Shown one piece after another: positions 1 to 50,888 of a DNA stretch of 50,888 nt. Source of the DNA: Prochlorococcus sp. AG-363-P15. GTDB lineage: Bacteria > Cyanobacteriota > Cyanobacteriia > PCC-6307 > Cyanobiaceae. The stretch spans positions 1 to 50,888 of the forward strand of contig QCGF01000002.1 in NCBI GenBank assembly GCA_003278175.1. Direction: 5' to 3'. The stretch's first letter is position 1. Each line of letters starts with the position of its first letter. A program made the position numbers and the translations under genes. The notes beneath the pieces are model-generated. The model had not been told where the DNA came from, ran no database searches, and saw only the letters and a list, made by a program, of their open reading frames with translations.

Positions 1-1
1 T

Positions 2-673
2 GCTGGAGCTATTCCAAATGACATAGAAAGCATAATCGAAAACAGCCTTCTATCCGAACTAAAAAATAAGCCAGTAGGGAATAAATCGGAAAACAACACT
101 TCCATTCTTGATTTCAAGAGTGGGCGACATGAAAATCAAATAGCAAGACTCGAATCATCAAGATTGCTAATGGCTTGGCCTTTACCCCCTGCAGAAGAAC
201 AATTAATTGTCATGGGGGCGGACATTGCCACATCATTACTTGCAGAAGGAAGACGTAGTCGATTAGTCCAACGTCTTAGAGAAGAGCTTCAAATAGTTGA
301 ATACATAGATATGGATGTAACTTCATTAGAAAAGGGTGGACTTGTTTTACTAGAGGCATACTGCCAAGAACAATACTTAAAGAATGTGGAAATGGAGATT
401 CACAAAGTGCTCAAACAAAGTCTTATTTCATTGCCAAAAGAACAAGAAGTAACTAGAGCATGTCATCTTGTCAAGAATGGACTTTTCTTCAATTTAGAAG
501 CAGTTAGTCAAGTCGCAGGCCTAGCAGGTTCACAAACTCTTTGGCAACGGAATCAGGAACTATTAGACCCTCTCAATCACATCAAGTATTGGTCAGCAAA
601 TAAACTTAGAGATGAGATGTTCATAAAATTACAACCTGAACAAAGTTGCACTTTAATTACTCGCCCAATTTAA
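2..673 (+). CDS. M16-family peptidase-like protein, C-terminal part (gene runs off the left edge)
   Basis: The reading frame is open from the first bases of the window to the TAA at 671-673, so this is the last ~223 residues of a longer protein. It contains a typical M16 C-domain segment (GRRSRLVQRLREEL, followed by a strand-rich stretch ending in LEAYC). M16 proteins are processing proteases (PqqL, mitochondrial processing peptidase and insulinase relatives) built from two homologous halves. The HxxEH zinc motif would lie in the missing N-terminal half, so activity cannot be judged here. A second M16-like gene follows after 16 bases on the same strand, which suggests a two-subunit enzyme of the PqqF/PqqG or MPP alpha/beta type. 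The TTG at 164 is internal and is not the real start. The family call is fairly secure; the substrate is unknown. Confidence 0.8.
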   Translation, partial: AGAIPNDIESIIENSLLSELKNKPVGNKSENNTSILDFKSGRHENQIARLESSRLLMAWPLPPAEEQLIVMGADIATSLLAEGRRSRLVQRLREELQIVEYIDMDVTSLEKGGLVLLEAYCQEQYLKNVEMEIHKVLKQSLISLPKEQEVTRACHLVKNGLFFNLEAVSQVAGLAGSQTLWQRNQELLDPLNHIKYWSANKLRDEMFIKLQPEQSCTLITRPI

Positions 674-689
674 ATCCAACATTAATTCA

Positions 690-1952
690 ATGAAAATCAT
701 ACTGGAACCAATCAATTCGCCCGGAATATTAGCCGCTAAAATATGGATAAAAGGAGGAAGCAGTAAAGACCGTCATGGAAAAAAAGGTGCTCATCATCTA
801 TTAGCATCTGTTGCCACTAGAGGATGCGGTCCATTTAATAACATTGATCTAGGCAACCTAGTAGAAGGATGTGGTGCCGGATTGCGTTGCGATGCACTTG
901 AGGATGGATTACTTATAAGTCTCAAATGTATAAATAAGGATGCAAATCAACTGCTTCCAATTCTTGGTTGGATGATCACTAATGCACATCTTAATTCTGA
1001 GCAAATAAAGTTAGAGAGAGAGTTAAGTTTACAAGCTCTACAAAGACATAAGGAAAACCCATTCCAATTAGCTTTTGATGGCTGGCGTCAGCTAGCATAT
1101 GGAAATGGGCCTTATGGGCACGACCCTCTTGGCCTAATCGATGATGTAAAAACAATAACGCGAAAAGAATTATTGCCAATAGGCACGGGGCTAAAAGAAA
1201 GAAATAAGATAATGGTTATTGCAGGATCATTACCAAATAATTTAGAAGATTACTTAAAAGAAGTCGAACCCTTTAATCAACTAATAAATCAACAAACAAA
1301 GCAGATCTTTCCATTAGAGAAAATAAAATTCTTTAATAAAGAAATAAAAAAATCCTCAAATATCAGTTTACAGCCACAATCAACCGAACAAATAGTTCTA
1401 ATGATGGGAGAAGCAACAGTTCCGCATGGACATGTAGATGATCTTCCATTACGTCTACTTGGGACTCATCTTGGCTCAGGGATGTCTAGTCTTCTTTTTA
1501 GAAAGTTTCGAGAGGAACATGGAGTTGCTTATGATGTAGGGATTCACCATCCTTCAAGACAAGGTGCTTCACCATTCCTAATCCATATATCTACTAGTGT
1601 AGAGAAATCTCTACTGACACTTGAACTATTAATAAAAACATGGGATGACTTAAAAGATCGTCCACTTTCAGATGAAGAGTTAGAACTAGCAAGAGGAAAG
1701 TTTTGCGGACAAATGGCCCATAATGCACAAACTGTCAATCAACGTGCAGAAAGAAAAGTTCAATTATATTCACTTGGTCTAAAGGATAACTACGACATCA
1801 AAAGCAAAGAAGAGATTAAAAATATAAGCAGTAAAGACATCCAGAATGTCGCGAGAAAATATCTTAATGAACCTCTTTTAAGTCTATGTGGCCCGGAGAA
1901 AACAATTAACCATTTAGCGAAAAAGTGGGAGGAACACTTCAAGTCCTTTTAG
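690..1952 (+). CDS. M16-family peptidase-like protein, probably the non-catalytic partner subunit
   Basis: This 420-aa protein has the two-lobed M16 layout: an N-terminal domain (about 1-190) and a C-terminal domain (about 215-415), which carries the LGSGMSSLLFRKFREEHGVAYDV segment (only partly quoted: key residues are GSGMSS and REEHGVAYDV) typical of the second lobe. Where active M16 enzymes have HxxEH, this protein reads H35-H-L-L-A39, so the glutamate base and second zinc histidine are absent. This suggests a structural or regulatory subunit partnering the upstream M16 gene, as in MPP-alpha or PqqG-type arrangements (family knowledge). The ATG at 690 lies 16 bases after the upstream stop, so co-transcription is likely. 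It converges on sipA with only 3 bases between the stop codons. Confidence 0.85.
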   Translation: MKIILEPINSPGILAAKIWIKGGSSKDRHGKKGAHHLLASVATRGCGPFNNIDLGNLVEGCGAGLRCDALEDGLLISLKCINKDANQLLPILGWMITNAHLNSEQIKLERELSLQALQRHKENPFQLAFDGWRQLAYGNGPYGHDPLGLIDDVKTITRKELLPIGTGLKERNKIMVIAGSLPNNLEDYLKEVEPFNQLINQQTKQIFPLEKIKFFNKEIKKSSNISLQPQSTEQIVLMMGEATVPHGHVDDLPLRLLGTHLGSGMSSLLFRKFREEHGVAYDVGIHHPSRQGASPFLIHISTSVEKSLLTLELLIKTWDDLKDRPLSDEELELARGKFCGQMAHNAQTVNQRAERKVQLYSLGLKDNYDIKSKEEIKNISSKDIQNVARKYLNEPLLSLCGPEKTINHLAKKWEEHFKSF

Positions 1953-1955
1953 AAA

Positions 1956-2192
1956 CTAAGAAAGGTCACTATCATCATTCAAAACATTTTTTGAAAGATT
2001 GTTAAGAGGAATTAAAAATGTTCCACGCCTAAATCGAACCTCTGCTGTATTTAAAGTGTTCAATCCAACAATTTGCCCAGTCTCGTCTTGAGAGACAAGG
2101 TCGGGGGGACGAAGCATTGGCATTGTGTCTGCTGTCTTCAAATAAGGAACAGGCACTGCGAGGAATACTTTGTCACCAATAGAAAAATCCAT
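1956..2192 (-). CDS. sipA: SipA-like DUF3148 protein (NblS-interacting protein A)
   Basis: This 78-aa protein starts at the ATG at 2192 (MDFSIGDKVFLAV). The frame runs further upstream, but that extension does not look like the family. It shows the SipA/DUF3148 signature: IGDKV near the start, a YLKTADTMPMLRPPD block around residues 17-31, and RRGTFLIPL near residue 58. SipA is a small SH3-like protein that binds the sensor kinase NblS and stimulates its autophosphorylation in Synechococcus elongatus (established knowledge). Databases also label the family as NDH-assembly related. It is transcribed divergently from bioY with only a few tens of bases between the starts, so the two promoters must overlap or be very compact. 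Confidence 0.85.
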   Translation of the reverse strand: MDFSIGDKVFLAVPVPYLKTADTMPMLRPPDLVSQDETGQIVGLNTLNTAEVRFRRGTFLIPLNNLSKNVLNDDSDLS

Positions 2193-2224
2193 AAAGCTAG
2201 TAATTACTAATTTCCTAATGCAGG

Positions 2225-2821
2225 ATGGAGGATAGCTGTATTCCCACTGTGCGGGCATTAGCTATTTGGAGCGGGGCTGTAGCTGGTCTCATGATGATCC
2301 TTGTAGGAGGTTTGATTCCTTCAGCATTAATCATCCCTGAACTGGACTTCCCAATAAAAATATTGAATCTGCCGAGCAACTGGCAAGTGCCGTGCTTATT
2401 AATAACAGCTCTTGTTTGCGGCCCTAGAGCAGCAGCAATAGCTTCAATCGCTTATCTGACTATTGGCCTATGGCAACTGCCAGTCTTTCATGGTGGCGGA
2501 AGTCTTAGCTATATAACAACCCCTGGATTTGGATATTTAACAGGATTCTTACCTGCTGCTTGGCTAAGTGGTCGTCTTGCACAAAAAATGGATGCTAATA
2601 ATCTGATTTATCTAACACTATGTGCTTTTTGCGGAGTTCTTTTGTTGCAATCCTGGGGAATGCTATACCTTTTAATTGGCTCGACTATGAACATTTGGAC
2701 TGAACCGCTACCTGCCCTACTTTTTAGTTATTCAATTGTTCCTTTACCAGCACAAATAATCCTTTGTCCAGCGATAGGATTGCTATCGCTGGCACTAAGG
2801 TTTTTGCTTTTTATCGAATGA
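2225..2821 (+). CDS. bioY: BioY biotin transporter, substrate-binding S component
   Basis: This protein has up to 198 residues and five or six hydrophobic helices. The characteristic BioY core spans residues ~75-115: a stretch rich in Gly and Pro (LWQLPVFHGGG, then TTPGFGYLTGFLPAAW). BioY is the S component of ECF-type biotin importers and can work alone in some bacteria (established knowledge); no EcfA/EcfT gene lies in this window. The ATG at 2225 gives the longest form. A GTG at 2249 (VRALAIWSG) would match the usual family N-terminus better and leave more room for the divergent sipA promoter, so the start is uncertain. The gene overlaps lspA by 4 bases (ATGA), so the two are almost certainly translated from one message. 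Confidence 0.88.
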   Translation: MEDSCIPTVRALAIWSGAVAGLMMILVGGLIPSALIIPELDFPIKILNLPSNWQVPCLLITALVCGPRAAAIASIAYLTIGLWQLPVFHGGGSLSYITTPGFGYLTGFLPAAWLSGRLAQKMDANNLIYLTLCAFCGVLLLQSWGMLYLLIGSTMNIWTEPLPALLFSYSIVPLPAQIILCPAIGLLSLALRFLLFIE

Positions 2822-3297
2822 CTAGATACGTCCTAAACAAAAAATCAATATATATAATTAGTATTCTGATAATTCTTTTCGATCAAATTACTAAATACAC
2901 TGTTATTAATCTGATAAATACAAATTCAACAATAAATGTTATTCCATATATAGTTAATATACGTTTAATTAGAAATACTGGAGCAGCATTTAGTTTATTT
3001 ACTGATGCCACGCCTATGTTAGGTATTTTAAGCCTCTGCGTATCTGTTGGATTAATCGCTTGGATATGGCATCGAAAACGTTTACCTTTGTGGAAAGGTT
3101 TAGCTTTATCATTTTTTTTAGGAGGTTGTGTAGGTAATGGTATAGATCGCTGGAGGCTCGGTTATGTAAATGATTTTATTGAATTGGCACCAATTAATTT
3201 CCCAATATTCAATGTGGCAGACATAGCGATCAATGTCGCTGTATTGCTTCTTTTAATTGAAAGCATAGACAAATATAATAATAAAAATGTTTCTTAA
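2818..3297 (+). CDS. lspA: Signal peptidase II (lipoprotein signal peptidase)
   Basis: This 159-aa integral membrane aspartyl protease cleaves prolipoprotein signal peptides at the lipidated cysteine. I chose the ATG at 2818 because it overlaps the bioY stop as ATGA and gives the usual length; the frame extends 54 bases upstream inside bioY. Four hydrophobic segments are visible. The conserved FDQITK motif is near residue 21 and RNTGAAFSL is at 52-60. The two catalytic-aspartate motifs are GNGIDR (Asp110) and FNVADIAI (Asp135). Coupling with bioY is positional and no functional link is implied. Asn- and Ile-rich composition reflects the AT-rich genome. Confidence 0.95.
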   Translation: MTRYVLNKKSIYIISILIILFDQITKYTVINLINTNSTINVIPYIVNIRLIRNTGAAFSLFTDATPMLGILSLCVSVGLIAWIWHRKRLPLWKGLALSFFLGGCVGNGIDRWRLGYVNDFIELAPINFPIFNVADIAINVAVLLLLIESIDKYNNKNVS

Positions 3298-3352
3298 GAT
3301 TTATTGGCTTATACCTAAGATTGCATTCTAATGTAAACGAAAAATACATCCG

Positions 3353-4960
3353 ATGAATCGTAAGAAGCTACTACTATTTATTTGCGGTGCAATTACTGTA
3401 CTCCTATTTTTCGGAGCATTAATAGGAGCATTTCTTCGCTTAATTAATGAACTTAGATATTCTCTTGAATACTTTCTCCCATACTGGATAGTCAATCCAG
3501 TTCTTCTTCTTCTTGCAGGTCTTTTAATAGCTCTTCTCCTACAAGCAGATTGGTCAAAGTGGAAAGGTTATCTAAAGAAGTTGACTAATAAAAGCAATGA
3601 AACACAACCCAAGAAATTTACACCCCTAAGCCGACACCATGCAGCAAAGCAGAGCTTAGAAAGTCTTGACCAAATTCTGAAAAGGTTAAACGACACTGTT
3701 GCCGCTGAAGGCCTTAAGCAAGAGAGAAAACGTGTAGAGAATGAGCTTGCAAGAGGAGATCTAGTAGTCGTAGTTTTTGGAACAGGTTCAAGCGGTAAAA
3801 CATCGCTAATAAGGGCCTTATTAAACGAAATTGTTGGAATAGTTGGCGCCAATATGGGATCTACAAAAACTAGCAAATCATATCGACTAAGACTTAAGAG
3901 TCTAGAGCGTGGGTTGCAACTAATTGATACACCTGGGATCCTAGAAGCAGGCCAGTTCGGACTAAAGCGTGAGAAAGAAGCCCGTCTACAGGCCAGCAAA
4001 GCAGACCTCATGATTGTCGTAGTTGATAGTGACCTTCGTTCAGCCGAACTTGATGCCATAAACAGTCTTGCAAACTTAGGGAAGCGACTTTTACTTGTTC
4101 TTAATAAGTGCGATCTACGCGGAGAAGATGAAGAGCGCAAACTTCTTACATTGTTAAGGGGACACTGCAGAGGATTACTCAATCCTGAAGACATAATCTC
4201 TTGCTGCGCATCTCCTCAATCAGTTCCAATACCAGGCCAAAAGCCATGGCAACCTCCTGCAGAAGTGGGCAAATTATTGAGGCGATTAGCAAAAGTGCTT
4301 CATGAAGATGGAGAAGAGCTACTCGCAGACAACATCCTTCTTCAATGCAGCAATCTCGGAGAAAAAGGCCGAGTATTACTTGATAGTCAAAGGCGGACGC
4401 TGGCAAAGAAATGCATAGATCGATATAGCTGGATCAGTAGCGGAGTAATAATTGCAACACCACTACCAGGAATAGATCTTCTAGGAACAGCCGCAGTAAA
4501 CGCGCAGATGGTAATAGAGATAGCTCGTATTTATGGCGTCAGGCTTACAAAAGAACGCGCACAAGAGCTAACTGTCTCCGCAGGACGAACCCTTGCAGGG
4601 CTAGGAGTTGTCAAAGGAGGTGTTGCACTACTCAGCTCTGCATTAAGCCTTACTCTTCCAACATATGTTGTGGGTAAATCGATACAAGGTATTGCCGCAG
4701 CTTGGCTAACACGAATAGCAGGAGCCTCATTCATTACCTACTTCCAACAAGATCAAGATTGGGGAGATGGTGGAATTCAAGAAGTTGTCCAACATCATTA
4801 CAATTTGGGTAAACGTGAATCATCTCTAAAGAAATTTATGGAATTGGCAATTCGGAGAATTGTTGAACCTCTACAAAAAGATCCTAGGAGGCAACTGCCA
4901 CCGCGCCCAAGGCCTCAGGGGGAGGCGGAAGCATCGGGCCACGAGCATCAAGAACAGTAA
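3353..4960 (+). CDS. Membrane-anchored Era-like GTPase with DUF697 domain
   Basis: This 535-aa protein has two N-terminal membrane helices (about 5-28 and 45-64), a basic and coiled linker (about 68-135), and a GTPase domain with G1 GTGSSGKT (143-150), G3 DTPG (192-195) and G4 NKCD (251-254). A C-terminal DUF697-type region (about 345-480) follows, with Gly/Ala-rich hydrophobic helices, and a Pro/Arg-rich tail ends the protein. Such YcjF/DUF697 GTPases are common in cyanobacteria and chloroplast-related genomes, but their role is not established. The last ~77 bases overlap a small membrane-protein gene on the opposite strand. A long antisense ORF inside this gene is a shadow, rich in Ser and Arg. 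Confidence 0.85.
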   Translation: MNRKKLLLFICGAITVLLFFGALIGAFLRLINELRYSLEYFLPYWIVNPVLLLLAGLLIALLLQADWSKWKGYLKKLTNKSNETQPKKFTPLSRHHAAKQSLESLDQILKRLNDTVAAEGLKQERKRVENELARGDLVVVVFGTGSSGKTSLIRALLNEIVGIVGANMGSTKTSKSYRLRLKSLERGLQLIDTPGILEAGQFGLKREKEARLQASKADLMIVVVDSDLRSAELDAINSLANLGKRLLLVLNKCDLRGEDEERKLLTLLRGHCRGLLNPEDIISCCASPQSVPIPGQKPWQPPAEVGKLLRRLAKVLHEDGEELLADNILLQCSNLGEKGRVLLDSQRRTLAKKCIDRYSWISSGVIIATPLPGIDLLGTAAVNAQMVIEIARIYGVRLTKERAQELTVSAGRTLAGLGVVKGGVALLSSALSLTLPTYVVGKSIQGIAAAWLTRIAGASFITYFQQDQDWGDGGIQEVVQHHYNLGKRESSLKKFMELAIRRIVEPLQKDPRRQLPPRPRPQGEAEASGHEHQEQ

Positions 4961-5054
4961 TCAAGACTAAATATATAAGTGCAATTAATATAGAAAAAGC
5001 ACCTGTAATGATTGCTAACCAACGTTCTTTTAAGTTTGGATTAGATTTACCCAT
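4884..5054 (-). CDS. Small single-pass membrane protein (56 aa), unrecognised
   Basis: The ATG at 5054 opens a 56-codon frame ending TAG at 4884-4886. The product begins MGKSNPNLKERWLAIITGAF, has one hydrophobic helix (about residues 12-34), then LDARGPMLPPPPEALGAVAV, a proline-rich tail on one side of the membrane. I recall similar small proteins in marine picocyanobacteria but cannot assign a function. It starts 4 bases after the stop codon of the decarboxylase gene on the same strand, so it probably shares that transcript. Its 3' end overlaps the GTPase gene antisense by 77 bases. The regular amphipathic layout and Pro cluster make chance unlikely, but it is short. Confidence 0.6.
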   Translation of the reverse strand: MGKSNPNLKERWLAIITGAFSILIALIYLVLITVLDARGPMLPPPPEALGAVAVAS

Positions 5055-5058
5055 AAAG

Positions 5059-6480
5059 TTATAATCCTACAGATCTATTGAGCAAAGTTGCTAATTGAAT
5101 CAAGTGTACCTTTTTTGTATGAGGATTACCCATTACAGCCTTGAGATAATACCTAGCATCATGATTAGGTCTAGATAGCATAAATTTATTATCCAATAAT
5201 TTCTGTCGAGTTTCAATTGACCAGCTCTTTGACTGTTTAATATTTAATTCTTTTGGAGTAAACGAAATTAAATGTAATGGTCCACTGATAATATTAAACT
5301 TAGAAGGGTCAAGTTGTTCCTCAAAGAAAATACGGCGTGAAATAGAATTCTCTAATAATTGATCTATCCCTACCTCACCTAGTTGACGCAATCCCAACCA
5401 AAGTTTTAACACCTCACCAGCTCTAGTACCCTGAAGTCCAATTTCACCACCATGTGCTTCCTCTCCCGATGAAGGCTCAATATAAGGAAGGCCTGTTGAA
5501 AATGTAGAAGTTAAATTAGATTTATTGGCTACTAACAATAAAGAAGATGTCTTTGTAATTCCTAACAGCTTCTGTGGATTGAGGGTAATTGAATCAGCCT
5601 TCGAAATGCCATTTAACATTGGAGATGTCTTCTGTGAGATCGCAAATATCCCTCCTATGGCTCCATCAATATGTAGCCAAATTCCTTCTTTTTTAGCAAT
5701 GTCAGCTAGTTGAAGCAATGGATCAATTGCTCCTCTGACAGTAGTTCCTGCAGTTGCAACTATTGCAAAGCATTTTTTACTTTGAGATCTAAGTTTATTT
5801 AATTGAGATTGAAGTAATTCTATTGAAATCTGACCATCTTGATTGGTCGCGACTTTTTGAAGTGCGTCATTTTGCAGACCCATAACTCGAATTGCTTTTG
5901 CAAAACAAACATGCGCATCTTCACTAACTAAAACTACAGCTTCCTTATCATTGTTTAAGCCTGAGTGGTAACGAGCAACGACTAATGCCATCAAATTACT
6001 AAGGCTTCCACCACTTGCGGCAACACCTCCAGATTGCATTGAAAAACCAATACGTTCAGCAAACCATTGACAAAGCTGCCTTTCAAGCCTTGACAAACTA
6101 GGAGATAGCTCTTCTGCTAAAAGATTGTTATTAAGTCCAGCACAAATTAGATCCGCAACAATTGAGGCTGTTAATGGAGGTGGGTCTAAATGAGCCAATG
6201 CCCCTGGATGAGAAGGTTGATAAGCACCTTCCATCACCAACTGAAGGTCATCTAATAAAGACTGTTTTGAGAGACCGTTGAGAGATGGTGCGACTTCAGG
6301 CATCACACTCAACGATGGCAAAGGACCACTCTTACCCGCATTCGCGAGCCACTCACAAAGACGAGTGCTGGCCTCCTCCAAAAACGATTGCAATTGTGGA
6401 TCTAAATGATCAGGAGATGCAAACGGTTTTAATGAAGAATCTGGCTGTATGTGAGTATTGCCAGTCAAGAGCAAAAACAA
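5059..6480 (-). CDS. Group II pyridoxal-phosphate-dependent decarboxylase
   Basis: This protein of about 473 aa belongs to the glutamate/aromatic/diaminobutyrate decarboxylase family (PLP fold type I). Visible features are HPGALAHLDPPP (91-102) near the substrate site, a glycine/serine PLP-phosphate region (about 152-161), HIDGAIGG (His270, Asp272 for the PLP pyridine nitrogen), and the Schiff-base lysine Lys304 in NPQKLLG. The substrate cannot be told from sequence by eye; the closest annotation is L-2,4-diaminobutyrate or aromatic-amino-acid decarboxylase-like. The start is uncertain: no ATG lies near the expected N-terminus, and the longest form begins with TTG at 6480, with further TTGs just inside. 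It is divergent from tadA. Confidence 0.85.
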   Translation of the reverse strand: MFLLLTGNTHIQPDSSLKPFASPDHLDPQLQSFLEEASTRLCEWLANAGKSGPLPSLSVMPEVAPSLNGLSKQSLLDDLQLVMEGAYQPSHPGALAHLDPPPLTASIVADLICAGLNNNLLAEELSPSLSRLERQLCQWFAERIGFSMQSGGVAASGGSLSNLMALVVARYHSGLNNDKEAVVLVSEDAHVCFAKAIRVMGLQNDALQKVATNQDGQISIELLQSQLNKLRSQSKKCFAIVATAGTTVRGAIDPLLQLADIAKKEGIWLHIDGAIGGIFAISQKTSPMLNGISKADSITLNPQKLLGITKTSSLLLVANKSNLTSTFSTGLPYIEPSSGEEAHGGEIGLQGTRAGEVLKLWLGLRQLGEVGIDQLLENSISRRIFFEEQLDPSKFNIISGPLHLISFTPKELNIKQSKSWSIETRQKLLDNKFMLSRPNHDARYYLKAVMGNPHTKKVHLIQLATLLNRSVGL

Positions 6481-6587
6481 ACAAGTTTCATTTTTCTTGT
6501 CAATGGCATTGTTTGATCAAGCATTACCTAAGAGATAGACCTTTGTCTAAACCAATAGAGCTAAGCACTATCAAGTGTGAAGAGTGG

Positions 6588-7031
6588 ATGTCACGGCTCA
6601 TAACCAGAGCCAGAACAATCGGTTTAAAAGGAGAGGTGCCTGTAACAGCAGTAGTACTAGATGAAAATGGACATTGCATAGGACATGGAAGCAATGGGAG
6701 ACAAAAATCGAGGAATCCCCTTGCTCATGCAGAAATCATTGCACTAAGACAGGCATCTTTAATAAAAAATGACTGGCGATTTAATGAGTGCACATTAATA
6801 GTTAACCTTGAACCTTGTCCAATGTGCGCTGGGGCATTGATTCAAGCGAGAATGGGACAAGTCATATTTGGAGCCTCTGACTTAAAAAAAGGTGCTTTAG
6901 GCGGAGTACTTGACCTCTCTAAAGATAAAAGTGCACACCATTACATGATTGTTAAAGGTGGAATAATGGAAATAGAAGCTAGTAATCAGCTAAGAGATTG
7001 GTTCAAGCAGCAGAGGAAGTTTTCGATCTAA
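6588..7031 (+). CDS. tadA: tRNA-specific adenosine deaminase (A34 to inosine)
   Basis: This enzyme converts wobble adenosine to inosine in tRNA-Arg(ACG). The ATG at 6588 gives MSRLITRARTIGLKGEVPVT and a normal length of 147 aa; the frame stays open to 6285, but that part lies antisense inside the decarboxylase and shows no family features. A TTG about 45 bases upstream is an alternative. The zinc-site motif HAE is at His47-Ala48-Glu49 and PCPMC supplies Cys77 and Cys80; Glu49 is the catalytic proton shuttle (family knowledge). The 3' end overlaps the convergent aminotransferase gene by 29 bases. Confidence 0.92.
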   Translation: MSRLITRARTIGLKGEVPVTAVVLDENGHCIGHGSNGRQKSRNPLAHAEIIALRQASLIKNDWRFNECTLIVNLEPCPMCAGALIQARMGQVIFGASDLKKGALGGVLDLSKDKSAHHYMIVKGGIMEIEASNQLRDWFKQQRKFSI

Positions 7032-8184
7032 AGGTTGGCAATTCTGTATCAAAAAGATTCAGAAGAGTATCTACATTCTCTTGAGTCGAGTTGTATCCCA
7101 TTAAACCAATTCTCCAAACCTTACCAGCAAGATCTCCTAAGCCTCCTCCAATTTCAATGCCATGATTATTTAATAAATGCATTGTAAATGCCTTCCCATC
7201 GATACCTTCTGGAATACAAACAGTAGTCAAAGTAGGCAAGCGCAAGTCTTCATCAACAAGCATTTGGATCCCTAAGCTATCCAAACCACTCCAAAGTCTT
7301 TCAGCATTCATTTTGTGCCGGTTCCAAGCATTTTCAAGCCCTTCTTCAGATAGCAAACGAAGTGCTTCCCTAATACCAAAATTCATATTTACAGGCGCAG
7401 TATGGTGATAGACGCGGTCACTTCCCCAGTATTTATTTAGAAGTGAAACGTCTAAATACCAATTAGGGACTTTGCCTTTACGTGCGTGGAGTTTTTCTTC
7501 AGCTCTTGGACTAATGGTAAAAGGACCTAGTCCAGGGGGGCAACTTAAGCCCTTTTGACTACAACTGTAAGCAAGATCTACGCCCCAAGAATCCAAGAAA
7601 AGAGGCACACCTCCAAGTGAGGTGACTGTGTCTAAAAGTAAAAGGCAATCATATTTTCTACATAGATCACCAATCCCATCCATTGGCTGACAAACACCAG
7701 TTGAGGTTTCTGCGTGAACCAAGGCAAATATTGATGGACGATGCTTAATTAGAGCCAACTCAATCTCCTCAAGAGTAAAAGCCTCCCCCCAAGATTTTCC
7801 TATTGTTTTAACTTCTGCCTTATAGCGATCAGCCATATCAGCCAATCGATGACCGAAATAACCTTTTATGGCAACCAAGACTTTGTCGCCAACTTCAACA
7901 GAATTTGCAATTGTTGCCTCCATAGCAGCACTACCAGTACCACTCATAGGAAGAGTTAGTCGATTATCTGTTTGCCACGCATATCTCAGCAACTCTTGCA
8001 CCTCACCCATTAAATGAACATAAAAAGGATCAAGATGTCCAACAGGAGGAAATGCCAATGCCTGGAGCACTTCTGGATTAGCGTTAGATGGTCCAGGGCC
8101 AAGCAAAAGCCTCTTTGGAACAGATAAAGATCCAAAAGCTTTGTGATGGTTTTGTGCTACAGGGAAAAAGGTTTGCGTTGTCAC
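7003..8184 (-). CDS. Class V aminotransferase (alanine/serine-glyoxylate type)
   Basis: This PLP enzyme of about 393-400 aa resembles alanine:glyoxylate and serine:glyoxylate aminotransferases, with a likely role in photorespiratory glyoxylate removal. The diagnostic N-terminal LLLGPGPSNANPEVL motif is clear. Further in are the HAETSTGV segment, LLLLDTVTSLGG (Asp binding the PLP ring nitrogen) and SCSQKGLSCPPGLG with the Schiff-base lysine. I start it at the GTG at 8184; a TTG at 8205 would add seven residues. The stop lies inside the tadA 3' end (29-base convergent overlap). Its upstream region faces the glnA control region, but glnA points the other way. Confidence 0.9.
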   Translation of the reverse strand: MTTQTFFPVAQNHHKAFGSLSVPKRLLLGPGPSNANPEVLQALAFPPVGHLDPFYVHLMGEVQELLRYAWQTDNRLTLPMSGTGSAAMEATIANSVEVGDKVLVAIKGYFGHRLADMADRYKAEVKTIGKSWGEAFTLEEIELALIKHRPSIFALVHAETSTGVCQPMDGIGDLCRKYDCLLLLDTVTSLGGVPLFLDSWGVDLAYSCSQKGLSCPPGLGPFTISPRAEEKLHARKGKVPNWYLDVSLLNKYWGSDRVYHHTAPVNMNFGIREALRLLSEEGLENAWNRHKMNAERLWSGLDSLGIQMLVDEDLRLPTLTTVCIPEGIDGKAFTMHLLNNHGIEIGGGLGDLAGKVWRIGLMGYNSTQENVDTLLNLFDTELPTFRSKTSSAA

Positions 8185-8363
8185 CAGGGCCCTGATCGAA
8201 ATCAATTAATTGTGAGCCTAAACAGGCATGCATTAAGCCGCGAAAAATCTTTGAGAGATTGCAATGGGTTATAACACCATCTTAAATTTTGAAACCAGTT
8301 GCTGATTCAAAAGTCTTGCTTAAAAAGGCAATCAAAAAGAATTAGCAGAGAATAATTAAAATG

Positions 8364-8377
8364 GTACCAGTTGATAC
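8364..8377 (+). promoter_or_regulatory. NtcA-binding site of the glnA promoter
   Basis: The sequence GTA-CCAGTTGA-TAC fits the NtcA consensus GTAN8TAC exactly. NtcA is the cyanobacterial global nitrogen activator, which binds class II promoters centred near -41.5 (established knowledge). The centre here is 8370.5, which would place the start of transcription at about 8412. A TAN3T-type -10 element (TAGTTT, 8400-8405) sits just where that predicts. The site is 62 bases upstream of the glnA ATG. Confidence 0.85.
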
Positions 8378-8399
8378 AAAACTAGTTTGAGACGCTAAC

Positions 8400-8405
8400 T
8401 AGTTT
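8400..8405 (+). promoter_or_regulatory. Candidate -10 box of the glnA class II promoter
   Basis: TAGTTT fits the TAN3T form of cyanobacterial NtcA-activated -10 elements. The spacing of 22 bases from the end of the NtcA box is the expected class II distance. The element falls in one of two copies of the palindrome AACTAGTT (8380-8387 and 8397-8404), which may be coincidence. The predicted transcript start is ~8412, giving a short leader of about 28 bases. Confidence 0.6.
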
Positions 8406-8439
8406 TGAATATTGTTCTCATAGCCGAAGCAAAAATCCC

Positions 8440-9861
8440 ATGGGTAAATCTCCGCAAGAAGTCCTTCGTCAAATAAAGGATGAAAGCATCGAACTTATTG
8501 ATCTGAAATTCACAGACCTCCACGGGAAATGGCAACATCTAACCGTGACTTCAGACATGGTTGATGAAGAATCCTTCAATACTGGACTTGCCTTTGACGG
8601 ATCCTCAATTCGTGGCTGGAAGGCAATTAACGAATCAGATATGGCAATGGTTCCAGATGCAAACACAGCCTGGGTAGATCCCTTTTACAGGCATAAGACT
8701 CTCAGCTTAATTTGTTCAATTCAAGAACCACGAAGTGGCGAGCCATATTCTCGTTGTCCAAGGGCTCTGGCTCAAAAAGCTTTAAAGCACCTAGCAAGTA
8801 CAGGACTTGCTGATACAGCCTTCTTCGGTGCCGAGCCTGAGTTTTTCTTGTTTGACGATGTCAGATACAACTCAAGCGAAGGAGGTTGCTTTTATAGCGT
8901 TGACACGATTGAAGCACCTTGGAATACAGGAAGAATTGAAGAAGGAGGGAACCTTGCGTACAAAATACAAATAAAAGAAGGTTATTTTCCTGTAGCTCCC
9001 AATGACACGGCACAAGATATAAGGTCAGAGATGTTACTACAAATGGGTCAGCTTGGAATACCAATTGAAAAACATCACCATGAAGTTGCAGGCGCAGGTC
9101 AACATGAATTAGGCATGAAATTTGCTGAGTTAATTCAAGCTGCTGACAATGTCATGACATATAAATATGTAGTTAGAAATGTAGCCAAGAAATATGGAAA
9201 AACTGCTACTTTTATGCCTAAGCCAGTCTTTAATGATAATGGCACTGGCATGCATGTACACCAAAGTCTTTGGAAAAGTGGTCAACCACTATTCTTTGGA
9301 GAAGGTACTTATGCAAATCTTTCTCAAACAGCTAGATGGTATATCGGCGGAATACTTAAACACGCCCCCTCGTTCCTTGCCTTTACAAACCCAACAACAA
9401 ATAGCTACAAAAGACTAGTCCCAGGCTTCGAAGCTCCCGTTAATTTGGTTTATTCACAAGGCAACCGTTCAGCAGCAGTGCGAATTCCTTTAACAGGACC
9501 AAGCCCTAAAGCAAAACGTTTTGAGTTTCGGCCAGGAGATGCTATGGCAAACCCATACCTAGCATTTAGCGCAATGATGATGGCTGGAATTGACGGGATC
9601 AAGAATCAAATTGACCCTGGCGATGGTGTTGACGTTGATTTATTCGAGCTTCCAGAAGAGCAACTTGCAAATATTGCAACAGTGCCATCTTCACTAAATG
9701 GAGCACTTGACTGCCTCAAATCAGATCACAAATATCTAACTGAAGGTGGGGTATTTACAAAAGACTTTATAGATAATTGGATTGAAATTAAATACGAAGA
9801 AGTTCAACAGTTGAGACAAAGGCCTCACCCACATGAGTTTGTAATGTATTACGACGCTTAA
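8440..9861 (+). CDS. glnA: Glutamine synthetase type I
   Basis: This 473-aa enzyme assimilates ammonium by the ATP-dependent amidation of glutamate; it is a cytoplasmic dodecamer. The family blocks are complete: FDGSSIRGW (52-60), AEPEFFLF (131-138, metal-ligand glutamate), [13 protein letters not shown] (265-277), and NRSAAVRIP (342-350). [16 protein letters not shown] follows at 361-376. At the position of the E. coli adenylylation tyrosine (YDLPPEE) this protein has Phe402 in LFELPEE, which fits the view that cyanobacterial GS is not controlled by adenylylation. Expression is predicted to be NtcA-activated from the site at 8364-8377, and the gene ends in a strong terminator at 9887-9933, so it is probably monocistronic. 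Confidence 0.98.
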
Positions 9862-9886
9862 GAAATATTCAAAGAGATAACTAATC

Positions 9887-9933
9887 AATTAAGAATAAAA
9901 GTCAGGTCTTATCTCTGACTTTTATTCTTAATT
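9887..9933 (+). terminator. Intrinsic terminator of glnA
   Basis: This is a perfect 19-bp inverted repeat (arms 9887-9905 and 9915-9933) with a 9-base loop, starting 25 bases after the glnA stop. The distal arm contains a run of T (CTTTTATTCTT). The arms are AT-rich at the base with a GTCAG/CTGAC core next to the loop. It is the longest perfect hairpin I noticed in the window. Confidence 0.85.
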
Positions 9934-9980
9934 TCTGCAAATCAAAAGCAAAAGATTGAATATCTTTATTCAGCAAAGGC

Positions 9981-10211
9981 ATGCAAAGCTTGTCAAAATA
10001 TCTAAGTAGTCAAAATTACATTAGAGCATGCAAAAAGTCCATTGAAATAGCAATGCTGCTTGAGAATGAGCAAGACGATCTAAGACTTGTTGAACCTTAC
10101 TTCAACTGGCATGAAATACAATGTTTGCTAATGGTAATACCAAAAAGATATTGCCCAAACATAATTAATAAGAAGAAGCAAGTTAAAAATTCACTTTTTT
10201 CATACGATTAG
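9981..10211 (+). CDS. Hypothetical protein (76 aa)
   Basis: The ATG at 9981 has a short AAAGG purine stretch immediately upstream. The protein is charged and soluble, with an N-terminal helical part (residues 1-30, MQSLSKYLSSQNYIRACKKS), an acidic middle (ENEQDDLRL) and a WHEIQCLLMVIPKRYCP segment. I do not recognise a family. Codon choice looks like its neighbours and the frame lies free between the glnA terminator and the methyltransferase gene, so it is probably real, but its short length leaves doubt. Confidence 0.5.
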   Translation: MQSLSKYLSSQNYIRACKKSIEIAMLLENEQDDLRLVEPYFNWHEIQCLLMVIPKRYCPNIINKKKQVKNSLFSYD

Positions 10212-10282
10212 TTCCCTTTATACTTGAACTTAAGGAAGTATTTCCAAAAGCATATATCTTCATTAACCAAAGTAGAATCCAA

Positions 10283-10297
10283 TAGCACGAGGTGCTA
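10283..10297. repeat. Short inverted repeat upstream of the methyltransferase gene
   Basis: TAGCAC-GAG-GTGCTA is a 6-bp perfect inverted repeat with a 3-base centre, ending 14 bases before the ATG at 10312. It could be an operator or a small leader hairpin. It is short enough to occur by chance. Confidence 0.3.
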
Positions 10298-10311
10298 GTC
10301 CCATAAAAACT

Positions 10312-11379
10312 ATGGCAGAAACTAACTTCACAAAACTAGCTTATAAAACTCTTCAGCAAGGGAAAAGCCTCGCTGGACTAGCTCACAAACAGCTAAGCAC
10401 TAAATTAATGGAGCTAATAGCCCCTGAAGCAATTCCTTCTATAGATCCAATATCTGTTGAACAGTTAAATGAACTACGCAGATCAATTGAAGCTTTGGAG
10501 AAGATTGACTGGCAAGAAGCCGATCAAGGTCTTTACCCAAAAAGTCAATTATTTGATGCTCCATGGCTGGAATGGGCCGCAAGATACCCATTGATATGGC
10601 TGGACCTACCATCTACTTGGGAAAGAAGAAAAACCAAACAAACAAGAGATATGCCTTCAAAAATCAACAAAGAAGTATATCCAGATTATTACCTTCAAAA
10701 TTTCCATCATCAAACTGATGGTTATTTGAGTGATCACTCGGCTGGACTTTATGACTTACAAGTAGAGATTCTCTTTAATGGAACTGCAGACTCAATGAGA
10801 AGGAGGATAATTGCACCCTTAAAGATAGGCCTTAAAACATTTGAGAATAGACCCCAAGAAAAATTAAGAGTTCTTGATGTAGCAACAGGAACTGGCCGCT
10901 CCCTTAAACAAATTAGAGCGGCACTCAATAAAGTTGAGTTGCTAGGGATCGACCTTTCAGAATCCTACTTAAAACAAGCAAGTCGATACCTAAATAATCA
11001 TGGCAAATATCTAGCTCAACTAGTAAGAGGAAATGCAGAAGAGATGCCTTTTGCAAATGAAAGTATGCAAGCAGTAACTTGCGTATTCCTTCTACATGAA
11101 CTTCCAAGGAGCGCAAGAAAAAATGTACTAAAAGAATGCTGGAGAGTATTAGAACCTGGAGGGGTCTTAATCCTGGCTGACTCTATTCAAATTGCCGACT
11201 CTCCTCAATTTTCAAAAATTTTGGAAGATTTCAATAAGGTCTTCCATGAACCATTTTATTATGATTATATAAATGATGATATAAATGCAATGCTAATAGA
11301 AAGTGGTTTTAAATTTATCACTGCAGAATCACATTTTATGACCAGAGTATGGTCTGCAAAAAAAGAACTTGACCAATAA
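10312..11379 (+). CDS. SAM-dependent class I methyltransferase with N-terminal extension
   Basis: This 355-aa protein has a UbiE/Methyltransf_11-like fold: motif I is VLDVATGTGRS (188-198), followed by LLGIDLS, the GNAEEMPF acidic loop, VFLLHELP and a VLEPGGVLILAD strand. The first ~180 residues are a conserved-looking extension with a YPDYYLQNFHHQTDGYLS segment just before the fold, a pattern I associate with a cyanobacterial and plastid methyltransferase group. Substrate is unknown. It stands alone between the glnA region and a DUF6439-type gene on the same strand, with ~150 bases to the next ORF. Confidence 0.85.
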   Translation: MAETNFTKLAYKTLQQGKSLAGLAHKQLSTKLMELIAPEAIPSIDPISVEQLNELRRSIEALEKIDWQEADQGLYPKSQLFDAPWLEWAARYPLIWLDLPSTWERRKTKQTRDMPSKINKEVYPDYYLQNFHHQTDGYLSDHSAGLYDLQVEILFNGTADSMRRRIIAPLKIGLKTFENRPQEKLRVLDVATGTGRSLKQIRAALNKVELLGIDLSESYLKQASRYLNNHGKYLAQLVRGNAEEMPFANESMQAVTCVFLLHELPRSARKNVLKECWRVLEPGGVLILADSIQIADSPQFSKILEDFNKVFHEPFYYDYINDDINAMLIESGFKFITAESHFMTRVWSAKKELDQ

Positions 11380-11530
11380 AAATAGCCACTTTAATCGGTA
11401 TTTTTTCAACTTGCTTAATAGAGCATATAACAGTCTGAACCCAGAGAAATTTCAAATGGAATACAAAACCATACATTAAGAATAAAAGAAAAGATTTATT
11501 CTCCTATTAAAGTCTATATAATGAAAATTA

Positions 11531-11794
11531 ATGTTGAATATGACTTTGACAAGTTCAAAATGGCCTGAGGATTCAAAAGACAAAGCAATTAAACTGCATG
11601 CTTTGCTAAGCCTTAATGAAAATAATTGGCACCAACTGAAAGGAGATTCTGATAGAAGAGCAGCCGAACTATTGTCTGGTGCATTAGTTCAATTAATTTC
11701 CGCTGGAAAGCGCTCAGATGTAGAAGACCTAATTAATCAATCTATGCGATGGATTAAACATGAGATAAAGGCTCCAAGCTGCCCAAAGCGTTAA
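11531..11794 (+). CDS. DUF6439-like cyanobacterial protein (87 aa)
   Basis: This small, mostly helical soluble protein contains a DRRAAELLSGALVQLISAGKR-type segment (key residues RRAAELL and LISAGKR, about 39-58) and WIKHEIKAP near the C-terminus. I associate this with a small cyanobacterial family (DUF6439) of unknown function; the family call is from memory. There are ATG codons at 11531 and 11540, and either could be used. The stop codon overlaps the convergent anti-sigma gene by 4 bases. Confidence 0.65.
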   Translation: MLNMTLTSSKWPEDSKDKAIKLHALLSLNENNWHQLKGDSDRRAAELLSGALVQLISAGKRSDVEDLINQSMRWIKHEIKAPSCPKR

Positions 11795-12246
11795 TTCTCG
11801 ATAGATCGCCTATAGGCAAGCTGAAGACGGTTCCCACGACGACTCCAACGTACATCGTCAAAACAGTGATGTATTAAAAATAAACCTCTTCCACTATTTG
11901 CATCAATTTCAGAAGGTAGACAGTCAGTTCTCTCATGAATGGATATACCAGAACCCTCATCTTGAATCTGCAATATAAACCAATTTGGAGTAAGGATCCT
12001 TCTAACCCTTAATAGCTTATTAGGATCACCTGAGTTCCCATGCTGAACTGCATTTACAAGTGCTTCATGAAGTCCTAATTGTATCGTTTGCGCAGCCTCG
12101 GTTCTTCCAAGAGGTTCTAAAAGAATTTCTATATGATTTGATAGTTGCAATGTTGAAGGAAATGTAAACTCAGACCAAAGAAACTTTTTTATCACAAAGA
12201 AATTATAAAAATGCTTAACAGCTTTTATTGAGCTGATGGGCATCAT
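11791..12246 (-). CDS. RsbW-like anti-sigma serine/threonine kinase (HATPase_c domain)
   Basis: This 151-aa single-domain GHKL ATPase has an N box LHEALVNAVQHGN (Glu61, Asn65), a G1 box DEGSG (96-100) and a G2 box GRGLFLI (119-125). These are features of RsbW/SpoIIAB-type kinases that bind a sigma factor or other target and phosphorylate STAS-domain antagonists (established knowledge). A STAS protein lies 28 kb away at 40000-40386 and is a plausible partner (inference). Two ATGs in tandem mark the start at 12246. The gene is separated from gun4 upstream by ~55 bases on the same strand, so the two may be co-transcribed. Confidence 0.85.
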   Translation of the reverse strand: MMPISSIKAVKHFYNFFVIKKFLWSEFTFPSTLQLSNHIEILLEPLGRTEAAQTIQLGLHEALVNAVQHGNSGDPNKLLRVRRILTPNWFILQIQDEGSGISIHERTDCLPSEIDANSGRGLFLIHHCFDDVRWSRRGNRLQLAYRRSIEN

Positions 12247-12301
12247 ATGTTCCTACTCACTTATAAAAATAATGGTTGGTGGTTTTCTTTGAATAATTTA
12301 A

Positions 12302-13006
12302 TTAAGCAGCTTTTCTCTCAAGCCTAGATCTAAGGGCTTTATGCGATAGCAATGCATCCATAAGCCTTACACCTCGTAATTGATTAATCAAGGGCATATG
12401 GCCTTCTGGAGCTTCAATTGACCAAGTAAATGCCTTCGGATATCTAGTCCAAACACCATCCTTTTTCCAGCCAATTCTAGGCCACAAGCGATCGTATCTA
12501 CCTCCAAGAGATTTCAAAAGACGTGCTTGTACCGAAAAACCAAATCTTCCCTGAGAATAAGCAGTCCAAAGTCTGTCCAATGTGATCAAATCCAAGTCTG
12601 GGAAAGATTCAACTTCACTAAAATAAACATACCCTCTTGATTCAGCTTCTTTCCCTGCCAACTTACGCAGGGTGGAGCTAGTAAAACGATCAGCCACCTC
12701 ATAATTCTCAGAGACCAAAGCCTCTTGCAAAGGACCATAATCAATCCCTGCATGTGTATGAGTCTTAAACCACTGACTTAAATCAAAAGGCAAACTCTCT
12801 GAAGACAACACATCAGAATGATGCCTTTTAAGTACCTGAAGAATCCAACCTGCCGCCCAAGAGTCTCCTTCAGGATCAAAAGAATCCAAAGGAGCTGAAC
12901 CCAATGAAGAAATTTCTTCGGCTCTAGCTTCTACAGATTTAATAAGGCCACGTTGCTTCCTTGGAGAACCACTAGAGAATTGCGCTAACAACTCTTCAAT
13001 GCTCAT
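12302..13006 (-). CDS. gun4: GUN4, porphyrin-binding activator of magnesium chelatase
   Basis: The ATG at 13006 gives MSIEELLAQFSSGSPRKQRG and a 234-aa protein; the open frame extends 29 codons further but would overlap the mnmH leader. The GUN4 core is clear: YGPLQEALVSENYEVAD, then ESRGYVYFSEVESFPDLDL and LDRLWTAYSQGRFGFSVQ. The aromatic and charged residues of the porphyrin pocket follow. GUN4 binds protoporphyrin IX and Mg-protoporphyrin and stimulates the ChlH subunit of Mg chelatase in chlorophyll synthesis (established knowledge). An N-terminal helical domain of ~85 residues precedes it, as in cyanobacterial GUN4. It is divergent from mnmH with ~70 bases between starts. Confidence 0.93.
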   Translation of the reverse strand: MSIEELLAQFSSGSPRKQRGLIKSVEARAEEISSLGSAPLDSFDPEGDSWAAGWILQVLKRHHSDVLSSESLPFDLSQWFKTHTHAGIDYGPLQEALVSENYEVADRFTSSTLRKLAGKEAESRGYVYFSEVESFPDLDLITLDRLWTAYSQGRFGFSVQARLLKSLGGRYDRLWPRIGWKKDGVWTRYPKAFTWSIEAPEGHMPLINQLRGVRLMDALLSHKALRSRLERKAA

Positions 13007-13076
13007 ATTGGTTGAATGGGATTTGTCAGAATGCATGAATAACAACCGGTCTCCAATGACCAGGCATCTGGCTACT

Positions 13077-14144
13077 ATGTCAGGTATTAGCAAACAATCT
13101 TATTTCTCAGTCGAAAAGTTCCGTCAAACAAGCGGCCCGATAATTGACATAAGAAGTCCAGGAGAATACAACCAAGGGCATTGGCCAAATTCAATTAACC
13201 TCCCTTTATTCAGTGATCAAGAAAGGTCAGAGATAGGTAAAACCTATAAAAAAGAAGGCAGAGAAAGAGCAATACTTCTTGGACTTAAATTAATTGGACC
13301 GAAACTCCTTGGACTTAAAACAGATATAGAGAGGGTTGGGGAAGGAGAATCATCAACAAGGAAAGAAACAAAGAGTAACCAGGCTCTAAGAATTTATTGC
13401 TGGAGAGGGGGGATGCGATCAGCAAGTGTTGGTTGGTTGGCCAATTTGCTAAATCTAAAACCAGTAATTCTTGTGGGAGGCTATAAAAGCTATCGCAAAT
13501 GGGTTTTGCAGCAATTTCAGAGTGAATGGCCTGTGAGATTAATAGGAGGAAAGACTGGAACTGGGAAAACAGACCTTTTACTATCAATGGCTAAAAAAGG
13601 TCTTGCTACTATTGATTTGGAAGGTTTGGCAAACCATAGAGGAAGTAGTTTTGGTGGGCTTGGTCTTCCGTTACAACCAACCTCAGAGCATTACGAAAAT
13701 CTACTGGCTGAGAACTTAGAGCTTTATGCAAAGAACTCGCCCAAAGCAATATGGATAGAAGCAGAAAGTCCAAACCTAGGTCGGTGCAGAATCCCTAATG
13801 AACTAGTTAAACAAATGAAAAAGGCTCCCCTATTACAAATAGATCGGTCAAATGAAGAAAGGGTATTGCAACTTGTAAGGGTCTATGCATCTCACAGCAA
13901 AGAGGACCTAAAAATGGCCACTAGTCGAATAAGTCGTCGCCTAGGTCCTCAACGAACAGCACTGGCTCTAGAGGCAATAGAAAATGAAAATTGGGAACAA
14001 GCGTGTAGAGCAATGCTCGACTATTACGATCGATGCTACGAGCATGAATTGGAAAAAACTGCTCAAAGAGAAACAATTAATATCTCAGGACTGTCTCCAG
14101 ATGAAGCAGTTTCCAAACTTTTAACCGAAGGTCTGATCATCTAA
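13077..14144 (+). CDS. mnmH: tRNA 2-selenouridine/geranyl-2-thiouridine synthase MnmH (SelU)
   Basis: This 355-aa two-domain enzyme starts at the ATG at 13077. An N-terminal rhodanese domain (about 10-150) carries IYCWRGGMRS with catalytic Cys108, and a P-loop domain follows with GGKTGTGKT (157-165). Known YbbB/SelU proteins have exactly this order and convert 2-thiouridine at tRNA position 34 via a geranylated intermediate to 2-selenouridine when selenophosphate is available. No selD lies in the window, so which modification is made here is open. It is followed 60 bases later by psb28. Confidence 0.93.
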   Translation: MSGISKQSYFSVEKFRQTSGPIIDIRSPGEYNQGHWPNSINLPLFSDQERSEIGKTYKKEGRERAILLGLKLIGPKLLGLKTDIERVGEGESSTRKETKSNQALRIYCWRGGMRSASVGWLANLLNLKPVILVGGYKSYRKWVLQQFQSEWPVRLIGGKTGTGKTDLLLSMAKKGLATIDLEGLANHRGSSFGGLGLPLQPTSEHYENLLAENLELYAKNSPKAIWIEAESPNLGRCRIPNELVKQMKKAPLLQIDRSNEERVLQLVRVYASHSKEDLKMATSRISRRLGPQRTALALEAIENENWEQACRAMLDYYDRCYEHELEKTAQRETINISGLSPDEAVSKLLTEGLII

Positions 14145-14204
14145 GACCAACCCAACCACGCAAACAATTACCTCTTCCCTAAAATCCAACTTTCGAAGGA
14201 CTCC

Positions 14205-14561
14205 ATGGCTAAATCCGACTCCGTAGCAACTATTCAATTCTTCCGGGGTGTTGATGAACCTGTTGTACCTGAGATACGCCTCACAAGAAGCCGAGATGGT
14301 AAAACCGGTCAAGCATATTTTGTATTCGAAAACCCTGAGGCACTTAAAAAAGAATCAATAACAGACATGAAAGGCATGCTCCTCATTGATGAAGAAGGTG
14401 AGATGGTTACTAGAGAAGTGAATGCTCGTTTTGTAAATGGTGAACCAAGTGCCTTAGAAGCCACCTATACATGGAAATCAGAAGTTGACTTTGAGCGATT
14501 CATGCGTTTCGCCCAAAGATATGCCAACAGTCATGGTATGGGATATACAGAAAAGTCTTAA
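14205..14561 (+). CDS. psb28: Photosystem II assembly factor Psb28
   Basis: This 118-aa protein matches Psb28 closely: [20 protein letters not shown] near the start, [28 protein letters not shown] and a [17 protein letters not shown]-terminal block. Psb28 binds the cytoplasmic side of PSII assembly intermediates, close to CP47 and cytochrome b559, and protects the complex during biogenesis (established knowledge). It is soluble, with no signal peptide, as expected. The gene starts 60 bases after mnmH and ends 9 bases before the first AI-2E permease gene, so transcripts may run through. Confidence 0.96.
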
Positions 14562-14570
14562 ACAGTAAAT

Positions 14571-15650
14571 ATGAAGATAAACCATTGGCTTGCAATATCA
14601 GCACTTTTTATAGTGGTGTTAATTTCATGGAGCCTAAGAGGAATATTAATTCAAATCTTTGCAGGGATAGTATTAGCAAGAGCACTATGTACCCTTGTAG
14701 AGAAGTTACGTTCCAAAGTTTCTATATCAAGATCCTTCGCATTACTAGTTTGCATACTAGGGATATTTTTGTTATTTGGATTGATCATAATCATTGTAAT
14801 TCCTCCATTCTCTGAAGAATTTCAACAAATAATTTTTCAACTTCCTAAAGCTGCCAGTGCTCTTTTTGAAATGGCAAGAGAAAGCCTGGGAAGAATAAAT
14901 GAAATAGTTTATGGTGACAATCAAAAAGGAATCCTTGGTCTAAAGATTTTCTCAGATGAATTCAATCTGTTACCAGATAGTTCAACTCTAGCTAATGGTG
15001 TAGGAGATGGGATTAAGCAAATAATTGGTTTTGCTGGCAATCTAAGCACTGGTTTTCTACAACTCTTTTTCATTCTTGCAGTAAGTCTTATGGTTGCAAT
15101 ACAGCCAGAATCATATGTAAAAGTAGCCATTTCTCTAATCCCATCCTTTTACAGGAGAAGAGCTCATTCAATACTTAAAGATTGTGGAACAGCTCTAAGC
15201 AATTGGATGGTTGGAGTATTAATTAGCTCTTTATGTGTAGCAATACTTGCTGGAATTGGGCTTTCACTTTTAGGGGTAAAGCTTGTAATAGCTAATGCTC
15301 TACTAGCTGGAATGCTAAATATAATTCCGAATGTTGGTCCTGTTATAAGCACAATTTTCCCTATATCAGTAGCATTACTAGATGAACCTTGGAAAGCAAT
15401 TGCAGTTCTAGGTATGTACATATTCATTCAGAACCTTGAAAGTTATTTAATCACTCCTTCCGTAATGCATCACCAAGTAAAACTACTTCCAGGGTTGACA
15501 CTAGCTGCACAATTTATATTTACTATAGTCTTTGGACCAATTGGATTAATTCTTGCATTGCCACTTGCTGTAGTTTTACAGGTATTGATTAAAGAGGTAA
15601 TAGTTCATGACTTCTTAGATCACTGGAAGAAAAAACAATTCGCAAGATGA
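14571..15650 (+). CDS. AI-2E family membrane permease (first of a tandem pair)
   Basis: This 359-aa integral membrane protein has about seven or eight hydrophobic segments. It shows the hallmarks of the AI-2E (PerM/YdiK) family: an N-terminal three-helix region, a soluble loop around 85-150, and the conserved C-terminal segment with NIIPNVGPVIST, then PSVMHHQVKLLPGL and FGPIGLILALPLAVVLQV. The family name comes from TqsA, the AI-2 exporter of E. coli; others act as sodium/proton antiporters or are unassigned. There is no evidence for AI-2 here. It overlaps the next gene, a paralogue, by 4 bases. Confidence 0.9.
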   Translation: MKINHWLAISALFIVVLISWSLRGILIQIFAGIVLARALCTLVEKLRSKVSISRSFALLVCILGIFLLFGLIIIIVIPPFSEEFQQIIFQLPKAASALFEMARESLGRINEIVYGDNQKGILGLKIFSDEFNLLPDSSTLANGVGDGIKQIIGFAGNLSTGFLQLFFILAVSLMVAIQPESYVKVAISLIPSFYRRRAHSILKDCGTALSNWMVGVLISSLCVAILAGIGLSLLGVKLVIANALLAGMLNIIPNVGPVISTIFPISVALLDEPWKAIAVLGMYIFIQNLESYLITPSVMHHQVKLLPGLTLAAQFIFTIVFGPIGLILALPLAVVLQVLIKEVIVHDFLDHWKKKQFAR

Positions 15651-16648
15651 GTTCTAGGACATTACTATTAACATTAGTATTTTTATTTTTAGCCTTCTTA
15701 ACTTGGCAAATAAGATGGGTTCTTTTAATATTTTTTGGTGCAATTGTAATAGCTGTAATTCTCGATGTTTTGATCCAGAATCTTTCACTAATAGTTCATG
15801 TTCCTAGAACAATTGCATTGTCAGTAGTTATATCACTATTGATAGTTCTAGGAGCATTTATATTCCAATTATTAGTTCCTGAACTAATTTTTCAGGTCAA
15901 AGAGCTAGGAAATCTTTTGCCAACTCTATTAGAAAAATTAAAATCAATACTAGCGAATCAACCACACCTAGATATAATCCGGAAATCAATCCCAGAAAAA
16001 ATAAGTTGGGAAAGCATAGAGCCAGTTGGAACGAGAATAATTGGTTTCGCTGGGGGAGCTGCAAATGGATTTGTTCAGCTAATACTAATAACATTGTTAT
16101 CATTACTTCTTGCATTCGATCCAAAATCTCATCGGAAAATAATAATTACTGCAACTCCAAGACCATTTCGAGGCGAAATAAATAGCCTACTCAATGAATG
16201 CAGAATTGCCTTGGGTGGATGGCTCACCGGAATGACACTATCTGCAATTAGTATTTTTGTATTAACATGGGCAGGACTTGCAATATTAAAAGTCCCACTT
16301 GCACTACTTTGCGCTTTAGTTTGTGGCCTACTTACCTTCTTGCCAACTATTGGGCCTACAACTGCAACGATACTTCCACTTGGCATCGCGTTAATCGTAT
16401 CGCCAACGCTTATGCTAGAGGTTCTAATACTTAGAATTATTCTTCAAAATGTTGAGGCATTTATATTAACTCCATTATTACTTAAGAGAACAGTAAATCT
16501 ATTGCCAACAGTTGCACTAATGGCCCAATTGAGCCTTGGAGCAATACTTGGTCTGCCTGGAGTTTTACTTGCCTTACCGCTTACAGTTGTATTACAAGTT
16601 TGTATTCAAAAAATTTTTATTCAAAGAGTAATGGATAGATGGTCCTAG
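15647..16648 (+). CDS. AI-2E family membrane permease (second of a tandem pair)
   Basis: This 333-aa paralogue of the preceding gene has the same fold pattern and C-terminal signature (FLPTIGPTTATILP, then TPLLLKRTVNLLPTVALMAQ-type segment and GLPGVLLALPLTVVLQV). It is about 26 residues shorter. The start overlaps the previous stop as ATGA, so translation is probably coupled, and the proteins may form a heteromer (inference). Its function is unknown. The gene converges on a small membrane-protein gene whose stop lies 24 bases away. Confidence 0.9.
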   Translation: MSSRTLLLTLVFLFLAFLTWQIRWVLLIFFGAIVIAVILDVLIQNLSLIVHVPRTIALSVVISLLIVLGAFIFQLLVPELIFQVKELGNLLPTLLEKLKSILANQPHLDIIRKSIPEKISWESIEPVGTRIIGFAGGAANGFVQLILITLLSLLLAFDPKSHRKIIITATPRPFRGEINSLLNECRIALGGWLTGMTLSAISIFVLTWAGLAILKVPLALLCALVCGLLTFLPTIGPTTATILPLGIALIVSPTLMLEVLILRIILQNVEAFILTPLLLKRTVNLLPTVALMAQLSLGAILGLPGVLLALPLTVVLQVCIQKIFIQRVMDRWS

Positions 16649-16671
16649 TTCAAAAAAGATCAAAAATTTAA

Positions 16672-16905
16672 TTACATTTCCCTTCTGCGATCAGAATTAT
16701 ATCTATTGATCAATGAAGGAGAAAAGACAAGAATCGCAAAGGATAGCGGATGTCTGCTAATCGAATAAATCAATGCAGTATAAGTGAAGTTCTCAATAAG
16801 CAACCTTATTTCTAACCTTAAATCCAAGATTGAAAGACAAACCAAAGCGATAGGTATTAAATGAGAGCTTATATATTTAATTAATTGATTACACTTAGAT
16901 TTCAC
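16672..16905 (-). CDS. Small membrane protein (77 aa) at the end of the secDF run
   Basis: The GTG at 16905 opens this frame, overlapping the secF stop by 11 bases, which favours translational coupling. The product has one hydrophobic helix near residues 15-30 (LIPIALVCLSIL) and a second around 48-62, with a charged C-terminus NRYNSDRRREM. I recall similar short proteins after secF in marine picocyanobacteria, but no function is known to me. Its place behind secD-secF makes an accessory role in membrane protein handling possible; this is inference only. Confidence 0.6.
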   Translation of the reverse strand: MKSKCNQLIKYISSHLIPIALVCLSILDLRLEIRLLIENFTYTALIYSISRHPLSFAILVFSPSLINRYNSDRRREM

Positions 16906-17911
16906 TTTTTATGTTTCCAATTAATGATTTAGTTTTACGGCTTTCAGTAAGACTTAATAGAGATGGTGCCAAAGCAATACTTGACCAACTACCAATTAAA
17001 ACTCCTAATGCCAAGGCTATCGAAAACCAAAATAAAGTTGCACCTCCAAAGAAAATCAATGCCAACAATGGCATAAGTGTAGTTCCACTAGTATAAAGAG
17101 TCCTAGTTAGAGTTGATGAAACAGCTATATCAATTTGATCCTCTAATGGAAGTTTCGAGTCAAGTCGGCCACGCTCTCGAATGCGATCAAAAACTACAAC
17201 AGTGTCATTTACTGAATAGCCTGCAATAGTTAACAACGCAACCGCAAAAAGGCTGTCAACCTCTAGAGATAGAATGAGTCCTAACCAAGCAAAAATACCA
17301 CAGACAATTATCACATCATGAGCCAAGGCGATAAGAGCTAGAATTGCAAATCTCTTGTCATATCTAATACTTATATAGATTGCTATCCCAGCAAAAGCAG
17401 CCAAGAGCGAAATGATGCTACTTCTCAACAATTGGCCGCCAAGACTGGGGCCAATTGTGTTAACCGACTGACCACCAGGCAACAATGGTCCGGCCAATGG
17501 TGTGACAGCTTCTATAACTGATTGACCCTGTGTTGCCGAAAGGAATGGCAACCTAAGAACCAATGATTTTGACCCATCAAGAAATTGAACCTTGATTTGT
17601 GAAAGTTTAAGAGGAGCCTCACCTTGCTCATCTGGGAAAGAAAGCCCTCTCAATGCTTCGGAAATACTCTTGCTATTTATTGGCTTGCAAGAATCATCAC
17701 AGATTCGCTCTAGCTGAATCTGAGTACCTCCAGTAAAATCCAATCCAGGCTTCAAAGGAGCTTTTATAGAAGGATTAATCAAACAAAGGGTTAAACCTAA
17801 TAAACTTAAGAATACTGAAATTCCAGATACCCACCAAACGATATTTCTTTGTCGGCATAACTGGATCCTCAAAACGCCTTGATTTGAATTAGAAAAAGCT
17901 GATCCTGACAT
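16895..17911 (-). CDS. secF: Protein-export membrane protein SecF
   Basis: This 338-aa protein has six predicted helices and a periplasmic (lumenal) loop after helix 1. The family motif GLDFTGGTQIQLE is near residues 57-69, and GYSVNDTVVVFDRIRE is in the helix 4 region. With SecD it uses the proton gradient to drive late steps of translocation through SecYEG (established knowledge). It lies 13 bases behind secD on the same strand, so they form one unit. The ATG at 17911 gives a normal length. Confidence 0.97.
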   Translation of the reverse strand: MSGSAFSNSNQGVLRIQLCRQRNIVWWVSGISVFLSLLGLTLCLINPSIKAPLKPGLDFTGGTQIQLERICDDSCKPINSKSISEALRGLSFPDEQGEAPLKLSQIKVQFLDGSKSLVLRLPFLSATQGQSVIEAVTPLAGPLLPGGQSVNTIGPSLGGQLLRSSIISLLAAFAGIAIYISIRYDKRFAILALIALAHDVIIVCGIFAWLGLILSLEVDSLFAVALLTIAGYSVNDTVVVFDRIRERGRLDSKLPLEDQIDIAVSSTLTRTLYTSGTTLMPLLALIFFGGATLFWFSIALALGVLIGSWSSIALAPSLLSLTESRKTKSLIGNIKSEI

Positions 17912-17924
17912 AATTCAAACGAAC

Positions 17925-19397
17925 TTAAGAAGGAAGTTGGCTCATTGGCAAGAAATTAGTAGGCCGACGCAGTGTTTGATAACTCATTAAAAACCTCAAG
18001 ATTGTTCTAGTACAGCTAAGAGCAGTAAACAGACTTAACACAACTCCTATTCCCAAAGTTGCAGCAAAACCTTTTACAAAGCCTGTGCCCAATGAAAAAA
18101 GGGCTATGCAACTAATAAGTGTGGTCAAATGTCCATCGATAATTGAAGAAAATGCTTCTGAGAAACCTGTTTCAATAGAGCGAATTAATGTATTCCCCCT
18201 TCTCAATTCATCCTTAACTCTTTCAAAGATAAGAACATTAGCATCAACTGCCATGCCAATACTAAGAATAAACCCTGCTATGCCAGGAAGAGTTAGAGTT
18301 ACAGGAATTAACGCATAAACAGCAAGGTTAAATAAAGAATAAAGGCTTAAAGCAAAAACAGCAACAAAACCAGCCAAACGATAAATTAAGAGCATAAATA
18401 TTGCCACCAAAAGAAGACCTGAAAGAGCCGAAATCAAACTTCTTCTGATATTGGCAGCCCCAAGTGTTGGACCTATAGTTCTAACCTCAAGAATCTTTAC
18501 TGGCAAAGGTAAGGATCCTCCATCAAGCTTAACTTCCAAATCTCTAGCATCTTGAATACTGAAATCACCGCTAATAGTCGCTGCCCCGCCAGTTATTCCT
18601 GCCGTTTTAAACTGCGCTCCAACAGTTGCCTCACTAATAGACCTCCCATCAAGAATAATTCCCAGCAAGCGATTTGTTCCAGCTATTGATTTAGTTAGAT
18701 CTGCAAATTGTTCTCCCCCTTCACTATTAAAAGTAAGAGTTACTTCCCAGCCTGATCCATTTGATTCTTGTCTACTTCCTGCCTTAATTAAATTCCCAGT
18801 AAATGCAGCAGGTTCGAAAAGTTCCGCTATTTTCAACCTGGTTATATCGATCAATTGTTCAAGTTGAACTTCCTTAGGACCAGAGATAGAAACTATACCA
18901 AGAGCTTTTTGAGCTAATACGATTTGTTCAAAATCTAATTGCAAATCTGAGGACGAATCAAATGAGTTACCTTCCTCACGAGAAAACTTAAGAACAGCCT
19001 CAGCCTGTCTTTTAAGTCTCTGCAAGTCTCTAATCTGATTTTGAGTTCCTGGTTTCTGAGCCCTAAATTCAAGTAAAGCAGTGCTACCAAGAATTTCTGC
19101 AGCCCTAGATGGATCCTGTTCACCTGGAAGCTGAACAACTAGTTGATCATTAGAAATAGTTTGAATGGTTGATTCGGAAACTCCTAAGCCATTTACACGA
19201 AGATCCATCACAGCCTTAACGGCTTCAAGTTGTTCACTATCAATTGTTGTAATTTCTCCAGCTGGCTGTACCTCAAGGGTTAGTTGACTTCCTCCACGCA
19301 AATCGAGACCCAATTGAAGTGGAAAGTTTGCACAAACAACACCAGCCGAAAAAGCTAATGCAAGGATTAAAGCAAACCAGCCCTGTTGGCGTGCCAT
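17925..19397 (-). CDS. secD: Protein-export membrane protein SecD
   Basis: This 490-aa protein starts MARQQGWFALILALAFSAG, with helix 1 followed by LGLDLRGGSQLTLEV, the SecD signature. A large periplasmic P1 domain (about 50-310) follows, then five more helices with GFILSIGMAVDANVLIFERVKDE-type motif (key residues GMAVDANVLIFER) carrying the conserved Asp of the proton path. It partners SecF, which follows directly. The pdhB stop is only 5 bases upstream of its start, so secDF are transcribed behind pdhB. Confidence 0.97.
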   Translation of the reverse strand: MARQQGWFALILALAFSAGVVCANFPLQLGLDLRGGSQLTLEVQPAGEITTIDSEQLEAVKAVMDLRVNGLGVSESTIQTISNDQLVVQLPGEQDPSRAAEILGSTALLEFRAQKPGTQNQIRDLQRLKRQAEAVLKFSREEGNSFDSSSDLQLDFEQIVLAQKALGIVSISGPKEVQLEQLIDITRLKIAELFEPAAFTGNLIKAGSRQESNGSGWEVTLTFNSEGGEQFADLTKSIAGTNRLLGIILDGRSISEATVGAQFKTAGITGGAATISGDFSIQDARDLEVKLDGGSLPLPVKILEVRTIGPTLGAANIRRSLISALSGLLLVAIFMLLIYRLAGFVAVFALSLYSLFNLAVYALIPVTLTLPGIAGFILSIGMAVDANVLIFERVKDELRRGNTLIRSIETGFSEAFSSIIDGHLTTLISCIALFSLGTGFVKGFAATLGIGVVLSLFTALSCTRTILRFLMSYQTLRRPTNFLPMSQLPS

Positions 19398-19402
19398 AGA
19401 AT

Positions 19403-20386
19403 CTAGACTCCTTTTCCTATCATCTTCTGAACAGTCTCAACAATTTGATGAGGCTGAATAATTGTGAGGTTTTCAAGTTGTCCATTATATGGAGTCGGTA
19501 TGTCCTGACTAGACAAGCGAACAGGTCTAACATCTAAATCATCAAAGCATTCCTCAGTAATTAAAGAAATCAGCTCGGCGCCAATGCCACCCGTTTTCAT
19601 ACATTCTTCTACTATAACTACACGATGTGTTTTCCTAATAGAACTTGCAATAGTGTCCATATCAAATGGTTTGAGGCTTATCAAATCAATTAGTTCAGGT
19701 TCAATCCCATCTGCCTTTAATAGCTCTAAAGCTTTTAAACAATGGTGTCGCATTCTTGAATATGTAAGTATTGTTATATCCTTTCCTTCTTGAACAACGT
19801 CTGCTTGATCTAAAGCACAAATATAATCTCCTGATGGTAAGTCTTCGCTTAGGTTATATAATAAAACATGTTCAAAAAATAATACTGGATTATCGTCTCG
19901 AATTGCAGCCTTCATTAAACCTTTTGCATTAGTAGGTGTACTACAAGCAACAATTTTTATTCCGGGAACGGCATGAAAATAAGCCTCTAATCTTTGACTA
20001 TGTTCTGCCCCAAGTTGTCTTCCAACTCCACCTGGGCCTCTAACAACTGTAGGGATTGTGAAATTTCCTCCACTTGTATAACGCAACATACCCATATTAT
20101 TAGAGATCTGATTGAAAGCCAGAAGGAGAAACCCCATATTCATTCCTTCCACAATTGGGCGAAGGCCTGTCATGGCAGCACCTACAGCCATACCAGTAAA
20201 ACTATTCTCCGCGATAGGAGTGTCCAAAACCCTTAACTCTCCATACTTCTCATAAAGGTCCTTCGTAACTTTGTACGAGCCTCCATATGCGCCTACATCC
20301 TCACCCATAACACAGACATGAGGGTCATTAGCCATCTCTTCATCGATGGCCTCACGAAGAGCGTTAAAAAGAAGAGTCCCTGCCAC
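19403..20386 (-). CDS. pdhB: Pyruvate dehydrogenase E1 component, beta subunit
   Basis: This 327-aa thiamine-diphosphate enzyme subunit makes acetyl-CoA together with E1-alpha, E2 and E3. Signatures are [18 protein letters not shown] near the N-terminus (Glu contacts ThDP), a [18 protein letters not shown] block, [20 protein letters not shown], and the C-terminal [14 protein letters not shown] at 20386 gives the expected [14 protein letters not shown] start. The genes for the other subunits are not in the window, which is usual for cyanobacteria, where pdh genes are scattered. It lies in the rsmA-ispE-pdhB-secDF run. Confidence 0.97.
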
Positions 20387-20448
20387 AGTTCCGATGCGAT
20401 ACCGGTTAATCCGGCTTAATAGTCCACGCTATCTCAGCCTGTGCCTAA

Positions 20449-20544
20449 TTAACCTCCAGCGGCGAATGTAGACAACAGCAATACAGAAAGAAGCATTCCA
20501 GGGCAAAGCAAAAGCACTAATAGTCCAAGGTCGTGAAGTGTCAT
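20449..20544 (-). CDS. Very small membrane peptide (31 aa)
   Basis: The ATG at 20544 has an AAAGGG Shine-Dalgarno-like stretch about 7 bases upstream. The frame ends TAA at 20449-20451 and encodes MTLHDLGLLVLLLCPGM, a hydrophobic stretch, and a TFAAGG end. It is a single transmembrane helix with short tails, the size of the small photosystem or cytochrome subunits, but it matches none I can name. It lies between the DUF3082 gene and pdhB, on their strand. The good ribosome site and pure membrane-helix composition support it; the short length keeps confidence moderate. Confidence 0.5.
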   Translation of the reverse strand: MTLHDLGLLVLLLCPGMLLSVLLLSTFAAGG

Positions 20545-20586
20545 ATATGCACCCTTTAGAAAACATCCAGAAAAGATGTTCAGAGC

Positions 20587-20928
20587 CTAATCAGGATCTT
20601 GAGATTTGCCATCAAACAAACTCTTAATAAATACAAGGGTCAAACCCAGACCTATAAAGCCAAAAGTAAATGTCGCCAAAAAGCTAATGCCAATAACCAA
20701 TGTTTTGAATCCAGAAGCCACACTCTGAGCTATTGGAGAGTTATAAGTAGGCGAATGAAGCGAAAAGTAAATCACCACTTTTTGACTTATTAACAAACAG
20801 AGCCATGCCAAGAGCCCACTAGTAATGGCACCAGAGAGGAAACTAAGAGGTCCTTTCTTTTGAGTATTAACAGCCTCAATACTCTTTTCATCAACAGCCT
20901 CTAAAGACCCATTCGGAGAATTACTCAT
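20587..20928 (-). CDS. DUF3082 family membrane protein (113 aa)
   Basis: This 113-aa protein has a polar N-terminus (about 1-28) and two or three hydrophobic segments (about 29-55, 72-104). It is characteristic of the cyanobacterial DUF3082 family ([17 protein letters not shown], followed by an [18 protein letters not shown] helix). Function is unknown. Its ATG overlaps the ispE stop by 4 bases, so it is translationally coupled to ispE. Confidence 0.8.
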
Positions 20929-21884
20929 GGCTCTAACGTGACTCCTTTAGGTTGAAAAGAACAGCACCAACTATCCAAACCGAATTCTTCTAGTCTCCTT
21001 CTATTCTCGTTTAAAACCTTCTTTGCAAGAGTAAAAGTTGGAAAGAGGGCAAAACAACTAGGTCCAGAACCACTCATTGCAATTCCAATCGTGTCTGGCA
21101 ATTCAGAAAGCAATTCAAGGGATTTTTGGACTGAGGGAGTCGCCTTCGCAACTAATTGCTGAAGATCATTCTTAAGCGGTGGCGGGTTTAAGGCACTCAA
21201 TGGAATTAACCAATTCTCTTTTTTAAGTCGTTGACGACGCAATTCAAAATCATTTTCTGACTTTAAGTAGGTACTTCCATTCGTCTCCTTACAAAGTGCA
21301 TAAGCCCAAGGTGTAGAAACACTTGTCAATGGGTCCTTCACTAGTATTACTGCCAAAGAATCCCCTGAGTTTCCCAAGGGTTCCAACTTTTCTCCACGTC
21401 CAAAACACAATTGACTTCCGCCTTGCAAACAAAAGGGCATGTCAGAACCAAGTTCAGCCGCAAAATCCATTAATTGCTTATTAGTAAAAGAAAGCTTCCA
21501 AAAAGAGTTCAAGCCCAACAAAGCAGCAGCCCCATCACTTGACCCACCAGCCAATCCAGCTCCTATTGGGATATTCTTTTCAAGATGAATATTTGCACCT
21601 AGCGAATCAAGTCCAGCTCGATTACGTAGCAATCTTGCCGCCTTAACTATCAAATTGTCATCGCCTGTACTTAAGTCTGAATTGTCAACTGTGAGACTTA
21701 TTAAGCCATCAAGATTGCTTTTAATCTCAAGGTAATCGGCAAGATCAATGCTTTGCATCACCATAGCCAATTCGTGAAAACCATCCTTTCTTAAACCAAG
21801 CACTTCTAAATGAAGATTGATCTTTGCTGGGGCCTTAATTCTTAGTAGATTTTCAGATGTTGTCACACTGCTTTTACTACTCAT
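20925..21884 (-). CDS. ispE: 4-diphosphocytidyl-2-C-methyl-D-erythritol kinase
   Basis: This 319-aa GHMP kinase catalyses the fourth step of the MEP isoprenoid pathway, which in cyanobacteria supplies the phytyl chain of chlorophyll and carotenoids. The substrate-binding [10 protein letters not shown] segment has Lys21, and the ATP loop [20 protein letters not shown] lies around 106-125. The third GHMP motif, [16 protein letters not shown], is near the C-terminus. Length is normal. It lies 2 bases from rsmA and overlaps the DUF3082 gene by 4 bases. Confidence 0.97.
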
Positions 21885-21886
21885 AA

Positions 21887-22723
21887 CTATTTAACAACTT
21901 TGTCGGCATAGTTAAAGCTCTTTGCCATTAATAACCATTCCGCAGGAGACAATTCCTGAGGCCTCTGCCCAAGGGTAATCCCAGCCTCTTTCGCAAAACC
22001 CTCTAAAGCACCAATTGAAGCTAATCCTTTGAGAGAATTGCGCAACATCTTTCTTCTAGAGCTAAATGCCACACGAAGAAGTTCTTCCAAACGACTTGCC
22101 AATACTTGATCCAATCTCTTTTCAGAACCAAAAGGTTCAATTGCAATCACTTTTGATTGCACCTTAGGTGGCGGCTGAAAACAACTTGGAGACACATCAC
22201 AAATACTTCTACACTTTGCCAATAACTGCAATCTCACACTAAGAGCACTGAAGTTACTTTGACCAGGCTGGGCAAGGATCCGATCAGCAACTTCCTTTTG
22301 TAAAAGAAGAACTAGTAACTGATATTTAGATTCAAGAGGCTTCCCTAATCGCCCTACCAATCTTCCTAAAAGTGGTCCGGTGATGTTGTATGGAATATTT
22401 GCAACAACCTTATTTGAAGGCACTCCATCAGGGGGCATCAAAGGAACAGCAAGTACATCTCCCTCCTGAATAGTGAACCGAGGTTGGTCACCAAAGCGCT
22501 GCTTCAAACCAAAAACAAGTTCCTTATCCATTTCGATGGTATGAACACCCGCAACTCTTGAGGCCAATAGCCTTTCAGTAAGCACGCCACGGCCTGGACC
22601 CACCTCAAGAACACGATCCTCAGGTTGAAGAGATGCAGCTGAAAGGATCTGCTCTAAAACCGTTACATCTTTAAGCCAATGCTGACCAAAACGCTTTCGA
22701 GCAATATGTCCTGTAAAAGACAT
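21887..22723 (-). CDS. rsmA: 16S rRNA (A1518/A1519) dimethyltransferase RsmA (KsgA)
   Basis: This 278-aa enzyme dimethylates the two adjacent adenosines of the 3' helix of 16S rRNA. Motif I is [16 protein letters not shown] (38-53), the catalytic [11 protein letters not shown] (near 114) is present, and the C-terminal domain with [14 protein letters not shown] is intact. RFGQHWLKD near the start is the usual N-terminal box. The gene is the first of the minus-strand run that continues with ispE, DUF3082, pdhB and secDF. Confidence 0.97.
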
Positions 22724-23033
22724 GGTCTAATTCGCCTCCTTACGCACTAAATACCTATAGAGACGAGTCCCCTGCTGAAAAAGATTTCGCGTCAAGTTCA
22801 AGAATGGTTGATTTAACAATTTCAAGCTTCAAACTATTCGACAGCCTTACCAGCAACAAGCCTCAAAGCCATACTTTTCAAATCCTAAAGGTTTCAGTTG
22901 CAACTAATATCTGAACCTGAAAATGAATTCCACTTATCTAATTGCACTATCTTTAAGCAACCGTCGAATAACTGTTCCTACTCAATATTTCACAGTCATA
23001 CCGTTCCATCCTTCATCTTTTTAATGTAGATCT
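22724..23033. other. Intergenic gap of 310 bases between rsmA and a hypothetical gene
   Basis: This gap holds the divergent promoters of rsmA (minus) and the 23034 gene (plus). I checked both strands for short coding frames and found only very short ones. I saw no clear hairpin, riboswitch or NtcA-type element. The plus strand here is pyrimidine-rich (repeated CTTT and CAACT). Confidence 0.5.
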
Positions 23034-23324
23034 ATGTTCTATCAATTAATCCCTATTGATATGCGTGCACCCTTGATGGCATTAGCCACTGCTGTCATCT
23101 TTTTTTTACTTGCTCCCCAACCAGGTTTAACTGCCATAGATCAAACTAATCCAAATTCTGATCTAAGTGACCTAAATTTGCCTTCTGCACTTGCTGAAGA
23201 TGACAGCTTCAATGATCTCCCCTTTGAACAACTCCGACAAGCCCTAAGAGAAGAAGTCGAATATGGCCCCAGGAAAGGCATTAGTCCTCGCTCTTTTAAA
23301 CGCTACAACCTTTTAATCCGATGA
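23034..23324 (+). CDS. Hypothetical exported or membrane-anchored protein (96 aa or 87 aa)
   Basis: ATG codons at 23034 and 23061 are possible; the second gives MRAPLMALATAVIFFLL as a signal-like helix. After it comes an Asp/Asn-rich linker (DQTNPNSDLSDLNLPS) and a C-terminal RQALREEVEYGPRKGISPRS helix. It looks like a short secreted or anchored protein conserved with the next gene in marine picocyanobacteria (from memory). The stop overlaps the start of the following gene by 4 bases, so they are coupled. Function is unknown. Confidence 0.65.
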   Translation: MFYQLIPIDMRAPLMALATAVIFFLLAPQPGLTAIDQTNPNSDLSDLNLPSALAEDDSFNDLPFEQLRQALREEVEYGPRKGISPRSFKRYNLLIR

Positions 23325-23710
23325 CCTTTGATCCTCGTAGCCTTAAGCATCTCCGAGAGATAGGTCGGCAACTTCCACAGAAATTACCCGAGCCAGGAAT
23401 CTCACAACAAAAAGAACACTTCTCGAATAGCAAAAGCCATCCCATAGAGACAGAAGAAGACCCAGAGACCCTATTCAAAGAACTGATGAAAGCCAGTCCA
23501 GACGGCAACGTCCCTAGTCATTTAATAACCAGACTAAAAGAAATCGAATCGAATCAACCAAAACAGAGAAAAGATCGAAATTTAAACCAGTCTCCCAATA
23601 CAGATTTGAATAAAGACAAAACATTGTCCAAAGGGAAAGTGAGTACAAGAACCGAGGAAGAAATTCTCTACGATACCTTCGATGACTTTCTATTTGAAGA
23701 GGAAGAGTAA
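23321..23710 (+). CDS. Hypothetical acidic, low-complexity protein (129 aa)
   Basis: This soluble 129-aa protein is rich in charged and polar residues, with a Lys/Asn/Gln-rich, probably disordered middle (about 75-105). It ends in a strongly acidic tail, DDFLFEEEE. It contains no domain I recognise. It is coupled by a 4-base overlap to the preceding exported protein and is 27 bases from rlmH, so the three likely form one unit. Confidence 0.65.
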   Translation: MTFDPRSLKHLREIGRQLPQKLPEPGISQQKEHFSNSKSHPIETEEDPETLFKELMKASPDGNVPSHLITRLKEIESNQPKQRKDRNLNQSPNTDLNKDKTLSKGKVSTRTEEEILYDTFDDFLFEEEE

Positions 23711-23737
23711 ATACAATAAATTTCAAATATAAAAATC

Positions 23738-24175
23738 ATGATAAAGCCTTCTTACTACAGCATACTTGCGGTTGGGAAAGTACGCAAAAAATGGGTCGAG
23801 GAGGGCATTAAAGTTTACTTAAAGCGTCTACCAGGCCTAAAAATTATTGAATTACGCGACTCAAATCCAAGAAAAGAAGCCAAAGCAATAGACGCACAAT
23901 TAAAAAGCAACGAAATACGCATTGTCCTCGCGGAAGAAGGTGAAGCCCTACCATCCATACATTTTGCCGAATACCTAAAAAGATTTGGCTCACAACGACT
24001 TGCTTTTGTGATCGGAGGCGCCAACGGCATTGCTCCCGAAATCAAAGCTTCAGCTCATTCTCAATTAAGCCTCTCCCACATGACATTCCCCCACGAAGTA
24101 GCTCGCTTACTGCTTATAGAACAGCTCTACCGGGCAACTACCATCATTCAAGGGAGTCCATACCATCGAAACTAA
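23738..24175 (+). CDS. rlmH: 23S rRNA (pseudouridine1915-N3)-methyltransferase RlmH
   Basis: This 145-aa SPOUT-fold enzyme methylates pseudouridine 1915 in helix 69 of 23S rRNA, acting on the assembled 70S ribosome (established knowledge). Clear family features are [20 protein letters not shown] at the N-terminus, the SAM knot [17 protein letters not shown] (about 91-107) and the C-terminal [22 protein letters not shown] (quoted in part: key residues EQLYRA and GSPYHR). The gene has normal length. A region with a large palindrome and the umuDC promoter follows. Confidence 0.96.
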
Positions 24176-24252
24176 TAACTGAATCCAACCAAAATAAGAA
24201 AACACGAAAAGAGTTAGCGACAAGAGCCTTCGCAAGCAATGCCGAAGGCCAT

Positions 24253-24302
24253 CTAGAGAGCCATCGAAATGGTACGGGTGTACTATATCGATGGCTCTCT
24301 AG
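24253..24302. repeat. Large palindrome in front of umuDC (15-bp perfect arms)
   Basis: The arms are 24253-24267 (CTAGAGAGCCATCGA) and 24288-24302 (TCGATGGCTCTCTAG), separated by 20 bases that contain the LexA box. A further 7-bp repeat (GCCTTCG 24226-24232, CGAAGGC 24243-24249) lies just upstream. Such a long perfect palindrome could form a cruciform or an mRNA hairpin, or hold an extra protein; I cannot tell which. The right arm lies downstream of the predicted -10 and would be in the leader of the message. Confidence 0.8.
24271..24284 (+). promoter_or_regulatory. LexA (SOS) box of umuDC
   Basis: GGTACGGGTGTACT fits the published cyanobacterial LexA-box consensus RGTACNNNDGTWCB at every position (consensus from memory). 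It lies 44 bases before the umuD ATG at 24328 and overlaps a TACTAT -10-like element at 24281-24286, so bound LexA would block transcription. This places umuDC in the SOS regulon. Confidence 0.85.
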
Positions 24303-24327
24303 TCAGCCGAAGCTCTCGTGATTTTCA

Positions 24328-24759
24328 ATGCCCATGCGAGCAAGTCCACCACGATTATTTATACCGCTTGCAGGTGAATACGTATCAGCAGGCTTTCCAT
24401 CTCCAGCCGATGACTATCTCGATGTTGGAATTGACTTAAATGAGCAACTAATTCAACATCCCACAAGCACATTCCTCCTTCGCGTCAACGGTGATTCCAT
24501 GACAGGGGCAGGGATCCATAACAACGATCTACTGGTCGTAGACCGCAGCCTCAATCCACACCCAGGCCAAATTGTAGTAGCAGTACTAGATGGTACTTTC
24601 ACCCTAAAACGACTGGTTTTCAAAGATGGGGCACTTTCTCTAGAAGCAGAGCACCCCGACTACCCACCTATTAACTTGCAGCGATACAACGAGGTCCAGG
24701 TCTGGGGAGTAGCAGTGTATTCAATTCATAACCTCAACAAATTAAAGCTACCAATATGA
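24328..24759 (+). CDS. umuD: UmuD-like S24 peptidase (SOS mutagenesis subunit)
   Basis: This 143-aa LexA/UmuD-type serine peptidase is the accessory subunit of DNA polymerase V. The self-cleavage bond is Ala21-Gly22 (VSAGFPSP). The catalytic pair is Ser57 in NGDSMTG and Lys94 in FTLKRL. The N-terminus before the cleavage site is short, as in UmuD rather than full LexA, which has a DNA-binding domain. ATG codons lie at 24328 and 24334. It overlaps umuC by 4 bases. Regulation is by the LexA box immediately upstream. Confidence 0.95.
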   Translation: MPMRASPPRLFIPLAGEYVSAGFPSPADDYLDVGIDLNEQLIQHPTSTFLLRVNGDSMTGAGIHNNDLLVVDRSLNPHPGQIVVAVLDGTFTLKRLVFKDGALSLEAEHPDYPPINLQRYNEVQVWGVAVYSIHNLNKLKLPI

Positions 24760-26030
24760 GTCAAGCCACGGCACTGATCGATGGCAATAACTTTTACGTT
24801 GCCTGCGAGCAAAGTATTGACCCCTCACTTTCCGGTCAACCCGTAATAGTGCTATCCAACAATGATGGTTGCATCGTTGCTCGAAGCTCAGAAGCACGCG
24901 CCCTAGATATCCCAATGGGACAACCATATTTCAAGATTCGCCATAAACTAAAGCAACTCGATGTAGTAGTACGTAGCTCTAATTACTCCCTCTACGGTGA
25001 CATGAGTCAACGTCTAATGAGCTTATTATCCCAACATTGCGAGCAGCTAGAAATTTACTCCATAGATGAAGCCTTCGTCCAGGTCAACCGTCCCTACAGT
25101 TACGATCTACACCCCTGGGCACGTCAACTACGAGCGTTAGTACATCAAAATCTAGGTTTACCCATCTCTATCGGTATTGGGACAAGCAAAAGCCAAGCAA
25201 AGCTTGCCAACTACCTGGCAAAAAAAGTATCAACCCAAGCCGGCATATTTGATCTACACATGACTAAAGACCAATATCACTGGCTCAAGGCCATTGACAT
25301 TGAACATGTTTGGGGAATAGGGCGCCAACTAAGCAAGTGGTGCCGAAGACGAGGTATTAATAATGCTCAGGAGTTACGCGATATGCCTAGCAACGAACTA
25401 CGCAGCAAGTTAGGTGTAATTGGAATACGGCTACAACACGAGCTACGAGGGGAAGCTTGTCTGCCAATCGAAATCGTACCACCACAAAAAAGAGAAACTT
25501 CTGTAAGTAGAAGTTTCGGTCGTCCCATAACAAGCCTAGAAGAGTTACACCAAGCCGTCAGCACCTATGTCATTCGTGCCAGTGAAAAATTACGAAGACA
25601 AAAGCAACGGGCAGGAGCTATCACCGTATTCACAAGGACAAGTACCTTCTCCCAACCCTTTTACAACCAAAGCGCCACAAGTCAATTAAACACACCAAGC
25701 AACGACACCGCAGTACTTCTAAAAGAAGCTCTTTCCCTAACAAAACAAATATTTAAACCTTACCGGCTCCTAATAAAAGCTGGAGTCGTAATGCAAAAAC
25801 TTCAAAGCATTGAACACCTACAACCAAATCTTCTAGAGCAATACAACACCACAGAACTACAGCGACGTGAACTGTTAATGCAAACAATTGACAACCTCAA
25901 TAGGCGCTATGGGGATGGCACAGTGAATTGGGCTATATGCCTCCCAAGCAGAAGCTGGAGCATGCGCCGTGAACAATTAGGCTGCATCTCTACAACACAA
26001 GTTAGTGAGGTGCCAATTGTGTCTGCATAG
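24756..26030 (+). CDS. umuC: UmuC-like translesion DNA polymerase (Y family, pol V)
   Basis: This 424-aa Y-family polymerase has catalytic residues visible as Asp9 in ALIDGNNFYVACEQ and Asp104-Glu105 in YSIDEAFVQV. The steric-gate region NFYVACE, a ten-residue thumb motif and a C-terminal little-finger region (about 235-350) are also present. The last ~70 residues resemble the UmuC tail that binds UmuD'. Pol V bypasses lesions with low fidelity after DNA damage. It is translationally coupled to umuD (ATGA overlap). Its GC content is visibly higher than that of the ORF behind it. Confidence 0.96.
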   Translation: MSQATALIDGNNFYVACEQSIDPSLSGQPVIVLSNNDGCIVARSSEARALDIPMGQPYFKIRHKLKQLDVVVRSSNYSLYGDMSQRLMSLLSQHCEQLEIYSIDEAFVQVNRPYSYDLHPWARQLRALVHQNLGLPISIGIGTSKSQAKLANYLAKKVSTQAGIFDLHMTKDQYHWLKAIDIEHVWGIGRQLSKWCRRRGINNAQELRDMPSNELRSKLGVIGIRLQHELRGEACLPIEIVPPQKRETSVSRSFGRPITSLEELHQAVSTYVIRASEKLRRQKQRAGAITVFTRTSTFSQPFYNQSATSQLNTPSNDTAVLLKEALSLTKQIFKPYRLLIKAGVVMQKLQSIEHLQPNLLEQYNTTELQRRELLMQTIDNLNRRYGDGTVNWAICLPSRSWSMRREQLGCISTTQVSEVPIVSA

Positions 26031-26074
26031 AAAATTTCGATTAACAGCACAAACAAAAAGCATTCAAAAACGTC

Positions 26075-26542
26075 ATGGAGTTCCTCTTATTTCTCACATC
26101 AAAAGAAAAAGAAATTATTGATCTAATATACAAAGCAGGTTTTTCTATAGAAGAAAATACATCTTTATGCTTTATGGGAGAGAAATATGTAGGGTTCACA
26201 AAAAAAAGACAGCGTGCAGTGGTGATCTGTACAAACAATATAAAAAACATGAGTGGCTATTCTCTCCCATCAGCAAATAAATACGAAGGCAAAGATCGAA
26301 CAGCTATCTATATAAGGAAGGCAGTTAGACATGAAGCCACACATGTAGCTCAAGACTGCAATAATTCAGAGCTTCTAGGTTTACTTAACAACAAAAGGAA
26401 AGTCCATTCCTGGTATAAAAAAAGTGCGATAAAAGGGTCAACAAGAATTGGAAATATTAAACAGGAAAGGGAAGAAGAGGCCTACTATATGGAAGACAGG
26501 CCTCACAAAGTAATTTCCGCCCTTAAAAAATATTGCCTATGA
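26075..26542 (+). CDS. Small HExxH zincin-like protein (155 aa) behind umuDC
   Basis: The protein has the HExxH zinc-metallopeptidase motif in RHEATHVAQDC (His86, Glu87, His90), and a downstream acidic block EREEEAYY (131-138) that could give the third ligand. There is no signal peptide or membrane helix; the C-terminal half is basic. The family is not clear to me; Atp23/M76- and SprT-like proteins have similar HExxH contexts, but the similarity is only in the motif. It starts 44 bases behind umuC on the same strand without an obvious terminator between them, so it may belong to the LexA-controlled unit. AT-rich in contrast to umuC. Confidence 0.65.
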   Translation: MEFLLFLTSKEKEIIDLIYKAGFSIEENTSLCFMGEKYVGFTKKRQRAVVICTNNIKNMSGYSLPSANKYEGKDRTAIYIRKAVRHEATHVAQDCNNSELLGLLNNKRKVHSWYKKSAIKGSTRIGNIKQEREEEAYYMEDRPHKVISALKKYCL

Positions 26543-26557
26543 AATTAGCCCGAAAGA

Positions 26558-26857
26558 TTAAACCTCATGAATAAGCTGGGCAAACTTCTTTCTAATACTA
26601 AGAAGCAATACCATGCCATTACCATAACAAGGAAAACCGGTTTTTTCTCTAACCAGATCTACCCTTGTCAAAGCGAGTCCACATGTCTCAACCAATAAAA
26701 CAGGAAGGGTAGTATTAGAGCCATACATTCGTTGCAAATCAAGTGACTCACGAACAGCTTTCTGAGCCCTATCTATACCTAATTCACCAACAAGTTCAGT
26801 CCACAAGTGATTAACAGGTATGTATTTTTCGATTTCAAGTCCAGAAAAATAAGTCAT
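26558..26857 (-). CDS. Hypothetical protein (99 aa) downstream of dnaG
   Basis: This soluble 99-aa protein begins MTYFSGLEIEKYIPVNHLW and has a helical ELGIDRAQKAVRESLDL segment. A VLLVETCGLALTRVDLVRE strand-helix stretch follows, then YGNGMVLLLS. I do not recognise a domain. It begins 20 bases after the end of dnaG on the same strand, so it is probably transcribed with dnaG. Codon usage looks native. Confidence 0.55.
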   Translation of the reverse strand: MTYFSGLEIEKYIPVNHLWTELVGELGIDRAQKAVRESLDLQRMYGSNTTLPVLLVETCGLALTRVDLVREKTGFPCYGNGMVLLLSIRKKFAQLIHEV

Positions 26858-26877
26858 AAGTTATTACTTAACAATGG

Positions 26878-28932
26878 CTATGCTGAAAGAGACTGGTTTT
26901 TTCCATAACCTGCACAACGCTGTTGATCCAAGTGAAGAATATGCTTACGCTCGCTGTAGTAAAGGTCTTGAAAATGCAATGCATCACTATTTAATTCCTG
27001 AAACATTTCATCAATTCGTTCCTCCATGTCCCAAGTGTTAGCGGGCTGTTCACGCTCTTCCTCAATAAGATCAGCAATACATCTTTCTAATGTTTCAAGC
27101 CTCTGGCCACTCCATGCCTCAAGAAGATGTCTACAACGCTTTAATGATTTTTGCCTCTCTAAAGCTGCGGCAGTACCACGCAAATACAACATTGGTTCAG
27201 TCATCGAAGCCAAATGAACTTCTCCTGGCTCTAGTAACAATGTCAAACGAGTTAAGAGTGAATTATTTTCTACCATCAATTGATCAGCAAGCAATCTAGG
27301 TAGATCTATATCAGCAAGATCATTTCCAGAATCATCACCTCTACTAATTGCCTCTAATCGACCTACTCCAAGATTTGTTTCTTCTAAATTTGTGATTGCC
27401 GCCCAAAGCAACCGATAGTCGTGAATAGCAAAGTCCTCAAGCTCTCTCTGACGTAATTCACGTCGAATAGCCGACCTGTGGTTTGAACAGTGTAAATAGA
27501 GACGTAATATCTCAGCTTCACTTCGCTCTCTCTGACTACCGTTACCAGGAATTCCATGTTTATTTGAGCGACCGTGCCAGCGTTGACCTTTGACCTGTTT
27601 ACGAAGATCCTCCTCAAGCTGCAAAGCCAAACGAGCCTGTCCTCCACTCAAGCGCTCAGAGACCTTTTGCAAGTAATGAGTACGGACAGCTGACTGTGGC
27701 AGCTTGCCCAAAAGCTGCACTAAGCCACTAACTGCCAACTGAAAATGATCAGCTTTACTTAAATCAAGGTCTTGTAGAACCTGATCAATTTGCCAATCAA
27801 GCCAAAGTGGAGATTTATCAAGGAGAGCTCTATAGTCGCCTGGACCATGGTCTTGAAGAAATTCATCAGGATCCTTTCCTGAAGGAAGGTGAAGGACTCG
27901 TAAATCCAATTGCCCCTGCATTGCCAGTCTCTCAACTTCACCAATGGCCCTGTTTGCAGCTCGAACTCCGGCACCATCAGCGTCAAAATTAAGGACTATC
28001 CGCTTACTATCACTAAATCGGCAAAGTTGCCTAATTTGCTGACTACTTAGAGCAGTCCCTAAAGAAGCAACTGAGTTTTGGATACCAGCTGCATGCAAAG
28101 CAATGACATCAAAATATCCCTCTACAACAATTGCCCGGTCGTACTTTCGAATAGCATTGGATGCTTTGTCTAAACCAAAAAGGTTTTTACCTTTTTCAAA
28201 AACTTCAGTCTCTGGAGAGTTTAAATATTTAGGCTCCGTTCCATCAAGACTTCGACCACCAAAACCAATCACACGGCCTTGACGATCACGAATTGGAACA
28301 ATAACTCGATTACGAAACCGGTCATAAAAACCACCGCCTCCTTTTCGAGGGACAATTAATCCAGCGGCCTCAAGCAATTCAGGAGAGACCCCCTCAACCT
28401 GCTGAAGATGTGAAAGGAGCCCATCCCATTTGTCTGGAGCAAAGCCTAAACCAAATGACTCAAGGGTGATTTCACTCAAACCACGCATACGCTTTAAATA
28501 ATCAAGCGCAACATGACCATTAGCGCTCCGCAATTGACTAGAGAACCAACCTGCAGCAAGTGAAAGTGCTTGGTATAGTTTTTCTTGACGTGAAAATTGT
28601 TGTCGCAGTCGTTCCTGCTGCGACCCATCAACAGTCTCAACAGGGAGTTGATACTTTCTTGCTAAATCAAGAACTACATCTGCAAAACTTTGACGCTGGA
28701 ACTCCATTAAAAACTTTATGGAGTTCCCTCCAGCACCACATGAAAAGCAGTAATAAAACTGCTTGGCAGGTGACACCGTCATAGACGGTTTGCTGTCATC
28801 GTGGAAAGGACAGATTCCTACAAACTCCTTTCCCTTCTTCTTCAATACAACGTGCTCTCCTACAACATCAACAATATCTGCTCGTTCCTTAACGGCATCA
28901 ATTGTGCGTGGATGTATGCGAGGAGATGGCAT
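26878..28932 (-). CDS. dnaG: DNA primase DnaG
   Basis: This 684-aa primase synthesises RNA primers at the replication fork. The N-terminal CHC2 zinc finger is CPFHDDSKPS then CFSCGAGG (Cys41, His44, Cys62, Cys65). The TOPRIM-type core begins near 250 (IVVEGYFDVIALHAAGI, containing the conserved Glu) with DADGAGVRAA for the metal acidic residues. The C-terminal helicase-binding domain is divergent, as usual. The ATG at 28932 is chosen; GTG and TTG codons lie just upstream. It is divergent from the DMT permease gene by ~138 bases. Confidence 0.96.
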   Translation of the reverse strand: MPSPRIHPRTIDAVKERADIVDVVGEHVVLKKKGKEFVGICPFHDDSKPSMTVSPAKQFYYCFSCGAGGNSIKFLMEFQRQSFADVVLDLARKYQLPVETVDGSQQERLRQQFSRQEKLYQALSLAAGWFSSQLRSANGHVALDYLKRMRGLSEITLESFGLGFAPDKWDGLLSHLQQVEGVSPELLEAAGLIVPRKGGGGFYDRFRNRVIVPIRDRQGRVIGFGGRSLDGTEPKYLNSPETEVFEKGKNLFGLDKASNAIRKYDRAIVVEGYFDVIALHAAGIQNSVASLGTALSSQQIRQLCRFSDSKRIVLNFDADGAGVRAANRAIGEVERLAMQGQLDLRVLHLPSGKDPDEFLQDHGPGDYRALLDKSPLWLDWQIDQVLQDLDLSKADHFQLAVSGLVQLLGKLPQSAVRTHYLQKVSERLSGGQARLALQLEEDLRKQVKGQRWHGRSNKHGIPGNGSQRERSEAEILRLYLHCSNHRSAIRRELRQRELEDFAIHDYRLLWAAITNLEETNLGVGRLEAISRGDDSGNDLADIDLPRLLADQLMVENNSLLTRLTLLLEPGEVHLASMTEPMLYLRGTAAALERQKSLKRCRHLLEAWSGQRLETLERCIADLIEEEREQPANTWDMEERIDEMFQELNSDALHFQDLYYSERKHILHLDQQRCAGYGKNQSLSA

Positions 28933-29069
28933 CAACACATTCTGAGGGACCCTAAGTAATTGGTCTAGTTGAAAGTGTTCATAGCAATAGAAAAAGAAGC
29001 AATCTCAAAAATTCACATGCAGACTAAAAGCTTCTAAAACATGCCTCAATAAGTCTATCCACTAAGCCA

Positions 29070-29954
29070 TTGTTCAGAAAATATAGAAAATTGAATAGCG
29101 GTTATGCAGTACTAATTGCTAGTGCACTTGCATTTAGCTTAATGAGTGTTTGCGTAAAGCATTTAGGTAACCGCATTCCGATCGCAGAAATAGTACTTAT
29201 AAGAGCCCTTATAAGTATTTTAATAACACGGGTTATGCTTAGGAGATATGGGATATCTCCATGGGGAGAAAACAAAAGATTATTGCTACTTAGAGGATTG
29301 CTCGGAACAACAGCTTTGTTCTGCGTATTTCAAGCAATCACAACTTTACCATTAGCCTCTGCGACCGTAATTCAATATACCTATCCAACTTTTACTGCAA
29401 TTGCAGCATGGTTTTTCTTGAACGAAGGGATAGGGCGTCGTATTGGCATGGCAGTAATGCTTGGATGGGTTGGAATAATTTTCGTGATAAAACCTAATTG
29501 GATAAATTTAAATACTACTGAACTTCCTCATACATCAGTCCTTGTTGCACTTGCAGGAGCGATTCTAACGGCATTAGCATATATATCTGTTAGGAAGCTT
29601 TCAAAAACCGAACATCCATTAGTGATAGTTCACTATTTTCCTCTTGTATCAATTCCTATAACAATTCCATTTATATTAACCCAAGGGGTTCTCCCAGTAG
29701 GAATCGAATGGATCTGGCTAATAGGGATAGGAGTATTCACCCAATTTGGGCAGGTTTGGATAACGAAAGGGCTTAGTCTTCTGCCTGCAGCACAAGCAAG
29801 TTCAATCAATTACTCACAAGTACTATTCTCAGCGGCATGGGGTTCAATTATATTCTCTGAGCAGATAGACAAATGGACAATAACAGGTGCATTATTTGTA
29901 TTAGCATCAACTCTTCTATGCCTAAATACGAATAAAAAATATACTCTAAATTAA
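29070..29954 (+). CDS. DMT (EamA) family transporter
   Basis: This 294-aa protein has ten hydrophobic helices in two homologous EamA halves. Typical features are LMSVCVKHLGNRIPIAEIVLIR in the first half (key residues VCVKHLG and EIVLIR), GLLGTTALFCVFQAITTLPLASATVIQYTYP (in part) and a C-terminal half with QVWITKGLSLLPAAQASSINYSQ. Such carriers export or import amino acids, nucleotides or other small solutes; substrate is unknown. The start is TTG at 29070, the only one giving the family N-terminus (SGYAVLIASALAFS). It has its own promoter region, shared with dnaG. Confidence 0.9.
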   Translation: MFRKYRKLNSGYAVLIASALAFSLMSVCVKHLGNRIPIAEIVLIRALISILITRVMLRRYGISPWGENKRLLLLRGLLGTTALFCVFQAITTLPLASATVIQYTYPTFTAIAAWFFLNEGIGRRIGMAVMLGWVGIIFVIKPNWINLNTTELPHTSVLVALAGAILTALAYISVRKLSKTEHPLVIVHYFPLVSIPITIPFILTQGVLPVGIEWIWLIGIGVFTQFGQVWITKGLSLLPAAQASSINYSQVLFSAAWGSIIFSEQIDKWTITGALFVLASTLLCLNTNKKYTLN

Positions 29955-30269
29955 GAGCCAAACTTAAGTTCCAGCAAATAATTATATGTTAACTTCCTCT
30001 TAATAGTAACAAGTATTTTCAAAGACATTACACACCTCATTTTGAAATAATCAAATTCAAATGCTCTTCTTATTCAACCAAAGAGATAACAAAATAATCT
30101 TAATAATATTATAAATTAAGTTACAAATTCCCATCAAAGAATAGAAACTCTATAAATTTTATTAAATACAGTTAAAATACTAGTTGCCATTCAGATCAAA
30201 AAAGGGTCAGAATAAAAGAAATAGTTCCGAAGTTCCCTTTCTTCTGAAACGATCTAAACGCGAATAACA
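29955..30269. other. AT-rich intergenic gap of 315 bases
   Basis: Between the DMT permease stop and the ATG at 30270 I found no ORF of useful length, no tRNA or recognisable RNA motif and no clear terminator. The stretch is strongly AT-rich. It presumably carries the terminator and promoter elements of its neighbours; a non-coding RNA cannot be excluded by eye. Confidence 0.5.
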
Positions 30270-30662
30270 ATGAAGATTGCTCTTGCCGCTCTAATTGCCC
30301 TCAGCGCAGCTTCCCCTGCGCTGGCCGGAGAATATCAACCTGGATATTCAACTTCTAGGACCTGTACCAGATCCGAATACAGGGAAGAATATGTCCCAGG
30401 AACACAAAACTCACCAGGATACGTAAAAAGCTGGTCTGAGGATGTAGAAGTTCCATGCTCATCAAATTCATCCGCGACACGAAGGAGGCCAGTACCTCAA
30501 CCAGTTGGCGACAATAATGATTGCAGCGAAGGCACACTTATAGGCGGCCTGCTAGGCGCTGGATTGGCAACTGCTGGCTCAAGAGGCAAAGATCAATGGT
30601 GGGCGATACCAGCTGGAGGAGCCGCAGGAGCAATGCTTGGATGTCAAATTGACGGTGGTTAA
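30270..30662 (+). CDS. Secreted glycine-zipper-like protein (130 aa)
   Basis: The N-terminus MKIALAALIALSAASPALA is a clear Sec signal peptide with cleavage expected before GEYQPG. The mature protein has a Cys/Tyr/Glu-rich first part (about 20-75), a Pro/Arg linker and a Gly/Ala-rich C-terminus. That end contains GTLIGGLLGAGLATAGSRG and a PAGGAAGAMLG repeat of small residues, resembling the glycine zipper of outer-membrane or envelope proteins. No enzymatic motif is visible. It has a free-standing position with a gap of 315 bases upstream. Confidence 0.7.
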   Translation: MKIALAALIALSAASPALAGEYQPGYSTSRTCTRSEYREEYVPGTQNSPGYVKSWSEDVEVPCSSNSSATRRRPVPQPVGDNNDCSEGTLIGGLLGAGLATAGSRGKDQWWAIPAGGAAGAMLGCQIDGG

Positions 30663-30737
30663 CTTAATAGTTTTACAAATAAGAACTCAACATTAGGCTT
30701 TTAAAACCAATTTAAAAGATATTCTATATCAAATTTT

Positions 30738-31163
30738 TTAGCCTTTTATTGGCAAAGGGAAAGTCATCCATTCCTTAGATGTATCAACTGAAGTTTGTAT
30801 AGGTTTTGCTAAACGCCAACTTTCTCCTTTTGCTCCTCTTTCCAAAAACAAATGAAAAGAGGTATTGATTTTCTCTTTTTCATCAGGATATCTATAATCA
30901 AGATGTCCATATATAGAAACTACTCTTCCATTTAGATCATCCAAATATTCACGTGAATCAATTCTGATATGAGATAACTCTGGAGTCTGTTCATCTATTT
31001 CAAGCAATTCATCCAGTAAAAGGTGGGTCAAGTTCATTTGGACCTCAAGAGCATCCTTAAGAACTGAATTTGGTGGGTTCTGAAAAACTGTGCATCCATA
31101 TTGCAAAAAACAAAGCATTAAAGTAAGAATTACAGAAAATGTTCTTTGAGATAGGCTGCTCAT
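30738..31163 (-). CDS. Hypothetical lipoprotein-like secreted protein (141 aa)
   Basis: The N-terminus is a hydrophobic stretch ending LQYGC at Cys24, which resembles but does not strictly match a lipobox. The mature part is charged, with LLLDELLEIDEQTPELSHI and RVVSIYGHLDYRYPDEK segments. The signal-peptide pattern suggests an exported, possibly lipid-anchored protein. It is divergent from ruvA, with 64 bases between starts. I do not recognise the family. Confidence 0.6.
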   Translation of the reverse strand: MSSLSQRTFSVILTLMLCFLQYGCTVFQNPPNSVLKDALEVQMNLTHLLLDELLEIDEQTPELSHIRIDSREYLDDLNGRVVSIYGHLDYRYPDEKEKINTSFHLFLERGAKGESWRLAKPIQTSVDTSKEWMTFPLPIKG

Positions 31164-31227
31164 GTCTACATAAGAGAATGAAGGTACTGAATAATCGATG
31201 CCGCATTATTAATCAAAGGGAACCATA

Positions 31228-31905
31228 ATGATTGGCTGGTTACAAGGAGAAAGATTAGACAACTGGCAGCAATCACAAAAACATGGGATTGTCTTGGCAT
31301 GTGCTGGAGTCGGTTATGAAGTGCAACTCTTGCCACGACATTTCCTCTTGATTTGCGCAGTTAAAAAGCTTGCCCTTTGGATCCATCAAATAAAACGAGA
31401 TGACGGAGAAAGCCTGTACGGATTCATAACACGAGAAGAGCGAAACCTTTTTCGCATATTGATCGGAGTTAGTGGAGTTGGCCCACAAATGGCAATGTCT
31501 TTGTTAGAAGAAAATGAAATCAATGATCTTGTAACAGCGCTTATCCAAGGTGATGTTCGTAAACTTATACAAGCGCAAGGAATAGGGAAACGGACAGCTG
31601 AAAGACTAACTATCGAGGTAAGAGGCAAGCTAGGAGAGTTCACTGAAAACACTGATCTTGCATCACCACTAAATAACAGTGAGCCTCAAGAGATCCCTTT
31701 TAAAAGCAATACCATTAAAGAACTACAAGCCACACTAGATAGCCTTGGCTACGAAGATTTTGAGATTAAAAAGGTAATTCACGCTTTGGCTAGTGAATTT
31801 CATTCAGAAAACAATGAAAATTCCCTTGCTATCAATACAAAAGATGAGGACATTCAAGAATTGCTTAAAGCAAGTCTGCTTTGGCTAAGCAACGAATCAG
31901 GCTAA
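31228..31905 (+). CDS. ruvA: Holliday junction helicase subunit RuvA
   Basis: This 225-aa protein binds four-way junctions and loads RuvB. It begins with an OB domain (MIGWLQGERLDNW). Two helix-hairpin-helix motifs follow, GVSGVGPQMAMSLLEE (near 88-103) and QGIGKRTAERLTIEVRGKL (near 119-137), and domain III forms a C-terminal helical bundle. It is about 20 residues longer than the E. coli protein because of an acidic linker (about 140-170). No LexA box is visible upstream, unlike umuDC. Confidence 0.96.
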   Translation: MIGWLQGERLDNWQQSQKHGIVLACAGVGYEVQLLPRHFLLICAVKKLALWIHQIKRDDGESLYGFITREERNLFRILIGVSGVGPQMAMSLLEENEINDLVTALIQGDVRKLIQAQGIGKRTAERLTIEVRGKLGEFTENTDLASPLNNSEPQEIPFKSNTIKELQATLDSLGYEDFEIKKVIHALASEFHSENNENSLAINTKDEDIQELLKASLLWLSNESG

Positions 31906-31960
31906 ATAGGTGCTCAAGGAGCTAAATTAAGTTTTTAATACCAGACCATTTCCCAAAGAC

Positions 31961-32230
31961 ATGTCGCTAGATACCGCTGAGAAGCAAAAACTAATCAACT
32001 CATACCAGACACATAGTTCTGATACTGGCTCAGTAGAAGTACAGGTTGCGATGCTTAGTGAGCGAATTTCCAAGCTGAGTGGGCATTTACAAGGAAACCA
32101 ACATGACTTCTCATCCCGAAAAGGACTCTTGAAGATGATCGGTCGTCGCAAACGATTACTAAACTATGTTCGAGAACACAGTGAAAAGCGCTATACCCAG
32201 CTTGTTGACAAACTAGGGATAAGAGGGTGA
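31961..32230 (+). CDS. rpsO: 30S ribosomal protein S15
   Basis: This 89-aa protein has the classic S15 blocks: [38 protein letters not shown] (in part) and [21 protein letters not shown]15 binds the central domain of 16S rRNA early in small-subunit assembly. It starts 55 bases after ruvA and ends 40 bases before the pam68 gene, so the three may be read together. Confidence 0.98.
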
Positions 32231-32270
32231 TGAACTAAGGGAATCACTCCCCCTAACACTTCCTAAAAAA

Positions 32271-32711
32271 ATGTCCGATACCAATAGACCCCAAGCCTTC
32301 AAACCAGAAGGAAATGAATCGGGATCAAAAAAAGGAGGTAACAAAAAAGAAAAAAAAATAACAGCCCAACAGCAAATTGCGCCTAAAAATACTGCCATTC
32401 CAAAGGAAATTGCCAATAGAATGGCACGTAGAGTTGCAATTACAACAGGAATTCCAACATTGAGTGGAATGAGTGTATTTATAATTAGTTATGTAGTTGT
32501 CACAAAAGGGATTGCAGATATACCACCAGCATTGACACTAATAACCTCAGCATCTTGCTTCCTTTTAGGCCTATTTGGTTTAAGTTTTGGAATACTTTCA
32601 GCCAGTTGGGAAGAAGCTGCCGGCACATTATTAGGCCTAGAAAATATTAGGCCTAATATCAGCAAAGTACGTGATACTTTTAAGGCTTTAACTCAAAATA
32701 GAAATAAATAA
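32271..32711 (+). CDS. pam68: PAM68 family photosystem II assembly protein
   Basis: This 146-aa protein has a Lys-rich N-terminal region (about 10-45) and two membrane helices (about 57-80 and 85-108). The family stretch is ANRMARRVAITTGIPTLSGM then FGLSFGILSASWEEAAGT. PAM68/DUF3464 proteins take part in early PSII assembly, near CP47 (established knowledge for Arabidopsis and Synechocystis). Placing pam68 behind rpsO is a conserved cyanobacterial arrangement (from memory). It converges on dnaE with ~20 bases between stops. Confidence 0.88.
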   Translation: MSDTNRPQAFKPEGNESGSKKGGNKKEKKITAQQQIAPKNTAIPKEIANRMARRVAITTGIPTLSGMSVFIISYVVVTKGIADIPPALTLITSASCFLLGLFGLSFGILSASWEEAAGTLLGLENIRPNISKVRDTFKALTQNRNK

Positions 32712-32730
32712 CAGTTGCTGTTATCTGCTT

Positions 32731-35700
32731 TTATGCCAACAAATTCTCGCTGTAACTAGCATTAAAAGATTGATGCTGCAATGTAGCTAATGCAGCTGGA
32801 GCGTCTCCAACACAAAATTGATGTCCAAGTCTTACGTAACGAACATTTCCACCTTTTTTAATCGCAGCAACAACGGGTACTTTTACTCCAAGTTGATCTT
32901 TACCAGGTCTGTGCTTATAAAGACACTCTCTAAGACGATGTTGAACCTCTATGTCACTAGCTTCAGCCGGAAGTAACTCCACAAGTAAGAGCCGAAGATC
33001 ATCTATTGTTCTGCAATCGTCAATTATTAATTGAACTCTCTCATCTCTACGGTCAACAGAGCCCCAAACAAGTAGGCGAGCTTCAAGCATCAAGAAATCA
33101 GATAACCTCGCAAAAGTCTTTGGAAAGACAACTGCTTCACAAGAACCAGTTAAATCTTCCAGTTGAAGAATAGCCATTTGATCTCCTTTACGAGTAGTCA
33201 CCTGACGCATTTCTGGGATCATGGCAATAACACTTACCTTGGCCTTGTCTGGTTGATCCTCTAACTTAATAAGCCCTATAGGAGCAATCAGTTGAGCTGG
33301 CGAAGAGAGCTGCTTCAAAGGATGATCGGAAAGATAAAAACCAACCAATTCCTTCTCTAATCTCAACTTCTCTGTGGGTGAATAATCTGGCACAGGAGAA
33401 GATTTTGGGGCAATCGAAAGATCTTCTTGTTCTTTGCTATCTGAAGAAACATTTATCAAATCAAAGAGATTTCCCTGGCCACTTATGCGATCCCTGGCTC
33501 GGGAACCAGCCCAATCTATAAGCAAATCCAAATCAGATATCAACTGAGCCCTATTGCAATCTGCTGTAATTGAGTCAAGTGCGCCACAGTGAATAAGAGC
33601 TTCCAATGCTCTTCGGTTAAGAACATTAGAAGGCATACGATCACAAATATCCGCTAATGATTTAAACGGTCCCTCTTTTTCACGAACAGCTATTAACTGC
33701 CGTATTGCTCCATCACCAAGATTTCTAACTGCTGAAAGTCCAAAAAGAATTCTATTTTCGTTCGGCGTAAAATCTATTCCAGAAGCATTAACATCAGGAG
33801 GAACGACCTCAATACCCATAGAATTGCAATTAGATATATATCTCTGTACCTTGTCACTAGAGCCTGAATTAACTGTTAATAATGCAGCCATATATGCAAC
33901 CGGATAATGAGCCTTCAAAAAGGCAGTTTGATAAGTGACAGCTCCATATGCAGTTGAATGACTTTTATTAAAGCAATATTCAGCAAATAAGACCATTTGG
34001 TCAAATAATTCATTGGCAATTTTTTGATCTACTCCTCTATTAGTTGCACCTTGAACAAAAATATCTCGATGTTTTTGCATCTCAGCAACCTTTTTCTTTC
34101 CCATTGCACGCCGCAACAAATCAGCCTCACCTAATGAATAACCCGCTAAATCCTGAGCAATCTTCATGATTTGCTCCTGATAAACCATGATTCCATAAGT
34201 TTCTCTAAGAATTGGTTCTAATGAATCATGTGCAAAATTGATAACCTCACGTCCATGCTTTCTATTGATAAACTTAGGAATAAGTCCCGCATCCAGTGGT
34301 CCAGGCCTATATAAAGCCAAAATCGAAGAAATATCTTCTAAAGAAGAAGGTCTTAATTCGCGCACTATTTGTCGCATTCCACTTGACTCTAATTGAAAAA
34401 TTCCCTCAAGATCACCCCTAGAAAGTAATTTAAATGTCTCTGGATCTTCAACAGGAAGATCATCTGGATCTAGCCGTAAACCAACACTTTCTTCAACCAG
34501 ATCAATTGTTTTCTCGATCATAGTAAGATTTTTCAATCCAAGGAAATCCATCTTTAGCAATCCCATTGACTCAACATCTTCCATAAAATATTGAGTAATT
34601 ACTTGGCCATCATTATTTCTCTGTAGTGGTACTAAATTATCTAGTGGGTCGGCAGCTATTACGACTCCAGCAGCATGCACACCGAAAGTCTTATTAGTTC
34701 CTTCTATACGAATTGCCATATCAACCCATTTAGATACCTTTGAATCATTCTGATATTTCTCCCTAAACTCAACATTTGGTGAGTCTTTTCCAATCATTGC
34801 CGAAAGCTTTGCAGGCTTTCCTCTAACAACAGGTATTAACTTGGCAAGACGGTCAGCCTCTCCGTATGGGATATCCAAAACTCTTGCAACATCCTTCAAA
34901 ACGGCCTTAGAAGTCATCCGGTTAAAAGTAATAATCTGAGCAACCTTATCTTCGCCATAACGACTAGTGACATAATCGATAACTTCACCTCTTCTCTCTA
35001 TACAAAAATCAGTATCAATATCAGGCATTGATTTCCTTTCAGGATTTAAAAATCTTTCAAAGAGCAAACCATTAACTACAGGGTCAATATTTGTAATTCC
35101 CAATGCATATGCAACGAGCGAACCTGCTGCAGACCCCCTTCCAGGGCCAACGGGAATTCCTTTTTCTCTTGCAAAGCGAATGTAATCCCAAACCACTAGA
35201 AAATATGTTGGGAAACCCATTTGGTCTATAACACTTAGTTCATAAGAAAGACGTTTTCTATAATCTTCATCAACTTCTTCTATGTTTGATTTCTTTAACT
35301 TAGCTATCAAACCATTCTCTGAAACTTCTATTAGATAGCTAAGTGAAGAATGCCCTTTTGGTATAGGGAAACGAGGCATCCTATAGGTGCCAAGTATTTC
35401 ATACTTTTCTACTTTCTTAGATATAAGTGTCGTGTTATTTATCGCCTGTTTTATAATGTTCTTATCTAAGTGGTCTGCAAAAAGTTTTCCCATCTCTTCT
35501 TCAGATTTTATATATTCAGTTCCTGTATATCTAAGACGCTTCTCATCTGTTATTAGTTTTCCTGTAAGTATGCATAACAAAGCATCATGAGACTCAACGT
35601 CATTACTAGTTAAATAATGTGCATCATTTGTTGCGATCAAATCAATGCCCAATTCTGAAGATATTCGTGCCATCTCAACATTTACTATTCTATCTTCATG

Positions 35701-36246
35701 TGAACCGTGGTCTTGGATCTCCAAATAAAAATCATCGCCAAAAACATCTAAATACCAAGACGCAACATCTCTAGCAACATCAAGTCGCCCCTTCAAGATC
35801 GCCTGAGGGATTTCACCCCCAAGACAGGCAGTAGAAATAATTAGCCCTTCACTATGAGCCTTTAATAACTCCTTATCAATACAAGCCCTAGAAAATATTC
35901 CACGGCCACGCATCCCACGAAGGTGACTGATACTCGTGAGTTTTACCAAATTTCGATATCCAACATCATTCTTGGCAAGCGCTACCAGGTGATATCTACG
36001 TTCTTTTTTGGGCTGTGGATCGTCTATAGACCCATTGATTATGTACATTTCATTGCCGATAATTGGCTTAATGCCTGCATCTCTACAAAGTTTCAGAAGC
36101 TCTATTGCGCCATACATAACTCCATGATCTGTCAAGGCAAGAGCCTCTATACCAAGCTCCTTTGCTCTTTGAATCATCTTCGGCAGCTGACTAGCCCCAT
36201 CAAGGAGGCTGTAATCGCTGTGATTATGTAGAGGAACAAATCCCAT
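32731..36246 (-). CDS. dnaE: DNA polymerase III alpha subunit DnaE (contiguous, no intein)
   Basis: This 1171-aa replicative polymerase begins with a PHP domain ([14 protein letters not shown]). The palm carries PDIDTDF and [12 protein letters not shown]; a helix-hairpin-helix follows, then an OB domain (about 1000-1080: [20 protein letters not shown]-type segment). In many cyanobacteria dnaE is split and its halves are joined by a split intein; here the protein is whole and reads straight through [15 protein letters not shown] at the usual intein site. The ATG at 36246 is normal. It lies behind gatA (75 bases) on the same strand. Confidence 0.97.
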
Positions 36247-36321
36247 GCACCAAGCCTAAGCGCAGGCACAATATAAAGAGTGAGATGAAACAAGAAGACA
36301 CCATATGCAGCGCCTCAGGCA

Positions 36322-37782
36322 TCAAGGAATGAATTGACTCTTTGGTTTATTTGTCATCACGTCGGCAGCTTTCTCATACTGGTGAGCAACCTGCAACAAA
36401 CTCGATTCTTTAAGTACATTGGCAATGAGCTGGAGACCAACAGGCAATCCTGATTGATCAAAGCCACATGGAAGGCTAATAGCAGGAAGACCAGCTAAAT
36501 TTGCCGGAATAGTTAGCAAATCTGAAAGATACATTGATACTGGATCTTCAGAATGAGAACCAACTTTAAAAGCAGTTGTCGGAGCTGTAGGTGTTAACAA
36601 AATATCAGCCTTAGTGAAAGCATTTTCAAAGTCTTGGCGGATTAATGTTCTAACTTTCTGAGCTTTCTTGTAATAAGCATCAACATAACCAGCTGACAAA
36701 GCATATGTCCCAATCAAGATGCGACGTTTCACCTCAGAACCAAAGCCCTCAGTCCTACTTTTTGTTGTCATCGCCTCAAGACTGCCAGATTGTTGTGTGC
36801 GATAGCCATATTTGACTCCGTCATAACGAGCCAAATTTGCCGATGCCTCTGAGGGAGCAATGACGTAATAAGTAGCTATTCCATCATTAAATCGAGGACA
36901 ACTAACTTCTACCAATTCAGCACCAAGAGACTCAAGTAAATCTGCAGCGGCCAAAACCGAGTTCTTTACTTCACTTGATAAACCTTTTTGATCAAAGCAT
37001 TCTTTAATTAGCCCAATGCGGAGGCCAGCAACTGATTTTCCAAGTGAATCCGTAAAGCTAGGAACTGTAACTTTTAAACTAGTCGAATCTCGAGGGTCAC
37101 TCCCAGCTATAACTTGCAAGATTTCTGCAGTATCAGCGACGCTATTAGTAAAAGGACCAACTTGATCTAATGAGCTAGCAAAAGCGACCAATCCCCAACG
37201 ACTAACAAGACCATAAGTTGGTTTAAGTCCAACCACACCACAAAAAGAGGCAGGTTGCCTAATTGAACCTCCAGTATCAGAGCCCAAAGCAGCAATACAT
37301 TCACCTGCGGCTACAGCAGCAGCACTACCGCCTGAACTGCCACCAGGGACCCTAGTTGTATTCCATGGATTAGAAGTAGCACCAAAAGCAGAAGTTTCAG
37401 TAGAACTTCCCATTGCGAACTCATCAAGGTTCGTTTTACCTAGAAGAACTGCTCCTGACTGCCAAAGTTTTTCAGTAACTGTGGATTCATAAGGTGGAAC
37501 AAAATGTTCGAGCATTCGACTTGAACATGTTGTTTTTATTCCTTTAGTACAGAGATTATCCTTAATTGCTATTGGGATGCCAGCCAAGGGTGGAAGAGGG
37601 TCACCTGCAGCACGAGCGTCATCAATTCGTTTTGCATCTTTACGTGCCCTCTCTGAAGTCACCTCCAAGAAAGCATTTAATTTCCCATCAACCTGCTTAA
37701 TGCGAGAAAGCTTCTGATCAACTAATTCTCTAGCAGATATATTGCCGAGCTTTAGCTGCTCACGCAATTCGGCGATAGACAT
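36322..37782 (-). CDS. gatA: Asp-tRNA(Asn)/Glu-tRNA(Gln) amidotransferase subunit A
   Basis: This 486-aa amidase with the Ser-cisSer-Lys triad is Lys74 (IAIKDNL), Ser150 (GGSSGGS) and Ser173 ([12 protein letters not shown]). With GatB and GatC it converts Glu-tRNA(Gln) to Gln-tRNA(Gln), and in cyanobacteria this is the only route to charged tRNA-Gln. The full amidase core and C-terminal DUF-like stretch [18 protein letters not shown] are present. It lies between the frameshifted DUF1816 gene and dnaE, all on the minus strand. Confidence 0.97.
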
Positions 37783-37834
37783 CTACTTTTTGATTAATTT
37801 AATTGTGACGCTATCAGTATTATGTGCACAATTT

Positions 37835-38069
37835 TCAATAAGTAGTAAGTGGCTCACCTCTGCGTCCTCGAATCAAAGTGTGCTTAATTGAGTTAGAACC
37901 TTCTACAGAAAGATCTTCCAAGAAACTTGAAAGATTTAACCTGAGACTTCTACGAGTCAGGAATGGCCCATACCAATAAGTAACGTCTGGCGCACTGGTC
38001 TCAACCTTAGCCCACCAAGCAAAACCAAATTTATTACCGAAGCTGCGAAGCCCCCCTAATTGCCCCCAT
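37835..38069 (-). pseudogene. DUF1816-like gene with a single-base frameshift in a G6 run
   Basis: The minus strand from 38040 to 37835 encodes a DUF1816-type sequence: WWAKVETSAPDVTYWYGPFL, followed by a FLEDLSVEGSNSIKHTLIRG region and a REPLTT-like end, terminating TGA at 37835-37837. No ATG, GTG or TTG lies in that frame upstream of the conserved part before a TAG stop. In the other frame an ATG at 38069 gives M-G-A-I-R-G. Removing one G from the six-G run (38051-38056) would join ATG to the conserved part and give a normal 77-aa protein. Either a sequencing error, a real pseudogene or frameshifting could explain this. It lies 52 bases before gatA. Confidence 0.75.
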
Positions 38070-38158
38070 AAGGACTAAAGCATGGATTAACTATTCTGCC
38101 TTCTTACTAATGCATTATTAATTAAAGGATTGTATTCCCTGACGAATGAAAGTAGTTA

Positions 38159-39586
38159 TTAAAGTTGAATGTTCTCGTCAAAAAGGCCAGAATCACTTGT
38201 GGTACAAGGCTTTCCAGTGATTTCATTGACATATATATCTGAAACTGAGTCGAACTCAGACCCTGTAGAAATATTTTTGTCCTTGCTCTTTTCTTTAACC
38301 TGCTCATTCATTAAGTGTGATGATTCGCTCCCCTGTTGTGATAAGGATGCATATTTGGGACGAACCATTCTTGGTGAAGGAGCCTGCCCAGAGAGACCTT
38401 TCATCCAACCATTCCGAGCAACCTCATATAAGAAAACTGCCGTTGCCACAGAAGCATTCAAGCTAGGAGTCACTCCACGCAGAGGGATTCTGACCAAATG
38501 ATCACAATGCCGTCTGGTTACCAATGAGATTCCTTTCCCTTCCGAACCAGTCACAAGGACCAAAGGACCTTCGAGATCAACCTCTGGAAGAGTTTCGCTA
38601 CCCTCTTCTGCTAAACCAATAACGAGATAACCAGATTTTTTAAGTTCCTCAAGCGATCTATTTAGATTTACGACTCTCGCTACAGGTAAATGTTCTAAAG
38701 CTCCTGCTGCAACTTTTGCTACAGAGCCTGTCAAACCAGCACTACGTCGTTGAGGAAGCACTAAACCATGCGCGCCAAATGCTTCTGCAGAACGTACTAT
38801 TGCTCCCAAATTTTGCGGATCGGTGAGTCCATCAAGCGCTAACAAAAGAGGAGGTTCTCCTAATTCATTGCATCCTTCAATAAGAGTTGATAGATCAAGA
38901 GTTTCAGCAGAAGCGGTCTGAATTGCTATTCCCTGATGAACAGCTCCATTTGTTAACTGGCCAAGACGAGCCCATGTAACTTCCTCTACCAATACTCCGG
39001 ATGATTTCGCATCCCTAAGCAACTGAAGGAACCGCTGAGAATTTCTTAATTCAGGCGTGCACCAAATCCTGTGGAGTGGTCTTCCAGCTTCAAGAGCAGA
39101 TTGTGTCGCATGTCGCCCCCAAAGCATGTCATCAGAGGGACTTTGGCCATAGCCGGGTCCATTATTAGAAGTAATAACCTCCCCTTCAGGATATGAATTA
39201 CCATCCGTCTGACTGGCCAAAGATGTTCTATTAATTTGCAACCGATTTCTTACTTTTCGATCGATTGCCCTCCCTACAGCTCTTCTATTGGTAATTCTCC
39301 TGGAAGATGATGACCTTGATTGAGATCTCTCATTCTCATTTTCAAGTAATCCACCTCGCTCCTTCCCTTGTCGAATCTGGCGATACGGCCTATTTCTAGC
39401 AATTCCCCTTTGGGATTGTCTCTCACCCGTCCTTTTGTTCTTCGAAAAATAAGGACTACCTTCATCTGAAAAAGACTGATCAGCTGAAGATTTTCTAGGA
39501 ACAGGCCTTTTATCCTGCCTACTACGCTCCCCTATTCGTTTTGAGCCATGAGATTTGCCTGAACGACGGTCATAACGTGAATTCAT
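38159..39586 (-). CDS. SpoU/TrmH-family RNA 2'-O-methyltransferase with long basic and acidic extensions
   Basis: This 475-aa protein has a SPOUT core at about 153-395 flanked by unusual regions. The SpoU motifs are DGLTDPQNLGAIVRSAEAFG (252-271), VTGSEGKGIS (345-354) and SLNASVATAVFLYEV (375-389). The RNA_SpoU-binding stretch MLWGRHATQSALEAGRP (154-170) precedes them. This matches RlmB/TrmH enzymes (23S rRNA 2'-O-methylation; exact target not determined). Residues 1-150 are Arg/Ser/Gly-rich and probably disordered, and 396-475 are Ser/Asp-rich. It precedes mrnC in the DNA but lies behind it in transcription, with only 9 bases between the genes. Confidence 0.9.
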   Translation of the reverse strand: MNSRYDRRSGKSHGSKRIGERSRQDKRPVPRKSSADQSFSDEGSPYFSKNKRTGERQSQRGIARNRPYRQIRQGKERGGLLENENERSQSRSSSSRRITNRRAVGRAIDRKVRNRLQINRTSLASQTDGNSYPEGEVITSNNGPGYGQSPSDDMLWGRHATQSALEAGRPLHRIWCTPELRNSQRFLQLLRDAKSSGVLVEEVTWARLGQLTNGAVHQGIAIQTASAETLDLSTLIEGCNELGEPPLLLALDGLTDPQNLGAIVRSAEAFGAHGLVLPQRRSAGLTGSVAKVAAGALEHLPVARVVNLNRSLEELKKSGYLVIGLAEEGSETLPEVDLEGPLVLVTGSEGKGISLVTRRHCDHLVRIPLRGVTPSLNASVATAVFLYEVARNGWMKGLSGQAPSPRMVRPKYASLSQQGSESSHLMNEQVKEKSKDKNISTGSEFDSVSDIYVNEITGKPCTTSDSGLFDENIQL

Positions 39587-39595
39587 TTTTAAAGC

Positions 39596-40003
39596 CTATT
39601 TAAGGTCAGATTCGCTCTCCTCCAGTCGATCCAAAAGCTGTGCTAATCGCGAGGGATTCTTCAAAAAGAGCCACCCAATCATTGTCTCAAATCCTGTGGC
39701 CTTCGCATATACAGCGGCATCACCTTTCCGCGATCCCCGCCCAGATTTATTACGACCTCGTCGCACCAGATCTTTTTCAATTGTGGAAAGATGAGGTTCC
39801 AATATAAGAAGAGCATTGGACTGAGCTTCAGCTTTAACCTCTGCAACAACTGCAACATGCAAATCTTTTGCACGACCTGGTTTATTGCAATGCTTTAAAC
39901 GCTGATGCATCTCCCAGACAGCATCACCTAACCAAGCCAACTGCAACGGTCCTAATACATCAGGAGAACCTGATGAATTCTGGACTCGAATCCATTCAGT
40001 CAA
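39596..40003 (-). CDS. mrnC: Mini-ribonuclease III (MrnC)
   Basis: This 135-aa RNase III domain without a dsRNA-binding domain carries the signature LGDAVWE (Asp27, Glu31) near the start and a second acidic cluster (RRGRNKSGRGSRKGDAAVYAKATGFETMIGWLFL region: key residues KGDAAVYAKATGFE). Mini-III processes the ends of 23S rRNA precursors (established knowledge). Its TTG start at 40003 overlaps the stop of the STAS gene (TTGA), so the two are coupled. Start choice is fixed by this overlap. Confidence 0.93.
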   Translation of the reverse strand: MTEWIRVQNSSGSPDVLGPLQLAWLGDAVWEMHQRLKHCNKPGRAKDLHVAVVAEVKAEAQSNALLILEPHLSTIEKDLVRRGRNKSGRGSRKGDAAVYAKATGFETMIGWLFLKNPSRLAQLLDRLEESESDLK

Positions 40004-40386
40004 GCAGCTAATTGGGTAAAGGCTGTTTTCAGGTCTGGCACTAAATGAAGGAAGTCTTCAAGTCTTACCAACTTGATCGTTTGTGTAACCCTTGCATTCC
40101 CAACAAGAATGAAAGAACGCTTGGAGTCATTGCAATGTTTTGCAATCTGAACCAATGCTCCCAAACCAGAAGAATCAAGGAAATCGATATTTGAGAGTTC
40201 TAAAACCACTGAAGAGCGATTGGCCTTAAGCACATCCTCCACATAGGCCTTGAACTGTTTCTCTGAGTAAGCATCAAGCTGTCCTGTGAAATGAAACACA
40301 AGACATCCTTGCCGCTGCTCAAAGCCACCTCTTAGTGAGACTGTCAAACGTTGCAATTCGGCTATTGGTTTAGTCCCTCGGAACAC
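40000..40386 (-). CDS. STAS-domain anti-anti-sigma factor
   Basis: This 128-aa protein has a single STAS domain with the phosphorylatable motif LDSSGLGALV (Ser72). Such SpoIIAA/RsbV proteins are phosphorylated by RsbW-type kinases and, when dephosphorylated, release sigma factor from the kinase (established knowledge). A candidate kinase lies at 11791-12246. The start is GTG at 40386, with no ATG available. It sits between carA (43 bases) and mrnC (overlap). Confidence 0.88.
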   Translation of the reverse strand: MFRGTKPIAELQRLTVSLRGGFEQRQGCLVFHFTGQLDAYSEKQFKAYVEDVLKANRSSVVLELSNIDFLDSSGLGALVQIAKHCNDSKRSFILVGNARVTQTIKLVRLEDFLHLVPDLKTAFTQLAA

Positions 40387-40429
40387 GAACGCATGAAGTG
40401 TAGTTATTAAAAACGAAGTGCACCACGCT

Positions 40430-41572
40430 TTAACGACGTTCTTCCATCAAAGAGACAAAACGCGCGAAGTGATGATCGGCGTCATGCGGCCCTGGACTAG
40501 CTTCAGGGTGATACTGAATCCCGAAAATAGGACGATTCTTGCAAGCGATTCCCGCAACAGTTTTGTCATTAAGATTTAGATGCGTCACTTTCATAGTTCC
40601 TTTTGGTAAGGATTCAGGGTCAAGCGCAAAGCCATGGTTCTGACTTGTAATTTCCAAATGTCCTGTGGTGCCGCAAGGATGATTTAAACCTCGATGACCA
40701 TATGTAAGTTTGAAAGTCTTCCCACCAAGAGCCAAGCCAAGAATCTGATGACCCAAACAAATTCCAAACATTGGAAAATTAAATTCACTAATCAATCTCT
40801 TTGCAAGATCTATACCTTCTAAGACTGCAGCCGGATCACCAGGACCATTTGAAAAGAAAACGCCTTCAGGAGAGTAATCAAGGATTTCAGATATATCTGA
40901 TTTGACTGGAATAACTTTTACCTCGCATCCATAAGAAGCAAATCTCTCCAAAATGGAAGATTTGATCCCAAAATCAATCGCCACAACTTTATAAGGTCTT
41001 TCATTTTTTGCTTTCATTCTGCGATCAAATTCAACTTTGCTTGGTCTATTCCATATGTATGGCTTATGAGTAGAAACTTCTTCAGCAAGATTCAATCCCT
41101 CCATTACGGGAGAATGTTTAAGGCTCTCCAATAGTTCAAATGCAGAAGATTCTCCGTCAGTGCTAATCACACCGTTCATCGCACCAGAATTCCTGATATG
41201 TCTAACCAAAGCCCTTGTATCTAATCCACTAATTCCAACTATTTTTTCTTCAAGAAGCCAACTTTCAAAAGACTGATTACTTCGCCAACTACTGGGAAAT
41301 CGAGCGAATTCTCGAACAATCACACCTTTTACAGAAGGCATAGATGACTCATTGTCGAATTGGTTTACCCCAGTATTTCCTAATTCGGGATAAGTAAAAG
41401 CAACTAATTGTCCGTAGTAACTGGGATCAGTTAAGACTTCCTGATAACCAGTGATCCCAGTGTTGAAAACAACTTCTCCAAAAGCTTTACCTGGATATCC
41501 GAAAGAGTTTCCCTCAAACAAAGTGCCATCGGCAAGAACCAATAATGCAGGTTTCGCAGATGAAAAAGTCAT
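40430..41572 (-). CDS. carA: Carbamoyl-phosphate synthase small (glutaminase) subunit
   Basis: This 380-aa class I glutamine amidotransferase delivers ammonia to CarB for arginine and pyrimidine synthesis. The catalytic triad is Cys272 in [10 protein letters not shown], His355 and Glu357 in [10 protein letters not shown]. The N-terminal CPSase domain carries [22 protein letters not shown] (in part: [10 protein letters not shown]). Full length. It lies between trpD (37 bases) and the STAS gene on the minus strand. Confidence 0.97.
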
Positions 41573-41609
41573 AGATCAAGGAACAGCAAATCAAATGGTC
41601 ATAGTTTGA

Positions 41610-42650
41610 CTACTTTGGAGAATCCAAAACATTTCTTAGAGTCTCAAGTCTCTTCCAAGGCAATCCACTCTTTAAACAATTTAATGCCGTAGATACTCCA
41701 CAAGCCAAATCTTGTTCTGCACCAGATGCCCACAGAACCAAAGCAGTGTTAAGAGCCACCACTTCCTGCTGTGGTTGAGTTCCTGATCCTTGCAAAACAG
41801 AAGTGATGATCTCTTGATTTTTAGAAAGGTCACCCCCTTTTAATGACTCAATAGATGAAGAAGTCAGGCCCAAATCTGAAGCCTCAAGAGTTGTTGACCT
41901 CAGCTGATTATCAGCAAGTAGGCGAATTTCATTAGGTCCAGCAAGAGACGCTTCATCGATTCCACCTGCACCATGGACTACAACAGCTCTTCTCAAGCCT
42001 AATTTTCGCAATGCATCAGACATTGGCTCTAGCAATTCTCTACTTGCCACACCTAAAACTTGCGCGGAAGGACGAAGAGGGTTCACCAAAGGGCCTAAAA
42101 GATTAAAAATGGTTCTTACTCCAAGACTCTTCCTCAAAGGAGCCAAATTAACTAATGCAGGGTGCCAAGAAGGTGCAAATAAAAAGGTGATATTGGCTTT
42201 TTCAACAGCTGTAACAACAGTCGCCAATGGTGCGTCCAAAGCGAGTCCTAAGGCCTCCAAAACATCAGCCGAACCAACTTTTCCACTAGCGCTACGATTC
42301 CCATGCTTTGCAACATTGACTCCACAGGCTGCGGCTGTAAATGCCACTGCTGTAGAAATATTGAAGGTATCTGCACCATCACCACCTGTTCCACAGGTAT
42401 CAACCATTGAGATGTCTGGAACAGAACATGGCAAAGGACATGCTTCTCTCAAAACCTTTGCCATAGAAGCCAATTCATTACCTGTTGCACCCTTCAGTCG
42501 GAAAGAAGCCAAAAAAGCACCAGTCTGGACAGGTGACAGCTCCTCCTGAAGCCAAGAATTCATAAGAGCTTCTGATTGAAAGTCAGAAAGATCTTTTCCC
42601 TGCAAAAGAATCTCGAGTATTTCTGGCCAGGAAGGAGTTGCATTAGACAT
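41610..42650 (-). CDS. trpD: Anthranilate phosphoribosyltransferase
   Basis: This 346-aa enzyme makes phosphoribosylanthranilate in tryptophan synthesis. Motifs are DTCGTGGDG (84-92) for PRPP binding, [21 protein letters not shown] (115-135; key KHGNRS) and [10 protein letters not shown], with the C-terminal metal-site region. The length is normal. A 146-aa frame on the other strand inside it is a shadow. It is followed by carA, with no functional relation beyond shared transcription. Confidence 0.96.
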
Positions 42651-42755
42651 TGATCAAAAAAGCCCTGTCCTATTCGTATGAGGTAAATAATAGAGAGAAA
42701 ACAAAACTAACCTTAAAAAACCTTGCGACATAAAAAAAGAGGTTAATAGAGAAGA

Positions 42756-43061
42756 TCAATTATTTTGAGAATCTTCCGTGTCAAATCCTGAACCAACAAT
42801 ATCTGCTGCTTTCATTCCAGGCCGATAGCTGCTTTCCCAAATTTTACGAGCCCTTGAATTCAAACTATCTTTGCTAATACCCCACAACACTAAAGTTTTA
42901 TTCATATCATCTTTAAGGTCAGATGCTCCAGGGAAACCTTCATATCGTATAAATAGTCTTGCCAAATCAACAATATCAGCATCTTCAGGTAATTCCTTAG
43001 CCAACAATCGATCAATATGTTCACGGTCAATCGAGTAGAGAGGGTGGTTTTGCTCCTCCAT
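42756..43061 (-). CDS. DUF3288 family protein (101 aa)
   Basis: This soluble 101-aa protein contains HPLYSIDREHIDRLL at residues 6-20, then ELPEDADIVDLARLFIRYEGFPGA and KIWESSYRPG near the C-terminus, the pattern of the cyanobacterial DUF3288 family. Its function is unknown. It lies at the head of the minus-strand run that continues with trpD, and is divergent from the ABC transporter gene by 80 bases. Confidence 0.75.
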   Translation of the reverse strand: MEEQNHPLYSIDREHIDRLLAKELPEDADIVDLARLFIRYEGFPGASDLKDDMNKTLVLWGISKDSLNSRARKIWESSYRPGMKAADIVGSGFDTEDSQNN

Positions 43062-43141
43062 TAAATTAAATTCCTAAAGAAGTCAGCATGCCACCATTTC
43101 CCACCAAAGACCTAAAGGGGTTTACTCTTTAAGAAAAAAAT

Positions 43142-44893
43142 ATGGCAGCATTCCGCCTAGATCTAATCGGTCGATATCTAAGACCACATAGAAAAACATT
43201 GCTCATTGGAGCCTTGTCACTTGTATTAGTAAATATCTTAAGTGTCGCAATTCCAATGGAAGTCAGAAAGATTGTGGATGATTTAAAGGAAGGCTTTTCA
43301 ATTGATGATGTTTTAAAACAAGCAATTTTTATTGTTTGCCTTGCAAGCTCTATGGGGGTTGTTCGACTAATTTCAAGACAATTAGTATTCGGAGTAGGTC
43401 GCCAGGTAGAAGTAGAGCTTCGGCAAAGGCTTTTTGACCATATGCTCACACAGGATCCTGGCTGGGTTCAAGAACTTGGAAGTGGCGAGGTCATCAGTAG
43501 AGCCACAAGTGATGTCGAAAACATTAGGAGATTGCTTGGTTTCACAATATTGAGTCTTACAAATACTGTTCTTGCATATAGCTTCACATTGCCAGCAATG
43601 ATTGCCATAGACCCATTGTTAACCTTGGCAGCTATAGCTCTATATCCAGTAATGCTTGGGACCGTTTCCCTTTTTGGGGGACGGATGGTCAAACAAAGAA
43701 AACTCCAACAGGAGTCTCTTGCAAATTTAAGTGAATTAATTCAAGAAGATCTGTCAGGTATCAGTGCTATTAAGATATATGGTCAGGAGGATTCCGAAAA
43801 GCAAGCATTTAGAGAATTAAATCATAACTATAGAGACTCAGCAATTGGACTTGCAAGAACAGCTAGTACATTATTCCCTTTACTTCAAGGCATCTCGTCA
43901 ATATCTCTTTTATTATTAATTGCACTTGGAAGCATACAATTAGAGAGAGGAGTTCTAAGCGTTGGTGGACTAGTAGCTTTAATATTATACGTAGAAAGAT
44001 TAGTCTTTCCCACTGCTCTTCTTGGCTTTACTTTAAATACTTTTCAAATTGGGCAAGTAAGCCTTGAAAGAGTTGAAGAATTGTTGAAAAGGATGCCAAA
44101 AATAAAAAACTCTTCGCGCACCAAGACTTTAAGAAAACAAATCAACGGCCGTTTAGAGGCCAAAAACCTCACAATTAAGTATAAAGACAGCAACCGCAAT
44201 GCTCTTGAAGAACTCAATTTCGCAATAGACCCTGGAGAATTAGTTGCGGTGGTTGGTCCTGTTGGTTGCGGCAAGACCACACTCGCAAGAGCATTGGCCC
44301 GAATGGTTGAGGTTTCAAAAGGACAGCTATTTCTTGATCAGCATGACGTCTTAGATCTTCGATTAGAAGATCTAAGAAAAAATGTGGCATTTGTTCCTCA
44401 AGAAGGGTATCTATTCACAAACACAATCTCTGAGAACCTTAGTTTTGGAGATCCAGAAGCTTCTCAAGAAAAAATAGAAGCTTCTGCGATTCAAGCCAGG
44501 TTTATGGATGATATAAAAGGTTTTCCTGATGGGTTTAATACATTAGTTGGTGAAAGAGGCATAACATTAAGTGGAGGTCAAAGACAAAGAGCTGCATTAG
44601 GAAGAGCCTTATTAGTTAGATCACCTGTGATTGTGTTAGATGACGCATTAGCAAGTGTCGACAATAAAACAGCCTCCTCAATACTCTCCTCAATAAGAGA
44701 ACAGCGAGATCGAACAATTGTCATGATTAGCCATCAACTTTCTGCAGCAGCTGCCTGTGATCGAATATTAGTGCTTGAGAATGGGCGATTGGTTCAACAA
44801 GGTTCACACTCGGCTTTAATCAAAACCGAAGGGACTTACAAAAGACTTTGGGAGAGGGAAAAGGCTGTAGAAAAGCTTGATTCTGTAGCCTGA
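43142..44893 (+). CDS. ABC exporter half-transporter (fused permease and ATPase)
   Basis: This 583-aa protein has six membrane helices (about 1-310) followed by an ATPase domain. Walker A GPVGCGKTT is at 372-380, the signature LSGGQRQRAALGRALL and Walker B PVIVLDDALASVD follow, and an H-loop SHQLS ends the domain. It is of the MsbA/MDR (ABCB) type and works as a dimer. The substrate is not predictable from sequence; lipids or hydrophobic compounds are typical for the class. It has its own promoter, divergent from the DUF3288 gene. Confidence 0.95.
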   Translation: MAAFRLDLIGRYLRPHRKTLLIGALSLVLVNILSVAIPMEVRKIVDDLKEGFSIDDVLKQAIFIVCLASSMGVVRLISRQLVFGVGRQVEVELRQRLFDHMLTQDPGWVQELGSGEVISRATSDVENIRRLLGFTILSLTNTVLAYSFTLPAMIAIDPLLTLAAIALYPVMLGTVSLFGGRMVKQRKLQQESLANLSELIQEDLSGISAIKIYGQEDSEKQAFRELNHNYRDSAIGLARTASTLFPLLQGISSISLLLLIALGSIQLERGVLSVGGLVALILYVERLVFPTALLGFTLNTFQIGQVSLERVEELLKRMPKIKNSSRTKTLRKQINGRLEAKNLTIKYKDSNRNALEELNFAIDPGELVAVVGPVGCGKTTLARALARMVEVSKGQLFLDQHDVLDLRLEDLRKNVAFVPQEGYLFTNTISENLSFGDPEASQEKIEASAIQARFMDDIKGFPDGFNTLVGERGITLSGGQRQRAALGRALLVRSPVIVLDDALASVDNKTASSILSSIREQRDRTIVMISHQLSAAAACDRILVLENGRLVQQGSHSALIKTEGTYKRLWEREKAVEKLDSVA

Positions 44894-44989
44894 CAAAAAA
44901 GAATTTAATTCCATTAAAAAAACATTTGCGAAAGGTTCAAGACAATCAACCAACTTCTAGCTAGCTCTATTAATAAACAAAGCAATTAA

Positions 44990-45241
44990 ATGAATCCCGG
45001 CATCCCATACGCCGTTCGCTGCAACCTTGCATTTGGAGACATTTATTTGCAAGTCATGGCCTGGATGGCAGTAATTTTTGTCAGCCTTGCAGCTGGTTTA
45101 GCTTTGATGGGCTCTTCCAGACCAATTTTTGCCCTAGTTGGCGTTGGCTTAATCTTGGTTTTAAGCCTTCCCTTCTTGCTCTTCGCCTTTGTAACTACAC
45201 TTTTAAACCATATTCAGCTAGAGCCTTTGCAAGCTGACTAA
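44990..45241 (+). CDS. Small two-helix membrane protein (83 aa)
   Basis: The polar N-terminus MNPGIPYAVRCNLAFGDIYL is followed by two hydrophobic helices (about 23-43 and 47-70) and a short tail. I recognise this as a conserved-looking picocyanobacterial protein with no assigned function. It lies 21 bases before msrA on the same strand and ~96 bases behind the ABC transporter gene. Confidence 0.7.
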   Translation: MNPGIPYAVRCNLAFGDIYLQVMAWMAVIFVSLAAGLALMGSSRPIFALVGVGLILVLSLPFLLFAFVTTLLNHIQLEPLQAD

Positions 45242-45262
45242 AGTTTTCTAAATTCATTAAAT

Positions 45263-45982
45263 ATGTTTAGCTCTTGGCTTAAAAGCAAAGTAACCAAGTT
45301 GGATTCACCTAACCCTTCAACAATAAAACATTTTGTTCTAGGTACCAATATTGATTCAGACCCTGGTGAATTTGAAGAAGAAATTCTATTTGCGTGTGGT
45401 TGCTTTTGGGGAGCAGAAAAATGTTTCTGGAAGCTTCCTGGAGTCGTGACCACAGCTGTTGGATATGCAGGAGGAAGCGCAAAAAATCCAACATATTCTC
45501 AGGTTTGTTCAGGCAAAACTGGCCATACAGAAGTAGTAAGAGTCGTATGGAATAAATTGAAAATTGATCTTAGTGATTTACTTAAGTTATTTTGGGAATG
45601 TCACGACCCAACACAAGGGAACCGTCAAGGGAATGATTCTGGGACACAGTATCGTTCAGCAATATATACAACCAATGAAGGCCAAAGCAAAAAAATTCAA
45701 TCAAGCTTGAATGTCTATCAAGAAAGTTTACAGACTGCAGGCTTTGGATTAATTACAACAGAAATAAATTCAAATCAAATATTTTATTATGCTGAAGATT
45801 ACCATCAACAATATTTAGCAAGGCCCAATAGCAGGCCTTATTGTTCAGCAATGCCAACCAAGGTTACACTCAATGGCTTTCCTGGTTCAGAGTTTAAATT
45901 AGACAAGAAAGTGTGGGAAAAATTCGACTGGAGCATCAGCCATTGTGTCCTAAGAAGTGACAACAGCCCTATCAAGTTATGA
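45263..45982 (+). CDS. msrA: Peptide-methionine (S)-S-oxide reductase
   Basis: This 239-aa enzyme repairs oxidised methionine. The catalytic motif GCFWG is at 46-50 (Cys47), with the downstream VGYAGG and TQYRSAIY motifs (DSGTQYRS). The C-terminal region is long for MsrA, and residues 1-40 form an extra N-terminal piece. Compared with the ~170-210 aa typical length it is extended at both ends. It overlaps the next small gene by 4 bases. Confidence 0.93.
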   Translation: MFSSWLKSKVTKLDSPNPSTIKHFVLGTNIDSDPGEFEEEILFACGCFWGAEKCFWKLPGVVTTAVGYAGGSAKNPTYSQVCSGKTGHTEVVRVVWNKLKIDLSDLLKLFWECHDPTQGNRQGNDSGTQYRSAIYTTNEGQSKKIQSSLNVYQESLQTAGFGLITTEINSNQIFYYAEDYHQQYLARPNSRPYCSAMPTKVTLNGFPGSEFKLDKKVWEKFDWSISHCVLRSDNSPIKL

Positions 45983-46143
45983 ACAATAACTTAGAAGACA
46001 GTACAGTAATTATCGTAATTCTAGCGACTCTGATTATTGTTTTTAGTTTAATATTCTCAATGAGGCCAATGCAACTGAATAATCAGCCATCTATAGAATG
46101 GAGAGACTCTCAAAACACAACCAATAGAGTAGTAGAGCTATAA
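45979..46143 (+). CDS. Small single-helix membrane protein (54 aa), coupled to msrA
   Basis: The ATG at 45979 overlaps the msrA stop as ATGA, a strong hint of coupled translation. The product begins MNNNLEDS, has a hydrophobic helix (TVIIVILATLIIVFSLIFS, about 9-27) and a polar tail ending RVVEL. The membrane topology and overlap support it as a gene. No family is known to me; a role next to MsrA would be a guess. Confidence 0.6.
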   Translation: MNNNLEDSTVIIVILATLIIVFSLIFSMRPMQLNNQPSIEWRDSQNTTNRVVEL

Positions 46144-46196
46144 GATTCATCTTCAGAATGTATATTTATTATGAACTCAATTAAATAAAAATAATT

Positions 46197-46565
46197 TTGC
46201 AAAGAATTAGAAAAAACATAGCAAAATATCCAAAACTAAAACCACTTCCTAAAGGCTTGGTGAAAATATATGGATTAATCGCAGTGGTGGGAGTCTTAAT
46301 TCCTGAATTGCTAGCAGAGTTCGCAATTTCTATTGGCCTTATCAATGCGGAGCAAAAACTACCAACCAATAGCAATCTCTGGCAAACACAACCTGAACTA
46401 CGTCTGTCATCAATGAGTTTTCGAGAATTAAGGCTCCTGGCAATGAAATTAAAAATCCAAGGTTACTCAAGCCAAAATAAGAATGATCTTTCCAAACGAG
46501 TTCTTTCCAAAATTCAATGCAAAAATCTAAATCTTTTCCAACATCATGATTTCAATACGCCATGA
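46197..46565 (+). CDS. Hypothetical membrane protein with a SAP/Rho-N-like C-terminal helix-loop-helix (122 aa)
   Basis: The frame begins TTG at 46197. A basic N-terminus (RIRKNIAKYPKLKPLPK) precedes one hydrophobic helix (about 22-45), then a polar linker. The C-terminus SFRELRLLAMKLKIQGYS and DLSKRVL resembles the short helix-extended-helix of SAP or Rho-N domains, which bind nucleic acid. This resemblance is by eye only. The function is unknown. Position: between the msrA group and tRNA-Pro. Confidence 0.55.
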   Translation: MQRIRKNIAKYPKLKPLPKGLVKIYGLIAVVGVLIPELLAEFAISIGLINAEQKLPTNSNLWQTQPELRLSSMSFRELRLLAMKLKIQGYSSQNKNDLSKRVLSKIQCKNLNLFQHHDFNTP

Positions 46566-46586
46566 GCCTGTGATAGTTTTCTTTTA

Positions 46587-46660
46587 CGGGGCGTAGCGCA
46601 GCTTGGTAGCGCACCACTTTGGGGTAGTGGGGGTCGTGGGTTCAAATCCCGCCGCTCCGA
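46587..46660 (+). tRNA. tRNA-Pro (anticodon GGG)
   Basis: A complete cloverleaf can be traced. The acceptor stem CGGGGCG pairs with CGCTCCG (one G-T wobble); D-arm GCGC..GCGC; anticodon stem CCACT/AGTGG with loop TTGGGGT, anticodon GGG; and a T-arm with GTGGG-TTCAAAT-CCCGC. The discriminator base is A at 46660 and CCA is not encoded, as expected in cyanobacteria. The anticodon reads CCC/CCU proline codons. Confidence 0.95.
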
Positions 46661-46706
46661 TTAAGTTGATTAGGCCATGGTGGGATAAACATTCTCACCG
46701 AAAAGC

Positions 46707-46730
46707 CCGCAACTGAATTGCGGTTTTCCT
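46707..46730 (+). terminator. Intrinsic terminator behind tRNA-Pro, possibly bidirectional
   Basis: The stem CCGCAA / TTGCGG (46707-46712, 46718-46723) with a 5-base loop is followed by TTTTCCT. On the opposite strand the same stem is followed by GCTTTT, so it could also serve the minus-strand gene ending at 46798. It is short but GC-rich with a T tract on both sides. Confidence 0.7.
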
Positions 46731-46797
46731 ATCTAAAATATTCAATAAAGACCTAGTTAAATAATCACTTTTGTTAGCGTTAAGTCAAAGAAAGTAC

Positions 46798-47118
46798 TCA
46801 AAGGCTTTTTTTTCTAAACTTTGTACCTTGAGAATTGAATCTTGTGGCTGCCGCATAATTATCAAGCCATCTATTGACCCTAGGTCTTAATACAGTAGGA
46901 ATCTCCTCAAACAGCTGGGACAGCTCTACTGCACCAAGTCGCCTAAGCTCTCTAGCTTCTAAGTGCCAAAGATTTTCAACCTCTCTAATCAAACGAGCCC
47001 AGCTTCTGGCCTGCTGCCAATACCTCAATCGACTATGCAACTCATCACACCCAATATCGACATGCTTAACAGGGCGAAGCTCTGGTGATTTCCTTTCAGA
47101 GGGATCTGATGCATCCAT
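46798..47118 (-). CDS. Hypothetical soluble protein (106 aa)
   Basis: This basic 106-aa protein has a charged N-terminus (MDASDPSERKSPELRPVKHV), a helical core (about 30-90) with RYWQQARSWARLIREVENLWHLEARELRRLG (in part: QARSWARLIREVENLW) and a basic C-terminal tail. It looks like a small picocyanobacterial helical protein; no known domain is apparent. The predicted terminator at 46707-46730 lies downstream. Confidence 0.65.
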   Translation of the reverse strand: MDASDPSERKSPELRPVKHVDIGCDELHSRLRYWQQARSWARLIREVENLWHLEARELRRLGAVELSQLFEEIPTVLRPRVNRWLDNYAAATRFNSQGTKFRKKSL

Positions 47119-47215
47119 TTATACACAATGACAAATAAAAGGGTTTGGCGAGCAAATCACCTATCTCACTTCAGAGTCATAAAGAAAATATGTCCAAAAT
47201 TCGATGGACAAATAA

Positions 47216-48067
47216 TCACTGATGATTTTCGACTGATATCACGGGGAAGTCCAACCTTTTCACTTCTCTTTTACTTAAACGTCTAGCCCAAGAACCAGGA
47301 ACAGGTTCATTCCAGGTAAAACCAGCCTTCTTTGCTAAATGCCTTTGTTCATAAGTGACCTGGGCACACATAAGTTCTCTTGGCTCAAGGCCTTCTGTTA
47401 TGAGTCTCTCAAGGTCATCACAACGACGAAACACCTCAGAAAGATATATACAATCTGTCAATGCTCGGTGGGCATTCCAAACTGGCACCTCATATGCCAA
47501 AGCAAGATCTCTTACGGAAGGCCTTGCCCTTAGATTTCGGTTAGCTGGCCAATTGATGTCATTCATCGTACAAAGCCATGGTTTATGAACATCTGGCAAT
47601 GGTTTTTTCCCAAACCATTGGCGGTCAAAGTCAGCATTATGAGCAACCAAAACATCGGCAGCATCTAGCAGTTCGCCAAAATAAAGCAAAGCCTCTTTCC
47701 AAGGTTGGCGCAATCTAGTTACTTCCGATGGAATCTTATTAATTGCTTCTGCAGAATTACTTTCAACTGGGAGCAAAAAAGATTGCTGTGAAAGTACAGA
47801 GCGACTAAAAACATGGAACAGTATTGCCCCAATTTCGATACATTCATCTCTTTGAGAGTCGAGTCCATTAGTCTCAGTATCAATAATTAGTAACAAGTCA
47901 GGGGAAGAGTTTTGACTTGAGACAGAAGACTCATTCATAACGTCTAAATTTAAACTTGATTTAGAACGTAAGTTTTTATTTGCAGAAATTCCCGAGTCCT
48001 TAGACACTAACCCACCAAGAAGATCAAGCTGACCATCTACAGGATCATAGTTCTTGTCAACCACCAC
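47216..48067 (-). CDS. DnaQ-family 3'-5' exonuclease (DEDDh)
   Basis: This 283-aa protein has DEDDh motifs: IIDTETNGLD (Asp63, Glu65), VAHNADFDRQ (Asp146) and WNAHRALTDC (His200, Asp205). It is similar to the epsilon proofreading subunit of DNA polymerase III, but the ~57-residue N-terminal extension and the C-terminal segment differ from E. coli DnaQ. It may be a proofreading or RNA/DNA-maturation exonuclease; the choice cannot be made by eye. GTG at 48067 or 48064 is the start. Confidence 0.85.
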   Translation of the reverse strand: MVVDKNYDPVDGQLDLLGGLVSKDSGISANKNLRSKSSLNLDVMNESSVSSQNSSPDLLLIIDTETNGLDSQRDECIEIGAILFHVFSRSVLSQQSFLLPVESNSAEAINKIPSEVTRLRQPWKEALLYFGELLDAADVLVAHNADFDRQWFGKKPLPDVHKPWLCTMNDINWPANRNLRARPSVRDLALAYEVPVWNAHRALTDCIYLSEVFRRCDDLERLITEGLEPRELMCAQVTYEQRHLAKKAGFTWNEPVPGSWARRLSKREVKRLDFPVISVENHQ

Positions 48068-48119
48068 TTATTAAGCATCAGGATGCAAATTCATTCTGTC
48101 GCAATTATCTTGATATGCC

Positions 48120-48293
48120 CTAATAAATTCTCAAAATATTCTTTACTTTGAAAGGGTTGTCCAATTGATAGCAGGTAAAGTCAAGAAAAGACTTCTCAAA
48201 GAATATTAAAAATATTACTTTTAATTCTTTCGGGGTTAGAGAAAATATTCCTAAAAATCCCTCATTGTCTGTAAAATCATGCTTATTAAACAT
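48120..48293 (-). CDS. Possible small protein (57 aa)
   Basis: The ATG at 48293 opens a 57-codon frame (MFNKHDFTDNEGFLGIFSLT...) ending TAG. It is rich in Phe and Leu, with an LTPKELKVIFLIFFEK amphipathic stretch. It follows 22 bases after the gene ending at 48316. No clear Shine-Dalgarno is visible. It could be a real small protein or chance; I include it because no other feature explains the region. Confidence 0.3.
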   Translation of the reverse strand: MFNKHDFTDNEGFLGIFSLTPKELKVIFLIFFEKSFLDFTCYQLDNPFKVKNILRIY

Positions 48294-48315
48294 CAATTTA
48301 ATAAGCAATATCGAA

Positions 48316-48552
48316 TTATTCAAATAATTTCAAAAGGTCATCAGTACTGCATCTATCTGGAATAACAACATCATCTACAAAAGTCCTAGAACGAGAGAGG
48401 TCACTTACCGAATCTTCAGCAATCGCGCTGAGCACTTCATCCATACTGGTATCCATTTCATCAGCCATCTCTCGAAGCAGCTCAGCAGTATCAGCTCTCA
48501 CCGAAATGATCACGGGGAAAAGGATTTGCTCAGCAGGGTCAAGATACTTCAT
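48316..48552 (-). CDS. Hypothetical acidic protein (78 aa)
   Basis: This small acidic protein starts MKYLDPAEQILFPVIISVRA and has a helical ELLREMADEMDTSMDEVLSAIAEDSV region, then a VDDVVIPDRCSTDDLLKLF tail. It resembles other short picocyanobacterial proteins of unknown role. There is a ~246-base region upstream, which presumably holds its promoter. Confidence 0.6.
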   Translation of the reverse strand: MKYLDPAEQILFPVIISVRADTAELLREMADEMDTSMDEVLSAIAEDSVSDLSRSRTFVDDVVIPDRCSTDDLLKLFE

Positions 48553-48798
48553 AAAGAGAATCTTAAGGCAAAGCGGCCCGAGGTCACCTTTTTCTTAAGG
48601 TTTTGTCTTGCAACGTGCCTTTTATGGGCCTCATTTCGCATATTCAAACCGAATTCATATTAATTAGAAGTCTAGAAACAATTTAAAAGTATAAATAATG
48701 ATTTTATATTACTCTTTCTAATTAAGAAAGTTTATATCAATCAAATATTATTTCGTCGCTTTTATTTTTCCCATAAGAAAACACAATATAAATTTATC

Positions 48799-49860
48799 TT
48801 ATAGATTAATTAGTATATTTTCTATTTGTTTAGCAGAGCTCTCCCAATTGAAATTCAAAGCTTGCTTGGGACCATTTATTAGAGAAGATTTTTGAATATT
48901 ATAACTATTTGCGACTTCTAACATTGCACTTGATATTGATTCATGGTTTAGCGGATCAACGTAGATTGCAGCACTACCTACTACTTCAGGCAATCCACCT
49001 CTATTTGAAGCGATAACTGGTGTTCCACAAGCTAAAGCCTCTAATGCTGGGAGGCCAAACCCCTCCCAAAGGCTTGCTATAACAAGTCCTCTACATTTAT
49101 TTAAAAATATTAATCTCTGCTCATCACTAACCCAATCTTTCCAAATACATTTATTTTGAATATTAAGATCTATAGCAAAATGTTTTAAGCTGGGTGTATA
49201 CCTTGGATCAGATGGTCCTATGAATATCAACTTATAATTAGCTTTATTTAATAAAGAAAAGGCTTTAAGAACTCTTTTCAAATTCTTATGAGGATTATGC
49301 CTGCCTAAAACAAGAAAGTAGTCGTCACGGTGAATATTCCTTGGGTAGAATTTTTCCTTATCATATCCAAGTTTGATTGTAACAAGTTTATTAATTGGAA
49401 CTCTTAAGTACTGGTGGATCTCACGTGCCGTCGCCTCTGAGTTGCATAAGACCAATTTTGCCTGGTGCAAAACAGCAGGCAAATACATTCCGTAATACGC
49501 TAGTAGTAAGTTCGGTTTAGGATATCGCAATGGAAGCAAATCATGTGCAAGGACAATTGACCGAACTGAAGTGAATAAAGGTGCCTCAGGTAATGGCGAC
49601 AAAAGAAACTCAGCATCTTTTTCCATCACAAGATCTGGTATATGTTTTTGTACCCAATAAAGCCTTTTGATATGACCTCTTAATCCATCGTCTGGTGACA
49701 TGTCAGATGGGATGCGAATGCTCCCTACTCTTCCAGTATTTAAGGGGTCTAAAAGAGAAACAAGGTCAGTGGACAATGAGGAGGCTAAATTCTTCGCTAC
49801 AACTCCTATGCCAGTATTCCTTTTTCCTATATAACTTCCGTTAAATAGAGTAAAAACCAC
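48799..49860 (-). CDS. GT4-family glycosyltransferase (GT-B fold)
   Basis: This 353-aa protein has an N-terminal Rossmann domain ([20 protein letters not shown]) and a C-terminal GT4 domain with [16 protein letters not shown] (nucleotide-sugar binding) and the EX7E region [21 protein letters not shown]. It probably uses a nucleotide-sugar donor to build a polysaccharide, lipid or glycoprotein; the acceptor is unknown. Start is GTG at 49860. The product has no signal peptide. It is divergent from the GIY-YIG-like gene by ~150 bases. Confidence 0.9.
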
Positions 49861-49931
49861 TCTTTAGACTTCCTTTATATGGACAATAGTCTAGGCTAAT
49901 GCACTAAAATCCAAGTGAAAAATAGTACAAT

Positions 49932-49956
49932 TGACACTTATATAATGAGGGTGTCA
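49932..49956. repeat. Inverted repeat around a TATAAT element, candidate operator
   Basis: TGACAC (49932-49937) and GTGTCA (49951-49956) are perfect 6-bp arms separated by 13 bases that include TATAAT (49941-49946). It lies between the divergent GT4 and GIY-YIG-like genes. The size suits a dimeric repressor, and the TATAAT could be a -10 for the rightward gene. TTGACA overlaps the left arm but is only four bases from TATAAT, so it is not a normal -35. Confidence 0.4.
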
Positions 49957-50011
49957 TAATTAATAGATAGTTAAACCATAAGCCTAGGGCTAAGATTGAT
50001 GAGATCAAGTC

Positions 50012-50389
50012 ATGGTTGAATATGTCTTTTTAATTCGCAACGGAGAGCTTTACAACATCGGGCGTACAAATAATCTTGAGATGATTCAAAAAAAACTTGC
50101 TCCAGGTATATTAATAGCCTCTCTAAAGACACAAGAATCAAAGGAAATCCTAAGGATACTGCAAAGTGAGTTTTCTGAACAAAGGATCCCTCAATCAGAT
50201 TATTTCCGTCTAAATAAATCCCAATTTCTTGATTGCAAAAAAAAATTAGAAACATCAAGGACAAAAGATGACTTCAAACCATTTTTTAGCGGATTAAATC
50301 TTGCATTAACATTTATTGCGGTATGGGTTGCAATTTCTATTGCAATAATATCTATTCTTATACGGCCAATATTCGATCAGTTCAATTAG
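50012..50389 (+). CDS. GIY-YIG-like domain with C-terminal membrane helix (125 aa)
   Basis: Residues 1-75 resemble a GIY-YIG/T5orf172-type domain: YVFLIRNGELYNIGRTNNL (Y4, Y14, G17). The Arg expected in the following helix of catalytic members is missing (NLEMIQKKL). Residues 95-118 form a membrane helix (LTFIAVWVAISIAIISILI), leaving a short tail. An anchored, probably non-catalytic GIY-YIG module is unusual. Function unknown. A candidate operator at 49932-49956 lies upstream. Confidence 0.7.
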   Translation: MVEYVFLIRNGELYNIGRTNNLEMIQKKLAPGILIASLKTQESKEILRILQSEFSEQRIPQSDYFRLNKSQFLDCKKKLETSRTKDDFKPFFSGLNLALTFIAVWVAISIAIISILIRPIFDQFN

Positions 50390-50488
50390 TTAGACTCATG
50401 AAATTATTCGAAAAACCATAATAATTAACTACTAGATAAGATATTAGTATTTTGATCTAAAATAGAACGCAATATAATTTTTTAATTT

Positions 50489-50728
50489 TTATTCTTCTAA
50501 GGCTAGCAATGATTTAATAAAGTCAGTTGATAACAGCTTTGGGTAAAGGAAAAAGCCTAAAATCAAAGAAATTATCGCAGTGACAGCGAAGGTTATTCCT
50601 TGACCGATTGATCCTGGGGTATAGGCTCCAGCATTTAGAAAAGGTAAATCAATCAATGATCCAATAGTTCCCCAAATAAGAACCCAGATGGATACATAAA
50701 CAACGCCGAAAAATTGCTTTTTGGTCAT
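50489..50728 (-). CDS. Small membrane protein (79 aa)
   Basis: The ATG at 50728 gives a product with two hydrophobic helices (about 8-30 and 42-62) separated by a polar loop (NAGAYTPGSIGQ). I recognise it as similar to short conserved picocyanobacterial membrane proteins without known function. It lies alone near the right edge of the window; the next upstream bases (to 50888) contain no further feature I can support. Confidence 0.65.
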   Translation of the reverse strand: MTKKQFFGVVYVSIWVLIWGTIGSLIDLPFLNAGAYTPGSIGQGITFAVTAIISLILGFFLYPKLLSTDFIKSLLALEE

Positions 50729-50888
50729 ATGCTAAGAAATCACCTTTAAGTAGTATGTTAATTGCAAGGTTACAACGAATGAGGCCTGACAATAACAAAA
50801 GTGTGTTACTTCTCCAAATATTTGATCAGAGACAGACAAAACCACTGCTAATTGTTTTCCAGAATTAACTTATGAAGAAACCATAACG

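Follow-up and report, generated by a model that had tools for sequence, protein, structure and literature searches.

Is the DUF1816 gene of Prochlorococcus sp. AG-363-P15 really broken, or does the break belong to the draft sequence rather than to the cell? The window, i.e. the whole stretch of 50,888 nucleotides analysed here, is contig C2 of a 1.11-Mb draft in 65 contigs, 57.39% complete. A sequence-only reading had proposed that the conserved DUF1816 frame has no start codon before a stop, that the only suitable ATG is shifted by one base and that deletion of one G at 38051-38056 restores a 77-aa protein; it left four causes unranked, namely sequencing error, fresh pseudogene, phase-variable homopolymer and transcriptional slippage. 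The features concerned are the following.

37835..38050, minus strand: conserved DUF1816 frame, 71 codons and TGA, without an in-frame start (frame reading, profile match)
38051..38056, minus strand: G6 run (C6 on the plus strand), one G above the G5 of the sister genome (comparison with the sister)
38067..38069, minus strand: counterpart of the ATG with which the gene starts in all six same-genus relatives, shifted out of frame by one base in the window (orthologue alignment)
38034..38069, minus strand: 11-codon out-of-frame ORF, MGAIRGASQLR then TAA, product of the extra G (translation)
38124..38144, minus strand: conserved leader block CGTCAGGGA...ACAATCCTTT, common to five aligned same-genus loci, a possible promoter judging by the alignment
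38093..38100, minus strand: candidate leader block GGCAGAAT, conserved in alignment and common to five aligned same-genus loci

We observed that the three structural claims are correct. The conserved frame lies on the minus strand and is flanked by an RNA methyltransferase gene (38159-39586) and gatA (36322-37782), both named by inspection of their translations. It occupies 38050 to 37838, 71 codons beginning with LRSFGN, and its stop codon TGA is at 37835-37837. Upstream of LRSFGN it reads S-L-W-G-Q-L-G-G back to a TAG, the whole being TAG-SLWGQLGG-LRSFGNKFGFAWWAKVE... to TGA. Between this in-frame TAG and codon 44 there is no ATG, GTG or TTG, and the earliest in-frame start codons are the TTGs at codons 44 and 59; an alternative start in the window's conserved frame was therefore rejected. 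The frame scores 71.5 bits against the PF08846 profile (cut-off 27), its residues 6-69 being aligned to positions 2-64 of 65, which makes it a member of the family. As it stands in the window it lacks a usable start and is not an intact ORF. The G6 run, found exactly at 38051-38056, shifts the sole suitable ATG (38069) by one base relative to this frame; this ATG opens MGAIRGASQLR, followed by TAA TAA, and with one G removed it gives MGAIRG plus the 71 residues, 77 aa in all. Were the sixth G genuine, translation from the native ATG would end after 11 residues, and hardly any DUF1816 protein, or none, would be made.

DUF1816 is a small, widely conserved cyanobacterial protein of unknown function. 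We found no NCBIfam match for it, no solved structure by sequence search and no paper naming DUF1816 by literature search. Its AlphaFold model shows a beta-beta-alpha-beta domain (pLDDT 82.5, good confidence except at the ends), and in a fold search with this model no Foldseek match fell below E 2 and Z did not exceed 4.6, hence no functional clue.

We then compared the locus with its same-genus orthologues. The nearest relative is a single-cell genome, Prochlorococcus sp. AG-463-F15 (genome G006, loci L032 and L068), which has ATGGGGGCAATTAGGGGGCTTCGC with G5, encoding MGAIRGLRSFGN. Its locus L032 reads ATGGGGGCAATTAGGGGGCTTCGCAGCTTCGG; the window is identical plus one G in the second run, and the two match base for base around the run save for this G, so that the frameshift is more than chance. 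An insertion in the first G5 run (38063-38067) was rejected, the sister having the same G5 there. The ATG is in frame in all six same-genus orthologues (the sixth, L070, from its translation), and when the window is aligned with L032, L069, L071, L072 and L073, the extra G is the only gap between the ATG and the domain end. In these relatives the run is G5, G4, ACGGG or AGAGG, each with a normal in-frame ATG, which indicates that it is not a maintained slippery site. Of 197 relatives, 184 have DUF1816, as do 141 of the 142 that are near-complete. An exact match to the site was not found in viral contigs.

By its own terms, the sequence-only reading would be contradicted by orthologues that use a different start in the conserved frame. 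Such orthologues exist in another part of Prochlorococcus: in 30 of 31 other loci (L033-L063) an invariant TTG stands directly before ATT-AGA, L039 having ATG instead, and many of these loci are without any in-frame ATG. The window's genus, by contrast, uses ATG, and the window has GGG where the TTG would align, so a TTG start was rejected there. The leader block CGTCAGGGA...ACAATCCTTT was not found upstream of L033-L065.

As a separate observation, in the L033-L063 loci the TTG is preceded by a short hairpin, which lies some 6-25 nt before it (positions ~1475-1492 in most loci), usually with a gap of 6-7 nt, for example TGGTCT..AGGCCA, GATCC..GGATC or GGCTT..AAGCC. In 17 aligned sequences 90% of the cells pair, and three of the six pairs are changed on both sides. 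In several species ATGs at this hairpin are out of frame.

The frame downstream of the run carries no other lesion. Over its 69 codons, the window and L032 differ with dN 0.090 and dS 0.674, a ratio of 0.134, while intact pairs gave dN/dS of 0.05 to 0.18 where dS could be estimated; this frame is under purifying selection (dN/dS 0.13). Seven amino-acid changes fall on the window branch versus three on that of L032, and the two are about equally far from L069 (dN 0.087 and 0.083, respectively), which shows no clear decay of the window gene.

Frameshifts were also surveyed across the draft, by matching about 976 kb of the window's genome (G000) to ORFs from 1.2 Mb of G002, a closed same-genus genome in one contig rated 100% complete, and from 386 kb of AG-463-F15. 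The in-frame matches cover 558 kb. The scan for internal frameshifts, which misses DUF1816 since its lesion is at the 5' end, gave one clear case, purQ on contig C6 near 24478-24485 (L168:4478-4485), GATAGGGGGGGGCAAAG. Here the run is G8, with one G in excess, as seven G would preserve the frame; purQ is intact in both references, which have no such run. To lose the de novo synthesis of purines would come at a high cost to the cell. The other apparent frame breaks (C10, C13 and C18) were rejected because they looked like shadow or non-coding ORFs, leaving two frameshifts in conserved coding sequence in 558 kb, DUF1816 and purQ. Among 558 gene starts checked, 39 were without an early start; apart from DUF1816 these seemed to reflect a different choice of start or a spurious ORF, and none of them was a further case of its kind. 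The draft has 80 G/C runs of at least six, 19 of them inside long ORFs and 44 spanned by homologous matches, the latter being an upper bound as it includes the DUF1816 run, across which an ungapped match extends.

As controls, the same was done with the two references. In AG-463-F15 we observed four apparent frameshifts in conserved genes over 240 kb covered (L132 ~18535, L130 ~8630, L133 ~4630 and L117 ~11080): these comprise one G added to a G8 run in a carotenoid-oxygenase-like gene, one A added to an A6 run in a sugar-kinase-like gene, and two sites away from long runs where a single base appears to have been lost. In the closed genome, with 553 kb covered, two flags were raised and neither was upheld: in both, the query ORF seemed to be extended into non-coding sequence at its 5' end. 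With the trigger gene left out, the two drafts thus have five frameshifts in about 798 kb against none in 553 kb, a modest excess with a probability by chance of about 0.07 by simple arithmetic. Similar frameshifts are therefore present in drafts of this type and absent from the finished relative, which suggests, in small numbers, that the pattern follows the type of genome rather than biology.

Taken together, these data point to an indel arising from amplification, sequencing or assembly, to which we give a probability of about 0.65. In the living cell DUF1816 would be intact, its run having five G and its translation starting at a plain ATG; the sixth G would stem from the whole-genome amplification, the sequencing or the assembly that produced a draft of single-cell type. 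The argument rests on the sister, identical but for one G, on the ATG in frame in all six same-genus orthologues, on the near universality of DUF1816 in relatives, on a dN/dS within the range of intact pairs, on purQ with its additional G in the same draft and on the frameshifts of the single-cell relative when none is upheld in the closed one. The window's draft is probably itself a single-cell genome, presumably from the published Prochlorococcus workflow, and its reads should show G5. For such single cells a mean of 3.0 indels per 100 kb was measured with benchmark cultures (PMC6122165), and in a large survey single, unclustered frameshifts with intact homologues were judged to be mostly sequencing errors (PMC3711429). 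Two points weaken the technical explanation: in the benchmarks, P. marinus single cells showed fewer indels than any others (PMC5519541), and Illumina errors would be expected in runs longer than six G. The G8 of purQ is more error-prone than G6 and may support a technical origin only by analogy.

The second of the four causes would be a genuine recent replication slippage adding one G and inactivating DUF1816 in this cell or strain. A very recent event is expected to leave a downstream frame without other lesion and with a normal dN/dS, as observed, and runs of such length are natural slippage sites, where indel frequency increases with run length (PMC3812077). We nevertheless consider such a fresh pseudogene less likely than a technical error, though second among the explanations, DUF1816 being near-universal in relatives and the like lesion in purQ of the same draft pointing to a shared technical cause.

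Slippage and phase variation, also put forward by the sequence-only reading, found no support: the G-run is conserved in no relative examined and the intact orthologues use a plain ATG. A genuine G6 with the protein still produced, either because transcription slips on the G-run or because ribosomes occasionally shift by +1, is improbable. In its favour are the conservation of the downstream frame and the bypass of frameshifts in short runs, G and C included, which was measured in the laboratory in a drift experiment (PMC3812077), but in that experiment G6 indels were retained far less often than A8, and in known programmed slippage the runs often have eight bases or more (PMC3711429). The run itself varies among relatives that all have a normal in-frame ATG, and the joint conservation in orthologues of a slippery run and a split frame, by which programmed frameshifting or slippage is recognized, was not found. 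Very improbable, too, is a broader version in which +1 G indels in G-runs of core genes (purQ, DUF1816, a carotenoid oxygenase) are genuine in some low-light type Prochlorococcus, and the proteins are made all the same through an RNA polymerase that slips on G-runs. Poly-C and poly-G runs do mediate phase variation in other bacteria (PMC3711429), but a switch is highly improbable for a run only six long, conserved in no relative, in a small core protein with no sign of a surface role.

If G6 recurred in the reads and in other cells, this would mean either that a core cyanobacterial gene has recently been lost or that slippage takes place on a G-run, which would be unusual. More generally, a conserved gene without a start in a single-cell draft is to be read with caution, as a probable indel and not as gene loss or recoding.

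The locus resembles the homopolymer indels of single-cell assemblies, in being an isolated additional base in a homopolymer of a conserved gene and in sharing this kind of lesion with purQ and the AG-463-F15 genes. It is also like the DUF1816 (PF08846) genes of Prochlorococcus and other cyanobacteria in its full domain match, and like those of same-genus relatives in the position of its ATG, from which it differs in that the window's extra G puts this ATG out of frame.
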